Assembly (NCBI GenBank): GCA_029959605.1 | Contig: JASCOC010000001.1 | Span: forward strand, 1 to 64,000 | From: Lysobacteraceae bacterium PS02340 | Lineage (GTDB): Bacteria; Pseudomonadota; Gammaproteobacteria; Xanthomonadales; Xanthomonadaceae | Reading direction: 5' to 3' | Length of the DNA stretch: 64,000 bases | Shown: one piece after another, positions 1-64,000 of the stretch | How the letters are laid out: every line of letters starts with the position of its first letter | Numbering within the stretch: the first letter of the stretch is position 1 | Made by a program: the position numbers and the translations under genes | The notes under the pieces: generated by a model | Seen by the model: the letters and a program-made list of their open reading frames with translations, nothing else | What the model was told of the DNA's origin: nothing | The model's database searches: none

Positions 1-104
1 GGGGGGGCCTGGGGGGGGCTGGGTGGGCCGGCGGGGGGAAAACCCCGCCCCCCGGGCGGGGCGGGGCGCGCGGTGCCGACGCGGCGCGTCGGCGGATGGA
101 TCGA
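1..104. other. Intergenic G/C-homopolymer stretch at the window edge
   Basis: There is no gene here. The first 60 bases are almost only runs of G and C (runs of 6 to 8), unlike the mixed high-G+C sequence everywhere else, and suggest a low-quality sequence end. Within it GGCGGGG (30-36) can pair with CCCCGCC (43-49) across a short A-containing loop. This could be the remnant of a hairpin after prfB, but it lacks a T-tract in either direction. Confidence 0.5.
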
Positions 105-1233
105 TCAGACGGCGTCGGTCCGTTTGGAACCCGCCGCCAGACCCGACTTGAGGCTGGCCTCGACGAATTCGTCGAGATCGCCGTCGAGCACCTTCTGCGT
201 GTCGCTGCGCTCCACGCCGGTGCGCAGATCCTTGATCCGGCTCTGGTCGAGCACGTAATTGCGGATCTGGCTGCCCCAGCCGATGTCGGACTTGGTGGCT
301 TCCAGCGCGTCCTTCTCGACGTTGCGCTTCTGCACTTCCAGCTCGTAGAGCTTGGCGGCCAGCATCTTCATCGCGGTGTCGCGGTTCTGGTGCTGGCTGC
401 GGCCGGTCTGGCAGGCGACGACGGTGTTGGTCGGAATGTGCGTGATGCGCACCGCCGATTCGGTCTTGTTGACGTGCTGGCCACCGGCGCCGGAGGAGCG
501 GTACACGTCGGTGCGCAGGTCGGCCGGGTTGATGTCGATCTCGATGTTGTCATCGACTTCCGGGGACACGAACACCGAGGTGAAGCTCGTATGCCGGCGG
601 TTGTCGGAGTCGAACGGCGACTTGCGCACCAGGCGGTGCACGCCGATCTCGGTCTTCAGCCAGCCGTAGGCGAACTCGCCCTCGACGCGCACGGTCGCCG
701 ACTTGATGCCCGCGACTTCGCCGCCGGACACTTCCATCAGCTCGGTCTTCCAGCCACGGGCTTCGGCCCAGCGCAGATACATGCGCAGCATCATCTCGGC
801 CCAGTCCTGGGCCTCGGTGCCGCCGGCGCCGGCCTGGATGTCGACGAAGCAGTTCGCCGAATCGAGTTCGCCGGAGAACATGCGCTGGAATTCCAGCTTG
901 TCGACCTCGGCCGCGAACCCCTCGACGTCGTCGACGACCGCCTGCGCGGTGTCCTCGTCCTGTTCGGATTCGGCCAGTTCCAGCAGCTCGTTCGCGCCTT
1001 CCAGACCTTCGGTCAGATTGCGGATGCCGTTGACGGTCTTGTCGAGCGTCGAACGCTCACGTCCTAGCGCCTGTGCGCGCTCGGGATCGTTCCAGATGGT
1101 CGGGTCTTCGAGCTCGCGCTCGACTTCCTCTAGACGCTCGCGACGGGCGTCGTAGTCAAAGAAACCCCCTGAGCGCATCCAGCCGACCGCGAAGGTCGAC
1201 GATGCGCTGGCGAACGGGATTGAGTTCAAGCAT
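105..1233 (-). CDS. prfB: Peptide chain release factor 2 (programmed +1 frameshift)
   Basis: RF2 recognises UGA and UAA in the ribosomal A site and triggers peptide release. The UGA/UAA-reading SPF tripeptide is present ([11 protein letters not shown]), as is the catalytic GGQ loop ([13 protein letters not shown]). The gene is split between two frames. It starts at ATG 1231-1233, runs 25 codons ([10 protein letters not shown]...), meets an in-frame TGA as codon 26, and continues in the +1 frame to the stop at 105. A single-frame reading would miss the N-terminus and give a false long leader. About 375 residues are expected, normal for the family. In Xanthomonas it lies between lysS and recJ near the rpf cluster, which matches the genes to the right. 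Confidence 0.97.
1155..1170 (-). promoter_or_regulatory. RF2 programmed +1 frameshift site
   Basis: On the minus strand the order is AGG GGG TTT CTT TGA C: an internal Shine-Dalgarno-like AGGGGG (1165-1170), the slippery CTT (1159-1161) and an in-frame TGA (1156-1158) at codon 26. This is the classic arrangement by which low RF2 lets the ribosome shift +1 onto GAC, so RF2 controls its own synthesis. Only the codon TTT differs from the textbook E. coli TAT. Confidence 0.96.
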
Positions 1234-1369
1234 GGCCGATGACGTCCGGGGAAACCCGCGATTCTAGCAAGTCCGCCCCGCCGCGTCCCCGCGGGCGGCA
1301 CCCCGACCACCCGCTTTGCCGCTAGAATTCCGCTTGCCATTGGGGGCACTGGCGAGGGGATCGACCGGA

Positions 1370-3328
1370 ATGACGATGCGCGACGCGCGCGGCTGGCTGC
1401 TGGCCGGCGCGATGACGATGTTCGGGTGCACGCCTGCAGTGGCGGCGGCGCCCGATGCCGAGCCCGGTCACCCGCTGGCGGCACAGGTCGAGCGCTGTTT
1501 CGAGCTCCGCGAGAGTCGCCCGGCCGAAGCCATCGCGATCGCCCACGCCGCGTTGTCGGGCACGGATCTCCCAGTGCCCGAAGAGATCAAACTGCAGACC
1601 TGTCTGGCGCGCGCGTCCGCGCTGACCGGCGATGCACTGACCGCGATCGATGCGGTGGACCGCGTCGAAAGCCTGCTCACCGCATCACCGCAATCGCCCG
1701 AGTTCGCGCTGCGGGCGCTGTCCAATGCCGGCGCGGCGCTCCAACTGGCGGGCGACGTGCCGCGCGCACTGGCGCTGTACACGCGCGCGTTCGAGGCCGC
1801 CGAGGCCGGCGATTCCGACATCGCCCAGATCAAGATGCTCAACAACGTGGGCAACATTCACAGCGAAGAGCTGGAAGCGTTCGACGACGCGGTCCGGATC
1901 TTCGCGCGGGCGCAGGCGATCGCCGACAAGGCCGGCCTGTCGGAGCCGATCCTGAGCTACAACCAGGGCCTGAACCATCTGCGCGCCGGACGTACGGCCG
2001 ATGCGCGCGATGCATTCGCCGTGGCGCTGCCGCAGGCGGAGGCGATCGCGTTGGGTGTGGTCGAGCAGCGTGCACGCGCCGAACTGGCCGCGCTGGATGC
2101 CACCGGCATCGAGGCGTTGCCGGCGCTGGTGCGCATCGCCGATGCGCAGCGCAGCGACGATCCGTCGGGCGCTGCGATCACCCTGATGCGCATGTCGCGC
2201 CTGGCGCTCGACGCCGGCCAGGCCGCGCAGGCACTGACGCATGCGCGCGACGCCGTCGGAATCGCGCGCGGCGGGGCGTTCCGCATCGAGTATCGCGACG
2301 CGATGCGCGCCGAAGTCGCCGCGCTGCGGGCGCTCGGACAATACGAGGCCGCGCTCGACGTGCAGCAGACGCTGCGCGATGTCGAAGTGCGCGCGCTGCG
2401 CAGCCAGAACCTCGGCACGCTCGCCGGACTGCAGGCGCGGCTCGAAGACCGTCACAGTGCGAGCGAGCTCGCGCGGTTGCACGAACAGCGCCGCGTCGAT
2501 GCGCTGACACAGCAGCACGCCCGCAAGCTGCGCAGCGCGGCGATCGCCGGGCTCGGGATCCTCGTCGTGCTGATGCTGGCCTTCGCCTGGTACCAGCGCC
2601 GGGTGAACCGTCGCCTGTATCGCCTGAGTTCGGTCGACAGCCTCACCCGGCTGCTCAACCGCGGCGCCGCCACGCATGCACTGCGCAACATGTCGAACGC
2701 CGCCGGCGGCACTGCGCGGCAGGTCGTGTTCCTGCTCGACGTCGACTACTTCAAGCACAGCAACGACCAGCACGGCCACAGCACCGGCGATGCGATCCTC
2801 GCCGAGATCGCGGCGCGGCTCGGCACCTGCTGTCGACCGGGCGACCTGGTCGCGCGTTGGGGCGGCGAGGAATTCCTGGTCGCCTGCCCGGCCCTCGATC
2901 TGCGCGGCGCCAGCGATGTCGCCGAACGCCTGCGCGCAGTGGTCGCGAACACGCCCTTCGCCTTCGACGGCGGCCAGGCCGCGCTGTCGGTATCGATCGG
3001 ATTCGCGTGCTGGCCGACGGCGGCCGTCGCCGGCGTCGCCAGAAAGGAGCGTTGGCGCGAGGCGGTAGATCTCGCCGACCGCGCGCTCTATGCATCCAAG
3101 CGTGGCGGACGCGACGCGTGGACGGGACTGTGGTGCGATGGCGACGTGCTGGACGTCAAAGCGGTGCTGCGCGATCCGGAAGGCGCGATCGCCGCCGGTG
3201 ACATCACCGCGGTCAGCAGCCGCACACCGATCCAGTGGCGCAGCAGCGAGCCGGACAGCGCCGCGCCCGGCTGGCAGCCCCGCGGCACCGCCGCGGACGG
3301 CGGACGCGAGCCACCGGCGCCGCGCTGA
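1370..3328 (+). CDS. Membrane-anchored TPR/GGDEF diguanylate cyclase
   Basis: Likely makes the second messenger c-di-GMP in response to a periplasmic signal. The chosen ATG at 1370 is preceded by GCGAGGGGA; an earlier in-frame start at 1316 would add 18 residues with no better ribosome site. The 652-residue protein has a signal-type hydrophobic N-terminus ending AVAAA, about 350 residues of TPR-like helical repeats, a transmembrane helix ([13 protein letters not shown]) and a C-terminal GGDEF domain. The active-site motif is RWGGEEF, and an RPGD inhibitory I-site sits exactly five residues before GGEEF, so product inhibition is expected. A Pro/Ala-rich tail follows. The signal sensed is unknown. 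Confidence 0.9.
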
Positions 3329-3341
3329 GCGGCACCGGTGG
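3311..3341. terminator. Hairpin at the junction of two convergent genes
   Basis: CCACCGG-c-GCCGC (3311-3323) pairs with GCGGC-a-CCGGTGG (3329-3341), giving a 12-bp stem with one mismatch and a five-base loop that contains the stop codon of the diguanylate cyclase. It sits just before the stop of the opposing PPC-repeat gene. There is no T-tract, so intrinsic termination is uncertain; it may instead protect both 3' ends. Confidence 0.4.
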
Positions 3342-3348
3342 CGAGCCT

Positions 3349-4689
3349 TCAGCGACGCTCGAGCGAGATGCGGTAGTCGCCGCCGGTGTCGCCGTCGATC
3401 GACGAGGCTTCGACGACATAGGTGCCCGACTCGAGCCGCTGCGCGATGCGCGCGTTGAGCGCACCGCCGCCGTCGTCGTCGGTCGCCACTTCCTGGCCGT
3501 CGCGGCTCAGACGCAGATAGCTGTCGACGTCGTCGGAGTTCATCGCGATCGCGTACTCACCGGCACTGCGGATGTTGATCGTCCAGCGGTCGGTCATGCC
3601 GGGCAGCAACGTGGCCTCGGTCGGTCGACCCGCCGCCAGCGTGCCGCCACCGACATTGTCCGGCGCCTCGCTCGCGGCGAATGCCAGCGTATACAGGCCG
3701 GCGCCGGCCGACGCCGCATCGGCGCGCAGCGTGTAGGTGCCGGGCTCCAGCAGCATCGAGATGCGCGAATTGAGCCCGTCGCCGCCGTCGTCGTCGGTCT
3801 TCTCCACGCCGTTGCCGGCCAGATGCATCAACGGATCGATCTCGTCGCTGCGCATGTCGATGCGCACGACGCGGCGCGCCGGCAACGAGAACGTGTAGGC
3901 ATGCGCGGTGCCTTCGTACAGACCGGTCACGGTGCTGCCGACGGCCAGTTCGCCACCTTCGCGCAGGCCGCCTTCCGGCAGCGGACGCGCGGCGACGCGG
4001 ATCTGGTACATGCCGTTGATGCGCTCGCTGCCGTAGCCTTCGGCCGTCAGCGTGTAGGTGCCCGGCGCGAGACGTGCGCTGATGCGCGCATTGCTGCCGT
4101 CGCCGCCGTCGTCGTTGCTCAGCGCCACGCCCGGGCCGTCGAGCTTGAGCACGGAATCGAAATCGTCGGACATCATGTCGATCGTGTAGAAGCCGGCCTC
4201 GTCGATCCGCAGCGGCAGCTGGCGCTTGGCATCGGTCCAGTCGCTGATCGCCGCGCCCACGCGCAGGGTCTCGCCGTTGTAGGCCTCGATCGCCGACGCC
4301 TGCAGCGTGAACGGACCATATGCGCTGGCGTCGGCGCCGCTCACGGCGATCGTGTAGCTGCCGGCGCGTTTGGCGCGCACGACCAGCGAGGGGGACTCGT
4401 TGTTCGGGTTCGAGCTCGCGACCAGATCGCCGCCGTGGAACGCGGTGAGCTTGCCGCGCAATGCGCCTTCGAGCTTGAACGACGCCACCTGCCCTTCGCG
4501 CAGGTCGACGCGGTAGAGCTGGCTGCGCGAGCCGTCCTGGTGGTTGAGGCTGGACCGGCTGGTGATCTCGCCCCGGCGCTCGGCGCCCAGGGTCACGGAT
4601 TCGGCGGCATCACCCGGCGCGGCATGCACGACGAGGGGCGATGCGAGGGCCAGCGCAACGGCGAGGGCCAGCGTGTGGACAGTCTTCAA
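3349..4689 (-). CDS. Secreted PPC-domain repeat protein
   Basis: An exported protein of unknown role. A TTG start at 4689 is chosen because GGGAGA (4695-4700) precedes it at good spacing and the following 22 residues form a clean signal peptide ending VVHA before APGD. An upstream ATG would put a charged leader in front. The mature part is a chain of about four beta-rich modules of roughly 100 residues. Three carry the same core, DDGG..(L)NARI followed some residues later by GTY, and an aspartate pair (SDD.DS, SDEID) before it, as in bacterial pre-peptidase C-terminal (PPC) domains. PPC domains usually flank secreted proteases; here no protease domain is present, so this is a free-standing PPC array, perhaps a calcium-binding or adhesive surface factor. 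Confidence 0.8.
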   Translation of the reverse strand: MKTVHTLALAVALALASPLVVHAAPGDAAESVTLGAERRGEITSRSSLNHQDGSRSQLYRVDLREGQVASFKLEGALRGKLTAFHGGDLVASSNPNNESPSLVVRAKRAGSYTIAVSGADASAYGPFTLQASAIEAYNGETLRVGAAISDWTDAKRQLPLRIDEAGFYTIDMMSDDFDSVLKLDGPGVALSNDDGGDGSNARISARLAPGTYTLTAEGYGSERINGMYQIRVAARPLPEGGLREGGELAVGSTVTGLYEGTAHAYTFSLPARRVVRIDMRSDEIDPLMHLAGNGVEKTDDDGGDGLNSRISMLLEPGTYTLRADAASAGAGLYTLAFAASEAPDNVGGGTLAAGRPTEATLLPGMTDRWTINIRSAGEYAIAMNSDDVDSYLRLSRDGQEVATDDDGGGALNARIAQRLESGTYVVEASSIDGDTGGDYRISLERR

Positions 4690-4809
4690 GAACGTCTCCC
4701 TGTACAGAAGTGGGCGGCGTTGCGGGGGCAACGGCCGCGGGCTTGCCGCATGCGCGGCGGCCCATTCTGCACCCGCATTCACGATTCCGCACGTGACGGA
4801 CCGATCGCG

Positions 4810-6540
4810 TCAGACGGCGCCGAGCGGTTCGCGATGTTCGACGACCAGCTGCACCGCATCGCCGCCGCGGTAATCGTCGGGTGCGAGCCGGTAGACGATC
4901 CGCTCGCGCGCGGACGGCGCGATCTCGCGCCAGCCGCCGAAATGGATTGCCGACAGCGGTTTCGAGTGTCCGTCCAGGCGCAGCGTCAGCTTCAGATGCC
5001 GAGTCCCCACGACGCGCCAGTCCACGACGGCGAACTCCCCGTCGAACTGCGGTTCGGGAAAGCCCTGCCCCCACGGCCCGGCATCGCGCAGATGCGCGGC
5101 ATGGACGATGTCGAACTCCTCGCCGCGCAAGGCGCCGTCGGTGAGGATCTCGGCGCGCAGCAATGCCGGGTCGAGCATCTGTTCGACCGTCGCGCGGAAC
5201 GCTTCGGTGAACGCGTCGAGGCGGTCGCGCTGCAGCGTGAGTCCAGCCGCCATCGCATGCCCGCCGAAGCGTTCGATGAGGCCCGGATGCGCGACGTCGA
5301 CCGCCGCGAGCACGTCGCGGATGTGCAGCCCCGGGATCGAGCGCGCTGAACCGCGCAGCTGGTCGCTGTCGGGTTCCGCGGGCGCGAAGGCGATCACTGG
5401 TCGATGCAGCGCGTCCTTCATCTTCGACGCGACCAGACCGACGACACCCGGATGCCAGTCGGCGTCGAACAGGCACACACCCGCGCTGGCCGGATCGACC
5501 GGCGGCTGCCCGGCGACGGCGGCTTCGGCGTCGTCGAGCATCGACTGCTGCACTGCGCGGCGCTCGGCATTGATCTGGTGCAGCGTGTCGGCGAGATCGC
5601 GCGCATGCGCGCCGTCGTCGCTGAGCAGGCATTCGATGCCGATCGCCATGTCTTCGAGCCGGCCGGCGGCATTGATCCGCGGGCCGACCGCGAACCCGAT
5701 GTCGGCCGCGGTCAGGCGCGCGGCATCGCGACCGGCGACCTCGATCAAGGCATTGAGCCCGGCGCAGCCGCGGCGTGCGCGCAGGCGGCGCAGGCCCGCC
5801 GACACGAGCGCGCGGTTGTTCGCGTCCAACGGCACCAGATCGGCGACGGTGCCCACCGCGACGAGATCGAGCAGGCTGCCCAGATCCGCCTCCGCGGCGC
5901 CCGCATCGCCCTGCCCGCGCAGCCGCGCGCGCAGCGCCATCAGCACGTAGAAGATCACGCCGACACCGGCCAGCATCTTGCTCGGGAAGGTGTCGCCCGG
6001 CAGGTTCGGATTGACGATCGCGTCAGCCGGCGGGAGTCCGGTGCCCGGCAGATGATGATCGGTCACCAGCACGCGCCAGCCGAGCGCTTTCGCCGCGGCG
6101 ATGCCGGCATGGCAGGCGATGCCGTGATCGACGGTGACCAGCAGCGACGGCGCGAGTGGCGCCAGTGAGTCGACCAGCGCCGGCGACAGGCCGTAGCCGT
6201 GGGTGATGCGATTGGGCACCGCGTGCACGATGTCACGCGCGCCGAGCATGCGCAGCCCGCGCACCGCGACCGCGCACGCCGTCGCACCGTCGCAGTCGAA
6301 ATCGCCGACGACAAGGATGCGCTCGCCTTTGCGGATGGCGTCGGCGAGCAATTCCGTCGCGGCGTCGATGTTCGACAGCGCATCGGGCGGCAGCAGGCCG
6401 GCGAGTTTGGGCTGCGCGGCATCGAGATCATGCGCGCCGCGCGCGGCATAGACGCGCCGCAGCAGCGACGGCACGGTCGACGGCCAGTCTTCGCCGACCG
6501 CGGCCTCGCGGCGGCGGATCGTCGGTGCCTGCGCGCTCAA
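4810..6540 (-). CDS. recJ: Single-stranded-DNA-specific 5'-3' exonuclease RecJ
   Basis: RecJ degrades single strands 5'-3' in RecF-pathway recombination, base-excision and mismatch repair. The DHH-family phosphoesterase signatures are intact: VVGDFDCDGATA near residue 100 (motif I, metal ligands) and VTDHHLPG near residue 165, followed by the DHHA1 region and an OB-fold C-terminus. Length 576 aa is normal. The start is TTG at 6538-6540, whose last bases form the TGA stop of rpfE (TTGA overlap), implying translational coupling. In Xanthomonas recJ has the same neighbours. Confidence 0.95.
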   Translation of the reverse strand: MSAQAPTIRRREAAVGEDWPSTVPSLLRRVYAARGAHDLDAAQPKLAGLLPPDALSNIDAATELLADAIRKGERILVVGDFDCDGATACAVAVRGLRMLGARDIVHAVPNRITHGYGLSPALVDSLAPLAPSLLVTVDHGIACHAGIAAAKALGWRVLVTDHHLPGTGLPPADAIVNPNLPGDTFPSKMLAGVGVIFYVLMALRARLRGQGDAGAAEADLGSLLDLVAVGTVADLVPLDANNRALVSAGLRRLRARRGCAGLNALIEVAGRDAARLTAADIGFAVGPRINAAGRLEDMAIGIECLLSDDGAHARDLADTLHQINAERRAVQQSMLDDAEAAVAGQPPVDPASAGVCLFDADWHPGVVGLVASKMKDALHRPVIAFAPAEPDSDQLRGSARSIPGLHIRDVLAAVDVAHPGLIERFGGHAMAAGLTLQRDRLDAFTEAFRATVEQMLDPALLRAEILTDGALRGEEFDIVHAAHLRDAGPWGQGFPEPQFDGEFAVVDWRVVGTRHLKLTLRLDGHSKPLSAIHFGGWREIAPSARERIVYRLAPDDYRGGDAVQLVVEHREPLGAV

Positions 6541-7496
6541 GACGTCGCCGCCGGCGATGCGACCCGCGGACGACGCCAGACGCGCAAACGATGCCAGCGG
6601 CGCAGCGTCAGCACATGGCCGTCTTCATCGTCGATCGTCAGTGTGCGCAACTGGCCGCGCCCCAGCGCGGCGAGCGCCGGCTGCAACCAGTCCGTCTGCA
6701 GGCGGCGCAGATCGCGTTCGCCGACCAGATCGAACAGCGCCGCCTCAGACGGTTCCGGGAACGTCTGCGGCAAGGACGCGACCGTGGTCGCGCTCGCGGC
6801 GAGTGCGTGCAGCGTGGGATCGTCGGTGTGGACCTGCGCATGTGCGCTGCGCGTGTGCACGCGCGCATCGGGCAACGGCCCGCCGCCCCAGAACCACAAG
6901 GCATTGACCGGCGTCCTCCCGGCCGCGACGCGGCGCGCATTCCAGGGATGGTTGTGCAGGATGATCTGCGCTTCCGTTGCGAGCGCACGCCAGCGACGCG
7001 CGGGAGCGCTGTCGTCGTCGTGATCGGCGAGATCGGTGCCCAGCGCTTCCGACGGATCCAGAAACTCTGGCAGCGGACTCGCGCGCGGCACACTTAGATA
7101 CCAGCGCGCCGGATCGGGCGCGTCGAGCGCGAAGCCGGCATCGCCGAACACCGGCTGCAGCGCCGGCAGCAATGCATCGCAGTCTTCGCGGGTCAGGCCC
7201 AGCGTGTCGCCATGCGCCATCAGACGCACACCGTTGATGTCGGGACGCAACCACGCGGGATCGGCGCGCAGCCACGCGCTGCCGGACGCGTCGGCATCGC
7301 CGACGTCGACCTGCCGCGACAGGGCCGCGAGCGGCCACGTGCCGCCCGGCAGTTCGATGTGCCGGGCCAGTTGCGCACGCCGGCCGGACGCCAGCGACGC
7401 GACGTCCGCGCGTCCCAGCGCCCGCGACACATCCTGCTGCCAGCGCTGCGCGCCGAAGCGTGCGGCTGCGGGCAACAGGAAGGTGGCTGACGTCAT
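6537..7496 (-). CDS. rpfE: RpfE-like regulatory protein (phosphoglycerate-mutase-like fold family)
   Basis: A 319-residue cytoplasmic protein between greA and recJ, the position occupied by rpfE in the Xanthomonas rpf region, where mutants have altered extracellular enzyme and polysaccharide output. Family members are often annotated as 2,3-bisphosphoglycerate-independent phosphoglycerate mutase-like. Visible conserved segments are RLMAHGDTLGLT, the ILHNHPWNARR stretch and NALWFWGGG. The ATG at 7496 lies four bases after the greA stop. No enzyme activity can be inferred safely from the sequence; the assignment rests on synteny and overall character. Confidence 0.75.
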   Translation of the reverse strand: MTSATFLLPAAARFGAQRWQQDVSRALGRADVASLASGRRAQLARHIELPGGTWPLAALSRQVDVGDADASGSAWLRADPAWLRPDINGVRLMAHGDTLGLTREDCDALLPALQPVFGDAGFALDAPDPARWYLSVPRASPLPEFLDPSEALGTDLADHDDDSAPARRWRALATEAQIILHNHPWNARRVAAGRTPVNALWFWGGGPLPDARVHTRSAHAQVHTDDPTLHALAASATTVASLPQTFPEPSEAALFDLVGERDLRRLQTDWLQPALAALGRGQLRTLTIDDEDGHVLTLRRWHRLRVWRRPRVASPAATS

Positions 7497-7500
7497 CGGC

Positions 7501-7977
7501 TCAGCCGAGATACTCGACGCTGATGATGTCGTATTCGCGCGAGCCGCCGGGCGCATCGATACTGACGCTGTCGCCCTCGTGCTTGCCGATCATCGCGCGG
7601 GCGACCGGCGAGGAGATCGCGATCAGGCCCTTCTTGATATCGGCTTCGAGGTCGCCGACGATCTGGTAGCGCTTCTCTTCGTCGGTCTCGGTATCGGCGA
7701 TGACGACGGTCGCGCCGAACACCACCTTGTCACCGGCGTTGAGCTTGGCCACGTCGATCAGATCCGCATGCGACAGCTCGCCTTCGAGCTGCTTGATGCG
7801 ACCTTCGATGAAGCTCTGCTGCTCGCGCGCGGCGTGGTACTCGGCATTCTCCTTGAGATCGCCGTGTGCACGCGCTTCGGAGATCGCCTCGATCACCGCC
7901 GGTCGCTTGACCGACTTCAGTTCTTCGAGCTCTTCGCGCAGGCGCTGGGCGCCGCGCAGGGTCATGGGTGCGCGCAT
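7501..7977 (-). CDS. greA: Transcription elongation factor GreA
   Basis: GreA enters the RNA polymerase secondary channel and stimulates cleavage of backtracked RNA. The 158-residue protein has the N-terminal coiled coil with its acidic tip ([18 protein letters not shown]) and the C-terminal FKBP-like domain ending DIISVEYLG. The start at 7977 is fixed by GGAGG (7985-7989) seven bases upstream; the open frame continues further but that part lies inside carB. The start lies 13 bases past the carB stop, so greA is probably co-transcribed with carAB. Confidence 0.97.
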
Positions 7978-7990
7978 GGGCGTGCCTCCG

Positions 7991-11260
<3,270 letters not shown>

Positions 11261-11261
11261 G

Positions 11262-12398
11262 TCAGCGGCTCTCGGCGTTCTTGTTGTGCATCGACGCGAC
11301 GAACCGATCGAACAGCGGCGCGACATCGTGGGGACCGGGCGAGGCTTCCGGATGACCCTGGAAGCTGAAGGCAGGCGCATCGGTGAGCGCGATGCCCTGG
11401 TTGGTGCCATCGAACAGCGAACGGTGGGTCACGCGCACGTTGGCCGGCAGCGAGGCCTCGTCGACGGCGAAGCCGTGGTTCTGCGAGGTGATCAGCACCT
11501 TGCCCGAATCCAGATCCTGCACCGGGTGGTTCGCACCGTGATGGCCGTGCGGCATCTTCAGCGTCTTCGCGCCGGCGGCGAGCGCCAGCAGCTGGTGGCC
11601 GAGGCAGATGCCGAAGGTCGGCACCTTCGCGTCGATGAAACTGCGGATCGCGTCGATCGCGTAGCCGCAGGGTTCCGGATCGCCGGGGCCGTTCGACAGG
11701 AACACGCCATCAGGCTTCAGCGCGAGCACGTCGGCAGCGGGCGTCTGCGCCGGCACCACCGTCAGTTCGCAGCCCCGCTCGGCCAGCATGCGCAGGATGT
11801 TGGTCTTCACGCCGTAGTCGTAAGCCACGACCTTGAACTTCGCGGGCGCGGTGACGAAGGCGTTGCTGTCGAGATCGAGCTGACCGTCGGTCCAGCCGTA
11901 GCGTTCGGTGGTGCTGACGACCTTCGCCAGATCCATGCCCTTGAGGCCCGGGAACTTGCGTGCGGCCTCGAGCGCCTGTTCGACGTTCACGTCGCCCGCC
12001 ATCACCGCACCGTTCATCGAACCGTGGTCGCGCAGCAGGCGCGTCAGCTTGCGGGTGTCGATTTCGGAGATCGCGACGATGCCGCGTGCGCGCAGCCACT
12101 GCGGCAGCGACACCTGGCTGCGCCAGCTGCTCGGACGGCGCGGCACGTTGCGCACGATGAGACCCGACGCCCAGACCTGCGACGCTTCGTCGTCCTGGTC
12201 GGTGCAGCCGGTATTGCCGATGTGCGGATAGGTCAGCGTCACCAGCTGGCGCGCGTACGAGGGATCGCTCAGCACTTCCTGGTAGCCGGTCATCGCGGTG
12301 TTGAACACCACTTCGCCGACGGAAAGCCCGGGGGCGCCCACGGAAACGCCCTCGAATACGGTGCCGTCTTCAAGGACGAGAATTGCGGAATCTGTCAC
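11262..12398 (-). CDS. carA: Carbamoyl-phosphate synthase small (glutamine amidotransferase) subunit
   Basis: Hydrolyses glutamine and channels ammonia to CarB. 378 residues: an N-terminal CPSase_sm domain ([24 protein letters not shown]) and a class-I glutaminase domain with the nucleophile in [13 protein letters not shown] and the His/Glu pair in [11 protein letters not shown]. The start is GTG at 12396-12398. The upstream 150 bases contain a TACAAT -10-like hexamer on the minus strand (12482-12487) with no obvious -35, so the promoter is only tentatively placed; no attenuator-type terminator was seen. Confidence 0.97.
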
Positions 12399-12549
12399 GA
12401 GGTCTTCGCCTACGTCAGGTTGCAGGAAACCGCCAGAGCGGTGGAAACCGGTCCGGAGGTTTGGGGTTCAGGCGAGCGAGAATTGTACCGATGCACCCCG
12501 TCCCGCGCCAGCGACGTGACGGATGCGTTCAGTGATACGGGCGCGGAAA

Positions 12550-13275
12550 TCAGGCCGCAGCGTCGCCCAGCAGGTCGGCAATGGCGTAACGGCGCGGCGC
12601 ACGGCCGGCCAGACGCGCCGCCACGTGCAGCGCGCCACTGGCGAAAATGTCGCGGTTCGTCGCCCGGTGCACCAGCTCGATGCGCTCGCCCACGCTGGTG
12701 AACTGCACCAGATGCTCGCCGACGATGTCACCCGCGCGGATCGAGGCATAGTGCGGCGTCGCGCCCTGCCCGGCCGCGGCTTCGCCCAGCGTCAGTGCGG
12801 TGCCCGATGGCGCATCGAGCTTGCGCGTATGGTGCGACTCGACGATGTCGCAGTCCCAGCCCGGCAGCACAGCCGCCGCGCGCGCAACCAGATCTTCGAG
12901 CACCGCGACACCCAGACTGAAGTTCGATGCCCAGAGCACCGGAATCGTCGCCGCGGCCGCATCGAGCGCGGCGCGTTGCGCGCCATCGAGGCCGGTGGTG
13001 CCCGAGACCAGCGCCGCGCCGCGTTTGAGGCACAGCGCGAGCAGCGGATCGAACCCGCCCGGCAGGCTGAAATCGATGGCGACGTCGAAGGTGGGCGCGC
13101 CGCCGAGCTCGGACGCACCGAAATACGGCACGCCGTCGATGACCCGCTGTTTCGGCGGGCGCCCCGACACCGCGGCGACGATGTCGAGATCCTCGCGCCC
13201 CGCCGCCAGCCGCAGCAACGCCTGGCCCATGCGACCCGACGCGCCGTGCACGAGAATCCGCGGTCGCGTGCTCAT
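12550..13275 (-). CDS. dapB: 4-hydroxy-tetrahydrodipicolinate reductase
   Basis: NAD(P)H-dependent step of the diaminopimelate/lysine pathway, supplying peptidoglycan and lysine. 241 residues. The Rossmann motif is VHGASGRMGQ near the N-terminus; the active-site signature is ESHHTRKLDAPSGTA, with the catalytic histidine pair and lysine. It is shorter than E. coli DapB (273 aa) but no key segment is missing. Start ATG 13275, chosen because MSTRPRILVHGASGRMG begins right at the Rossmann strand; the open frame extends far upstream across the divergent gene without coding character. It lies upstream of carA in the same direction, with a 150-base gap. Confidence 0.96.
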   Translation of the reverse strand: MSTRPRILVHGASGRMGQALLRLAAGREDLDIVAAVSGRPPKQRVIDGVPYFGASELGGAPTFDVAIDFSLPGGFDPLLALCLKRGAALVSGTTGLDGAQRAALDAAAATIPVLWASNFSLGVAVLEDLVARAAAVLPGWDCDIVESHHTRKLDAPSGTALTLGEAAAGQGATPHYASIRAGDIVGEHLVQFTSVGERIELVHRATNRDIFASGALHVAARLAGRAPRRYAIADLLGDAAA

Positions 13276-13464
13276 GCCTGCGTTTCCATGGCGCGGGTGC
13301 GGCGCCCGCGTTGCGCGACGATGGACGGAGTGGACTGCGGGCCAAGGATTCTCATGTCCGCATTCTAGCGGCGCGTCCGTCGACGGGAAGCGGTCGCGCG
13401 CAAGACTTCGGCGGTCCGCGCAGGCGGGCGCTACGCTGACGGCCCCCGTGCCGCGAGCCCCGTC

Positions 13465-14226
13465 ATGCAGTTGTCCGAACAGATCGTCCTCGTCACCGGC
13501 GCAGGCCGAGGCCTCGGCCGCGAGATCGCCCTTGCGTTCGCCCGCGAAGGTGCGCGTGTGATCGTCAACTACCGGCGCAGCCGCGAGGCGGCCGAGGCGC
13601 TGGCCGCGCAGATCGGGACGCGTGCGATCGCGCTCCGGGCCGACGTCACCGACCGCGTACAGGTCGACGCGCTCGATGCGCAAGCGCGCGCACACTTCGG
13701 TGCCGACATCACCACCGTCGTCAACAATGCGCTGGTCGATTTCGCGTTCGACGGCGATGCACGCGCGAAAGCCGACACGATCGACTGGCCCGCATTTGCC
13801 ACGCAGTTCGAAGGCAGCGTGCGCGGTGCCTTGAACACCGTGCAGGCCGCACTGCCGGGCATGCGTGCCCACGCCTTCGGACGCGTCATCAACATCGGCA
13901 CCAACCTGTTCCAGAACCCGGTGGTGCCGTATCACGAATACACGGCCGCGAAGGCTGCGCTGCTCTCGTTGACCCGCACGCTCGCCGGCGATCTCGGCCC
14001 GGACGGCATCACCGTCAACATGCTGTCCGGTGGTCTGCTGCGCACCACTGATGCGAGCGCCGCGACGCCCGAAGCGGTGTTCGACTACATCGCCGCGAAC
14101 ACACCGCTGCGCAGCGTGACCACGCCGACGGAGTTCGCCGACGCGGCGCTGTTCTTCGCTTCGCCGTGGTCGCGCGCGGTGACCGGACAGAACCTGGTGG
14201 TCGACGGCGGGCTCGTACGCGACTGA
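13465..14226 (+). CDS. Short-chain dehydrogenase/reductase (FabG-like)
   Basis: A 253-residue classical SDR, probably NADP-dependent, similar to 3-oxoacyl-ACP reductases. The cofactor motif is TGAGRGLG (residues 11-18) and the catalytic pair is Y159-x3-K163. Two positions are atypical: the usual NNAG is NNALVD, and the catalytic serine region is INIGTN rather than INISS, so a Thr would have to act as the Ser. Substrate unknown. It diverges from dapB; downstream lies the 1.1-kb repeat region, not another gene. Confidence 0.85.
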   Translation: MQLSEQIVLVTGAGRGLGREIALAFAREGARVIVNYRRSREAAEALAAQIGTRAIALRADVTDRVQVDALDAQARAHFGADITTVVNNALVDFAFDGDARAKADTIDWPAFATQFEGSVRGALNTVQAALPGMRAHAFGRVINIGTNLFQNPVVPYHEYTAAKAALLSLTRTLAGDLGPDGITVNMLSGGLLRTTDASAATPEAVFDYIAANTPLRSVTTPTEFADAALFFASPWSRAVTGQNLVVDGGLVRD

Positions 14227-14386
14227 GTGTTCCATCCGCGACGAGCTCGAACCGGCGCTTGGCTCGCGCACGTTGCGCATGCGGATCACGCTGCGCGGGT
14301 CAAGCGGCGTCTCGAACGCCCTTCGCTGCACTGGTCAAACAATGACCAGCGTCGTGGGCGCCGCGACACGGCCGGCTTCATGACGC

Positions 14387-14430
14387 TTACCCACAGACTT
14401 GTCATCGAATCATCCACAAGCACTGTGGAT
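14387..14430 (+). repeat. DnaA-box-like triad, copy 1
   Basis: TTACCCACA (14387-14395) is a one-base variant of the DnaA box. After 17 bases comes the inverted pair ATCCACA (14412-14418) and TGTGGAT (14424-14430) around a five-base loop, a perfect 7-bp dyad. Read as 9-mers, the two inner sites are TCATCCACA in opposite orientations, each one base from the consensus box. Confidence 0.8.
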
Positions 14431-14632
14431 GACCGGCCGGCTAGGCGGTTGTCGCGGCCCGGTCAAGCGCGACTGCACCTCGCATGCGGTCGAACCATGC
14501 GTGAGATCGGGCACCGCGCGCCGCGATGACGAAGCGCATGCGCGGGTCAAGCGCCGTGTCCGCACACGTGCAGGCAGGTGGCGAACAAATCACCACGTGT
14601 TTCGAGGGCCGTCGCAGCGCGGCGCGTGATGT

Positions 14633-14675
14633 TTATCCACAACTTTGTCGTCAGACGGTCCACATGCGCTGTGGA
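14633..14675 (+). repeat. DnaA-box-like triad, copy 2
   Basis: A perfect consensus DnaA box TTATCCACA (14633-14641), 17 bases, then TCCACA (14659-14664) and TGTGGA (14670-14675) around loop tgcgc. It is preceded 46 bases upstream by AAATCACCACG and 88 bases upstream by GGTCAA, as in copy 3. Confidence 0.85.
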
Positions 14676-14957
14676 GAACCGCGTCGCTACGCGACGGATG
14701 CACGCGGGTCAATCCCTTCGACGGGCCTGCACGCAGCGATGATTGGCGACCGCCATCGATGTCGGCCGACCCGATTCCAGCGCGCCGTTCCGCCCGTGCG
14801 CCACGCGCTGGAGTCTGTCGCCCCACCGGCAGGGTGCCAACCGCGCGCGACTGCACCACCGCGTGCGCAGGTCAAGGCCGCAAACAGGCCCGCACCGCGC
14901 GCCTGAGCAGAAAATCACCACGATGTCGGTGCCCGGAGACGACGCCGTTCGACACGC

Positions 14958-15000
14958 TTATCCACACCTTGACCCACAGTCCATCCACACCGGATGTGGA
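14958..15000 (+). repeat. DnaA-box-like triad, copy 3
   Basis: TTATCCACA (14958-14966), 17 bases, TCCACA (14984-14989), loop ccgga, TGTGGA (14995-15000). AAATCACCACG lies 46 bases and GGTCAAGG 88 bases upstream of the box. CCTTGACC immediately after the box is the exact complement of that GGTCAAGG. After the dyad, GCCGACTAGGCG resembles the GCCGGCTAGGCG that follows copy 1. Confidence 0.85.
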
Positions 15001-15184
15001 CAGCAGGCCGACTAGGCGCATCCGGCGCTGACGTCAAGCGTTTTCGCGCGGTCCTGTGCCACGAAGCCCGCCACGGCGGGGATCGAGCGGATCGGCCACC
15101 GCGCCCGGTCCATGTGCGCGACGTCACAGTGGCGACGACGTGACCAGCGTGCCGTCGCCCAATGCAAACGCGCACTTGGACTGC

Positions 15185-15227
15185 TTATCCACAGCTTTGT
15201 CGACAGTTGATCCACACCTTCTGTGGA
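15185..15227 (+). repeat. DnaA-box-like triad, copy 4
   Basis: TTATCCACA (15185-15193), 17 bases, TCCACA (15211-15216), loop ccttc, TGTGGA (15222-15227). The second site read as a 9-mer is TGATCCACA, one base off the consensus. TGACCAGCGT lies 44 bases upstream of the box, exactly as in copy 1. Confidence 0.85.
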
Positions 15228-15296
15228 ACACCGCGGCGGGTCGCGCGGCACACCCGGGAAGCTGCGTTCGCGACCGGAAACCCTGTGTCGACCGCA

Positions 15297-15327
15297 GAAA
15301 CGAAAACGCCCGGCGCGGGGCCGGGCG
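15297..15327 (-). terminator. Rho-independent terminator of dnaJ
   Basis: Read on the minus strand just after dnaJ: a perfect 8-bp stem, CGCCCGGC/GCCGGGCG (15307-15314 with 15320-15327), a five-base loop, then TTTTCGTTTC. It separates the chaperone transcript from the repeat region. Confidence 0.88.
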
Positions 15328-15350
15328 TGTCGATCGAACAATCGCAGGAC

Positions 15351-16487
15351 TCAGGATGTCATGCGATCCCAGAAGCCCTTCACCCCGTCCATGAAGGTGC
15401 TGGACTTCGGCGAATGCCGGTGTGCGTTCTCACCGGTGAAGGTGGTCTCGAACTGCGCCAGCAACTCGCGCTGCTCCTTGGTCAGATTCACCGGCGTCTC
15501 GACGACGACCTTGCAGTACAGATCGCCAGGGCTGCGGCTGCGCACAGACTTGACGCCCTTGTCGCGCAGGCGGAACACCTTGCCGGTCTGCGTCTCGGCG
15601 GGCACGCGGATCTCCGCTTCACCGCCGAGCGTGGGCACGCGCACGATGTCGCCCAGCGCGGCCTGCGAGATGCGCACCGGGACTTCGCAATGCAGATCGT
15701 CGCCGTCGCGCTGGAAGATCGCATGCGGACGCACGCGCACTTCGACGTACAAATCGCCCGGCGGCGAACCGGCGGGACCGGCTTCGCCCTCGCCGGCGAG
15801 ACGGATGCGGTCGCCGGTGTCGACGCCCGCAGGCACCTTCACCGACAACACCTTCTCTTCCTCCACGCGACCGGCGCCGTGGCAGGTCTTGCACGGGTTG
15901 GCGATGATCTGCCCCTGGCCGCCGCAATGCGGGCACGCCTGCTGCATCGTGAAGATGCCGCGCTGCATCCGCACCTGACCGCGACCGGCGCAGGTCGAAC
16001 AGGTCTCGCGCTTGCCGTCTTCCGAGCCGCTGCCGTCGCAGTCGTCGCAACCGGCGAGCGTCGGCAGTTCGACCCGCTTCTCGACACCGGCCACTGCGTC
16101 TTCGAGGTCGAGCTCCATCACGTAACCGATGTCGGCGCCACGACGCGGACCGCCGCGACCGCCGCCCCCGCCGAAGATGTTGCCGAAGATGTCACCGAAG
16201 ATGTCGCCCATGTCGGCGCCGCCGCCAAAGCCCGGGCCGGCATTGCCGCCGCCCATGCCGTGCTCGAACGCGGCATGTCCATGCTGGTCGTACATGCGCC
16301 GCTTGCCGCCGTCCGACAGGACCTCGTAGGCCTCCTTGCACTCCTTGAACGCAGCCTCGGCACTCGCGTCGCCGGGATTGCGGTCAGGGTGATACTTCAT
16401 CGCGCAACGGCGATAGGCCTTCTTCAGTTCGTCTTCGGTCGCGCTGCGGGTGACGCCCAGCACTTCGTAGTAATCGCGTTTGCTCAT
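15351..16487 (-). CDS. dnaJ: Chaperone DnaJ (Hsp40)
   Basis: Co-chaperone that stimulates DnaK ATPase and delivers unfolded clients. 378 residues: J-domain at the N-terminus with the HPD tripeptide (KYHPDRNPG), a Gly/Phe-rich linker ([15 protein letters not shown]), four zinc-binding CxxCxGxG-type repeats ([32 protein letters not shown]) and the C-terminal substrate domain. The start ATG at 16487 gives the canonical [12 protein letters not shown]. It follows dnaK with a 139-base gap that contains two inverted repeats, so a partial read-through or separate mRNA stability is plausible. Confidence 0.98.
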
Positions 16488-16504
16488 GGAAAACCGGTCG
16501 CAGG

Positions 16505-16523
16505 GACCGTCGCAGCGACGGTC
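16505..16523. repeat. Perfect inverted repeat upstream of dnaJ
   Basis: GACCGTCG (16505-16512), loop cag, CGACGGTC (16516-16523). It lies 17 bases upstream of the dnaJ start. On the mRNA strand the T-rich part precedes the stem, so it is not a terminator; it could influence dnaJ translation or mRNA processing. Confidence 0.6.
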
Positions 16524-16597
16524 TCGTTAAAAACGGAAGCCGGTCGCCCGACACCGCCGCGCCCAAAGCGCGCGCGATGCCGGGGTTCCGGCCGAAA

Positions 16598-16618
16598 CGC
16601 CGCGGCGGGACCGCGGCG
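16598..16618 (-). terminator. Hairpin after dnaK (possible attenuator)
   Basis: CGCCGCGG (16598-16605), loop of five, CCGCGGCG (16611-16618): a perfect 8-bp G/C stem starting nine bases after the dnaK stop on the minus strand, followed only by TTT. It may attenuate transcription into dnaJ or protect the dnaK message; strength as a terminator is doubtful. Confidence 0.5.
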
Positions 16619-16626
16619 GTACCGAC

Positions 16627-18543
16627 TTACTTCTTCTCGTCGTCCTTGACCTCGGTGAACTCGGCATCGACGACATCGTCGGACTTCGGCGCATCGCCCG
16701 AAGCCGCGCCGGCGTCGCCCTGCCCGGCCGCGCCGGCGGCTGCGAACAGCTGCTGCGCGACTTCTTCGAGGTGCTTGGACTTGGCTTCGATCTGCGCCTT
16801 GTCGTCGCCCTTCATCGCGGTCTCGACTTCGGCGATCGCGGCTTCCGCGTTGCCGATCACGTCGCCCGGCACCTTGTCGCCGTTGTCCTTGATCGCGCTG
16901 CGCGTGGCGTGCACCAGCGCATCGGCCTGGTTGCGTGCACCGACGAGCTCCTGGAACTTCTTGTCGTCTTCGCGGTGCGCTTCGGCGTCGGCGACCATCC
17001 GGGCGATCTCGTCGTCCGACAGGCCCGAACCGGCCTTGATCTCGACCTTCTGTTCCTTGTTGGTCTTCTTGTCCTTGGCCGACACGTGCAGGATGCCGTT
17101 GGCATCGATGTCGAACGACACCTCGACCTGCGGCATGCCGCGCGGCGCGGCATCGATACCGGTGAGATCGAAGCGGGCCAGCGACTTGTTGAAGCGGGCC
17201 TGCTCGCGCTCGCCCTGCAGCACATGCACGGTCACGGCCGACTGGTTGTCGTCGGCGGTGGAGAACGTTTGCGAGGCCTTGGTCGGGATCGTGGTGTTCT
17301 TCTCGATGATCTTGGTGAACACACCGCCCAGGGTCTCGATGCCGAGGCTCAGCGGGGTCACGTCGAGCAGCAGCACGTCCTTGACGTCACCGGCCAGCAC
17401 GCCGCCCTGCACCGCCGCGCCGATCGCCACGGCCTCGTCGGGGTTCACGTCCTTGCGCGGTTCCTTGCCGAAGAACTCGGCGACCGCCGCCTGCACCTTG
17501 GGCATGCGGGTCTGGCCACCGACGAGGATCACCTCGTTGATGTCGGACGCGCGCAGGCCGGCGTCGTTGAGCGCGGTGCGGCAGGGCTCGATCGTCTTGC
17601 GCACCAGCTCCTCGACCAGCGACTCGAGCTTGGCGCGGGTCAGCTTGATGTTGAGGTGCTTCGGGCCCGACGCATCGGCCGTGACGTACGGCAGGTTCAC
17701 TTCGGTCTGCTGCGAGGACGAGAGCTCGATCTTCGCGCGCTCGGCCGCATCCTTCAGACGCTGCAGCGCCAACGGATCCTTGCGCAGGTCGATGCCCTGG
17801 TCCTTGTTGAACTCTTCGACGAGGTAATCGATGACGCGCGCGTCGAAGTCTTCGCCGCCGAGGAAGGTGTCGCCGTTGGTGGCCAGCACTTCGAACTGCT
17901 TCTCGCCGTCGACTTCGGCGATCTCGATGATCGACACGTCGAAGGTGCCGCCGCCGAGGTCGTACACGGCGATCTTGCGGTCGCCGCCGGACTTGTCGAG
18001 GCCATAGGCCAGTGCGGCCGCGGTCGGCTCGTTGATGATGCGCTTCACATCCAGACCGGCGATGCGGCCGGCGTCCTTGGTCGCCTGACGTTGGCTGTCG
18101 TTGAAGTAGGCCGGCACCGTGATCACGGCTTCGGTGACCTTCTCGCCCAGGTAATCCTCAGCGGTCTTCTTCATCTTCTCGAGAATGCGCGCGGAAACTT
18201 CCTGCGCGGACAGGCGCTTGCCGTCGCTGGTCGACACCCAGGCATCACCATTGTCGTGCTCGAGGATCTTGTACGGCACCAGGCCGATGTCCTTCTGGAC
18301 CTCGGCATCCTTGAACTTGCGGCCGATCAGACGCTTGACCGCGAAAAAGGTGTTGTTGGGATTGGTCACGGCCTGACGCTTGGCCGACGCGCCCACCAGC
18401 ACTTCGCCGTCCTTGGTGTAGGCGACGATCGACGGCGTGGTGCGATCGCCCTCGCTGTTCTCGATGACCTTGGCCTTGCCGCCGTCCATGATCGCCACGC
18501 ACGAGTTCGTCGTGCCGAGGTCGATGCCGATGATCTTTGCCAT
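16627..18543 (-). CDS. dnaK: Chaperone DnaK (Hsp70)
   Basis: ATP-driven chaperone, partner of DnaJ and GrpE, and the usual negative regulator of sigma-32. 638 residues with the actin-like ATPase signatures [12 protein letters not shown] (N-terminus), [16 protein letters not shown] phosphate loop ([12 protein letters not shown]) and [10 protein letters not shown], then the substrate-binding domain and a C-terminal lid ending in an acidic/Lys tail (TEVKDDEKK). Start ATG 18543 with AGAGGAAG as ribosome site. It has its own heat-shock promoter between grpE and the gene. Confidence 0.99.
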
Positions 18544-18601
18544 TGCTGCTTCCTCTGAAAGATGTGTGTCTGGGTGACGGCCGGGGCCGTCGATGACCGT
18601 G

Positions 18602-18630
18602 ATCTGGGGACACGCAACACAGCGTTCAAG
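18602..18630 (-). promoter_or_regulatory. Sigma-32 (RpoH) heat-shock promoter of dnaK
   Basis: On the minus strand: CTTGAA (-35, 18625-18630), 15 bases, CCCCAGAT (-10, 18602-18609), closely matching the sigma-32 consensus CTTGAA / CCCCATNT. It lies about 58 bases upstream of the dnaK start. No CIRCE operator (the HrcA site) is visible here. Confidence 0.85.
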
Positions 18631-18676
18631 CGGTGCGACGTATCGGAATCCGGGGTCGGGCCGGGGCCCGGGGCGT

Positions 18677-19207
18677 TCAGTCAGCCTTGGCGACGACGAC
18701 CATGGCCGGCCGCAAAAGGCGCTCGTTGAGCAGGTAGCCCTTCTGGAAGACCTGGGCGACCGCGCCCGGCGCCACGCCCGGCACGTCGACGATGCTCATC
18801 GCCTGGTGGTGTTCGGGGTTGAACACGTCGCCCGGCGCCGGTGCCAGCGTGGCCAGACCGTTGGACTCGGTCGCCTTGGTCAGCTCGCGCAGCGTGAGCT
18901 CGACGCCGCTGCGCAGCGGATCGGTCTCCGAGGCATTGGCGAGGCCGGCCTCCAGCGCATCGAACACCGGCACCAGCGCGGCCAGCAGACGCTCGTTGGC
19001 GAAGCGGCGCGCGCTCTCGACCTCACGGGCCAGACGCTTGCGCTGGTTCTCGAGATCGGCGCGTTCGAGCAGGACCTGCGCGCGGAGCTGTTCGAGCTCG
19101 CCGGTCAGGCGCTCGACCTGGTCGGCCAGTTGCTGCTCGACCGAGGCCGCGTCCGGGCCGTCGGTCTCGTGGAAATCGGGGGACTGCGAATCGTGCTGCT
19201 GGGTCAT
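18677..19207 (-). CDS. grpE: Nucleotide exchange factor GrpE
   Basis: Exchanges ADP for ATP on DnaK and acts as a thermosensor. 176 residues: an acidic, disordered N-terminus, a long coiled coil ([20 protein letters not shown] onward) and the C-terminal beta-wing domain with NPEHHQAMS and the terminal [18 protein letters not shown] signature. Located between hrcA and dnaK in the same direction. Confidence 0.97.
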
Positions 19208-19271
19208 GTCGGGTTCCGGGGCGGTCGTCTGGCCGCCGACGGCACCAGCTATGGGGCCGCCCCTCGGCGAT

Positions 19272-20312
19272 TCAAGGTTCAGGCTGCAGCGCGGCGCCGA
19301 GCACGGCCGCGGTCGCCTGCACCACCGGGATCACCCGCTCGTAGGCCATGCGCGTCGGCCCGATCACGCCCAGCACGCCCAGCGTGCGGCCCCCGGCGCC
19401 ATAGGGCGCGGTCACCAGCGACATGCCTTCCAGCGGCGCCAGGCCGGTTTCTTCACCGATGAAGATGCGCACGCCCGGCGCGCGGATCGTGCGTTCGAGC
19501 AGCTGCAGGATCTCGCGCTTGCGGGCGAAGGCCTCGAACAGTTCGCGCAGGCGGTCGAGATCGGACAGGTCCTGCACGCCGATCAGCCGGTTCTGCCCGG
19601 CCAGCAGCATGTCGTCGTCGCCGGGCACCAGCGCCTGTTCGGCGAGTTCCATGGTCTGCGACAGCAGCGCCTCCATCTCGTCGCGGGCGTTGCGCAACTC
19701 CTCCACCAGCGCCGCGCGGATGTCGCCCAGCGGGCGCCCGGCGAACTGCTGGTTGAGATAGTTGGCTACGCGTTCCAGCTCCGCGGGCTCGAAGCTGCGG
19801 CGGGTCTGGAGGATGCGGTTCTGCACTTCATGGTCGGCGAAGATGATGATCGCCATGACCCGCTGGCCATCGAGCGCCACGAAGTCGATGTGCCGGAAGG
19901 CCAGTTGCTCGCGTCGCGGCACGGACACGACGCCGACGAAGTGGGTCATCGCCGACACCAGTTCCGACGCGCTGCCGAGCAGCGACTGCTGCCCGCCGCC
20001 GCCCAGTTCCCCCCGCAGCCGCTCCATCTCCTGCGCGCGCAACGGCTTGACCTGCAGCAGTGAATCGACGAAGACGCGGTAGCCCTGCGCGGTCGGCACC
20101 CGGCCTGCAGAGGTGTGCGGCGAGGCCAGCAAACCGGCGTCTTCCAGATCGGACAGGATGTTGCGGATCGTCGCCGCGCTCACGTCGAGGCCCGCATGGC
20201 GGGCCAGGGTCTGCGATCCGACCGGACCGCCGTCCTGGATGTGCCGCGAGATCAGCGTGCGCAACAGCTGCCTGGCGCGCGGATCGAGCGGATGGCGGGG
20301 ATCGGATGACAT
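19272..20312 (-). CDS. hrcA: Heat-inducible transcription repressor HrcA
   Basis: Repressor that binds CIRCE operators, its folding helped by GroEL. 346 residues with an N-terminal winged helix (GSQTLARHAGLDVSAATIRN, then HTSAGRVPTAQGYRVFVD) and the C-terminal HrcA domain. The cluster order hrcA-grpE-dnaK-dnaJ is typical. No CIRCE inverted repeat was found in front of hrcA, grpE or dnaK here, so the HrcA targets are probably elsewhere (groESL in relatives). Confidence 0.96.
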   Translation of the reverse strand: MSSDPRHPLDPRARQLLRTLISRHIQDGGPVGSQTLARHAGLDVSAATIRNILSDLEDAGLLASPHTSAGRVPTAQGYRVFVDSLLQVKPLRAQEMERLRGELGGGGQQSLLGSASELVSAMTHFVGVVSVPRREQLAFRHIDFVALDGQRVMAIIIFADHEVQNRILQTRRSFEPAELERVANYLNQQFAGRPLGDIRAALVEELRNARDEMEALLSQTMELAEQALVPGDDDMLLAGQNRLIGVQDLSDLDRLRELFEAFARKREILQLLERTIRAPGVRIFIGEETGLAPLEGMSLVTAPYGAGGRTLGVLGVIGPTRMAYERVIPVVQATAAVLGAALQPEP

Positions 20313-20458
20313 GCGGGCGGTATACGGTGCACCTGTGGGCGATGCAAGCGCCGCATTCTCCGGCCGTGAGACGGACGCGCGGTATTCAGCGCACCGTCGA
20401 ATGCAGATCCTCTCGCCGATCTACTCGCCCGCAACGCCTCAAGGCACAATCCGCACCC

Positions 20459-22126
20459 ATGCTGACCCATCTCGCCATCCGCAATTTCGCCGTCGCCAGC
20501 CAGTCGGATCTGGAGTTCGGCGCCGGCCTGACCGTCATCTCCGGCGAAACCGGCGCCGGCAAATCCCTGCTGGTCGATGCGCTGGGCTTCCTGTCGGGCC
20601 AACGCGCCGACAGCGGCATCGTGCGCCATGGCGCCGAACGCGCCGAACTGCATGCCGAGTTCACGCTCGACGATGCCGCGCCCGCGCTGCGCTGGCTGCG
20701 CGAACATGAACTCGATGATGGTGACACCTGCCAGCTGCGCCGCACATTGCGCGCCGATGGCGGCTCGCGTGCCTGGATCAACGGCCGGCCGGCCACGATC
20801 ACCCAGCTCGGCGAACTGGCCGGGCATCTGGTGGAGATCCACGGCCAGCACGAACACCAGGCCCTGCTCGCCCGCGGCAGCCAGCTCGCGCTGCTCGATG
20901 CGCAGGCCGGCAATGGTGCGCTGCTCGCCGAAGTGCGTGCGACCGCGCAGACCTGGCGCGCACTGCACGACGAACGCGACGCGCTGGTCGGCATCGGCGA
21001 TGTCGCCGAGCGCCGCGACTGGCTGCAGCACCAGCTCGACGAACTCGAGGGCGAAGCGCTCGCCGCCGACGCGGTGGCCGATCTGTTCGCCAGCCATCGC
21101 CGGCACGCGAACGCCGCCGGCCTGATCCAGACCTGCGATGCGGCGCTCGAGCGTATGCGCGGCGACGATGATCTCGGCCTGCCGCAGGCGCTGCAGGCGC
21201 TGCGGCACGATCTGGCGCGGATGCGCGCGCACGAACCGCGACTGGGCGAGGTCGACGCGATGCTCGACGCCGCCGCGATCCAGCTCGACGAAGCCACGCT
21301 GCTGCTGGGCCAGGTCCGCGACGATCTGGATATCGATCCCGAGCAGCTGGAGACGCTGGAACAGCGCCTCGGCCGCCTGCATGAGCTCGCGCGCAAGCAT
21401 CGGGTGACGCCGGAAGAACTTATCGACGTGCAGACCCGCCTCGCCGGCGAACGCGATCAGCTCGACGGCGCCGGCGAACGCCTCAAGCAACTCGACGGCG
21501 AGATCGAAGCCGCGATGGGCCGCTGGCGCACCGCCGCCGATCGTCTCGGCGCAGCGCGCCGCAAGGCGGCCAAGGCGCTGTCGAGCGCGACCACTGCATT
21601 GATCCACGAGCTGGGCATGGGCGGCGGCGTGTTCGAGGTCGCGATCGAACCGGTCGAGACCACGCGGCCCGATCCGCAGGGCGCCGAGCGCGTGGAGTTC
21701 ATGGTGTCGGCCAACGCCGGCCAGCCGCCGCGCGCGCTGCGAAAAGTCGCATCGGGCGGCGAACTGTCACGCATCTCGCTGGCGATCGAAGTCGCCGCGC
21801 TCGGCCACGACGCCGTGCCGACGATGGTGTTCGACGAGGTGGATTCGGGCATCGGCGGGGCTGTGGCCGACATCGTCGGCCGCAAGTTGCGTGCACTCGG
21901 CGAAAGTCGTCAGGTGCTGTGCGTGACCCATCTGCCGCAGGTGGCGTCGAAGGGCCGCACGCATTACCGGGTGCACAAATCCAGCGCCGAGGGCGCGACC
22001 GAAAGCCGGGTCAGCCTGCTCGACACCGGCGAGCGCACCGAGGAACTCGCGCGGATGCTCGGCGGCGTCGACGTCAGCAAGGAAGCGCGCGCCGCGGCCC
22101 GCAAGCTGCTGCAGGGCATGGTCTGA
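20459..22126 (+). CDS. recN: DNA repair protein RecN (SMC-like ATPase)
   Basis: SOS-linked SMC-family ATPase in double-strand break repair. 555 residues. Walker A in SGETGAGKSLLVDALG near residue 30; long coiled-coil arms; the C-terminal ABC signature RKVASGGELSRISLAI and Walker B TMVFDEVDSGIGG. Start ATG 20459 gives the canonical MLTHLAIRNFAV; the longer open frame overlaps hrcA and is not real. Divergent from hrcA with a 146-base gap; no LexA box was identified with confidence. Confidence 0.98.
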   Translation: MLTHLAIRNFAVASQSDLEFGAGLTVISGETGAGKSLLVDALGFLSGQRADSGIVRHGAERAELHAEFTLDDAAPALRWLREHELDDGDTCQLRRTLRADGGSRAWINGRPATITQLGELAGHLVEIHGQHEHQALLARGSQLALLDAQAGNGALLAEVRATAQTWRALHDERDALVGIGDVAERRDWLQHQLDELEGEALAADAVADLFASHRRHANAAGLIQTCDAALERMRGDDDLGLPQALQALRHDLARMRAHEPRLGEVDAMLDAAAIQLDEATLLLGQVRDDLDIDPEQLETLEQRLGRLHELARKHRVTPEELIDVQTRLAGERDQLDGAGERLKQLDGEIEAAMGRWRTAADRLGAARRKAAKALSSATTALIHELGMGGGVFEVAIEPVETTRPDPQGAERVEFMVSANAGQPPRALRKVASGGELSRISLAIEVAALGHDAVPTMVFDEVDSGIGGAVADIVGRKLRALGESRQVLCVTHLPQVASKGRTHYRVHKSSAEGATESRVSLLDTGERTEELARMLGGVDVSKEARAAARKLLQGMV

Positions 22127-22130
22127 CGCG

Positions 22131-22526
22131 ATGGAGGCGCGCACGGCCCGTTGCGCCTGCGGTCAGTTGCGGATCGACGTGTCCGGCGCGCCGGTGCGCG
22201 TATCCGTCTGCCATTGCTTGGACTGCCAGCGTCGCACCGGCAGCGCGTTCGGCGTGCAGGCACGGTTCCCGGCTGCGGCCACGCAGGTGCACGGCACGCA
22301 CGGCGAATACATACGTACCGGTGACAGCGGCGGCCGCATGCGCGCATCGTTCTGCCCGCAGTGCGGATCCACGGTGTTCTACGTCGTGGACGCGATGCCC
22401 GACCTGGTCGCGATTCCGGTCGGCGCGTTCGCCGATCCCGCATTTCCCGCGCCGGACGTCTCGTATTACGAAGAACGCATGCACGCCTGGCTGACGCTCG
22501 GCGACGACATGCGCCACGAACACTGA
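22131..22526 (+). CDS. GFA/CENP-V-family zinc-binding protein
   Basis: A 131-residue protein of the Mss4-like family that includes glutathione-dependent formaldehyde-activating enzyme; true function unknown for most members. The zinc ligands are visible: CACG near residue 8, CHCLDC near residue 27 and FCPQCGS near residue 75. Starts four bases after the recN stop, so it is probably co-transcribed although functionally unrelated. A glutathione or S-hydroxymethyl adduct role is a family guess only. Confidence 0.85.
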   Translation: MEARTARCACGQLRIDVSGAPVRVSVCHCLDCQRRTGSAFGVQARFPAAATQVHGTHGEYIRTGDSGGRMRASFCPQCGSTVFYVVDAMPDLVAIPVGAFADPAFPAPDVSYYEERMHAWLTLGDDMRHEH

Positions 22527-22562
22527 CCACCGCACGCGGAGCGGCGGCCGGCCCGGGATGCG

Positions 22563-22967
22563 TCAGCGCTTCTTGCGGACGTAGAGCACCAGCGAGTGTT
22601 CTTCGAGGATGTAGCCGTACTGGTCGGCGATCTGCCGCTGCAGTTCCTCGATCTCGGCGCTCTCGAACTCGATGATCTTGCCGCTGTCCACGTCGACCAT
22701 GTGATCGTGGTGGCCGCCGCGGTCGAGTTCATAGACGGCGTGGCCGCCTTCGAAGTTGTGCTTGAGCACGAGGCCGGCGGCCTCGAACTGGGTCAGGACG
22801 CGGTAGACGGTAGCCAGGCCGATCTCGTCGCCCTGCTCCAGCAGCTGGCGGTAGATGGCTTCGGCGGTCAGGTGCTGGCGCGGCGTGCGCTGCTCGAGCA
22901 ACTGCAGGATCCGCATCCGCGGATGGGTGACTTTCAGGCCGGCCTTGCGCAGGTCGAGCGATTCCAT
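22563..22967 (-). CDS. fur: Ferric uptake regulator Fur
   Basis: Iron-responsive repressor. 134 residues: winged-helix N-terminus (KVTHPRMRILQLLEQ) and a dimerisation/metal domain with GGHHDHMVDVDSG. The usual CxxC zinc pair seen in many Fur proteins is absent at the C-terminus (ends SLVLYVRKKR), as in several gamma-proteobacterial relatives. Start ATG 22967 with GGAGACACTC in front; a longer frame reaches into bamE but lacks coding character. Fur and bamE (omlA) are divergent neighbours in Xanthomonas as well. Confidence 0.97.
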   Translation of the reverse strand: MESLDLRKAGLKVTHPRMRILQLLEQRTPRQHLTAEAIYRQLLEQGDEIGLATVYRVLTQFEAAGLVLKHNFEGGHAVYELDRGGHHDHMVDVDSGKIIEFESAEIEELQRQIADQYGYILEEHSLVLYVRKKR

Positions 22968-23100
22968 GAGTGTCTCCGGACGGGCCGACGAAAAACGGGC
23001 CGGCATACCACTGGCGGTTGAACGCCAGCTGCCTGGATCGCGGTTGCGGCGTGGCCCGCAGTGTATCATCGGCCGGTCATTCCAGGCCGTCACCCACGAC

Positions 23101-23487
23101 ATGCACAAGCTTCTTCTCGTTCCGGTTCTTGCCCTCGCCACCAGTGGTTGCGGCCTGCTGTACAAGCAGCCGATCTACCAGGGCAACCTGATCGACGGCG
23201 CTGCGGTCGAGCAGCTGCAGGTCGGCATGGGCAAGGCGCAGGTCGAGGCGCTGCTGGGCACGCCGTCGATCGCCGACCCCTTCCACCACCAGCGTTGGGA
23301 CTACACCGCCTCGCAGCGCGTGGACCGTCGTGGCCGGACCGAAGTGAAGAACTTCACCCTGTTCTTCGAGAACGACCAGCTCGCACGCTGGGAAGGCGAA
23401 TACTTCCCGAAGCGCGACGAGGAACTGGCCGCGGAGATGCGCAAGTTCGGCAACCTGCCGCGCGAGAAGGGCAACCAGCGCCGCTGA
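23101..23487 (+). CDS. bamE: Outer membrane assembly lipoprotein BamE (OmlA/SmpA)
   Basis: Lipoprotein subunit of the BAM complex that inserts beta-barrel proteins. 128 residues: a short signal peptide with lipobox-like TSGC at residues 14-17, then YKQPIYQGNLIDG, the family signature LLGTPSIADPFHHQRWDY and NFTLFFENDQLARWEGEYFP. A TATCAT -10-like hexamer lies at 23064-23069, within the gap shared with the divergent fur promoter. Confidence 0.96.
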   Translation: MHKLLLVPVLALATSGCGLLYKQPIYQGNLIDGAAVEQLQVGMGKAQVEALLGTPSIADPFHHQRWDYTASQRVDRRGRTEVKNFTLFFENDQLARWEGEYFPKRDEELAAEMRKFGNLPREKGNQRR

Positions 23488-23507
23488 GCGGTCGCTGGTC
23501 CGCAGGT

Positions 23508-23786
23508 TCAGCCTTCGCCGCGACTCGCTGCCGCTCGGCGTCGGCGCGCATCCTTCGGATCGATCTGCAGCGCTTCGAGCAATTCCAGCCGATCGCCGTC
23601 TCGCAGCAGCGTCGATGGCTGCACCCTGACACCGAACACCGCATAGCCGGCGACCGCATCGAGCGCGGTCGGTGCGGTCCGGCGCATGACATCGATCGCA
23701 TCGGCGACGGTCGCCGTGTCCTCCAACTGCAGCGTCCAGTCATCGTGGTGCCCGGGCCGGGCCCGGACCACGCGTACCGCTTTCAC
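23508..23786 (-). CDS. rnfH: RnfH-family ubiquitin-like protein
   Basis: A 92-residue beta-grasp protein of unknown role, regularly encoded next to ratA. GTG start at 23784-23786, whose bases overlap the ratA stop (GTGA), so translation is coupled. Family features: VRVVRARPGHHDDWTLQL, the VFGVRVQPSTLLRDGDRLELLEAL block and a basic tail. The longer upstream frame runs antisense-free through ratA in another frame and is not coding. Confidence 0.93.
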   Translation of the reverse strand: MKAVRVVRARPGHHDDWTLQLEDTATVADAIDVMRRTAPTALDAVAGYAVFGVRVQPSTLLRDGDRLELLEALQIDPKDARRRRAAASRGEG

Positions 23787-24217
23787 GCAGCGGTCTCGTG
23801 TTCGGCCACCCGCACGAAATCGTCGACCATGCGGTCGGCGAGGCCTTTGAACCCGAGCGTGAGCGCGGGCAGCATCAAGCGGCTCTTGGGCTCGAATTCG
23901 AGCAGCAGCGTAACCTTGCAGGCGCCGTCGCCGAGCGTCCGGAAGGTCCAGCGGCCGTGCAGCGACTTGAATGGACCGTCGCGCAGCTGCATGTCGATGG
24001 TGTCGGGCGGCGACAACGTATTCTCGGTCGTGAACCAGGTGCGCAGTGCACCGAGGCCCAGATCCAGACGCGCGACCATGCGCGATTCGGTCGCCTCCTG
24101 GATTTCCGCGGCGTCGCACCAAGCGAAGCGGCGGGGATAGGCGGCGACATCGTTGACCAGCGCGTACATGCGCTCGGCGGGCTGCCCGACGAGGGCACTA
24201 CGTTCGATCTTGGGCAT
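23783..24217 (-). CDS. ratA: RatA-like START/COQ10-family protein
   Basis: A 144-residue START-fold protein. In E. coli the homologue (RatA/YfjG) blocks 70S association when overproduced; in mitochondria the relative Coq10 binds ubiquinone, and the physiological role here is undecided. Family features: VNDVAAYPRRFAWCDA and ADRMVDDFVRVA near the C-terminus. Divergent from smpB, overlapping rnfH: the same ratA-rnfH / smpB arrangement as in E. coli. Confidence 0.93.
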   Translation of the reverse strand: MPKIERSALVGQPAERMYALVNDVAAYPRRFAWCDAAEIQEATESRMVARLDLGLGALRTWFTTENTLSPPDTIDMQLRDGPFKSLHGRWTFRTLGDGACKVTLLLEFEPKSRLMLPALTLGFKGLADRMVDDFVRVAEHETAA

Positions 24218-24255
24218 GACTCGCCTGGGGGACCTGCTTCAGGGACAATGGACGG

Positions 24256-24756
24256 ATGAGCAAGAAGAGCGGCAAGGACAAGGATAAGGCAAACAGCACG
24301 GGCACCATCGCGCTCAACAAGCGCGCGCGCCACGAGTACTACTTCGAAGACCGCTTCGAAGCGGGCCTGGCGCTGCAGGGCTGGGAGCTGAAGGCGATCC
24401 GCGCGGGCCGCGCCCTCATCGGCGAGAGCTACGCGATGGTGCTGCACAACGAGCTGTTCCTGATCGGCGCGCAGATCACGCCGCTCAGCCAGGCCTCGTC
24501 GCACGTGATCGCCGATCCGCATCGCACGCGCAAGCTGCTGCTGCACCGGCGCGAGATCGACACGCTGATCGGACGCGTGCAGCGCGACGGCTACACCGTG
24601 GTGCCCACCGCGCTGTACTGGAAGGGCAACAAGGTCAAGGCCGAGGTGGTGCTGGCGAAGGGCAAGCAGAGCCACGACAAGCGCGACGTCGCGCGCGATC
24701 GCGACTGGGCGCGCGACAAGCAGCGCGCGATGCGCGCGTACAACAAGAACGCCTGA
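24256..24756 (+). CDS. smpB: SsrA-binding protein SmpB
   Basis: Binds tmRNA and mimics the codon-anticodon helix to rescue stalled ribosomes. 166 residues: NKRARHEYYFEDRFEAGLALQGWE, the OB-fold core, and a basic C-terminal tail (DKRDVARDRDWARDKQRAMR) that folds into the mRNA channel. The tmRNA gene is about 2.3 kb to the right, separated by a histidine kinase gene. Confidence 0.98.
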   Translation: MSKKSGKDKDKANSTGTIALNKRARHEYYFEDRFEAGLALQGWELKAIRAGRALIGESYAMVLHNELFLIGAQITPLSQASSHVIADPHRTRKLLLHRREIDTLIGRVQRDGYTVVPTALYWKGNKVKAEVVLAKGKQSHDKRDVARDRDWARDKQRAMRAYNKNA

Positions 24757-24795
24757 TCGACTTGGCTCGCGCCGCCAAGGGCGCGCGGCCTTCGA

Positions 24796-26997
24796 TCAGC
24801 GTCGCTGCAGGGTCGAGGCCAGCGTGAAGCGGAACGTCGCACCGCCATCGGGTCGCCCGGTGGCGTCGATCGCGCCGCCGTGGCGCTCGACGATGCGCCG
24901 CACCGAGGCCAGCCCCACGCCGTGGCCCTTGAACTCGTCGTCGCGATGCAGACGCTGGAACGGGCGGAACAGCTTGCCCGCGTAGTCGGCGTTGAACCCG
25001 GCGCCGTTGTCGGCGACGTAGAACACGCCACCCGGCTCGACGCCGAACTCGATCGTCGCGCGCGCGGTGTTCGCGGTGAACTTCCAGGCGTTGCCCAGCA
25101 GGTTCTCGAGCAGGTTGCGCACCAGCGCGGGATCGCCGTCGGCCTGCAGGTCCGGCGCGATGCGCACCGCGACCTCGCGGCCGGGTTCGGTCTGCCGCAG
25201 TTCCGACAGCACATCACCCGCCATGCGCGTGAGGTCGAGCGGCGCACGCTTGAACTCGCCGCGACTGATGCGCGACATCTTCAGCAGCGCATCGATCAGC
25301 TCATCCATGCGCGAAGCCGCGTTGCGCACGCGCGCCAGGTAATCCTGCCCCTGTGCATCGATGACCGCGTGGTAGCGCTCGGCGAGGATGCGACCGAACC
25401 CGTCGATGCTGCGCAGCGGCGCACGCAGATCGTGCGAGACGATATAGGCGAAGGATTCGAGCTCGTGATTGGCCTGGGTGAGTTCGCGCGTGCGCTGTTC
25501 GACGCGTGACTCCAGCGTGCGGTTGAGCGCGTGCACCTGCGCCTCCGCGCGCAGGCGCTCGGTCACGTCGTCGACCTGCACCAGCCGCGCGACGTCGCTG
25601 CCGTCGTCGCCGGGCATGAGGGTCGAGGCCAGATGCACCTCGCGGATGTCGCCATCGTGGCGTCGCAGCCTGCGCGTGCTGCGATGCACGCCTTCGCGCA
25701 GGGCCTGCATCTCCTGCGTGCGCGTGACGTCGTCGTGCGCATCGGCGAAGTAACTCCTGAACAGCGTGCCGTTCAACGTCGCCTGGCTGACGCCGGCGAT
25801 CTCGGCCATCGCCGGATTGCTTTCGAGAATCGCCCCGTTGCGATCGAGCAGCACCATGCCGATCGCCGAGTACTGCATCGCATTGCGGAAGCGTTGTTCG
25901 CTGCGCCGGTAGGAATCGCTGAGTCGGTGCGCGAGCGTCTCGGCGCGGGACTGGGTCTGCGCCAGCGTCATCACCACCGCGAACAGCAACAGCGATGCGA
26001 CCACGCCTGCGATGAGCGTGGCCTGTAGTTCGCGCATGCCGGCGGACGTGAGCGGGCCGACGTGCTGGAAGTCGTAGCGCCAGCTGCGGCCGTAAAGCTG
26101 CTGGGTCACGGTGTGCAGCACGCGGGTATCGCCCGACGGGTCGTCGACCCAGCCCTTGGAGGCCAGCAGCGGCGTCTCCGCGCCATTGCTGACGTCGACG
26201 ATGCGGAACGCCAGATTGCGGTCCACGGCGATCATCGAGCGGTCGATGAACTCCGCGGTGCGGAACGGCGCGTATACCCAGCCCACCAGTGCGTTCTCGC
26301 GACCGGCCTGCGACACCGGCAGCCGCGCGGTGCGATACACCGCCGCGAACAGCAGTACACCCGCCTGCCCCTCGCGCAAGTCGGGCCGCCGGCCCCCGGG
26401 CCCACCAACCCCCACTGCCCCGGGGGCGCGCGCCGCGCCCTGCGGGGCGCGGCGGGTCGGATCGCTGTACTGGTCGTAGCCAATGGCGAGTCGACTGGAG
26501 TCGATCTCGGGCTCAAAATAGAGGATCGCGCCGTAATGCGGTCGCACGCCACGCGGCGTCACCGAGAACAGGCCCTCGCCCGCCGCACGCTGACGCAACT
26601 GCAGTTCGGCCAGCGAGCGCGGATCGAGATAGGCGACGTAGCCGATCCCCATCATGCCGGGCAGCTGGCGGCGGATATCCAGGCCTTCGACATAGCCGCG
26701 CCACTGCCGTGCGGTCGGCGTTTCCACCGCTGCGCTGTGCAGCGCCACGCCGCCGCGGATGCTGAGCTCGTACTGCAGCAGTCGCTGGCGCACGGTTTCG
26801 GCCAGCTGGTCGGCATCGGCGATGAAACTCGCCTCCGCCAGTCGGCGCTCGCGCTCCCCGGCGCCTCGCGCATACAGCGCCACCATCAACAGCGAGCCCA
26901 GCAATACGAGACCGGCGAGCACATGACTCCGGCGCAGCCGCCAGGCGGACTGCACACGTGTGGGCGGGACGGGCGGATGTGGCGTGGACGCGGCCAT
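24796..26997 (-). CDS. CHASE-PAS sensor histidine kinase
   Basis: A membrane sensor kinase of about 733 residues. Order: first membrane helix (HVLAGLVLLGSLLMVAL, about residue 25-42), periplasmic CHASE domain, second membrane helix (about 328-346), a PAS domain (about 370-480), HisKA with the phospho-acceptor in YIVSHDLRAPLRS (His near 522), and HATPase_c with NLLGNAWKFT, VADNGAGFN and GHGVGLASVRR. Start ATG 26997 is chosen because a further-upstream frame runs into the tmRNA terminator. No response regulator is adjacent, so the partner is unknown. Within the CHASE domain, residues about 183-207 are an odd Gly/Pro/Arg-rich run encoded by G/C homopolymers, possibly a sequence error. Confidence 0.9.
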   Translation of the reverse strand: MAASTPHPPVPPTRVQSAWRLRRSHVLAGLVLLGSLLMVALYARGAGERERRLAEASFIADADQLAETVRQRLLQYELSIRGGVALHSAAVETPTARQWRGYVEGLDIRRQLPGMMGIGYVAYLDPRSLAELQLRQRAAGEGLFSVTPRGVRPHYGAILYFEPEIDSSRLAIGYDQYSDPTRRAPQGAARAPGAVGVGGPGGRRPDLREGQAGVLLFAAVYRTARLPVSQAGRENALVGWVYAPFRTAEFIDRSMIAVDRNLAFRIVDVSNGAETPLLASKGWVDDPSGDTRVLHTVTQQLYGRSWRYDFQHVGPLTSAGMRELQATLIAGVVASLLLFAVVMTLAQTQSRAETLAHRLSDSYRRSEQRFRNAMQYSAIGMVLLDRNGAILESNPAMAEIAGVSQATLNGTLFRSYFADAHDDVTRTQEMQALREGVHRSTRRLRRHDGDIREVHLASTLMPGDDGSDVARLVQVDDVTERLRAEAQVHALNRTLESRVEQRTRELTQANHELESFAYIVSHDLRAPLRSIDGFGRILAERYHAVIDAQGQDYLARVRNAASRMDELIDALLKMSRISRGEFKRAPLDLTRMAGDVLSELRQTEPGREVAVRIAPDLQADGDPALVRNLLENLLGNAWKFTANTARATIEFGVEPGGVFYVADNGAGFNADYAGKLFRPFQRLHRDDEFKGHGVGLASVRRIVERHGGAIDATGRPDGGATFRFTLASTLQRR

Positions 26998-27030
26998 CAC
27001 GACAGCATAACGAGCGCACGCGCATCGACC

Positions 27031-27065
27031 AAAAAAAAAACCGGGCCCGAAGGCCCGGTTTTTAG
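27031..27065 (-). terminator. Rho-independent terminator of tmRNA
   Basis: CCGGGCC (27041-27047) and GGCCCGG (27052-27058) around CGAA, followed on the minus strand by ten Ts (27031-27040). The other side also carries five Ts, so it could stop transcription from both directions. It lies six bases beyond the tmRNA 3' end. Confidence 0.95.
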
Positions 27066-27070
27066 ACATA

Positions 27071-27424
27071 TGGTGGAGGTGGCGGGAATCGAACCCGCGT
27101 CCGAAGGCACTCCATCCCCGGTACTACATGCTTAGCTCACCGTTGGATCTCGCCCTGTGGCAGCACGGTGTGCGAAGCGCACCCCAGGACCAGCCTGCTT
27201 TGGTTAAGCCGTGACTGACAGGCAGCCATCACAGCCGGTTCCGTGATAATGACCCTACATCTACGAGCACGGGCACAAGTAGGTTCGGGGCTTACGCCTT
27301 AAGCGGCGAGAGCGTAGTTGTCGTCGTTGGCAACTAAAAGTTTGCTACTGGATTAACGAGGAAAGTCGCCCCCTCGGCATGCACCAGGCAATTTCGCAAC
27401 CCCCGTCGAAGCCTGGGCACCCCC
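27071..27424 (-). ncRNA. ssrA: Transfer-messenger RNA (tmRNA)
   Basis: 354-base tmRNA with encoded CCA at 27071. The 5' GGGGGUG pairs with CACCUCC at the 3' end to form the acceptor stem, and the T-arm GGTTCGATTCC is present. The tag frame starts at resume codon GCC (27329-27331) and reads ANDDNYALAA before TAA (27299-27301), marking rescued peptides for ClpXP/ClpAP. The leading Ala is supplied by the charged tmRNA. Partner SmpB is encoded nearby. Confidence 0.98.
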
Positions 27425-27452
27425 GGGAGTCAGAAGTCGCTCTGACCCGGCC

Positions 27453-27480
27453 AGTATAGGGCCGATGCGGCGTATCTCAA
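27453..27480 (-). promoter_or_regulatory. Sigma-70-type promoter of tmRNA
   Basis: On the minus strand TTGAGA (27475-27480), 16 bases, TATACT (27453-27458), placing the start a little upstream of the mature 5' end at 27424; the short leader would be removed by RNase P. One of the best sigma-70 matches in this G+C-rich window. Confidence 0.75.
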
Positions 27481-27620
27481 GCACGGACATGGTGCGGCGC
27501 GCTTCCGGTTCACCTGCGCCTTGCGCGACGTGATCTCTGCGTGCAACGCACGTCCGGCGACCCTCGCGATCATGTCATCGGCTATACGTGTGCGTTGTTC
27601 CAAGCGCGCTGATAGCATGC

Positions 27621-27765
27621 GCGTCCCCTTGGGGAGTAGCCGGCTTCCGCATCGCGGAAGCGCCTGCATCAACACACTCGATCCGCATGATCGTGGTGCA
27701 GGCAACCAGTCCAGGTAGGCGAGACCAGCGGTGCATCGGCGCTACGGAGGTTGGGCGCGCCGGCG
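27621..27765 (+). ncRNA. yybP-ykoY manganese riboswitch
   Basis: The conserved blocks occur in order: GGGGAGUAGCC (27631-27641), a hairpin, CAACACACUC (27670-27679), a second variable arm, and GAGACC (27721-27726) followed by GGAGG (27747-27751). These are the Mn-binding L1 and L3 loops of the yybP-ykoY family. It precedes mntP, the standard partner, and would switch on Mn efflux when Mn is high. No other gene lies in the 27482-27620 stretch. Confidence 0.92.
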
Positions 27766-27805
27766 TGCCGTGCATCGTCTCCGCCCGACCCGAAGCAGTT
27801 CCCGC

Positions 27806-28399
27806 ATGTCCTTTCTATCGATCGTCCTGATCGGCTTCGCCATGTCCACCGATGCATTCGCGGCCGCCGTCGGCAAGGGCGCGGCGATGCAGCAGCCGCG
27901 GTTTCCCGAAGCGCTGCGCGCCGGCGCGATCTTCGGCGTCATCGAAGGCGTGACGCCGCTGATCGGCTGGGCGCTCGGCCTCGCTGCGGCGTCCTATGTC
28001 ACCGCGTGGGACCACTGGATCGCATTCGTGCTGCTCGGCGCGCTCGGCATCCGCATGGTGCTCGCCGGCCTCCGCAAGGACGCGCCCGACGATGCCGAAG
28101 GCGACGCACGCCCACACGGGTTCTGGAATCTCGCCGCGACCGGCTTCGCCACCAGTATCGACGCGATGGCGGTCGGCGTGGGCCTCGCATTTCTCGACGT
28201 CAACATCCTGCTGGTCGCGACCGTCATCGGCGTCTGCACGCTGGTCATGGTGACGACGGGGATCATGCTCGGCCGCGCACTCGGCGCGATCGTCGGCAAA
28301 CGCGCGGAAATCGTCGGCGGCCTGATCCTGATCGTCATCGGCAGCGTGATCCTGTACGAGCACCTGTCCGGCAAGGCGGGCGGTATCGGGATCGGCTGA
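27806..28399 (+). CDS. mntP: Manganese efflux pump MntP
   Basis: A 197-residue, six-helix membrane protein that exports Mn2+. The two homologous halves each carry the family signature: [17 protein letters not shown] near the N-terminus and [17 protein letters not shown] near residue 115, each with the conserved Asp that binds the ion. Start ATG 27806, about 40 bases after the riboswitch; the ribosome site is weak, fitting translational control by the riboswitch. Confidence 0.96.
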
Positions 28400-28473
28400 C
28401 TGCAACCGATTCACGGTCGCCTGACGCGCACGGACCGATGCTCGCGCCACGCCAGCCAGGCACGGAGCCGACC

Positions 28474-28971
28474 ATGAAAGTCCGTCGCGTCTACAGCACG
28501 CCGTCCCTGCAAGCTGCCGAAACAGCGGTCCGTGCCGCACGTGAAGCGGGCATCGCCGAAAACGACATCTCGCTCATCGCGCGCGGTGATGTCGAACTCG
28601 ACGCAATGCCCGAACATCAGAAGGAAGCACCGACCGACTTCAAGCACGCCGCCGTGCGCGGTGCCGGCATCGGTGGCGCGACGGGTCTGCTCGCAGGACT
28701 GGTCGCGGTCGCAGTGCCGCCGCTCGGGCTGACACTCGCGGGCGTCGCGTTGACGACCCTGGGCGGCGCGGCAGTCGGCACCTGGGCATCGTCACTGGTC
28801 GGCGCCTCCCTGCCCCATCCGATCCGCCAGAAATTCGAAGGCGAGATTGAAGCGGGTCGCGTGCTGGTGGTGATCGATGGCGAGGGCGACACGCTGGCAG
28901 GTGCCGAGGCCGCATTGCGCGACGCGGGCGCGCTGCATTTGCCGTACGGCGACCCGGCTGCGATGAGCTGA
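28474..28971 (+). CDS. Small protein with a glycine-rich membrane hairpin, function unknown
   Basis: A 165-residue protein, not firmly recognised. Residues 1-60 look like a soluble alpha/beta unit (RVYSTPSLQAAETAVRAAR). Then a hydrophobic Gly/Ala segment of about 45 residues (GAGIGGATGLLAGLVAVAV onward) could form a two-helix membrane hairpin, then a soluble tail (FEGEIEAGRVLVVIDGEG). This architecture resembles DUF1269-type and glycine-zipper stress proteins. Start ATG 28474 follows CACGGAGCCG. A separate transcript from mntP is likely (74-base gap). Confidence 0.8.
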   Translation: MKVRRVYSTPSLQAAETAVRAAREAGIAENDISLIARGDVELDAMPEHQKEAPTDFKHAAVRGAGIGGATGLLAGLVAVAVPPLGLTLAGVALTTLGGAAVGTWASSLVGASLPHPIRQKFEGEIEAGRVLVVIDGEGDTLAGAEAALRDAGALHLPYGDPAAMS

Positions 28972-29026
28972 GCGCAGCGATCGACACGGCAGCCAGCTTC
29001 GGCGAGCCCTTCGGATCCAGCTGTGA

Positions 29027-29536
29027 CTACGCCGTTTCGCACGCAGCGCGCGCGACGTGCTGGCGCGCGTCGTCGACCCAGACGACCGGCGCGACGCCGG
29101 GCCGCGCAATCACCACGGCCTGCGTGTAGCCGACATCACCGCCGAAGCCATCCTTCGAATTGACCTCCATGCAGACGATTTCGCCGTTCTGCAGGACCCG
29201 CTCGTGTCGAAACTCGGCCGTGGCGGGATTGCGCAGATGGTCGAGCACCAGTGCGCGTGCGAGCAGGCGCTTCGTGTTCGCGGGAGAGGCGCCCTGCTCT
29301 GCTGACACATTCTGCCTTTGATCGACGCCTGTAAGGGGCGGCTGCGAATTCAGGGTGGGTGGCGATGCGATCGTCGACGCGGATGACCCGGCCGGCGGGC
29401 TGGATGGCGCCGCGACCGGCGATGCATGCGATGCGCGCGCGGCATCGTATCCACGGCGCACCTCGTTCCAGGCGACACCTGCTCCAATCGCACCCATCAC
29501 GGCGATCGCGATCCACACTGATTTCGTGCGCTTCAT
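29027..29536 (-). CDS. Membrane-anchored hypothetical protein
   Basis: 169 residues. One N-terminal helix (VWIAIAVMGAIGAGVAW) anchors a Ser/Pro/Ala-rich periplasmic linker and a small C-terminal domain with RNPATAEFRHERVLQNGEIVCMEVNSKDGFGGDVGY. That last motif (a cysteine followed by EVN-KDGFGG-GY) recurs in many proteobacterial and phage-encoded proteins of unknown function. ATG 29536 is preceded by GGGAGGAGCG. No partner gene is adjacent. Confidence 0.8.
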   Translation of the reverse strand: MKRTKSVWIAIAVMGAIGAGVAWNEVRRGYDAARASHASPVAAPSSPPAGSSASTIASPPTLNSQPPLTGVDQRQNVSAEQGASPANTKRLLARALVLDHLRNPATAEFRHERVLQNGEIVCMEVNSKDGFGGDVGYTQAVVIARPGVAPVVWVDDARQHVARAACETA

Positions 29537-29718
29537 GTCGCTCCTCCCGAGCTGCAGATTGTCCTGTGCGCATTCCAGCGGCGGCAGAACACGAGCGCCG
29601 ATGGGCGAAACCGCAGCCACCGTCACCGCGTGGCGGCAACAAACGGGACATGGGAAGAGGCCAGACGGGTCGCGAGATGCAGCTGCAGCAACGTCGCGTA
29701 TGCAGCGCGGGACGAGAT

Positions 29719-29808
29719 TGGCGGAGAGAGTGGGATTCGAACCCACGGAAGGTTTGACCCTTCGGCGGTTTTCAAGACCGCTGCCTTAAACCACTCGGCC
29801 ATCTCTCC
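29719..29808 (-). tRNA. tRNA-Ser(UGA)
   Basis: 90 bases with encoded CCA (29719-29721). Acceptor stem GGAGAGA/TCTCTCC with discriminator G, a long variable arm as in serine tRNAs, anticodon TGA in loop CTTGAAA, and T-arm GGTTCGAATCC. Decodes UCA (and other UCN by wobble). It sits alone between unrelated genes. Confidence 0.97.
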
Positions 29809-29874
29809 GATGTGTCTCGCTTCATCACCTGCGCCGCTGACGCGATTGCGGCGGGCCGTCAAACGTCGAAGCAA

Positions 29875-29898
29875 ACGCCACGCGTGATCGCGTGGCGT
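29875..29898 (-). terminator. Hairpin after the LysR-type regulator gene
   Basis: ACGCCACGCG (29875-29884), loop tgat, CGCGTGGCGT (29889-29898): a perfect 10-bp stem right after the stop of the minus-strand regulator, followed by TTTGC on that strand. A plausible but weak intrinsic terminator that also insulates tRNA-Ser. Confidence 0.6.
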
Positions 29899-29905
29899 GG
29901 CGCGA

Positions 29906-30907
29906 TTACGCCATTGTCGCACGCACCGCGGCGGTGGAGATACGCGGGGGCGGGATGGCGCCGGGCATCGGCTTCTTCTCGCAGTTGCGACAATCGAGGC
30001 TGGAGGCCTCGATCAGGGGCGGCAACTTCTCGGCGAGGAAATCGATGAAGACGCGCACCGCCGGCAGCAGGCCGCGACGCGAGGCGAACACGGCGTGGGC
30101 GATGCCCTGCGGCAGGTGCCAGTCGGGCAGTACGACTTCGAGTTCGCCGTTGCGCACGGCCTCGGCGCACAGGGTTTCGGGCAGCATCGTGATGCCGAGG
30201 CCCTGCTTGGCCAGCGCCATCAGCATCGGGAAATCGAAGCCGGCGACGCGCGGCTTGAGCTCCACGCGGCGCGTGGTGCCATCGTTGGCCTGCAGGTCCC
30301 AGCGCTGCTTCACCTCGTCCTCGCCCATGCTCATCGTGGTGTGCTGGTCGAGTTCGTCGGGATCCTTCGGGCGGCCCATGCGGTCGAGATAAACCGGGCT
30401 GGCGACCAGCAGTTCCTGGATCTGTCCGAAGCTGCGCATCACCAGGCTGCCGTCATCGTCGAGCTTGGAACGCACGCGTACCGCGACGTCGAAACCCTCG
30501 TTGATGACGTCGACGCGGCGGTTGCTGACGTGCAGTTGCACGCGCACCTGCGGATAGCGCGCGAGGAACTCCGGTAGCATCTGCGGAATCGACTGCTGGG
30601 CGATGCTCACGGGCACGCTGACGCGCACGAGTCCGCGCGGCTCGGCGCTGAGACGGTCGACCACCTCACGCGCGGCGGTCGCCTCGGCGAGCATCGACTG
30701 CGCGTGCCGGAAGACGCTCTGGCCGACATCGGTGACCGCAAACCGGCGCGTGGAACGCTGCAACAGACGCACGCCGAGCTCGGTTTCGAGCTGGCTGATG
30801 CGGCGGCTCAGACGCGATTTCGGAATGCCGAGCGCACGTTCGGCAGCCGCGAAGCCACCGTGCTCGACGACCATCGCGAAGTAGTACAGATCGTTGAGAT
30901 CCTGCAT
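29906..30907 (-). CDS. LysR-family transcriptional regulator
   Basis: 333 residues. N-terminal winged HTH (FAMVVEHGGFAAAERALGIPKSRLSRRISQLE) and a periplasmic-binding-like effector domain (ISQQSIPQ-type start, GFDVAVRVR, KQGLGITMLPE). It belongs to the AaeR/DsdC-like group with a long C-terminal tail carrying CRNCEKKP. ATG 30907 gives the standard MQDLNDLYYF opening. Both neighbours point the same way, so no divergent target is obvious; an inverted repeat upstream (30937-30968) may be its own operator. Confidence 0.92.
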   Translation of the reverse strand: MQDLNDLYYFAMVVEHGGFAAAERALGIPKSRLSRRISQLETELGVRLLQRSTRRFAVTDVGQSVFRHAQSMLAEATAAREVVDRLSAEPRGLVRVSVPVSIAQQSIPQMLPEFLARYPQVRVQLHVSNRRVDVINEGFDVAVRVRSKLDDDGSLVMRSFGQIQELLVASPVYLDRMGRPKDPDELDQHTTMSMGEDEVKQRWDLQANDGTTRRVELKPRVAGFDFPMLMALAKQGLGITMLPETLCAEAVRNGELEVVLPDWHLPQGIAHAVFASRRGLLPAVRVFIDFLAEKLPPLIEASSLDCRNCEKKPMPGAIPPPRISTAAVRATMA

Positions 30908-30936
30908 GTGGGGGAATCTCGCTATCAGAACAATCC

Positions 30937-30968
30937 GCGATATTCCACCACCTTTATTCCAATATCGC
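30937..30968. promoter_or_regulatory. Candidate operator of the LysR-type regulator
   Basis: GCGATATT (30937-30944) and AATATCGC (30961-30968) are perfect inverted arms separated by 16 bases, in a locally A+T-rich patch 30 bases upstream of the regulator start. On the minus strand TGGAATA also appears twice within this span. The placement fits autoregulation, but LysR binding is inferred, not shown. Confidence 0.5.
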
Positions 30969-31036
30969 AACAGACGGCGTCTATCGCTGCCATTCGTTCC
31001 AGATAGGATGCAGACGCAGGCGCAGGCATAGCGGCA

Positions 31037-33129
<2,093 letters not shown>

Positions 33130-33130
33130 C

Positions 33131-33171
33131 CTGGCGCTTTCGCACTGCACCCTGACGCTTTCGCACTGCAC
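33131..33171. repeat. Two 20-bp direct repeats with 21-bp period
   Basis: CGCTTTCGCACTGCAC occurs at 33135-33150 and again at 33156-33171; extending left, 19 of 20 bases match (33131-33150 and 33152-33171). The 21-bp spacing is two helical turns, so two proteins would sit on the same DNA face. It lies between the two TonB-like genes, just upstream of the second gene's ribosome site. Confidence 0.75.
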
Positions 33172-33231
33172 ATCGCGTCCACATCCTGCGTGGGACGCTC
33201 GCCGCACCCATTCAGGTAAGGAGGTGCGGCC

Positions 33232-33768
33232 ATGAACGAGCCGGTGCAGCGTCCCATCGATCCGCCGCCGCAGGGCCCGCCGCGCAAGGGCTCCAGTCCG
33301 CTCGTGTGGATCCTGTTGCTCGTCGTGCTCGTCGCCCTCGGCTGGTATGCGCTGACCCAGCGCGGTACCACTGACACGCCCGAGTTGCCGCCGACGCCGG
33401 TCATCGATGACCCGGCCGCGCCGCCCGCCGAACGCGAGCCTGCGACCCGCACCACGCCACGCGCCGACACGACGCCTGCCCGCCCCGCCGATCGCGAAGC
33501 ACGTCCGCTCGCCCAACCGGAAATTCCGTATCCGCCTGCCGCCGCGCGCAGCCGCGAAGAAGGGTCGCTGATTCTGCTGGTGCAGGTGGACGCGAACGGC
33601 AATGCAACCGACGTGACCGTCGAGAAGCGCAGCGGTTCGCGTGATCTCGATCGCGCCGCGCAGCAGGCGGTGCGCGACTGGAAGTTCGAGCCGGCGATCA
33701 AGGGCGGCAAGCCCACCGCGAGCGCGGTCCGCGTGCCGATCGAGTTCACGCTGCAGGATGCAGGCTGA
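33232..33768 (+). CDS. TonB-like protein 2
   Basis: 178 residues with the same layout as its neighbour: a cytoplasmic Pro-rich start, one membrane helix (PLVWILLLVVLVALGWYAL), a Thr/Pro/Ala linker and a TonB_C domain (EIPYPPAAARSREEGSLILLV, VRDWKFEPAIKGGK). It begins after a near-perfect TAAGGAGGT. The pair probably arose by duplication; similarity is strongest in the C-terminal domain. Confidence 0.87.
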   Translation: MNEPVQRPIDPPPQGPPRKGSSPLVWILLLVVLVALGWYALTQRGTTDTPELPPTPVIDDPAAPPAEREPATRTTPRADTTPARPADREARPLAQPEIPYPPAAARSREEGSLILLVQVDANGNATDVTVEKRSGSRDLDRAAQQAVRDWKFEPAIKGGKPTASAVRVPIEFTLQDAG

Positions 33769-33798
33769 GCACGCAGTCCGACACGCGCTGAAAACGCA

Positions 33799-33830
33799 AC
33801 GCCTGCATCTTCCGGATGCGGGCGTTTTTC
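33799..33830 (+). terminator. Rho-independent terminator after the TonB-like pair
   Basis: ACGCCTGCATC (33799-33809) pairs with GATGCGGGCGT (33815-33825), with one G-T wobble, loop ttccg, then TTTTTC. It ends the plus-strand transcript ahead of the converging aroA. Confidence 0.88.
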
Positions 33831-33936
33831 TTTGGACGATCCGGAACCTGTGGAAGCACGCGTGCGCGCGACTGGTGACTCGGAGCCGCCCATCGCGCGC
33901 AAGCGCACTCCCAAAAAAGCCTGCTTGATTCCGGCT

Positions 33937-35250
33937 TCAGCCGCTGCGCATCGAGAAGCCGGCACGCTGCGCCAGCTCCAGAAACCCCGGAAATGAGGTC
34001 GCGACATTCGCGGTGTCGCCGATGACGACCTCGCCGCGCGAGCGCTGGCCGGCGATCGCGAACGACATCGCGATGCGGTGGTCGCCATGGCTGTCGACGC
34101 GCCCGCCACCGACGCCATCCGCGCGGCCGGTGATCGTCGCGCCATCGGGCGCTTCTTCGATCTCGACGTCGAGCGCGCGCAGGCCTGCAGCCATCGTCGC
34201 GATGCGGTCCGATTCCTTGACCCGCAGTTCGTGCGCGCCGGTCACCCGCGTCACGCCCGAGGCACAGGCCGCGGCGATGAACAGCGCCGGGAACTCGTCG
34301 ATCATGTCCGGCACGTGGGCCTCGGGCACGTCGATGCCGTGCAGCGGTGCATGACGCACGCGCAGATCGGCCACCGGCTCGCCACCCTCTTCGCCCGCAT
34401 CGGATTCGACGATGTCCGCACCCATCAGGCGCAGCACGTGCAGCAGACCGGTACGACGCGGATTCATGCCGACACGGCGCAGCAGCAGATCGGAACCGGG
34501 GACGATCGACGCGGCGACGAGGAAGAAGGCGGCCGACGAGAAATCCGCCGGCACGCGCACGTCCGTCGCGCGCAGGCGATGCCCGCCGCGCAGACGCGCG
34601 ATGCCCGGCGCGAATTCGATCGGCCAGCCAAACGCAGCGAGCATGCGCTCGGTGTAATCGCGCGTCGGCCGCGGTTCGCGCACGACAGTCTCGCTATCGG
34701 CGTAGAGACCCGCGAGCAGCAGGCAGGATTTCACCTGCGCGCTGGCGAGCACGTTGTCGAATTCGATGCCAGTCAGCGGGGTGCCGCCGTGCACGCGCAG
34801 CGGCGGCACGCCGCCGTCGCCGGTATCGATCCGCGCGCCCATCTGCGCCAGCGGCTCGGTGACGCGGCGCATCGGGCGCTTCGACAGCGAGGCATCACCG
34901 ACCAGCGTGCTGTCGAAGGCCTGGCCCGCGAGCAGACCGGCGATCAGACGCATGCCGGTGCCCGCGTTGCCACAGTCGAGCGGACCTTCAGCCGCGCGCA
35001 GGCCGTCGATGCCGACGCCGTGGACGACGCGCACACCCGGCGCCGGCGTGTCGATCGCGACACCCAGGCTGCGGAAGATCGCTTCGGTCGCGCGCGCGTC
35101 CTCGCCTTCGAGAAAACCTTCGATGCGCGACGTGCCGTCGGCGAGTGCGGCCAGCATGATCGCGCGATGCGAGACCGATTTGTCGCCCGGCACCCGCACT
35201 TCACCACGCAGCGGCGCACCCGGCGCCGCGATCCACGACGCCTCGCTCAC
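33937..35250 (-). CDS. aroA: 3-phosphoshikimate 1-carboxyvinyltransferase (EPSP synthase)
   Basis: Sixth step of the shikimate pathway, joining PEP and shikimate-3-phosphate. 437 residues with VPGDKSVSHRAIMLAALADG (S3P/PEP binding), GNAGTGMRLIAGLL (the segment whose sequence sets glyphosate sensitivity), LSKRPMRRV and the C-terminal HGDHRIAMSFAI. GTG start at 35248-35250 overlaps the pheA stop (GTGA), so the genes are translationally coupled. An extended reading upstream in this frame crosses pheA and is rejected. Confidence 0.97.
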   Translation of the reverse strand: MSEASWIAAPGAPLRGEVRVPGDKSVSHRAIMLAALADGTSRIEGFLEGEDARATEAIFRSLGVAIDTPAPGVRVVHGVGIDGLRAAEGPLDCGNAGTGMRLIAGLLAGQAFDSTLVGDASLSKRPMRRVTEPLAQMGARIDTGDGGVPPLRVHGGTPLTGIEFDNVLASAQVKSCLLLAGLYADSETVVREPRPTRDYTERMLAAFGWPIEFAPGIARLRGGHRLRATDVRVPADFSSAAFFLVAASIVPGSDLLLRRVGMNPRRTGLLHVLRLMGADIVESDAGEEGGEPVADLRVRHAPLHGIDVPEAHVPDMIDEFPALFIAAACASGVTRVTGAHELRVKESDRIATMAAGLRALDVEIEEAPDGATITGRADGVGGGRVDSHGDHRIAMSFAIAGQRSRGEVVIGDTANVATSFPGFLELAQRAGFSMRSG

Positions 35251-36425
35251 GGCACGGCGACCGGGTAGGAACCGAGTACGCGGACCTCGCCGGCGAACGC
35301 GTCGATCTCGCCCAGCGCGTCCTTGAGCGGCGATTCGTCGACGTGGCCGTTGACCTCGATGAAGAACGCGTACTGCCACAGCGCACCGTGTGCGGGGCGC
35401 GATTCGATGCGGTTCATGCTGATGTCGCGACGCGCCAGCGGTTCGAGGATGCGGTAGAGCGCACCGGGCTGGTCGCGGATGAAGACCATCAGCGAGGTGC
35501 GGTCGTTGCCCGAGGTCGGGAACGCGCCGCGACCGATCACCAGAAAGCGCGTGGTGTTGTCGCTGCGATCCTCGATCGGACCGGCGAGTACCTGCATGCC
35601 GTAGACGTGCGCGGCGTTCTCGCCGGCGATCGCCGCCGCGTCGTCGGATTTCTTCGCCCGCCGCACGGCCTCTGCATTGCTGACCACCGCGTGCTTTTCG
35701 ACGCCCGGCAGGTTCTCGCGCAGCCACTGCTTGCACTGCGCCAGCGACAGGCCGTGCGAATACACGCGCTCGATGTCCTCGATGCGACCGGTGCGCGACA
35801 GCAGGTACTGGTGCACGCGCAGTTCCACTTCGCCGCAGATCTTCAGCGGCGAGGTCAGGAACATGTCGAGCGTCGACTGGATCGTGCCCTGCCCCGAATT
35901 CTCGACCGGCACCACGCCGAAATCGGCATTGCCGGCAGCGACCTCGTCGAACACTTCCTCGATGCTGGCCAGCGGCAGGCCCTTGGCCGAATGGCCGAAC
36001 TGCTTGTGCACGGCCTGCTGCGAGAACGTGCCTTCAGGCCCGAGGTAGCCGATCTTCAGCGGTTCCTGCTGGGCGAGGCACGCGGACATGATCTCGCGGA
36101 ACAGGCGCACGAGTTCGGTATCCGACAGCGGCCCGTCGTTGCGGTCCACGACACGGCGCAGCACCTGCGCTTCGCGCTCGGGCCGGTAATAGTCGACGGC
36201 CGCGGCGAGCTTGCCCTTGGCTTTGCCGACCTGGCGCGCGAACTGCGCGCGCTCGGCGATGAGGGTCTGGATCTGGCGGTCGATGCCGTCGATCTGTGCG
36301 CGCACCGCGTCGAGATCGGGCTTGGCGACGCCTGCGGTGGCAGCGGCCTTCACCGCGTCGACCTTCGCAGACACCGGCTTCTTCGCCTGTGCGGCCACCG
36401 GGGTCTTCTTCTTCGAATCAGCCAT
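35247..36425 (-). CDS. pheA: Bifunctional chorismate mutase / prephenate dehydratase (P-protein)
   Basis: Converts chorismate to phenylpyruvate for phenylalanine. 392 residues: an N-terminal Lys/Ala-rich tail (about 35 residues, unusual), an AroQ chorismate mutase helix bundle ([21 protein letters not shown]), the prephenate dehydratase domain ([34 protein letters not shown]) and a regulatory ACT domain with IESRP, the phenylalanine feedback site. ATG 36425; the first eight bases overlap the serC stop. Confidence 0.97.
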
Positions 36426-37518
36426 GGGTCTTCTGGAAATCCTGCATGTAGGCAACGAGGCTGCGGACGCCGTCGACCGGCATCGCGTTGTAGATGGACG
36501 CGCGCATGCCGCCGAGCACGCGGTGGCCCTTGAGGCCGATCAGTCCGGCCTCGCGCGCGCCGTCGAGGAAGGCGGCATTGCGCGCTTCGTCGGCGAGGAA
36601 GAACGGCACGTTCATGCGCGAGCGCACGGCGGCATCGATGTCGTTGCGATAGAAGCCGCCCGAGCCGTCGATCGCGCCATAGAGCAGCGCCGCTTTCTCG
36701 TCGCTGCGGCGGTTGAATTCCACGGTGCCGCCCTCGCCGAGCATCCAGCGGAACACGAGACCGGCTACGTACCAGTTCCAGGTCGGCGGCGTGTTGAGCA
36801 TCGAGTCGTTGGCGAGCTGCGCGCTGTAATTGAAGATGTCGGCGCGCGGCTGGCCGGCACGCTCGAGAAGCTCGCGACGCACGATGACCACCGAGATGCC
36901 GACCGGCCCGAGATTCTTCTGCGCGCCGGCGTAGATCACGCCGTAGCGCGAGATGTCGATCGGCTCGGACGCGATGCTGGAACTGAAATCGGCGAACAGC
37001 GGCACATTGCCGGTATCGGGCGCGGGCTCGCCCCAGGCCGGGCGGTACTCGACGCCGTGGATGGTTTCGTTCGCGGTGATGTGCACGTAGGCCGCGCCCG
37101 GCGTCAGCCGCCAGGACTCGCGCGCAGGAATCGTGCGGTAGCCGTCGGCCTCGCCGCTGGCGGCGATGTTCACCGACACCGCTGGCGTGAGCTGCTTGAG
37201 CGCGGTCTTGCCCCAGTGGCCGGTGACGACGTAATCGACCGTGTCGCCCTGGTTCGCGAAGTTCAGCGGTAGCAGCGCCTGGGCCGTCGTCGCACCGCCC
37301 GGGAGGAACAGCACCGCGTAGTCATCGGGTACACCGAGCAGCGTGCGAAGATCGGCTTCGGCGCGCGTGGCGACCTCCATGAACTCCGGTCCGCGGTGGC
37401 TCATCTCGACGATCGACGCGCCGGCATCACCCCACTCCAGCATGTCCGCCTGCGCCTGTTTCAGCACGCTTTCAGGCAGGGCCGCCGGTCCCGGGGCAAA
37501 GTTGTACGCACGCGCCAT
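36418..37518 (-). CDS. serC: Phosphoserine aminotransferase
   Basis: PLP enzyme of serine and pyridoxine synthesis. 366 residues beginning [15 protein letters not shown], the usual SerC opening; PLP-lysine region [12 protein letters not shown] near the middle; [10 protein letters not shown] near residue 75. First gene of the overlapping serC-pheA-aroA operon. ATG 37518 chosen over an upstream frame that overlaps msrP. Confidence 0.97.
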
Positions 37519-37650
37519 TGAACACTCCACGGAACGGATTTCGGGGCCGGCAAGTATGCCGCAGCGCAACAGTTTGACGTGCATCCGATGGTTGCGCTGG
37601 CAACGTATGTCACTGGTCCACAACAGGCGCGCCGCGCCGAGGAGTCCCAC

Positions 37651-38619
37651 ATGTCATTGCGCGATGCGTTGCGGATCCGGGAGTCCGAAGTCACCGACGA
37701 AACCGTCTATCGCGACCGGCGACGCCTGCTGGCACTAATGGCCGCCGCGCCTGCGCTCACCCTCGCCGGCTGCGCCGAAGCCGAGCCGCCGCCGGCGTCG
37801 ACCACGCGGGTCACGCCCGCACAGGCACGCAGCGGTTTCCGCACCGACGAGCCGCTGACGCGCGTCGAGGACATCACCAGCTACAACAACTTCTACGAGT
37901 TCGGCACCGGCAAGGGCGATCCATCGAGCGCGGCGAAGACGTTGCGCACCTCGCCGTGGACGGTCGAGGTCGGCGGCGAGTGCGCCAAGCCCGGACGCGT
38001 GTCGTTCGAGGACCTGCTGCGCGGCGTCGCCAACGAGGAACGCATCTACCGGCTGCGCTGCGTCGAGGGCTGGTCGATGGTGATCCCGTGGAGCGGCGTG
38101 CCGCTGGCCTCGGTGCTGCGCAAGTTCGAGCCCAACGCCAATGCGAAGTACGTGGCGTTCACCACGCTCGCCGATCGCGAACAGATGCCCGGCCTGCGTT
38201 TCCGCTCGATCAACTGGCCCTACCGCGAAGGTCTGCGCATCGACGAGGCCATGAACCCGCTCGCCTTCCTCGCCACCGGCCTCTACGGCAAGGCGCTACC
38301 GCAGCAGAACGGCGCGCCGCTGCGACTGGTCGTGCCGTGGAAGTACGGCTTCAAGAGCATCAAGTCGATCGTCGGCATCCGCTTCGTCGAGCGTATGCCC
38401 AGCACCGCGTGGAACGATCTGCAGCCGTCGGAATACGGCTTCTTCAGCAACGTCAATCCGGCCGTCGACCACCCGCGCTGGAGCCAGAAGACCGAGCGGC
38501 GTATCGCCGGCAGCGGCAACCGCCTGCTTGCCAACCGCATCGACACGCGGCCGTTCAATGGCTATGCCGACCAGGTGGCATCGCTCTACTCGGGCATGGA
38601 TCTGCGCAAGTGGTACTGA
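37651..38619 (+). CDS. msrP: Periplasmic methionine-sulfoxide reductase, catalytic subunit MsrP
   Basis: Molybdopterin enzyme that repairs oxidised methionine in periplasmic proteins. 322 residues: an N-terminal export signal with [20 protein letters not shown] before C41, and the sulfite-oxidase-type Mo domain with the ligand Cys in [11 protein letters not shown] (C137). The signal has only a loose twin-arginine (DRRRLL). ATG 37651 preceded by GAGGAG. The next gene overlaps. Confidence 0.95.
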
Positions 38620-39305
38620 AGGCCGCACCGGCGGTTCGCCCGGCCCGACCGGCGACACCGCCGGCGATCATCGCCGCCAAGACGCTGTTGCATCTGATGT
38701 GTCTGGCGCCGCTCGCGTGGCTGGGCTGGCGCGTGTGGCAAGTGCTGGGCGGCGCGAACGTCGATGTGCTCGGCGCCGAACCGGTGGTCGCGATCGAACA
38801 CGAGCTCGGCATCGGCGCGCTGCGCCTGCTGCTGATTACGCTGGCGATCACGCCGCTGCGCCAGATCACCGGCTGGACCGCGGCGTTGCGGTTCCGGCGC
38901 ATGCTCGGGCTGTACGCATTCGTCTACGCCAGCCTGCACTTCGGCGTGTGGCTGGCGCTGGATCTGGTCGGCGATCTGTCGCAGGTCGCGACCGAGATCG
39001 CGCGGCGGCCGTTCATCACCGTGGGTTTCCTCGCGTGGCTGCTGCTGGTGCCCCTCGCGGTCACCTCGACCAAGGGCTGGATGCGGCGTCTGGGCCGCAA
39101 GTGGGGCCAGTTGCACAAGGCGATCTATCCGATCGCCGCGCTTGCCGTGCTGCATTTCTGGTGGATCGTGAAATCGGACTGGCGCGAGCCGGCGCTGTAC
39201 GCGGGCATTCTCGCGGTGCTGCTGGGCTGGCGGGTGTGGAAGGCGGTGCAGAAGCGGCGCTTGGCTAGCGCTGCCGGCGCCCGCGTCGCAACGCCCAGAC
39301 GATGA
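38610..39305 (+). CDS. msrQ: Heme-binding membrane subunit MsrQ
   Basis: Cytochrome-b-type membrane partner that passes electrons to MsrP. About 231 residues with six hydrophobic helices and His-bearing helices ([41 protein letters not shown]). GTG start at 38610 overlaps the msrP stop, so translation is coupled; other nearby starts are possible. Its last 41 bases are overlapped by the small opposing gene at 39265. Confidence 0.93.
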
Positions 39306-39378
39306 CACCGACCACGAAGACCGGCACCGCCAGTACGCCGAGGATGATCATCCAGTGCCAGATGCTGAAACTGCCCAT
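39265..39378 (-). CDS. TatA-like mini-protein (37 aa)
   Basis: The 37-residue product begins MGSFSIWHWMIILGV, the opening of xanthomonad TatA, followed by one hydrophobic helix and a basic tail (RRGRRQR). The amphipathic helix and acidic tail that define working TatA are missing. It overlaps the 3' end of msrQ (39265-39305) on the opposite strand and lies downstream of the FHA gene. It may be a degenerate TatA copy or a real short membrane protein; frame length alone gives little support. Confidence 0.55.
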   Translation of the reverse strand: MGSFSIWHWMIILGVLAVPVFVVGVIVWALRRGRRQR

Positions 39379-39401
39379 ACCGGTTCTCCGTGGCTCTGGA
39401 A

Positions 39402-40205
39402 TCAAGCCGCGCCGAACAGCAGCAGTGCACTGAGCAAGCCCGCCAGTACGACTGCCGCGAGCAGCAACCATGGCAACGGCAGGCCGCCGCCACGCCGCTG
39501 CGGTGAATCGTCCACGAGCGCCTGCGGTTCGGGGGCACGGTCGTAACCGGCGCTGTGGCCGGCGCGCGCGGGCGCTTCGACGACGAAACGATGGTGCGCG
39601 TCGAAGACGACCTGGTCACCGGCCTGCAGCACCGCGTCGCGCGTCGGTTCGCCATTGACCACGCTGCCGTCGGCGGACCCCAGATCGGTCAACCGCACGA
39701 AGCCACCGACGCGTTCCAGGCGCGCATGGCGATCGGCGAACCCCGGTTCGTCGATGCGGATGTCGGCTTCGGCATGACGGCCGACCAGACGCGGCCGGTC
39801 GAGCGTGAAACTGCGGCCGTGATAGCGACCACCGACGCCGCGCAACACGATGCGGGGATCGGCATCGCCGCCGTCCGCATCGTCGGGATCGTGCGCCGGC
39901 GCGATCGCCGAGACGGGCGCCGTCGACACCAGCCGCAGCTCGTGGCCGTCGACGAAGATCGCGTCACCCGTGCGCAGCATCGCCATGCGCCGCACCTGGC
40001 GGCCGTTGACGTGCACGCTCTGTACGCCTTCCGTGACCGTGAGCCAGACGCCGCGCCGATCGACGCAGAAGCGCACGCTCGGCTCATTGCCGTCGGACAC
40101 CGGCGCCAATGCGCCGGCGCGCCCACGGCCGATGCCGTGCACGCCGATGTCGAGCGGCAGTTCGGGTTCGTCGGGTGTGGGGAATCGCAGCTTGAGCGCA
40201 GTCAT
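39402..40205 (-). CDS. FHA-domain protein with a C-terminal membrane anchor
   Basis: 267 residues. A degenerate N-terminal FHA-like half (GIGRGRAG, VHVNGRQVRR) is followed by a clearer FHA domain (LVGRHAEADIRID, DLGSADGSVVNGEP) and a single C-terminal helix (PLPWLLLAAVVLAGLLSALLLF) that would tail-anchor it facing the cytosol. The serine that usually contacts phospho-threonine is replaced (GFADRHARL in place of SRRHA), so phospho-binding is uncertain. Function unknown; no kinase or type VI gene is adjacent. Confidence 0.82.
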   Translation of the reverse strand: MTALKLRFPTPDEPELPLDIGVHGIGRGRAGALAPVSDGNEPSVRFCVDRRGVWLTVTEGVQSVHVNGRQVRRMAMLRTGDAIFVDGHELRLVSTAPVSAIAPAHDPDDADGGDADPRIVLRGVGGRYHGRSFTLDRPRLVGRHAEADIRIDEPGFADRHARLERVGGFVRLTDLGSADGSVVNGEPTRDAVLQAGDQVVFDAHHRFVVEAPARAGHSAGYDRAPEPQALVDDSPQRRGGGLPLPWLLLAAVVLAGLLSALLLFGAA

Positions 40206-40310
40206 GCGGCGGCAATCTAGCACGAGGCCGCGCGGCTGCACGCGCCGTCACTTGGTCACGGCGCCCCATCGACGCACAATGCGCCTCCACGACAACCCGC
40301 GGAGCCTCGC

Positions 40311-40583
40311 ATGGCTGGTATCGACATCACCCATCCCCACTCGCTGTCGCCGGCCAAGGCCCGCACCGCGGTCGAAGCGGTCGCCAAGAAGCTCTCCGAG
40401 CGCTTCGACATGAAGTACGGCTGGGACGGCGACACGCTGAACTTCAGCCGCTCGGGCGTCGACGGCGCGATCGCGCTGCTGCCGCAGAGCCTGCACGTGA
40501 CCGCGAAGCTCGGATTCCTGCTGTCGGCGATGCAGGGCCCGATCGAGGCCGAGATCCGCCGGGTGCTGTCTGAGAAGTTCTGA
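40311..40583 (+). CDS. Polyhydroxyalkanoate-system protein (PHA_gran_rgn family)
   Basis: A 90-residue protein of the family found with PHA granules in proteobacteria (TIGR02610 type). Family features: DITHPHSLSPAKARTAVEAVAKKLSERF and GWDGDTLNFSRSGVDG with a hydrophilic C-terminus. The phasin gene 2.1 kb downstream supports the assignment; a PHA synthase is not in the window. Confidence 0.85.
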   Translation: MAGIDITHPHSLSPAKARTAVEAVAKKLSERFDMKYGWDGDTLNFSRSGVDGAIALLPQSLHVTAKLGFLLSAMQGPIEAEIRRVLSEKF

Positions 40584-40584
40584 G

Positions 40585-41304
40585 CTAGTCGTCGAGCGCG
40601 TACGGCGCGGGGTGTCCGGCGAACAGACGCCGCGACACCTCGCCTTCGTCGCGCTCGATCTCGGCGACGAACGCGTCCGGATCGCCCAGCGCCTCGAACG
40701 CGCCGTAGCCGCGTTCCAGAAAGCCCTGCAGTTCGGTGAGTCCCGCGAGCCGGGCCGGGCCGCGCGAGAACGCCAGCAGCGCGGACACGCCGCGCATCTT
40801 CAAGGCCTTTCCGAAGCCGCGGCCCACGCGGCCGATCAACCGCACCTGACGCTTGCGCAGCCCCGCGCGGCCGACGTCCCGGTAGGCCTGCGCGTACAGC
40901 GCGTCATCAAGCCTGCGTCGCCGCGGTGCCAGGCGCTGCAGGGCCTCGACCATGTGCAGATCCAGCGCCTGGCTCAACGCGCCGAGTTCGATCGCATCGG
41001 CCACCGTCTCCAGCAGGCGCGCAGGCAGCAACCGGCGCATCGTCGGCAGGATGCGGGCGATGTCGGCATCGCGCCGGGTGAAGTCGCGATCGCCGTAAAC
41101 GTCGCCGAGGAAAAAGGTGGCGGCCGGTGCGCGCGTCGGGTCTTCGAGGAAATGCGCGAAGCTCACGCGCAGGCGCGCGGCCTGCCAGCGCCGCAGTTCG
41201 GCCAGCCAGTGCGAGCGGGCGCGCGGATCGTAATCCGGATCATGCAGGGCCTGGTGCCACGCCAGCCGTCGCGCGAGGCGGGCGGAAATGTCGGATGCCG
41301 TCAT
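40585..41304 (-). CDS. Conserved hypothetical protein (FFLEELY-motif type)
   Basis: A 239-residue helical, charged, soluble protein of a family frequent in Xanthomonadaceae. The characteristic segment reads FFLGDVYGDRDFTRRDADIA here, close to the family's FFLEELYGxRDF. No enzyme motif is visible. It is convergent with the PHA-system gene, the two stops being two bases apart, and divergent from the patatin gene. Confidence 0.75.
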   Translation of the reverse strand: MTASDISARLARRLAWHQALHDPDYDPRARSHWLAELRRWQAARLRVSFAHFLEDPTRAPAATFFLGDVYGDRDFTRRDADIARILPTMRRLLPARLLETVADAIELGALSQALDLHMVEALQRLAPRRRRLDDALYAQAYRDVGRAGLRKRQVRLIGRVGRGFGKALKMRGVSALLAFSRGPARLAGLTELQGFLERGYGAFEALGDPDAFVAEIERDEGEVSRRLFAGHPAPYALDD

Positions 41305-41391
41305 CGGCGCATCTTCGACGCTGGCGGCGTCTGGAGCAATCCTTCAACACCGGCTGGCTAGACTCGGTCGGACCCTCCTGCAGGCCTCGCC

Positions 41392-42621
41392 ATGCTGTCG
41401 TTGCATCCCGCCCGGCACCGTCGCACCCGCGCCTCGACCCGCGCGCCGAAGATCGGCCTGGCCATCGCCGGCGGCGGCCCGATCGGCGGCATGTACGAAC
41501 TCGGCGCGCTGCGTGCGCTCGACGAGGCGCTCGACGGTCTCGACCTGACCCGGCTCGACAGCTACGTGGGCATCAGCAGCGGCGCGTTTCTCGCTGCGGG
41601 TTTGGCCAACCGGCTCGATATCGAGGAGATGTGCCGCGCCTTCATCACCGGCGACAGCGACGATCTGGAATTCCGCGCCGAAGACTTCCTTCGCCCGGCG
41701 TTTGGCGAGTACGCGCGTCGCATCGCCGGCCTGCCGCGGCTGGCGATGGACTGGAGCCGCAGCCTGCTGCCCGGCGCCACGCGGGCTGCGCTGTTCGGCG
41801 GTGCGGTGCCCACCGGTGTGTTCGACAATCGCGGCGTCGAGCGTTTCCTCGCCGAAGTGTTCTCGCGTCGCGGCCGCAGCAACGATTTCCGTGCGCTGGA
41901 AGCGGCGTTGCACGTGGTCGCCGTCGATCTCGACAGCGGCGAAGCCGCGCTGTTCGGCAGCGGCGATCTGGCAGCGGTACCGATCTCGCGCGCCGTGCAG
42001 GCCAGCGCCGCCCTGCCCGGCCTGTATCCGCCGGTGCGCATCGGCGGCCGCGACTACGTCGATGGCGCACTGCGCCGCACGATGCATGCGTCCGTGCTGC
42101 TGGAGCGCGACATCGATCTGATGCTGGGTCTCAACCCGCTGGTGCCCTACACCGATCGCCCGACGGGTACTGCGCGGCGCAAGCGCCGCAGCCGGCCGTT
42201 GACCGATGGCGGCCTGCCGGCGGTGCTGTCGCAGACCTTCCGCACCCTGCTGCAGTCGCGCATGCAGGTCGGACTGGCGAAGTACGCGCAGCAGTATCCG
42301 GATGTCGACCAGCTGGTGTTCGAGCCCGGCGACGGCGCCTCGGAACTGTTCTTCCTCAACGCCTTCAGCTTCTCCACGCGCCATCGCGTGTGCGCACTCG
42401 GGTACCGGCAGACGCTGGACGATCTGTGCAACCGCGCGGCCGAACTCGAACCGGTCCTCGGCGCGCACGGCATCGGCCTGCGTCTGGAGATCCTCGCCGA
42501 CGTCGACCGCACCTTGCTCGACGGCCTGCCGCCGCGGCGCACGCGGCGCACCGAAACCACCGCACGCCTGCACCGCGCGCTCGACGATGTCGAACGCCTG
42601 ATCGACATGCCACCGCGCTGA
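41392..42621 (+). CDS. Patatin-like phospholipase/acyl hydrolase
   Basis: 409 residues. Ser-Asp dyad lipase: oxyanion loop GGGPIGG near residue 27, nucleophile elbow GISSG near residue 61, catalytic Asp in VDGALR near residue 222. No signal peptide, so it acts in the cytosol or on membranes. It lies between the PHA-system protein and the phasin, so a role on granule or membrane lipids is suggested by position only. Confidence 0.88.
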   Translation: MLSLHPARHRRTRASTRAPKIGLAIAGGGPIGGMYELGALRALDEALDGLDLTRLDSYVGISSGAFLAAGLANRLDIEEMCRAFITGDSDDLEFRAEDFLRPAFGEYARRIAGLPRLAMDWSRSLLPGATRAALFGGAVPTGVFDNRGVERFLAEVFSRRGRSNDFRALEAALHVVAVDLDSGEAALFGSGDLAAVPISRAVQASAALPGLYPPVRIGGRDYVDGALRRTMHASVLLERDIDLMLGLNPLVPYTDRPTGTARRKRRSRPLTDGGLPAVLSQTFRTLLQSRMQVGLAKYAQQYPDVDQLVFEPGDGASELFFLNAFSFSTRHRVCALGYRQTLDDLCNRAAELEPVLGAHGIGLRLEILADVDRTLLDGLPPRRTRRTETTARLHRALDDVERLIDMPPR

Positions 42622-42692
42622 GCGCTGGTGTGAAACCTCCAGATCGCCGCATGAGGCTGCGATCGTCCTGTCCACCACGTCCGGAGACACCG

Positions 42693-43295
42693 ATGGCCAC
42701 GTTCAAGAAGACCGCGAAGAAAGCCACCAAGAAGTCCGCCCCGCGTTCCAGGCCCGCCACGGGCGATGCCGCCAGCGGCGAAGCACTGTCGAAGTCGATC
42801 AGCGAGTCCGCACAGCAGATCTGGCTGGCCGGCGTCGGCGCGTTCGGCCGCGCGCAGGCCGAAGGCACGCGCCTGTTTGACGGCCTGATGAAGGAAGGTG
42901 CGGGTCTGGAGAAGACCGCGCGCGCCTACGCGAATACGCGTGCGGGCACGGTGCGCAACGCGGTGGAGACCGGCGTCGGCCAGACCCGCGATCGCGCGGC
43001 CGACACCTGGGATCGTCTCGAAAAGGTGTTCGAGGACCGCGTGCAGCGTGCTCTGGTCAAGCTCGGCGTGCCGGGCCGTGACGATGTGCAGTCGCTCAGC
43101 AGGCGCGTCGATGCGTTGACCGCGGCGCTGCAGGCCAGGAAGTCGGCGCCGGCGCGCAAGGCGACACAGGCTGCCGCGAAGACAGCGACCGCCAAGAAGG
43201 CCCCTGCGAAGAAGGCGGCACCGCGCAAGGCAGCCACGAAGACGGCGAAGACGCCGGCCAAGCGCGCGACGAAGAAGGCTGCGAACGCGGGCTGA
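42693..43295 (+). CDS. PHA-granule phasin (PhaI/PhaF type)
   Basis: A 200-residue granule-coat protein. Middle: an amphipathic phasin helix (QQIWLAGVGAFGRAQAEGTRLFDGL). Both ends are Lys/Ala-rich repeats (KKTAKKATKKSA; AKKAPAKKAAPRKAATK), giving a histone-like tail that in relatives binds DNA and helps granule segregation. ATG 42693 after CCGGAGACAC; 71 bases after the patatin stop. Confidence 0.92.
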   Translation: MATFKKTAKKATKKSAPRSRPATGDAASGEALSKSISESAQQIWLAGVGAFGRAQAEGTRLFDGLMKEGAGLEKTARAYANTRAGTVRNAVETGVGQTRDRAADTWDRLEKVFEDRVQRALVKLGVPGRDDVQSLSRRVDALTAALQARKSAPARKATQAAAKTATAKKAPAKKAAPRKAATKTAKTPAKRATKKAANAG

Positions 43296-43378
43296 TCGCT
43301 CGGTAGTTTGGCTCCGGAGAGCGGCGCCGTGTGTCGGCTGACCGGTTGCCCCAGTTCTGATGGTGTGCCCCGACCTAA

Positions 43379-43403
43379 CCCTCCCCCGCTTGCGGGGGGA
43401 GGG
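43379..43403. repeat. G/C palindrome (REP-like)
   Basis: CCCTCCCCCGC (43379-43389), TT, then GCGGGGGGAGGG (43392-43403), an 11-bp inverted repeat with one extra G. It follows the phasin gene. The form is like the short interspersed palindromes seen in Xanthomonadaceae genomes, and may stabilise the mRNA end. Confidence 0.55.
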
Positions 43404-43491
43404 CTTCGAGCGACGGTCCACTCCGATCTGACGCGGATCGGGCGTCGCGCTCGGGTATCCTGCCGCCCTGCAAGCGGACACGGACACCGGC

Positions 43492-44409
43492 ATGACCACG
43501 CAGTGGATCGCCGCAATCGGAGTGGCGATCGCCATCGGATGTGCGGCCTCGTTCTATTTCCTGACTTTCCAGCGTCGTCGCGACGAGGCCGCGGCGGGCA
43601 TCGTTGCGCTGTCGGCGATCTCCTGGCGGGGCTTCATCGGCATGGTGCTGCAGGCGCTGCGCCGTCGCGGCTACGTGCAGGTGGTGGATCTGGAAGATGT
43701 GTCCGGCGACCGCGACTACATGCTCGAACGCGAAGGCGCGCGCTGGCTGCTGTCGTGCAAGCACGCGTCGACCTACGTGCTGGGCCGCAATGCGGTGCAG
43801 GCGCTGTCGAGCGAAGTGCTGCTCAAGAGCGCCGCCGGCGGCCTGCTGGTGACGCAGGGCAGGATCGACGCCGAGGCCCGCGGCGCGGCTGGCAAGCAAC
43901 GCATCGAACTGCTCGACGGCGCCACTCTGTGGCCGGAACTGCGCGATCTGATGCCGGCCGGCGAACTCGACGCGATCCGCGCGAAGACCGGCGCCGTGGC
44001 CCGCCAGCGCGTGCTGCTCAGCTGGCTGTTCGCGCTGCTGGCCGGCGTGGCGGTATTTCTGGCCATGCCCGACGACGCGCCTGCTGCGAACGCGGCCGCT
44101 GCGACGCCATACGCCGACACCGCACCCGCCGCGCCGGTCCGCATCGAAGCGCCGCCGCATGCGCCGGTCGAAACCCAGCGCAGCGATCTGTCACGCGCGC
44201 TCGGCACCCTGCCCGATGTCGACCGTGCGATCTGGGCCACCGGTTCGACGTTGCAGATCTTCGTCGCCCGCGTGGACGATCAGGCCAGCGTCGACGCGAT
44301 CTGCGCCCTGGTGCTGCGCCATCCCGACCTGACCTCGTCGCGCCTGCAGCTCACGCCGCCAGCCGACAGCGGGCAGCAGACCCGCTTCCTGCAGTGCCGG
44401 AGCTTCTGA
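43492..44409 (+). CDS. Membrane-tethered Mrr-like restriction-endonuclease-fold protein
   Basis: 305 residues. An N-terminal helix (WIAAIGVAIAIGCAASFYFL) is followed by a PD-(D/E)xK nuclease-like domain (ALRRRGYVQVVDL, GDRDYMLEREGARWLLSCKH with the D...CK core), a second helix (LLSWLFALLAGVAVFLAM) and a periplasmic C-terminal part with a Cys-containing tail. Homologues are common in xanthomonads. Whether it cuts DNA is unknown; its membrane location makes restriction of incoming DNA or a non-nuclease role possible. Confidence 0.78.
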   Translation: MTTQWIAAIGVAIAIGCAASFYFLTFQRRRDEAAAGIVALSAISWRGFIGMVLQALRRRGYVQVVDLEDVSGDRDYMLEREGARWLLSCKHASTYVLGRNAVQALSSEVLLKSAAGGLLVTQGRIDAEARGAAGKQRIELLDGATLWPELRDLMPAGELDAIRAKTGAVARQRVLLSWLFALLAGVAVFLAMPDDAPAANAAAATPYADTAPAAPVRIEAPPHAPVETQRSDLSRALGTLPDVDRAIWATGSTLQIFVARVDDQASVDAICALVLRHPDLTSSRLQLTPPADSGQQTRFLQCRSF

Positions 44410-44431
44410 AGCGCCGGCACTGCCTGCGGCG

Positions 44432-46420
44432 TTACCAGTGCACGCCGCGCATCATCGCGGCGAACGCGATCTGTTCCTGGCTCGGCGTTTCGTCGCGCAG
44501 CGCCGAGCGGTCGCCCTTCGACGCAGCCGAATCCGGGAACAGTTCGAACGCCGTGCTCATGACGATCTCGTAGGCCTTCGGCGCAACCGCGTTGACCAGC
44601 GCGGCGAACACGCCCAGGCGCGTCGTGATGCGACTGGGCTTTTCGATGATCGCCTTGACCAGCAATCCCGCCGCCTCGTCCGGGGTGAGCGTCGGCACGC
44701 TGTCGTACATCTTGGTCGGTGCGATCATCGGCGTGGCGACGAGCGGCATGTTGATCGTCGTGAAGCTGATGCCCTTGCCCGACAGCTCGCCCTGCGCGCA
44801 GCGGCTGAACGCATCCAGCGCCGCCTTCGACGCTACGTACGCCGAAAAACGCGGCGAATTTGCCAGCACGCCTATGGAGCTGATGTTGATGATGTGGCCC
44901 TTGCGACGCTTGGTCATCGACGGCATGAACCCCATGATCAGACGCAGGCTGCCGAAGTAGTTGAGCTGCATCGTGCGCTCGAAATCGTGGAAACGGTCGT
45001 AGCTCAGCTCGATCGAACGCCGGATCGAACGGCCGGCGTTGTTGATCAGGATGTCGACATGGCCGTGCTCGGTCAGCACCTGCTGCACCAGCCGGTCGCA
45101 GTCGGCCAGATCGGCGAGATCGGCCGTGTAGGCGAACACCTTGCCGCCGGCCGCTTTCATCGCATCGCGCGCGGCGAACAGTTCGTCCTCGCGTCGCGCG
45201 ACGATCACCGTCACCGCGCCGGCTTCGGCCACGCGTTGCGCGGTCGCCAGACCGATGCCGGACGAGCCACCCGTGATCACCACGACCTTGTTGCGCACCT
45301 TGCCCTTGAGCGTGCGGTCGATGAAGAGATCCGGATCGAGGTGGCGCTCCCAGTAATCCCACAGGCGCCAGGCGTACTCCTCGAGCTTCGGCACTTCGAT
45401 GCCGCTGCCACGCAGTGCGCGTTCGGCCTCGCGGTTGTCGAAGCGCGTTGGATAGGTGATGAACTTCATCACCTGCTTCGGGATGCGGAAATCGCGCAGC
45501 AGCATGCCGACGAAGCGACGCACCGGCGGCAACGCGCCCACCGCGCCGCGGATCGAAGGCGGCACGAAGGCGAACATCCGCGCGTCGAGACGCATCGTCA
45601 TTTCCGGCGCGTGGCCGGCGCGGCAGAACAGGTTCAGCACCTCGCCCACGCGCAGCGGTTCGGGATCGGTGAGGTGGAAGGTGTGGCCGTCGAGCCGTGG
45701 CTTGTGCGCGATGTGATCCATCGCATCGGCGACGAAATCCACCGGCACGATGTTGATGCGCCCGCCCTCGATGCCGAGCATCGGCATCCACGGCGGAAAC
45801 ACGTCGCGCAGCTTCTTGATCAGGGTGAAGAAGTAGTACGGCCCGTCGATCTTGTCGATCGCGCCGGTCTGCGAATGGCCGACCACCATCGCCGGCCGGT
45901 AGATGCGCCACTTGATCCGTGTCTCGCGCCGCACGAGTCCTTCCGACTCGTGCTTGGTGCGCAGATAGGGATCGTCCAGGCCTTCGGCCTCGGCGTACAT
46001 GTCCTCGCGGAAGATGCCCGGGTACAGGCCGGCGGCCGCGATCGAACTCGTGTGGTGGAAACACCCCGCCTCGAGCGCGGCCGCGAGATCGAGCGCGTGC
46101 TGGGTGCCGTCGATGTTGGCGGTGCGCTGCGCCTCGAGCGATGCGGCCAGGTCGTACAGCGCGGCGAGATGGAAGAAATGCTTCACCTTGCCTTTGAGCG
46201 CCCGCAGCTGCGCGGTGGAAACGCCGCAACGTTCGGCGGTCATGTCGCCTTCGACCACGACGAAGCGCTTGGCGTCCCAGCCGAGATCACGCGCGAGTGC
46301 GTCGAATTTTTTGCGCGAGTCCTTGCGGATCAGCACGTGGATCGCGCCCTTGCGCTTGAGCAGGTTGCCCACGAGGTGACGCCCGATGAAGCCGGTCGCA
46401 CCGGTCACGAAGTAAGCCAT
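44432..46420 (-). CDS. Fatty acyl-CoA/acyl-ACP reductase (alcohol-forming)
   Basis: Two-domain SDR of 662 residues that matches the length and layout of the bacterial alcohol-forming reductase known from Marinobacter (Maqu_2507 type, about 661 aa). N-terminal domain: extended SDR with VTGATGFIGR (residues 5-14), FHHTSSIAAAGL, and YLRTKHESE (Y-x3-K). C-terminal domain: classical SDR with TGGSSGIG, LINNAGRSIRRS, INISSIG and YVASKAALDAFSR. In that family the C-terminal half reduces acyl-CoA to aldehyde and the N-terminal half reduces aldehyde to alcohol. The C-terminal tail FAAMMRGVHW also matches. Divergent from an acyl-CoA-binding protein gene. Confidence 0.88.
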   Translation of the reverse strand: MAYFVTGATGFIGRHLVGNLLKRKGAIHVLIRKDSRKKFDALARDLGWDAKRFVVVEGDMTAERCGVSTAQLRALKGKVKHFFHLAALYDLAASLEAQRTANIDGTQHALDLAAALEAGCFHHTSSIAAAGLYPGIFREDMYAEAEGLDDPYLRTKHESEGLVRRETRIKWRIYRPAMVVGHSQTGAIDKIDGPYYFFTLIKKLRDVFPPWMPMLGIEGGRINIVPVDFVADAMDHIAHKPRLDGHTFHLTDPEPLRVGEVLNLFCRAGHAPEMTMRLDARMFAFVPPSIRGAVGALPPVRRFVGMLLRDFRIPKQVMKFITYPTRFDNREAERALRGSGIEVPKLEEYAWRLWDYWERHLDPDLFIDRTLKGKVRNKVVVITGGSSGIGLATAQRVAEAGAVTVIVARREDELFAARDAMKAAGGKVFAYTADLADLADCDRLVQQVLTEHGHVDILINNAGRSIRRSIELSYDRFHDFERTMQLNYFGSLRLIMGFMPSMTKRRKGHIINISSIGVLANSPRFSAYVASKAALDAFSRCAQGELSGKGISFTTINMPLVATPMIAPTKMYDSVPTLTPDEAAGLLVKAIIEKPSRITTRLGVFAALVNAVAPKAYEIVMSTAFELFPDSAASKGDRSALRDETPSQEQIAFAAMMRGVHW

Positions 46421-46561
46421 CGCATCCCTCCACGCCGCCGCGGTGCCGGGCGCCGTTCCCGTGGCTACGGTGCCAGAGCCGACGACGGCCCACAATCGAC
46501 TGCGGTTGATTCCCCGCGGCGACGATGCTGTGATGGCGACCGGCTCCCGGGAGGCTCCACG

Positions 46562-46819
46562 ATGTCCGATGTGACGCAGGCGTTCGAAGCGGCCGCGCAA
46601 CGCGTACAGGCACTCGACGCACGACCCGACAACGACACGCTGCTGCGGCTCTATGCGCTGTACAAGCAGGGCGCCGAAGGCGACGTGCGTGGACCGAAGC
46701 CGGGCTTCTTAGACTTCGTCGGCACCGCCAAGTACGAGGCCTGGAGCAAGCTCGCCGGCACGCAGCGGGATGCTGCTATGCAGCAGTACATCGCGCTGGT
46801 CGACTCGCTCGCCGGCTGA
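46562..46819 (+). CDS. Acyl-CoA-binding protein
   Basis: An 85-residue, four-helix cytosolic carrier of acyl-CoA esters. Signature: LYALYKQGAEGDV and GFLDFVGTAKYEAWSKLAG. Divergent from the fatty acyl reductase (141-base gap), which suggests supply or buffering of its substrate. Uncommon in most gamma-proteobacteria but frequent in Xanthomonadaceae. Confidence 0.95.
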   Translation: MSDVTQAFEAAAQRVQALDARPDNDTLLRLYALYKQGAEGDVRGPKPGFLDFVGTAKYEAWSKLAGTQRDAAMQQYIALVDSLAG

Positions 46820-46830
46820 CCGGCGCCTCG

Positions 46831-47457
46831 ATGGCACGCGACACCCGGCAACGGATCCTCGACTGCGCACTCGCGATGTTCAACGCCCAGGGCGAGCCGC
46901 GGGTGACGACGAACCACATCGCCGACGAGCTCGACATCAGTCCGGGCAATCTCTACTACCACTTCCGCAACAAGGACGACATCATCGAGCAGCTGTTCGG
47001 GGGCTTTGACGCCCGCATGGACGATGCGCTCGTGGTGCCCGACGGACGTCTGCCGGAACTGGAAGACATCTGGCTGCAGCTGCACCTGGTGTTCGAGTGC
47101 ATCTGGGACTACCGCTTCCTCTATCGCGATCTGCTGGAGATTCTCAGCCGCAATCGCCGTATGCGCATGCGTTTCTCGCGCATCCTGCGCCGCGCCAGCG
47201 AACGCGCGCACGTGGTGATCGCCGGCCTGGCGCGCGCCGGCATCCTGCGCGCATCACCGGCCGAGATCGATGCGGCGGCGACCAACCTCATCGTCGTCGC
47301 CACGTTCTGGCTCAACTACAGCGCCACGCGCGGCGACCGCGACGAACAGGTCGCGATCCGCGAGGGCATCGTGCAGGTGATGATGCTGCTCTCGCCCGCA
47401 CTGCGCGATGCCGAGCGCGTGCACCTCAACGCGCTGGTCAAGGCCTACACCCACTGA
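46831..47457 (+). CDS. TetR-family transcriptional regulator
   Basis: 208 residues; DNA-binding HTH near the N-terminus (TTNHIADELDISPGNLYYHFRNKDDII) and an all-helical ligand domain. Starts 11 bases after the acyl-CoA-binding protein, so it is probably co-transcribed with it. Neighbours make a fatty-acid or acyl-CoA effector likely, as for FadR-like TetR proteins, but this is inference. Confidence 0.9.
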   Translation: MARDTRQRILDCALAMFNAQGEPRVTTNHIADELDISPGNLYYHFRNKDDIIEQLFGGFDARMDDALVVPDGRLPELEDIWLQLHLVFECIWDYRFLYRDLLEILSRNRRMRMRFSRILRRASERAHVVIAGLARAGILRASPAEIDAAATNLIVVATFWLNYSATRGDRDEQVAIREGIVQVMMLLSPALRDAERVHLNALVKAYTH

Positions 47458-47488
47458 CGGCGCGACCGCGCCACTTCGAGAGACCACG

Positions 47489-48340
47489 ATGGCCAAGTCC
47501 GCATGGGGGCCCTTTCCCCACCCGTCCGACGCATTCGAGTATCCCGGCGACGCCTTGAAGAAAGCCTGGCCGCGGCTGCACGCCGGTGATGCCGAACCCT
47601 TCCCCGATACGAAGCGCGCACAGGTGTTGATCGACGCCGCCGGCAAGGTCGCGCCCAAAGGCCTCGACGCCGCTGCGCTCGCGACCGCGTTGCAGGATGC
47701 CTGGCGCACGTTCCATGCCGGCGATTTCAAGACCGCATTCGATGCGGGCAGTGCGCTCGGGCCTGTCGGCGCTTCGGTGGCGGTCAAGGCGCTGGGCATC
47801 CATGCCACGCACCTGGTGAGCTCCGAGGTCGAACAGCTCAAGCGCTACGAACAGGCAGCCGCGATCGCCGAGACCGCGATCGCCGCGTTGCCCGACGACG
47901 CCAACAGCCACTACCGCCGCGCCTACGCGCTGGGCCGCTACAGCCAGGGCCTGAGCATCGCCAAGGCGCTCAAGCAAGGCATCGCCGGCAAGGTCCGCGA
48001 CTCGCTGCACACCGCGCTCGAACTCGCGCCCAGGCACGCCGAAGCGCATACCGCGCTCGCGCTCTACCACGCCGAGATCATCGACAAGATCGGCGCGATG
48101 ATCGGCGGCCTGACCTACGGCGCGAAGGCGGCCGAAGCCGAGTCGCACATCGCGACCGCACTCAAGCTCACCCCACAATCCCCGATCGCCCATATCGAGC
48201 ACGGCAACGTGCTGATGCTGCTGCACGGCGCCAGGAAGGAAGCGGCTGCGGCGTCTGCCTACGAGAAAGCGGCCGCGCTGAAGCCGGCCGATGCGATGGA
48301 GGCGCTCGACGCGGCGTATGCGGCGGAGCAGATCGAGTGA
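47489..48340 (+). CDS. TPR-like repeat protein, function unknown
   Basis: 283 residues, soluble, no signal peptide. Helical pairs at about 120-280 resemble TPRs (DDANSHYRRAYALGRYSQG; LELAPRHAEAHTALALYHAE; LTPQSPIAHIEHGNVLML). A homologous protein class in xanthomonads is annotated only as hypothetical. Start ATG 47489 after GAGAGACCAC. Likely same transcript as the TetR gene (31-base gap). Confidence 0.8.
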   Translation: MAKSAWGPFPHPSDAFEYPGDALKKAWPRLHAGDAEPFPDTKRAQVLIDAAGKVAPKGLDAAALATALQDAWRTFHAGDFKTAFDAGSALGPVGASVAVKALGIHATHLVSSEVEQLKRYEQAAAIAETAIAALPDDANSHYRRAYALGRYSQGLSIAKALKQGIAGKVRDSLHTALELAPRHAEAHTALALYHAEIIDKIGAMIGGLTYGAKAAEAESHIATALKLTPQSPIAHIEHGNVLMLLHGARKEAAAASAYEKAAALKPADAMEALDAAYAAEQIE

Positions 48341-48685
48341 TGAATCGCGTGGTCTGGGCAGAGCGTCTGCGCGTTCGACGGCGCAAGGTCGCGCTATCCA
48401 CCGGTCCGTCGCCCCGGCGCAGGCCACGGCCCAGCGACGCCGGCCACGGACGCGACTGGTTTCCGACCGCGTACAGACGCTGGATCCCGGCGTGCGCCGG
48501 GATGGCGGGTTCCGGTTTTCGTGATGCCGCCGCATGCGTGACGCGTCGTCCCGCAATCCCCCCGCAACACCCGCTTGTCGCCAACTCGAATCACCCGTAG
48601 AATTCGCGTCCCGATCGCGCCACCCCTTGCGGGTCCAGCGCTGCGGAGACGGCCCAGGCAGTTTGCCCGCCCCTCCGAACGATCC
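48341..48685. other. Intergenic region before tRNA-Val
   Basis: 345 bases without a gene. It holds an inverted repeat ATCCCGGCG-TG-CGCCGGGAT (48484-48503) embedded in the CTGGATCCCGGCG...GCCGGGATGGCGG type of short repeat common in Xanthomonadaceae intergenic DNA, and the tRNA promoter at its right end. The rest shows no recognisable motif. Confidence 0.6.
48575..48603 (+). promoter_or_regulatory. Candidate sigma-70 promoter of tRNA-Val
   Basis: TTGTCG (48575-48580), 17 bases, TAGAAT (48598-48603), predicting transcription from about 48610, some 75 bases before the mature tRNA. No other comparable pair occurs in the gap. Confidence 0.6.
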
Positions 48686-48760
48686 GGGCGGTTAGCTCAG
48701 CGGTAGAGCATTGCCTTCACACGGCAAGGGTCACAGGTTCAATCCCTGTACCGCCCACCA
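48686..48760 (+). tRNA. tRNA-Val(CAC)
   Basis: 75 bases with encoded CCA. Acceptor GGGCGGT/ACCGCCC, D-arm TAGCTCAGCGGTAGAGCA, anticodon stem TTGCC/GGCAA with loop TTCACAC (anticodon CAC, codon GUG), T-arm ACAGGTTCAATCCCTGT. GUG is a frequent valine codon in this G+C-rich genome. Confidence 0.97.
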
Positions 48761-48780
48761 GACACCACGCGTGTGCGAGA

Positions 48781-48805
48781 AAGCCGGCCCGAGCGCCGGC
48801 TTTTT
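48781..48805 (+). terminator. Rho-independent terminator of tRNA-Val
   Basis: AAGCCGGC (48781-48788), loop ccgagc, GCCGGCTT (48795-48802), continuing as TTTTT (48801-48805). Starts 20 bases after the tRNA CCA. Confidence 0.93.
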
Positions 48806-48969
48806 CGTACGCGCGCGTTCCAGCACTGCGCGCTCCCCTCGCCGTCCGCGATCGACGGTCATATCCCTGTGTTCCGCTCCGTGCGTGAGCCGGTTGAACC
48901 GGCATCCTCCACGTCCGCTGCACGACCCCGCGCCTAATTTGGCGCACCTCCAAGGAAGATCCCCCCGCG

Positions 48970-49800
48970 ATGCGTGTCCAGGCCGGCTGCGAACTCTCGA
49001 TCGAAACCGATACCGCCAGCCCGGTCATCGCCATGCTGCGCCCGCGCGATGGCGTCGCGAAGTGGCGCATCAACGATCGGTCGGGTTTCGAGCGCAGCCA
49101 CGGATTCGACGAGCACGTCGACAGCTTCGGCAACCGCTGCCAGCGCTTCGTCGTGCCCAAGGGGCTGACCCGCGTGCGGATCGACACCACCGTCGAGACC
49201 ACGCCGGACATCCGGGTCGCGCCCGACGCGCCTGCGATCGATCCCGGCGCGCTGCCGGCCGACACCCTGCAGTTCCTGCTGCCCAGCCGTTATTGCCCGT
49301 CCGACCGCGGCGCGATGTGGGAGCAGGCGCGCAGCGTCGTCGGCGATGCCGCGCCGGGCTATGCCCAGGCCGAGGCGATCCGCCGCTGGATCGCCGCGCA
49401 TCTCGAGTACCGCTACGGCGTCAGCAACGCCAGCACCGATGCGCAGGACACCCTGGCGCACGGCGCCGGTGTCTGCCGCGATTTCGCGCACGTCGGCATC
49501 ACCCTGTGCCGCGCGCTCGACATTCCGGCGCGCATGGTCGTCGGCTGGCTGCACGACCTCAAGCCGATGGACATGCATGCCTGGTTCGAGGCCTACCTCG
49601 GCGGCGCCTGGTACACCTTCGACGCCACCCAGTCCGCCCCGCGCGGCGGACGCGTGGTGATCGCGCATGGACGCGACGCCGCCGACGTGGCGTTCCTGAC
49701 CAGCTATCGTCCGCTGCGCACGTTGTCGCTGCGCGTCTGGGCCGATCTGGAAGCTCCTGCCGCTCGCACGTTCGACGACGATCTCGGCCACGCGGCCTGA
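48970..49800 (+). CDS. Transglutaminase-like cysteine protein
   Basis: 276 residues, cytosolic. The papain-fold triad is complete: C169 in GAGVCRDFAHV, H203 in MDMHAWFEAYL and D218 in WYTFDATQ. The N-terminal half (beta-rich, residues 1-100) fits the bacterial transglutaminase-N region. Members act as peptidases, amidases or crosslinkers. First of a compact plus-strand run with the zinc peptidase and two TenA genes. Confidence 0.88.
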   Translation: MRVQAGCELSIETDTASPVIAMLRPRDGVAKWRINDRSGFERSHGFDEHVDSFGNRCQRFVVPKGLTRVRIDTTVETTPDIRVAPDAPAIDPGALPADTLQFLLPSRYCPSDRGAMWEQARSVVGDAAPGYAQAEAIRRWIAAHLEYRYGVSNASTDAQDTLAHGAGVCRDFAHVGITLCRALDIPARMVVGWLHDLKPMDMHAWFEAYLGGAWYTFDATQSAPRGGRVVIAHGRDAADVAFLTSYRPLRTLSLRVWADLEAPAARTFDDDLGHAA

Positions 49801-49818
49801 TCCCGGAGCGACCCCACC

Positions 49819-50916
49819 ATGCAACTGTTCAAGTGCTCGCATTGCGAGCAGGTGCTGTACTTCGAGAACACCGCATGCCTGCGTTGCGGCAAGACGCTGG
49901 GCTTTCTGCCGCAGACGTTGACGCTCGAGGCGCTGGATCTCGACGCCGGCGAGTGGGTCACGCCCGCGCGGCCGGGTGCGCGTTTCAAGTTCTGCCGCAA
50001 CGCCACGCATTCGGCCTGCAACTGGTTGCTGCCGACTAGCGATCCGCACGGCTATTGCCGCGCCTGCCGGCACAACCGCACGATTCCGAATCTCGGCGAG
50101 GCCGAGCGCCTCGCCGACTGGCAGAAGATCGAGGTCGCCAAGCGGCGTCTGTTCTACACGCTGCTGCGCCTGCAGCTGCCGACGCCCGCGCCGGGCAGCG
50201 GAGATCCGCAGCCGCTGTCCTTCGATTTTCTGGCCGATCCGAAAACCGGCCCCAAGGTGATGACCGGCCACGACAACGGCCACATCACGATCGCGCTGGC
50301 CGAGGCAGACGACGCCGCGCGCGAGGCCACGCGCATCGCGATGGGCGAGCTCTATCGCACCCTGCTCGGCCATTTTCGGCACGAGATCGGCCACTACTAC
50401 TGGGACCGGCTGGTGCGCGACGCCGGCGAAGACGAACTCGCGCGTTGCCGTGCGTTGTTCGGCGACGACCGCCGCAGCTACAGCGATGCCCTGCAGCTCT
50501 ACTACGACCACGGCGCGCCCAACGACTGGCAGGCCGCGCACGTCAGCCCGTACGCGACGATGCATCCCTGGGAAGACTGGGCCGAAACCTGGGCGCACTA
50601 CCTGCACATCGTCGACACACTGGAGATGGCGTCGGCATTCGGCATCCGCATCGCGCCGGACGTGGCCGACGATCCGTCGATGGAGACCGACCTGTCGTTC
50701 GACCCGCATCGTGTCGCCGACATCCAGCGCCTCGTCGATGCCTGGTTGCCTCTGACCTGGGCGATCAACAGTCTCAATCGCACGATGGGCCACCCGGACA
50801 TCTATCCGTTCGTGATCGCGCCGCCGGTGGTCGAGAAGATGGCCTACATCCACGGCCTGATCCGGCGCGCCCGCCGCTCGGCTGCTGCGCGACCGGCGAC
50901 GCCCGCCGCGTCCTGA
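49819..50916 (+). CDS. Zinc-ribbon putative zinc metallopeptidase
   Basis: 365 residues. An N-terminal zinc ribbon (C6, C9, C20, C23) and a second cysteine cluster (C59, C67, C80, C83), then a catalytic domain with HEIGHYYWDRL (H188-E189-H192) and a downstream PWEDWAETWAHYLHI segment that would supply the third ligand. This fits the predicted metallopeptidase family of that architecture. It starts 18 bases after the transglutaminase-like gene and may process the same substrate. Confidence 0.85.
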   Translation: MQLFKCSHCEQVLYFENTACLRCGKTLGFLPQTLTLEALDLDAGEWVTPARPGARFKFCRNATHSACNWLLPTSDPHGYCRACRHNRTIPNLGEAERLADWQKIEVAKRRLFYTLLRLQLPTPAPGSGDPQPLSFDFLADPKTGPKVMTGHDNGHITIALAEADDAAREATRIAMGELYRTLLGHFRHEIGHYYWDRLVRDAGEDELARCRALFGDDRRSYSDALQLYYDHGAPNDWQAAHVSPYATMHPWEDWAETWAHYLHIVDTLEMASAFGIRIAPDVADDPSMETDLSFDPHRVADIQRLVDAWLPLTWAINSLNRTMGHPDIYPFVIAPPVVEKMAYIHGLIRRARRSAAARPATPAAS

Positions 50917-51056
50917 GGGCGGCAACCACGTCCGATGCGTTGCGTCGACTTGGACGCACACGCCGCGCTGCACCACAATCACGCCTCGCCAGCGAGACGC
51001 GGCACGCTGCAACGCGCGCCGCCTTCCTCGCCTGCGCGCCCTGCCCTGGAGTTGTC

Positions 51057-51707
51057 ATGACCCTGCGTTTCAGCGAATCCCTGCGCCAGTCCTGCGAAGC
51101 CACGTGGACCCGCGCCATCGAACACCGCTTCGTGACCGAACTCGGCGACGGCACCATCGCCGACGATGTGATGGCCGCCTATCTGATCCAGGACCATCGC
51201 TTCCTCGACAGTTTTCTGGTGCTGCTGGGCGCAGCGATCGCCAGCAGCGACCGCTTCGAATCGCGGCTCGTGCTCGGTCGTTTCACCGGCATGGTCTGCG
51301 GCGAGGAGAACACCTACTTCCTGCGCGCCTTCGAAGCACTGGGCGTCGACACCGAGACGCGGACCCGCGCACCCGATACCGCGCCGACCGCGGGCTTCAA
51401 GGCGCTCATGCGCGAAGCCGCGGCCACCCGTTCCTACGCCGCGACGCTCGCCGTACTCAACGTCGCCGAAGGCCTGTATCTCGACTGGGCGCAGCGCGTG
51501 CCGCGCCCGCTGCCGACGAACTTCGTCCACGCCGAGTGGGTCACGCTGCACGACAATCCGATGTTCGTGGAGTTCGTCGCGTTCCTGCGGGCCGAGCTCG
51601 ACCGCGTCGGCCCCGACGATGCGGCGCTCGCGCAGGATTTCTTCCAGCGCGCGGTCGATCTCGAACTCGCGTTCTTCGATGCCGCCTATGCGGAACGCAC
51701 CGCCTGA
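51057..51707 (+). CDS. TenA-family protein (Glu type, no catalytic Cys)
   Basis: 216 residues, all-helical heme-oxygenase-like fold of the TenA/THI-4 family. Conserved: AYLIQDHRFLDSFLVLLG near residue 45. The site that holds the nucleophile Cys in thiaminase II is Val here (VLNVAEGLY, V136, E138), so this is the Glu-type subgroup and need not be a thiaminase. The stop overlaps the start of a second TenA gene (TGATG). Confidence 0.85.
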   Translation: MTLRFSESLRQSCEATWTRAIEHRFVTELGDGTIADDVMAAYLIQDHRFLDSFLVLLGAAIASSDRFESRLVLGRFTGMVCGEENTYFLRAFEALGVDTETRTRAPDTAPTAGFKALMREAAATRSYAATLAVLNVAEGLYLDWAQRVPRPLPTNFVHAEWVTLHDNPMFVEFVAFLRAELDRVGPDDAALAQDFFQRAVDLELAFFDAAYAERTA

Positions 51708-52375
51708 TGGCGCTGTTCGAACGACTCAAGGCTGCAGCGCCCGGCGAGTGGGCTTGCTATGTCGATCACGCGTTCGTGCGCGGCATGGGCGATGGCACGC
51801 TGCCCGAAGCCGCGTTCCGCACGTATCTAGTGCAGGACTACCTGTTCCTGATCCAGTTCGCGCGCGCCAATGCGCTGGCCGCCTACAAGAGCCGCACCCT
51901 CGCCGATCTGCGCGCCGCGAAGGATGGGCTGTCGGCGATCGTCGACGTCGAGCTCGATCTGCACGTGCGGTTGTGCGAGCGCTGGGGCCTGTCGCCGGCC
52001 GACATCGAAGCCGCGCCGGAGCATCAGGCCACGGTCGCCTACACGCGCTTCGTGCTCGATTGCGGCATGTCCGGCGATCTGCTCGATCTGCATGTCGCAC
52101 TCGCGCCGTGCGTGCTCGGCTATGCCGAGATCGGCCGTGCGCTGGCACCGGCCGGTGTCGATGCGCTCGCCGGACATCCGTATCGTGAATGGATCGGCGA
52201 GTACGCCGGAGACGCCTACCAGCAGGTCGCGGCGAATGCCTCGCGCCATCTCGACGATCTCGGTGCGCGCTATCTCGGTCCGGGCCGCTTCGACGAACTC
52301 GCCGCGCTGTTCGGCAAGGCATCGCGGCTGGAAGCCGATTTCTGGCAGATGGGCCTGGACGCGGCCGGGCTTTGA
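51707..52375 (+). CDS. tenA: TenA-family aminopyrimidine aminohydrolase (Cys type)
   Basis: 222 residues. The thiaminase II/aminopyrimidine hydrolase active site is intact: LAPCVLGYAEIGRA, with C135, Y139 and E141 at the positions seen in Bacillus TenA, plus YLVQDYLFLIQFARA. It would salvage HMP from degraded thiamin. ATG 51707 overlaps the previous stop, indicating coupling. No thi gene is next to it. Confidence 0.9.
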   Translation: MALFERLKAAAPGEWACYVDHAFVRGMGDGTLPEAAFRTYLVQDYLFLIQFARANALAAYKSRTLADLRAAKDGLSAIVDVELDLHVRLCERWGLSPADIEAAPEHQATVAYTRFVLDCGMSGDLLDLHVALAPCVLGYAEIGRALAPAGVDALAGHPYREWIGEYAGDAYQQVAANASRHLDDLGARYLGPGRFDELAALFGKASRLEADFWQMGLDAAGL

Positions 52376-52404
52376 CTGCGGCGAGAACCGGCCCGATCTT
52401 CAGA

Positions 52405-53076
52405 TCAGGTCTGCTTCTGTTTCAGCGCCTCGTAATGCATGTCCTGCAGCTGGTGCGCATCGATCGTCGCGCATTGTTCGGCGATCGCCTCGCGATGCGC
52501 CGGCCGCTCCCAGCAGCGCGCGGTGTAGGCCTGTAGCGCCTCGAGGCCATCGAGCAGTTCCAGCCGATGCGCGATCTTCAGCACCGAGGACAGCATCAGA
52601 TCGGCGACCGAGAAGTCGTCGCCGACGATCCACGTCCGCGTGCCCAGCGCGTCCTGCAGTTCGCGCAGGCGCGGGCGCGCGGCGTCCTCGACGACCGGGC
52701 GACGTGCTGCTTTCTGCGCCGGGTCCTTCGTGAAATACGCGACCTCGGCGACGTTCATCAGAGAGGGCTCGATCGAGTTCAACGCCGCGATGACCCAACA
52801 GGTCACGAGCGCACGCTCGCCGGGATCGGCCGGCAACAGCTGACCGGCACGCGTCGCCACATCCAGCACGACCGCGCCGGATTCGAACAAGGGCGGCCTG
52901 CCGTCTTCTTCGAGCACAGGCACCTGACCGAAGGGTTGTGCGCGCCGGTAACCGGCAGATTTCATGCCCGGCGCATCGAGCAGGCGCACCTCGTAGGGCC
53001 AGCCGACCTCGCGCAATACCCAGCGCACGCGGTGGTCGCGTACCTGCCCCGCCGCGAACGGCGGCGCCCACTTCAT
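52405..53076 (-). CDS. Glutathione S-transferase family protein
   Basis: 223 residues: thioredoxin-fold N-terminal domain with the glutathione-binding FGQVPVLEEDG and FESGAVVLDVA, and a helical C-terminal domain with the N-capping motif (VGDDFSVADLMLSSV). ATG 53076 chosen because MKWAPPFAAGQVRDHRV opens the first strand; an upstream frame adds 32 unlikely residues. Convergent with the TenA pair. Substrate unknown. Confidence 0.88.
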   Translation of the reverse strand: MKWAPPFAAGQVRDHRVRWVLREVGWPYEVRLLDAPGMKSAGYRRAQPFGQVPVLEEDGRPPLFESGAVVLDVATRAGQLLPADPGERALVTCWVIAALNSIEPSLMNVAEVAYFTKDPAQKAARRPVVEDAARPRLRELQDALGTRTWIVGDDFSVADLMLSSVLKIAHRLELLDGLEALQAYTARCWERPAHREAIAEQCATIDAHQLQDMHYEALKQKQT

Positions 53077-53168
53077 CGCGAAGACCGAATCAGCAGCTTC
53101 AAAGAACGCAAGGTCGGGAATCACGATGCGCGACGGGCACGCCCGGAGCACGCGCGTCCGTCCCGGAC

Positions 53169-53351
53169 TCACGCGCCCGCCAATCCACCGCCCGCATGTC
53201 CCGGCAACGCATTCTCGTCGTGCGAATCCGGATCATCGAAGGCGTCGACTTCGCTGGCGATGCCCGTCTTGGGATTCGGCGTCGGAGCGCGCGGGGGCGA
53301 GTCCGGATTCTGCGGGGCGTCGTGCTGCGACACGTCTTCCTGTGGCGTCAT
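53169..53351 (-). CDS. Small acidic hypothetical protein (60 aa)
   Basis: A 60-residue product, Pro/Asp/Gln-rich and without hydrophobic segments (MTPQEDVSQHDAPQNPDSPP ...), with GAGGACACGGG giving a good ribosome site about eight bases before ATG 53351. It resembles nothing I recognise and may be intrinsically disordered. A longer frame upstream overlaps the zinc-finger gene and is not supported. Confidence 0.5.
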   Translation of the reverse strand: MTPQEDVSQHDAPQNPDSPPRAPTPNPKTGIASEVDAFDDPDSHDENALPGHAGGGLAGA

Positions 53352-53473
53352 TCCCGTGTCCTCGTTGATGGCGAAAAGACCGTACGTGCGATCCCGTGAG
53401 AACGGAATGCGCGTCCGGGACCGGCCACGACGCCGTAGCCGCACGCCCCCCCGGCGACGCAGGGCGCCCGCCC

Positions 53474-53779
53474 TCACACGTAGCGCGGAATCGGCCCTCG
53501 CTGTGGCGTCTGGTCCGGCAGCTCCACTTCCACGTCGTCCACGAAGCACCAGCCCCAGCCTTCGGGCGGGTCGTAGCCTTCGATGATCGGGTGGCCGGTC
53601 GCGTGGTAATGCGCGGTGGCATGCCGATGGGGCGAATCGTCGCAGCACCCGACATGGCCGCAGCTGCGGCACAGGCGCAGATGCACCCAGGGGCTGTCGA
53701 TCGCAAGGCAGTCTTCGCAGCCGCGTGCGCTGGGCACGACGGTCGCGATGGTGTCGAGGTGGGTGCAGGTGTCGGCCAT
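53474..53779 (-). CDS. UBP-type zinc-finger protein
   Basis: A 101-residue ZnF-UBP protein. Zinc ligands are visible in CTHLDT, CEDCL, CRSCGHVGCCDDS and HRHATAHYHATGHP. In eukaryotes this domain reads the C-terminal GG of ubiquitin; bacterial proteins of this size are found next to thioredoxin-reductase-like genes, as here, and their ligand is unknown. ATG 53779 overlaps the stop of the flavoprotein gene (ATGA), so the two are coupled. Confidence 0.9.
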   Translation of the reverse strand: MADTCTHLDTIATVVPSARGCEDCLAIDSPWVHLRLCRSCGHVGCCDDSPHRHATAHYHATGHPIIEGYDPPEGWGWCFVDDVEVELPDQTPQRGPIPRYV

Positions 53780-55488
53780 CAGGCGGTCGCCTTCTCTCGG
53801 GTGTCGGAACGTGCGGCCTCGTCGGCCGCGGCCAGGTACTGGTGGATCTGCGAGACCACGGCGGCGCCTTCGCCCACCGCCGCCGCCACACGCTTCACCG
53901 ATCCCGCGCGCACGTCGCCGATTGCGAACACGCCGGGGCGATCGGTCTGCAGCGAGGTCGAGCGTCCCGGCCCCGCGCCATCGGCGCCGGTGGTCACGAA
54001 GCCCGCATGGTCCAGTGCGATGCAATCGGTCAGCCAACCGGTGTTGGGATCGGCGCCGACGAACAGGAACACATGACGCAGATCGCAGTGGTGGGTGTAG
54101 CCGGAATCGCGGTCGCGATAGGTCGCGCCGACCAGTCCGCGTTCGGCGTCGCCTTCCAGCGTGACCAGCTCGGTGCGCGTGTGCAGCACCACGTTCGGCA
54201 ATGCCTTGATGCGGTCGATCAGATAGCGCGACATCGAAGCTTCGAGTCCGGCGCCGCGGACGACGAGGTGCAGGGTCTTCACCTTCGGCGCGAGGAACAC
54301 GACCGCCTGCCCGGCGGAATTGCCGCCGCCGATCAGCGCGACCTCCTCGCCTTCACACAGCCGCGCTTCGACCGGCGAGGCCCAGTACGACACACCACCG
54401 CCTTCGAACAGCGACAGGTTCTCGATGTCCGGTCGCCGGTAGCGCGCACCGGACGCGATGACCACGGTCCGTGCGCGCACGACGTCGCCCGAGGTCAGAT
54501 GCAGCGCGTGCGGCGCCGGCCCGCTGCCCGTGTCCGGATCGCCGCCGCAGGCCAGCGTCGCGACTTCCAGCGGAATCGCGAGTTCGGCGCCGAACTTCAG
54601 CGCCTGGTTGTAGGCACGACCGGCGAGCGCCTGACCGGAGATGCCGGTCGGAAAGCCGAGGTAGTTCTCGATCCGCGCCGATGCACCGGCCTGCCCGCCG
54701 ATCGCGCGCTGGTCGAGCACGATCACCGACAGCCCTTCCGAGGCCGCATACACCGCAGCCGCGAGCCCCGCCGGGCCGGCGCCGACGATCGCGACGTCGT
54801 GCAGCGCGTCGGGATCGAGTTCCGGCGTCATCCCCAGGCAGGTCGCGGCCTCCGCGTTGCCGGGGCGTTTGAGCACGGTGCCGTTCGGGCAGATCATCAA
54901 CGGCAGATCGCCGGGCTGGATGCCGAGCCGTTCGACGATCTCCCGACCCTCGTCGCTGTCGGCATCGATCAGCGTGTTCGGGTAGCCGTTGCGGGTGAGG
55001 AAGCCCTGCAGCCCGGTCAGATGCGCGTCGCCCGCCAGCCCGACCAGTACCGAGCCCGACGCACCGCCTTCGATCAGGCCGACGCGGCGCAGGATCAGTG
55101 CCCGCATCACGATCTCGCCCAGTTCCGCCGCGCCCACCACCAGGGCCCGCAGATGCGCGGCATCGATCGGTACCACCGTGCAGCCGTTCTCCGCCGCCTG
55201 CCCTGCAGCGAGCGACGCGCGTCCGGCGAGCTGGCTCACTTCACCGGTGAACTGGCCGGCGCCCTGTGTGGTGATCGGTTCTTCGTGGCCCAGTCCGTCT
55301 CGACGCACGACGTCGATCGCGCCGTCGAGCACCAGCCACACCGGCGCATCGCAGTCGCCCACGTCGAACAGCACTTCGCCGGCCACGCAGGTCCGCGGCG
55401 GGCCGCTGGCGAAGCGGCGCGCGGTTGCGATCTGGGCGGCATCCAGCACCGGGAACATCTGGTGACGACGATCGTCGGCAAGCGCCAT
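53779..55488 (-). CDS. cNMP-binding / thioredoxin-reductase-like flavoprotein fusion
   Basis: 569 residues. Order: cyclic-nucleotide-binding-like beta roll (about 1-140), a thioredoxin/glutaredoxin-like segment (about 140-220), then a TrxB-like FAD/NADPH domain with VAIVGAGPAGLAAAVYAASEG (FAD) and ALIGGGNSAGQA (NADP) and GVFAIGDVRAG. The CxxC that TrxB uses (CATC) is absent: the site reads SYWASPVEA, so it cannot reduce thioredoxin in the normal way. It may pass electrons to another acceptor or sense a signal through the N-terminus. Coupled to the UBP zinc finger downstream. Confidence 0.88.
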   Translation of the reverse strand: MALADDRRHQMFPVLDAAQIATARRFASGPPRTCVAGEVLFDVGDCDAPVWLVLDGAIDVVRRDGLGHEEPITTQGAGQFTGEVSQLAGRASLAAGQAAENGCTVVPIDAAHLRALVVGAAELGEIVMRALILRRVGLIEGGASGSVLVGLAGDAHLTGLQGFLTRNGYPNTLIDADSDEGREIVERLGIQPGDLPLMICPNGTVLKRPGNAEAATCLGMTPELDPDALHDVAIVGAGPAGLAAAVYAASEGLSVIVLDQRAIGGQAGASARIENYLGFPTGISGQALAGRAYNQALKFGAELAIPLEVATLACGGDPDTGSGPAPHALHLTSGDVVRARTVVIASGARYRRPDIENLSLFEGGGVSYWASPVEARLCEGEEVALIGGGNSAGQAVVFLAPKVKTLHLVVRGAGLEASMSRYLIDRIKALPNVVLHTRTELVTLEGDAERGLVGATYRDRDSGYTHHCDLRHVFLFVGADPNTGWLTDCIALDHAGFVTTGADGAGPGRSTSLQTDRPGVFAIGDVRAGSVKRVAAAVGEGAAVVSQIHQYLAAADEAARSDTREKATA

Positions 55489-55555
55489 GGGCGGGGTCCG
55501 TGAGAGGTGCCTGCATCATGCACCCGCAATGCGGCAGCGCGTCGCACGGGCGTGT

Positions 55556-56482
55556 CTACCGGGGCGGCGGCCGGTTCACCGGCGCGTGGACGTCCATCAG
55601 TTCGACGATCCAGTCGATGAACACCCGCAGTTTGGCGCTGACGTGCCGGTTCGGCGGAAACGCGACGTGCATCGGCATCGGATCGAGCGTCCAGTCCTCG
55701 AACAGCGTCACCAGTTCGCCGCTCGCCACGTGCTGGCCGGCCATGTACGCCGGCAGCCACAGCACGCCCATGCCCGCGAGCCCGGCCGCGAGATAGGCGT
55801 TGCCGTCATCCAGCGCCACGACGTAACGCCCCTGCGCCTGCACACGCTCGTCGCCGCGACGCATCGCGTAGGGCAACGGCTTGCCGGTACGCGCCCACAG
55901 GAAGCCGACGACGCGGTGATGCGAATCCTCCAGCTCGCGCGGATGCGACGGCGCGCCCATGCGCTCGATGTACGCGGGCGATGCATGCACGCCCAGTTGC
56001 AGATCACCCACGTGCCGCGCGACCAGCGACTGGTCGGTGATCGTGCCGCCGCGCACCACGCAGTCCACGTTCTCGCCGATCAGGTCCACGCGCCGGTCGC
56101 TGACGCCCAGATCCAGCTGGATCTCGGGATAGCGCGCGTGGAACGCCGGCAAGGCCGGCGCCAGGATCATCCGCGCGAACGGGCTGGGCACGTCGACCCG
56201 CAGACGTCCGCGTGGCGCGCTCGTCGCATTCGACAGGCTGGTCTCGGCATCGTCCATGTCGGCCAGCAGCCGCACCACACGTTCGTAGTACGCCGCGCCA
56301 TCGGCGGTCACGTTGACCTGTCGCGTCGTGCGGTTGAGCAGCTTGACCCGCAGCCGCGCCTCCAGCTGCTGCACCAGCTGCGTCACCGTGGTCCGGCTCA
56401 TGTGCAGCGTGTCGGCCGCCTTGGTGAAGCTGCCCGCCTCCACCACGCGTGCGAACGCCTGCATCGCATCGAAACGGTCCAT
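55556..56482 (-). CDS. LysR-family transcriptional regulator
   Basis: 308 residues: HTH (FARVVEAGSFTKAADTLHMSRTTVTQLVQQLE) and the effector-binding domain (RVDLIGENVDCVVRGG, GMGVLWLPAYM). ATG 56482; longer upstream frames run into ridA. It diverges from ridA with a 117-base shared promoter region, the usual layout when a LysR protein regulates its neighbour. Confidence 0.92.
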   Translation of the reverse strand: MDRFDAMQAFARVVEAGSFTKAADTLHMSRTTVTQLVQQLEARLRVKLLNRTTRQVNVTADGAAYYERVVRLLADMDDAETSLSNATSAPRGRLRVDVPSPFARMILAPALPAFHARYPEIQLDLGVSDRRVDLIGENVDCVVRGGTITDQSLVARHVGDLQLGVHASPAYIERMGAPSHPRELEDSHHRVVGFLWARTGKPLPYAMRRGDERVQAQGRYVVALDDGNAYLAAGLAGMGVLWLPAYMAGQHVASGELVTLFEDWTLDPMPMHVAFPPNRHVSAKLRVFIDWIVELMDVHAPVNRPPPR

Positions 56483-56599
56483 CGCCTGTCCAGCTGCGGA
56501 GATTGTCCGGATTCTACGAACAGTGCTGGCGAACTTTGCGTGTTTATCGCGTCGAGCCGCGTCCGCAGACTGGGGGCATCGCACTCTCAGGAGAGTTCC

Positions 56600-57004
56600 A
56601 TGACAACGCGTGACGCTGTTTTTCCCGCCGGCCGCCATGCCCTGTACGACAAGCACCGCTATTCGCCGGCCATCCGTTCCGATGGATTTCTGTTCGTCGC
56701 CGGCCAGGTCGGCAGTCGCGAAGACGGCTCGCCGGAGCCGGAGTTCGCTCAGCAGGTGCGCCGCGCGTTCGAGAACCTCAACGCCGTGCTCGCTGCGGCC
56801 GGCGCCACGTTCGACGACGTCGTCGACGTGACGTTCTTCATCGTCGATCCCGCGAACCGTTTCGAGCGCGCGTGGGAGATCGTGCCCGAGTACTGGGGAC
56901 AGGCACCGTTTCCGACCGCGACGGTGGTGGGCGTGACTTGGCTGGCGGGCTTCGACTTCGAGATCAAGGTGATTGCGAAGTTGCCGGAGCGTGCTGCTGG
57001 CTGA
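56600..57004 (+). CDS. RidA-family protein (enamine/imine deaminase type)
   Basis: 134 residues of the YjgF/YER057c/UK114 fold, a trimeric enzyme that hydrolyses reactive enamines such as 2-aminoacrylate. Conserved: RSDGFLFVAGQVG, VVDVTFFIVDPAN, PFPTATVVGV and IKVIAKL. ATG 56600 is preceded by GGAGAG. Which RidA subgroup it belongs to cannot be settled here. The divergent LysR gene likely controls it. Confidence 0.9.
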   Translation: MTTRDAVFPAGRHALYDKHRYSPAIRSDGFLFVAGQVGSREDGSPEPEFAQQVRRAFENLNAVLAAAGATFDDVVDVTFFIVDPANRFERAWEIVPEYWGQAPFPTATVVGVTWLAGFDFEIKVIAKLPERAAG

Positions 57005-57122
57005 GGGGCGTGAGGGTACGGAGGCCCCGCCTGGGTCGCCGTCACCCACGTCGTTCGTCCTGGCGAAGCCCGAAGACGGGCATGCGCAACGCGTCGTGCG
57101 CTCCGCGTCGCACGTCGAAACA

Positions 57123-57148
57123 ACAAAGGGCCCTCTCGGGCCCTTTGT
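57123..57148. terminator. Bidirectional terminator between ridA and the sugar-dehydrogenase gene
   Basis: ACAAAGGGCCC (57123-57133), loop tctc, GGGCCCTTTGT (57138-57148): a perfect 11-bp inverted repeat with A and T at its ends. It lies between two convergent genes; the T-tract is short (TTT). Confidence 0.75.
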
Positions 57149-57170
57149 CATCCACCAGTGACGAGTGCAC

Positions 57171-58610
57171 TCAGCCCGCAGGCGGCGTCGCACCCGTCTG
57201 AGCCGGCGCGGCTGCAGGCGCCGGTGCAGCGTCCGGCGTTGCGGCCGGTTGTGCAGGCGGTTGTGCAGCCGCAGCGGGCATGCCCGGCGCGCCCCCCGTC
57301 GGGGTGATGCGCCAGATGGTGTTGGCCAGATCATCAGCCACCAGCAATGCGCCCCGCGGATCGACGGTCACGCCGACCGGGCGGCCACGCGCCTTGCCGT
57401 CATCACCGAGGAAGCCGGTCGCGAAATCGATCATATCGCCCGACGGCTTGCCGTCACGGAACGGCACGAACGAGACCTTGTAGCCCACGGGTGGATTGCG
57501 GTTCCAGCTGCCGTGCTGCCCGACGAACACGCCGTTGGCGAACTGCGCGCCCATCGTCGGCGTCGAGAACGCGACGCCGAGTGCGGCGACGTGCGAACCC
57601 AGCGCGAAGTCCGGCGCGATCGCGGAGGCGACCTTCTCCGGCTTCTGCGGACGTACGCGTTCGTCGACGTTCTGGCCCCAGTAGCTGTAGGGCCAGCCGT
57701 AGAACCCGCCCGGACGCACGCTGGTCAGGTAATCGGGCACCAGCTCGTCGCCGATTTCGTCGCGCTCGTTGACCACCGCCCACAGCTGGTCCATGCCCGG
57801 CTGCATCGCCAGCGCGGTCGGATTGCGCAGGCCGGTCGCGAACACGCGATGGAAGCCGGTCGCCGCTTCCACCTGCCAGACCATCGCGCGGTTTTCTTCG
57901 ACCGCCAGGCCACGCTCGGTGATGTTGCTGTCCGAGCCGATACCGACGAACAGGTAACGACCGTCGGCACTGATCGTCAGCGCCTTCGTCCAGTGGTGGT
58001 TGATCGCCGCCGGCAGTTTAGTGATCTCTTCCGGCGCACCGGCTGCATTGACCGCGCCCGCCGTGTACGGGAAGCGCAGCAGCGCATCCTGCGTGGCGAC
58101 GTAGATCGAGTCGTTGCCGAACGCCAGGCCATACGGCGCGTCGAGATTGTCGGCGAATACCGAACGGTTCTCGTAGGTGCCGTCGCCGTCGGTGTCACGC
58201 AGCAGGGTCAGACGGTTGCCGCTGTCGACCTGCGTATTGCCGCGGGCCTTGATCATGCCGGCGATGATGTCCTTCGGCGTCAGCTTCGGCGCGCGGCCGC
58301 CGCGGCCTTCGGCAACGAGGATGTCGCCGTTGGGCAGCACCAGCATCTGGCGCGGGATCAGCAGGTTGTCGGCGATCGGCGCGATCTCGTAGCCCTCGGG
58401 CACGGTCGGCAGCTGATCGCCCCACTCGGCCGGCAGCGAGATCTTCAGCGTCGGGAACAGACCACGCTGCGGCTTCGGCAACTCCGGCGACGGGCCGACA
58501 TAGGTCTCGTCCGGCGTACCGCCGCAGGCCACGAGCGCGAGTGCCAGCGCAGGCACCAGAGCGCTCGTCAGCAGCGCGGACGTCGAGCGCTTCGAGTGAA
58601 GACGGTTCAT
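57171..58610 (-). CDS. Sorbosone-dehydrogenase-like PQQ-type beta-propeller lipoprotein
   Basis: 479 residues. Signal peptide with lipobox LVACGG (Cys near residue 30). The mature part is a soluble-glucose/sorbosone dehydrogenase-type beta propeller (RQMLVLPNGDILVAEG, NHHWTKALTISADGRYLFVGIGS, TGLRNPTALAMQPG, FYGWPYSYWG, FVGQHGSWNRNPPVGYKV). A long Pro/Ala tail ends the protein. PQQ use and substrate are inferred. It overlaps a membrane-protein gene upstream (ATGA), a common pair. Confidence 0.88.
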   Translation of the reverse strand: MNRLHSKRSTSALLTSALVPALALALVACGGTPDETYVGPSPELPKPQRGLFPTLKISLPAEWGDQLPTVPEGYEIAPIADNLLIPRQMLVLPNGDILVAEGRGGRAPKLTPKDIIAGMIKARGNTQVDSGNRLTLLRDTDGDGTYENRSVFADNLDAPYGLAFGNDSIYVATQDALLRFPYTAGAVNAAGAPEEITKLPAAINHHWTKALTISADGRYLFVGIGSDSNITERGLAVEENRAMVWQVEAATGFHRVFATGLRNPTALAMQPGMDQLWAVVNERDEIGDELVPDYLTSVRPGGFYGWPYSYWGQNVDERVRPQKPEKVASAIAPDFALGSHVAALGVAFSTPTMGAQFANGVFVGQHGSWNRNPPVGYKVSFVPFRDGKPSGDMIDFATGFLGDDGKARGRPVGVTVDPRGALLVADDLANTIWRITPTGGAPGMPAAAAQPPAQPAATPDAAPAPAAAPAQTGATPPAG

Positions 58611-59047
58611 GGCAGCACCTCCCGGCGACGCAGAGTGCCGCCGAGCGCGAACCACAGGCTCGCCCCGATCGACAGCACGCACAGCACTGACCACACCAGC
58701 GCCTGCGGCATCTTCTGCCAGGCATCCATGGCGTGGATCAGCGAATTGAGAAAGCCGAGCACGCAGGTCAATGCCAGCAGGCCGACGTAGATGAAGCGGG
58801 TGCGCGTGCGCGCGGTCGGCGTGATCAGCGACACAAGTGCCCAGACCAGCGCGATGACCGCGAACACCATCGCGCCGACCAGCAGCCAGGACGCGAAGTT
58901 GGTCCACTGGATCTCGTAGGTCCGCGCATACGCGATGTCGGCGAACAAGGCGCCGAGGAAAAGAGGGAATGCACTGCTGACCAGCAGCAGGTGCAACGGG
59001 TTGAGCGGCCGGTACGGCTGCGTCACGACTACGGGGGGTGTCTGCAT
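58607..59047 (-). CDS. DUF2231-like small membrane protein
   Basis: About 146 residues with four hydrophobic helices (HLLLVSSAFPLFLGALFADI; NFASWLLVGAMVFAVIALVW; FIYVGLLALTCVLGFLNSLIH; LVWSVLCVLSIGASLWFALGG). It opens MQTPPVVV; ATG 59047 is chosen, with an alternative ATG 12 bases upstream. Paired with sorbosone-type dehydrogenases in related genomes; role in electron transfer is a guess. Confidence 0.82.
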   Translation of the reverse strand: MQTPPVVVTQPYRPLNPLHLLLVSSAFPLFLGALFADIAYARTYEIQWTNFASWLLVGAMVFAVIALVWALVSLITPTARTRTRFIYVGLLALTCVLGFLNSLIHAMDAWQKMPQALVWSVLCVLSIGASLWFALGGTLRRREVLP

Positions 59048-59278
59048 GGGAAGTCTCATCGTCGGCGGGGCCGCGTCACGCCAGGCGATCCACGGTGCGC
59101 CGTAGACAGTCGTACATCCGGGCGCAAGGCGTAGTGAATGCGTCGGATTGGAGGACGGGCGTTGGATTGCGCCGTGCTGACCCGGGTAGCGGCAACGCGT
59201 CAGTGTCCGGAGATCAATCCCTGCGCTCCGATGAGCGCGCTGCACTTTTTCTTCGCTGCACCATTCGCAGGCGCCTTA

Positions 59279-59301
59279 CCCCTCTCCCGGAGTGAGAGGG
59301 G
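59279..59301. repeat. REP-like palindrome A
   Basis: CCCCTCTC (59279-59286), a seven-base spacer, GAGAGGGG (59294-59301). Same CCCTCTCC family as palindrome B about 100 bases away. Confidence 0.65.
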
Positions 59302-59386
59302 CTCTCGACGACGTGCGCGCAACCAGGGTGCGGCACTTCGCAACACCGGACATCAACGAACAATCAGAGCGCAGCATCTCGCTTCC

Positions 59387-59413
59387 AGCCCCTCTCCCTC
59401 CGGGAGAGGGGCT
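59387..59413. repeat. REP-like palindrome B
   Basis: AGCCCCTCTCCC (59387-59398), loop TCC, GGGAGAGGGGCT (59402-59413): a perfect 12-bp dyad, followed by GGGGTGAGGG. Elements of this GGGAGAGGGGCTGGGG form are scattered in Xanthomonadaceae genomes. Confidence 0.75.
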
Positions 59414-59473
59414 GGGGTGAGGGCAGACCCTCGCGCCCATGTCCGAAACAGGCACTGCAGTCACCAAAGCCCC

Positions 59474-60229
59474 TCAGATCGCCTGCCCGCCCGACACCTC
59501 GATCCGCTGCGCATTGACCCAGCGGTTCGCATCTCCGAGCAGCGCCGCGATCATCGGCCCGATGTCGTCCGCCACGCCTACGCGGCCGAGCGCGGTGATG
59601 CCCGCGAGCTGCGCATTGATCTGCGCGTTGTCGCGCACCGCGCCACCGCCGAAGTCCGTCTCGATCGCACCCGGCGCGACCGTGTTCACCGCGATGCCGC
59701 GCGTGCCGAACTCCTTGGCCATGTAGAGGCTCAAGGTCTCCACCGCCGCCTTCGTCGCCGCATACGCCGCGTAGCCCGGATACGCGAAGCGCGTGAGTCC
59801 GGTGGAGATGTTGACGATGCGCCCGCCGTCATGGATCAGCGGCAGCAGCGCCTGGGTCAGGAAGAACACGCCCTTGAAGTGCACGTCCACCAGCCGGTCG
59901 AACTGGGCGACGGTGGTCTCGGCGATCGGTGCGGTGTCGCCGTGACCGGCGTTGTTGACGAGGTGATCGAAGGTCTCGCGTTGCCAGGTCGTGTGCAGCG
60001 CGGCACGCAGCTGCTCGACGAACACGGGAAACGCCTCGACCTCGCCGGTATCGAGCTGCAGCGCCGCGGCCTTGCGGCCCAGCGCTTCGATTTCGGCGAC
60101 GACCGCCTGCGCTTCTTCGGCGTTGGTGCGGTAGGTCAACACGACATCGCCGCCACCGTGGGCGACGGCGAGCGCGGTGTTGCGGCCGAGGCCGCGGCTG
60201 GCGCCGGTGATCAGGGCAATCCGGGTCAT
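59474..60229 (-). CDS. Short-chain dehydrogenase/reductase
   Basis: 251-residue classical SDR with ITGASRGLG (residues 7-15), LVNNAGHG, IVNIS with S142, and catalytic Y156-x3-K160 (YAATK). The N-terminal half opens MTRIALITGAS and the C-terminus ends EVSGGQAI as in other NADP-dependent SDRs. ATG 60229 preceded by GAGGAGTTCCC. Divergent from an AraC regulator (141-base gap), a layout typical of an inducible detoxifying reductase. Confidence 0.9.
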   Translation of the reverse strand: MTRIALITGASRGLGRNTALAVAHGGGDVVLTYRTNAEEAQAVVAEIEALGRKAAALQLDTGEVEAFPVFVEQLRAALHTTWQRETFDHLVNNAGHGDTAPIAETTVAQFDRLVDVHFKGVFFLTQALLPLIHDGGRIVNISTGLTRFAYPGYAAYAATKAAVETLSLYMAKEFGTRGIAVNTVAPGAIETDFGGGAVRDNAQINAQLAGITALGRVGVADDIGPMIAALLGDANRWVNAQRIEVSGGQAI

Positions 60230-60370
60230 GGGAACTCCTCTGGGACGATGGGAAAGTCGATGCACAGCGTGCGCCCGGCCCCGCCCGGCGCGTTGCCGGA
60301 ATCTCCACGAAGCTTGCCCATTCCTGCCGCGCGCCACCCGCACGATGCGCGCGGACGCTACGATCCTGCC

Positions 60371-61243
60371 ATGTCCACTTTGCCCGAAGCTGTCCGCCGC
60401 CACGCCGACGCCCACGCCGGCAGCGACGGGCTCGCGCCCTCCCCCATTCCCGGCCTGATGGCCGTGCGCGCGCTCGCGCCCAGCGACCTGATGCACGACG
60501 TGCACCGCCCGCTGCTGTGCCTGGTGCAGCAAGGCAGTAAACGCGTCACCTTCGGTACCCGCGCGTTCGAGTTTTCGGCCGGTCACTCGCTGCTGATCAC
60601 CGCGGACATTCCCACCGTCAGCCAGATCACCCGCGCCAGTGCCGCATCGCCGTACTACTCGCTGGTGCTGGCGCTCGACCCTGCGGTGATCGCCGATCTC
60701 GTCGCACAAATGGGACCGCCGCCGGCGGGCGATCCCGGTCCCGTGCGTGTGCATCCCACCGAACCCGAGGTGGCCGATGCCGCCCTGCGCCTGTTGCAGT
60801 TGCTCGAGCAGCCGGACGCCCTGCCCGTGCTGCAAGCCCAACGCATCCGCGAGTTGCATTACTGGCTGCTCGCCGGCAGCCATGGCCACGCGATCCGGCG
60901 CCTCGGCTGGCCCGACGGCCACGTGCAACGCATCGCCCGCGCGGTGACCGTGTTGCGGCGCGACTACACCAGGCCGTTGCCCGTCGACCTGCTCGCCAGC
61001 GAAGCCGGCATGAGCGCGTCTGCGTTCCATCGCCACTTCAAATCGATCACCTCGCTGTCGCCGCTGCAGTTCCAGAAGCGCCTGCGCCTGATCGAAGCGC
61101 GTCGGCTGATGCAGTCGCAGGGCATGACCGCGAGCAGCGCAGCCTACGCCGTGGGCTACGAGAGCGTGCCGCAGTTCACCCGCGAGTACGGCCGCATGTT
61201 CGGCCGGCCGCCCGTCGCGGATACACGCGCCGCAATCGCCTGA
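60371..61243 (+). CDS. AraC-family transcriptional regulator
   Basis: 290 residues: N-terminal AraC_N domain (LLCLVQQGSKRVTFGTRAFEF, then SLLITADIPTVSQI) and two C-terminal helix-turn-helix motifs (LASEAGMSASAFHRHFKSITSLSPLQFQKRLRL; AYAVGYESVPQFTREYGRMFG). It probably controls the divergent SDR. ATG 60371 (ATGTCCACTTTG). Confidence 0.92.
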   Translation: MSTLPEAVRRHADAHAGSDGLAPSPIPGLMAVRALAPSDLMHDVHRPLLCLVQQGSKRVTFGTRAFEFSAGHSLLITADIPTVSQITRASAASPYYSLVLALDPAVIADLVAQMGPPPAGDPGPVRVHPTEPEVADAALRLLQLLEQPDALPVLQAQRIRELHYWLLAGSHGHAIRRLGWPDGHVQRIARAVTVLRRDYTRPLPVDLLASEAGMSASAFHRHFKSITSLSPLQFQKRLRLIEARRLMQSQGMTASSAAYAVGYESVPQFTREYGRMFGRPPVADTRAAIA

Positions 61244-61347
61244 CGACGCCGCACCTCACCGCATCACCAGTTCGAACGCGCGCCGTGGCCGCATGCTTCA
61301 CCGCCGCCTGCGTATAGCTGGACGCTCTCCCGAACGGACGCGCCCAC

Positions 61348-62157
61348 ATGGCCGACGCCTTTCCCGCCATTGACCCGCCCGAAGACATCGCCAGTGCGAT
61401 GTCCGATGCGTGCGTCGAGAAAGCGACCCTGCCCACAGGCAGGATGATCGGCCTCGCCATGCTCGCCGGCGCCTACATCGGCTTCGGCAGTCTCATCGCC
61501 GTGCTCATCGGCGCGGGTACTGGCGACCTGCCTTACGGCCTGACCCAGATCGCCGTCGGCCTCGGCTTCGCCCTCGGCCTGATCCTCGTGCTGCTCGCGG
61601 GCGCGGAACTGTTCACCGGCAACACGCTGATGATCCTGCCGCTCGCGCAGCGCCGCATCGGCGCCGGCCAACTTCTGCGCGCCTGGAGTCTCGTGTGGCT
61701 CGCCAATCTCGTCGGCGCCCTGCTGCTGGTGCTGCTCGCCATCGGCGCCGGCCTGCATCTCGCGGGTGAGGGTGCATTCGCCAGTTCCGCGATCGAACTC
61801 GCCGCGGACAAGGCTTCTAAATCCGCCGGCAGTCTGGTCGGCAGCGGCATCCTCGCCAACATGCTGGTATGCCTCGCCGTCTGGATGGCTGCCGGCGCGA
61901 AATCCGCGGTCGACAAGATCGCCGTCATCGTGCCGCCCGTCGCCGCCTTCGTCGCACTGGGCCTGGAGCATTCGATCGCGAACATGTCGCTGCTCCCGCT
62001 GGGCCTGCTGGCGCAGGCGACGACGGATGCCGAACTGCCGGCAGGCCTGTCTTGGGGCGCGGCCGGCGCCAATCTGGTGTGGTCGACGCTGGGGAACATC
62101 ATCGGCGGCGGCGGAATCGGACTCGCGTACTGGGCGATCTATCTGCGCAAGCGCTGA
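61348..62157 (+). CDS. Formate/nitrite transporter family protein (FNT)
   Basis: 269 residues, six membrane helices, pentameric channel family. Features: GRMIGLAMLAGAYIGFGSL, FALGLILVLLAGAELFTGNTLMI, ANMLVCLAVWMAAGAKS, FVALGLEHSIANMSLLPLG (a selectivity His in EHSIANM) and the terminal GNIIGGGGIGLAYW. Whether formate, nitrite or another monovalent anion is carried cannot be said. Confidence 0.93.
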   Translation: MADAFPAIDPPEDIASAMSDACVEKATLPTGRMIGLAMLAGAYIGFGSLIAVLIGAGTGDLPYGLTQIAVGLGFALGLILVLLAGAELFTGNTLMILPLAQRRIGAGQLLRAWSLVWLANLVGALLLVLLAIGAGLHLAGEGAFASSAIELAADKASKSAGSLVGSGILANMLVCLAVWMAAGAKSAVDKIAVIVPPVAAFVALGLEHSIANMSLLPLGLLAQATTDAELPAGLSWGAAGANLVWSTLGNIIGGGGIGLAYWAIYLRKR

Positions 62158-62188
62158 TCAACGGCACGTCGAAACGGGACGCCGTCGA

Positions 62189-62887
62189 TCAGTACCAGAT
62201 GGCACGCTGCAGTCCGTGGAGATCGGTTTCCGGCGGTGACGGAAGCGAACGGGCGTGACCTGCCGCGATGCGTTCGGCCGTCCAGAGCGCGACCAGCGCA
62301 TCGAACACATCGTCAGCGGCCGCACGTCGCCGTGGCACGCGCGAGAGCAGACAACCGATCGCCGCCTCATCGAAAATGGCCGACAGCAGCCGCATTCGGG
62401 TCCCCTGTCCGCTCGCCGATTTCTTGCGGTCCGCAACGCCACACCCACCGTTGAGCGCGGCGAACGAGACTTCCGGATGCACCTCCCGCACCTGCGCCCT
62501 GGCGTGGGCGCTGGATCGAAGAAGCGAATCCCACTCGCGCACCTTCGGCAGGATGCCGAACGCCTGCGCGCCGAAGCCTCGGCCGTCAATCTCCCGATGG
62601 CGCCTAGACGCTTCCGGCTGGCTTGCCGCATCCAGAATCCCGCGCACGGGTGCCGAAAACACGCTGCACGCACGACGTCCGCCCACGAATCGTCGCGCCT
62701 CGCGATCCGCAGTGCGACCGCCCGCATCCGCAAGGCCGATCGGCACATCCACCGCGATGACCGCCGCGGCCGCGTGGCTCGTCTGCAGGCTGACAGCGTC
62801 GGGATAGGCCTCGAAGGCGAATGCCTCGCCCTGCCGCCAGACGCCGATCCAGCCGGATTTGGCGCCATCCACGCCCACACATGTCAT
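62189..62887 (-). CDS. DUF429-family RNase H-like protein
   Basis: 232 residues. Opening GVDGAKSGWIGVW carries the first acidic residue of an RNase-H-like fold; AVDVPIGLADAGGR and EVHPEVSFAALNGG are the other family landmarks. A nuclease is suspected for the family but not proved. Starts at 62887 ATG. Convergent with the FNT transporter. Confidence 0.85.
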   Translation of the reverse strand: MTCVGVDGAKSGWIGVWRQGEAFAFEAYPDAVSLQTSHAAAAVIAVDVPIGLADAGGRTADREARRFVGGRRACSVFSAPVRGILDAASQPEASRRHREIDGRGFGAQAFGILPKVREWDSLLRSSAHARAQVREVHPEVSFAALNGGCGVADRKKSASGQGTRMRLLSAIFDEAAIGCLLSRVPRRRAAADDVFDALVALWTAERIAAGHARSLPSPPETDLHGLQRAIWY

Positions 62888-63192
62888 CGATCAGATCCTC
62901 TACACGCAGGCCACTGGCCAACACCGCCAGCATGACAAGCTGCGGCGCTCGATGTCGCGCTGACCACACAGATGGCTATATGCGGGGAACCCCGATGCAA
63001 CCGACCGCGCTGCGTGTGCGCGCCGCCGTGGCACGTCGATCGGCCGGGTGTTACATCGCCGAGGGGCACGAGAGCGGCCATTCTGAGTAGCGGTACAGGT
63101 GCTCGCCTGTGCACCCGCCCGAGTTCCTCCCTGCAAAAAAAAACGGCCCAGGATCACCGGGCCGTTGCTCTGGAACCGGAAGCGGAACGCAA
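62888..63192. other. Intergenic region upstream of DUF429 and downstream of purA
   Basis: 305 bases. The right end carries the purA terminator. The remainder (62888-63130) has no coding character; short frames on both strands lack ribosome sites. No recognisable operator was seen. Confidence 0.6.
63135..63166 (-). terminator. Rho-independent terminator of purA
   Basis: On the minus strand after the purA stop: AACGGCCC (63159-63166 complement), nine-base loop, GGGCCGTT, then nine Ts (63135-63143). A strong classical terminator. Confidence 0.92.

Positions 63193-64000
<808 letters not shown>

Follow-up and report, generated by a model that had tools for sequence, protein, structure and literature searches.

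A multi-copy intergenic element of DnaA-type boxes with DARS-like anatomy in Lysobacterales

The window analyzed here comprises the first 64,000 nucleotides of contig JASCOC010000001.1 of Lysobacteraceae bacterium PS02340. A short-chain dehydrogenase (SDR) gene (13465-14226, + strand) and dnaJ (15351-16487, - strand), both recognized by Pfam, direct their 3' ends toward each other, and dnaJ is a conserved neighbor at this locus. Between them lie four exact matches to the pattern TTAYCCACA-N17-TCCACA-N5-TGTGGA, at 14387-14429, 14633-14675, 14958-15000 and 15185-15227, all on the + strand; 100 dinucleotide shuffles produced no match. A sequence-only reading of this DNA had proposed four spacing-locked units on one strand between the 3' ends of the two genes, three of them opening with a perfect consensus box, and each point held: the leading box is TTATCCACA in units 2-4 and TTACCCACA in unit 1, and the ORFs and Pfam agree on the flanking genes. 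That reading had counted three DnaA-type boxes in fixed geometry per unit; the boxes and their geometry stand, while the number becomes four, as a weak box occupies the 17-bp spacer. It had also passed over the palindrome that lies 37-40 bp upstream, another inverted repeat, the other copies, their placement on the chromosome and their wide conservation.

The full unit is about 100 bp long and consists of a 17-bp, Fis-like palindrome, TGGNNA-N5-TNNCCA, followed by four DnaA-type boxes separated by 3, 2 and 5 bp, with the last pair head to head. Unit 1 runs from palindrome through box I at 14332-14432 (+): the palindrome TGGTCAAACAATGACCA (14332-14348, without strand), at a conserved position and with 8/8 fixed letters, is followed by the strong leading box TTACCCACA (14387-14395, +), the weak middle box TTGTCATCG (14399-14407, +) after a gap of 3 bp, box II TCATCCACA (14410-14418, +) and, head to head with box II across N5, box I (14424-14432, -). 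Unit 2 (14579-14678, +) has the palindrome TGGCGAACAAATCACCA (14579-14595, without strand, 8/8 letters), the leading box TTATCCACA (14633-14641, +), a weak box at 14645-14653 and a head-to-head pair at 14656-14678, made of box II (14656-14664, +), which fits the DnaA box at just 6/9 letters, and box I (14670-14678, -). Unit 3 (14904-15003, +) is made up of the palindrome TGAGCAGAAAATCACCA (14904-14920, without strand, 7/8 letters), the leading box TTATCCACA (14958-14966, +), the middle box TGACCCACA (14970-14978) and the pair at 14981-15003 (box II 14981-14989, +; box I 14995-15003, -). The corresponding parts of unit 4 (15130-15230, +) are the palindrome TGGCGACGACGTGACCA (15130-15146, without strand, 8/8 letters), the leading box TTATCCACA (15185-15193, +), the middle box TTGTCGACA (15197-15205) and the pair at 15208-15230 (box II 15208-15216, +; box I 15222-15230, -).

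The four units come very close to their counterparts in Luteimonas sp. XNQY3 (L045), which makes Luteimonas the probable genus of the window. The same distances separate tandem units in different species: the 246, 325 and 227 bp of the window are found again in genome G276, and many pairs in genus groups g11 and g17 are 126 bp apart. Taken together, the recurrent distances in the window (14387-15227) and in relatives (L045, L169, L143, L144) look as if spacing between units matters.

The genome of origin (3.70 Mb in 81 contigs) holds six exact copies at two loci. Four are those of the window, and the other two, on another contig (C11:327764 and 328055), are flanked by a small ORF that matched no Pfam family and by one with a glyoxalase domain. 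No further copy appeared in this genome at up to three mismatches, and the control pattern read backwards gave none. Genome-wide, the density of the triad is not that of chance, which would have counted against the earlier proposal; the proposal of a replication-control locus keeps its DnaA-box cluster but loses its single site, the cluster being part of a dispersed element. Within one mismatch, the pattern occurs in 109/297 genomes of the family and 15/54 genera (reversed control, 0); the remaining 188/297 genomes have no match at that threshold, so the exact form of the unit is not universal. Eleven genomes from four genus groups share the dnaJ locus itself, as judged by flanking genes, which bears out the expectation that relatives carry triads there. 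(Genus names for the unnamed genus groups, given here as g-numbers, are our inference.) In a draw across the class, 5/369 genomes matched, namely all four family members drawn and one genome from another family of the same order; across all genomes searched, no match fell outside Lysobacterales. A stricter pattern found 45 stretches among GTDB contigs, with titles naming Luteimonas, Pseudoxanthomonas, Stenotrophomonas, Xanthomonas or Lysobacteraceae bacterium, and in one case [Pseudomonas] boreopolis, which we take to be a member of the same family as the genome of the window.

Sequence logos were built after removal of redundancy, which kept 82/107, 62/106 and 72/250 units in the three sets. 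In the 82 non-redundant copies, which were retrieved by the pattern itself, conservation covers the leading box, a TTTGTC run within the 17-bp spacer, ATCCACA of box II, and TGTGGA followed by NAA, whereas the letters of the N5 spacer are free. A single copy departs from the head-to-head pair, by one letter, and box I extends to the 9-mer TTNTCCACA on the opposite strand. A search that did not require N5, for TCCACA-N{0,12}-TGTGGA in 19 genomes (our own and its congeners, 18 of them with a match; tallied by hand), returned 62 occurrences, 45 of which have N5; the remaining 12 spacings share 17 occurrences, with at most five each. Spacing within the pair is locked at N5, and the earlier argument for selection on both boxes and spacing holds. 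The weak middle box begins 3 bp after the leading box and ends 2 bp before box II. Its fit to the DnaA box averages 4.58/8 letters (shuffles: mean 2.31, maximum 2.67), with a third letter, G in 65/82 copies, that runs contrary to the DnaA consensus. E. coli DnaA favors gaps of 2 or 3 bp between boxes (PMC11317965).

The palindrome is likewise part of the unit. At least 7/8 of its letters are present in 66/72 non-redundant units, compared with 23/1440 shuffles; it ends 37-40 bp before the leading box, and its start lies 77-80 bp from box II, with a mode of 79. In 1.17 Mb of fetched loci, 95/104 palindromes belong to units. Nine remain: seven stand alone, one accompanies a priA core (L135; see below), and one (L055:3564) accompanies a unit that escaped the pattern because of an N at its first base. 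This count, taken in loci chosen for their units or priA cores, led us to reject a matS-like palindrome of the terminus that would stand apart from DnaA boxes. An IHF site was also sought in the units; the AT-rich leading box aside, no IHF consensus recurs at a fixed place.

The closest known counterparts of this layout are the DnaA-reactivating sequences (DARS) DARS1 and DARS2, which have been described from E. coli and its near relatives (PMC5742627, PMC4245941, PMC8682772). We read the K-12 cores from sequence as TTATCCACT-N5-TGTGGATAA-N3-TGTGTATTA for DARS1 and TTATTCACC-N5-TGTGGATAG-N3-TGTGAAGAA for DARS2, in agreement with the table in PMC11317965 and with the published arrangement box I-N5-II-N3-III, in which box I is inverted (PMC5742627). 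The units share with both cores the placing of box I opposite box II, head to head at exactly N5, as well as one or more further boxes in tandem with box II, an intergenic site and a location away from oriC. They differ in that the third box of E. coli DARS stands at 3 bp, whereas the units have a weak box at 2 bp and a strong box 3 bp further on, and in that they occur in several copies per genome, often in tandem, in the terminus half. IHF sites, present in DARS2, have no consensus counterpart in the units. From PMC4245941, PMC8682772 and the sequence, we place the essential Fis region of DARS2 on the same side as box III, like the palindrome of the units, but roughly 180 bp from box II (hand count, L083) where the palindrome is at about 79 bp. 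One match to the palindrome, at 7/8 letters, falls within that Fis region; the case for a palindrome common to both is weak, with three such matches in a 6-kb piece. We do not class the units as DARS, since the spacing of the third box differs and the IHF sites are missing; we read them as DARS-like by anatomy, with an extra box, in multiple copies and mostly between convergent genes.

The sequence-only reading had set the cluster in a wider family of datA, DARS and the Bacillus DnaA-box clusters. The comparison with DARS survives, and the family narrows to it because of the head-to-head N5 pair. E. coli datA is, like the units, a DnaA-box cluster outside oriC, and in a datA-like role the units would titrate DnaA or, together with a partner protein, stimulate hydrolysis of its ATP. 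We consider this role unlikely. The six units of the genome of origin, each with three good boxes and a weak one (box quality checked in the four window units), would suit titration. Pure soaking up, however, needs neither a head-to-head N5 pair nor a palindrome at fixed distance, and datA lies near oriC in E. coli whereas the units are in the terminus half. Moreover, datA relies on an IHF site (PMC5742627) and promotes ATP hydrolysis, while the units conserve no IHF consensus and have another box layout.

A canonical DARS core is also present in these bacteria. In a control search for TTATCCACA, each of seven complete genomes had one TTATCCACA-N5-TGTGGATAA, and the canonical core III-N3-II-N5-I was found in 8/8 genomes fetched, those seven and our own (L132:6350-6384, on contig C66 with the N5 pair at 81364; the others are L133-L139). 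Boxes I and II are perfect, the third box is weaker, and there is one copy per genome. In all eight the core lies upstream of priA, with the gene start 100-418 bp away (tblastn, 66-100% identity); Pfam recognized PriA domains at both core loci scanned. The palindrome begins exactly 79 bp before box II in 8/8 of these cores, with 7/8 letters in six genomes and 8/8 in two, and the unit from another family also has its palindrome (7/8 letters) 79 bp from box II. Thus the priA core and the units are alike in the N5 pair and in the 79-bp distance, and unlike in that the priA core has a third box at N3, perfect boxes I and II, a single copy, a place in the origin half (0.19-0.37 of the arm in seven genomes, leaving out two further N5 pairs, in G301 and G302) and priA beside it. 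Because the distance from palindrome to box II is common to both, unit and canonical core would seem to be one kind of nucleoprotein site, and this shared distance is the strongest argument for it.

What binds the palindrome can be approached through DARS2, where binding of Fis to FBS2-3 is essential and a 5-bp shift of the Fis site is far more harmful than a 10-bp shift (PMC4245941, PMC8682772). Since DARS2 needs Fis, this protein would be the simplest candidate for the palindrome of the units. The 15-bp palindrome core has no mismatch to the Fis consensus GnnYAnnnnnTRnnC (PMC4245941) in 10/72 units, one in 34, two in 22 and three in six. The boxes themselves point to the replication initiator DnaA as the protein most likely to bind the element. 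The DnaA encoded by this genome is identical to E. coli DnaA at 242/444 aligned positions (DNA-binding domain, 61/94). D269, R285, L290, R227 and the DNA-contact residues checked in domain IV are all conserved, whereas V211 is not (residue roles in part from PMC5742627).

Placement on the chromosome was determined by locating triads, dif and dnaA in complete genomes. Triads were found in 24 of the 26 searched, G280 and G013 being without one; where two dif candidates occurred (two genomes), the better match was taken. With rounded genome sizes, 79/81 loci in the 24 genomes fall in the half nearer dif and the remaining two just outside it. With exact lengths for 21 genomes, a set that omits G111, G271, G277, G683 and G713 and adds G301 and G302, the count is 60/62. 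Every triad is at least 0.477 of the arm from dnaA and none is closer to the origin, and the N5 pair is absent from 13/13 dnaA loci of about 3 kb; the element's being part of oriC was ruled out by position. The boxes that are not in triads behave differently: in seven genomes, 39/50 non-triad TTATCCACA boxes are in the origin half, compared with 24/25 triad boxes in the terminus half. Clustering of 54 fetched loci, a subset of those placed, by shared flanking proteins gave eight groups, one of which represents two positions in each of three genomes, making nine independent loci. In eight of these, every position exceeds 0.56 of the arm. The locus next to catalase spans the midpoint, with positions from 0.477 to 0.570 in four genomes, and an initial count of all nine loci in the terminus half was reduced accordingly to eight clear cases plus this midpoint locus; a sign test yields p 0.002 for 9/9 and p 0.02 for 8/9. 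Within these data, terminus-half placement is well supported.

Orientation gives a less firm picture. Units are oriented opposite to fork movement at 75/81 loci, with no exception in g7, g18, g29 and g51, and multi-unit groups have a single orientation in 68/68 cases (fetched loci, overlapping ones included). The raw 75/81 overstates polarity because orthologous loci repeat the same event: the independent loci agree at 7/9 (p 0.09), and of the boxes in seven genomes, 22/25 triad and already 31/50 other TTATCCACA boxes are polar. We therefore treat orientation that tracks the replichore as suggestive only, a lead. The reversed loci are the glyoxalase locus of the window's genus (L142:6692, L007:9765-10098), seen in one complete genome, and the cbpA-like locus (L140, L141, L160, L163, L164; g11 and g17), seen in five. 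E. coli Ter sites lie in the terminus half with a mostly replichore-dependent orientation, and the units resemble them in both respects, although they are built of DnaA boxes and are reversed at 2/9 loci. As counterparts of Ter, the units could be polar fork barriers or organizers of the terminus, acting through DnaA or through the protein that binds the palindrome, and their placement on both sides of dif and the counts of polar loci, polar boxes and one-way groups favor such a role. Yet only nine independent loci carry the polarity, the glyoxalase and cbpA-like loci are reversed wherever they could be placed, and the same palindrome and I-II pair recur at priA in the origin half, and we hold this role to be quite unlikely.

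Besides the N5 pair, the units contain a second inverted repeat, about 26 to 10 bp before each leading box (e.g. window 14360-14376) and centered 18 bp upstream, whose letters differ between clades while complementarity is partly kept (276/504 cells paired; column shuffles: mean 225, maximum 246). Variants such as CCTTG..CAAGG or GCCGC..GCGGC occupy the fixed position in different clades. That this repeat, which pairs above shuffles, and TCCACA-N5-TGTGGA can both be folded could mean that they act as hairpins, in a structured RNA or in ssDNA. We find this very improbable. There is hardly any variation in the arms of the N5 pair, and the bases beyond them follow the DnaA 9-mer TTNTCCACA and not base pairing. 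In addition, most units lie between convergent genes, and Rfam recognized no family in 13 loci except a tRNA; its six matches in window 14000-15500, with E up to 5, were all under gathering scores.

Only 3/105 units lie within a called ORF; looser ORF settings put a unit inside one at 3/12 representative loci (L146, L147, L149). Both neighbors were called for 93 units; the two genes are convergent in 67 cases, co-directional in 24 (as at L050, 4219-4953) and divergent in two. These counts rest on simple gene calls by codon composition and take orthologous loci separately. Neighbors scanned at representative loci have no common theme; among them are genes for a Crp-type regulator, catalase, glyoxalase, a TPR protein, NUDIX, a LuxR-type regulator, glutathionylspermidine synthase and a second J-domain protein, besides dnaJ and phoH. 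A J-domain chaperone gene stands beside two different unit loci, one cbpA-like (L140:5620-6516) and the other the dnaJ of the window, perhaps by chance; at the locus of the Crp regulator, the ORF on one side (L155:6293-6727) has no Pfam family. DnaA is also a transcription factor (PMC11317965), and the units might be operators through which it controls neighboring genes, but with 67/93 units between convergent and 2/93 between divergent genes, and neighbors without a theme, this is hardly credible as a general account; an operator role for most units is unlikely, as is the promoter role that had been doubted from the window alone.

On balance, we favor a reading of the unit as a site on the DARS plan that would bind DnaA with the assistance of Fis, release ADP and restore ATP-DnaA, with a capacity that rises late in the round; we think it somewhat more probable than its negation. 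The sequences themselves show the anatomy, conservation, copy number and placement of the units, and the agreement of their I-II pair and palindrome position with the canonical core at priA; the proposed mechanism runs as follows. DnaA would very likely bind the boxes, with boxes I and II head to head and the weak and strong anchor boxes continuing in tandem. To judge from the identical geometry, the N5 head-to-head pair would force the ADP-DnaA contact known from DARS. Occupation of the palindrome, some 79 bp from box II, by a dimeric bending protein (most simply Fis) would complete the complex, ADP would leave DnaA, and ATP-DnaA would be restored. More speculatively, because forks reach and duplicate the terminus-half copies late, the reactivating capacity might rise late in the round, and this late replication could time the rise in ATP-DnaA. 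Against the DARS reading stand the differing third box, the G of the weak box, the missing IHF consensus and the 28/72 palindromes with two or three mismatches to the Fis consensus. Furthermore, the units may do something else, because a canonical DARS core is already present at priA. A further proposal, which we regard as doubtful, is that these DARS-type elements, placed only in the terminus half and oriented by replichore, act as a sensor of replication completion, tying the next initiation to near-completion of the preceding round. If that were true, late passage of the fork would double or switch on the reactivation of DnaA.

The element described here is real and well conserved, and we have not found it in print: our literature search, with subscription papers mostly outside its coverage, listed no paper that deals with these elements or reports DARS from this family. 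The priA-linked core itself merits study, whether as DARS, as a control of priA, or as both. The family to which Xanthomonas, Stenotrophomonas and Luteimonas belong appears to have a multi-copy version of DARS at ancient, conserved sites of the terminus half and, in addition, a single canonical copy at priA. If this is true, these bacteria would offer a natural experiment on the importance of DARS position, and whether late replication is linked to the following initiation could be tested directly through a handful of short intergenic sites.
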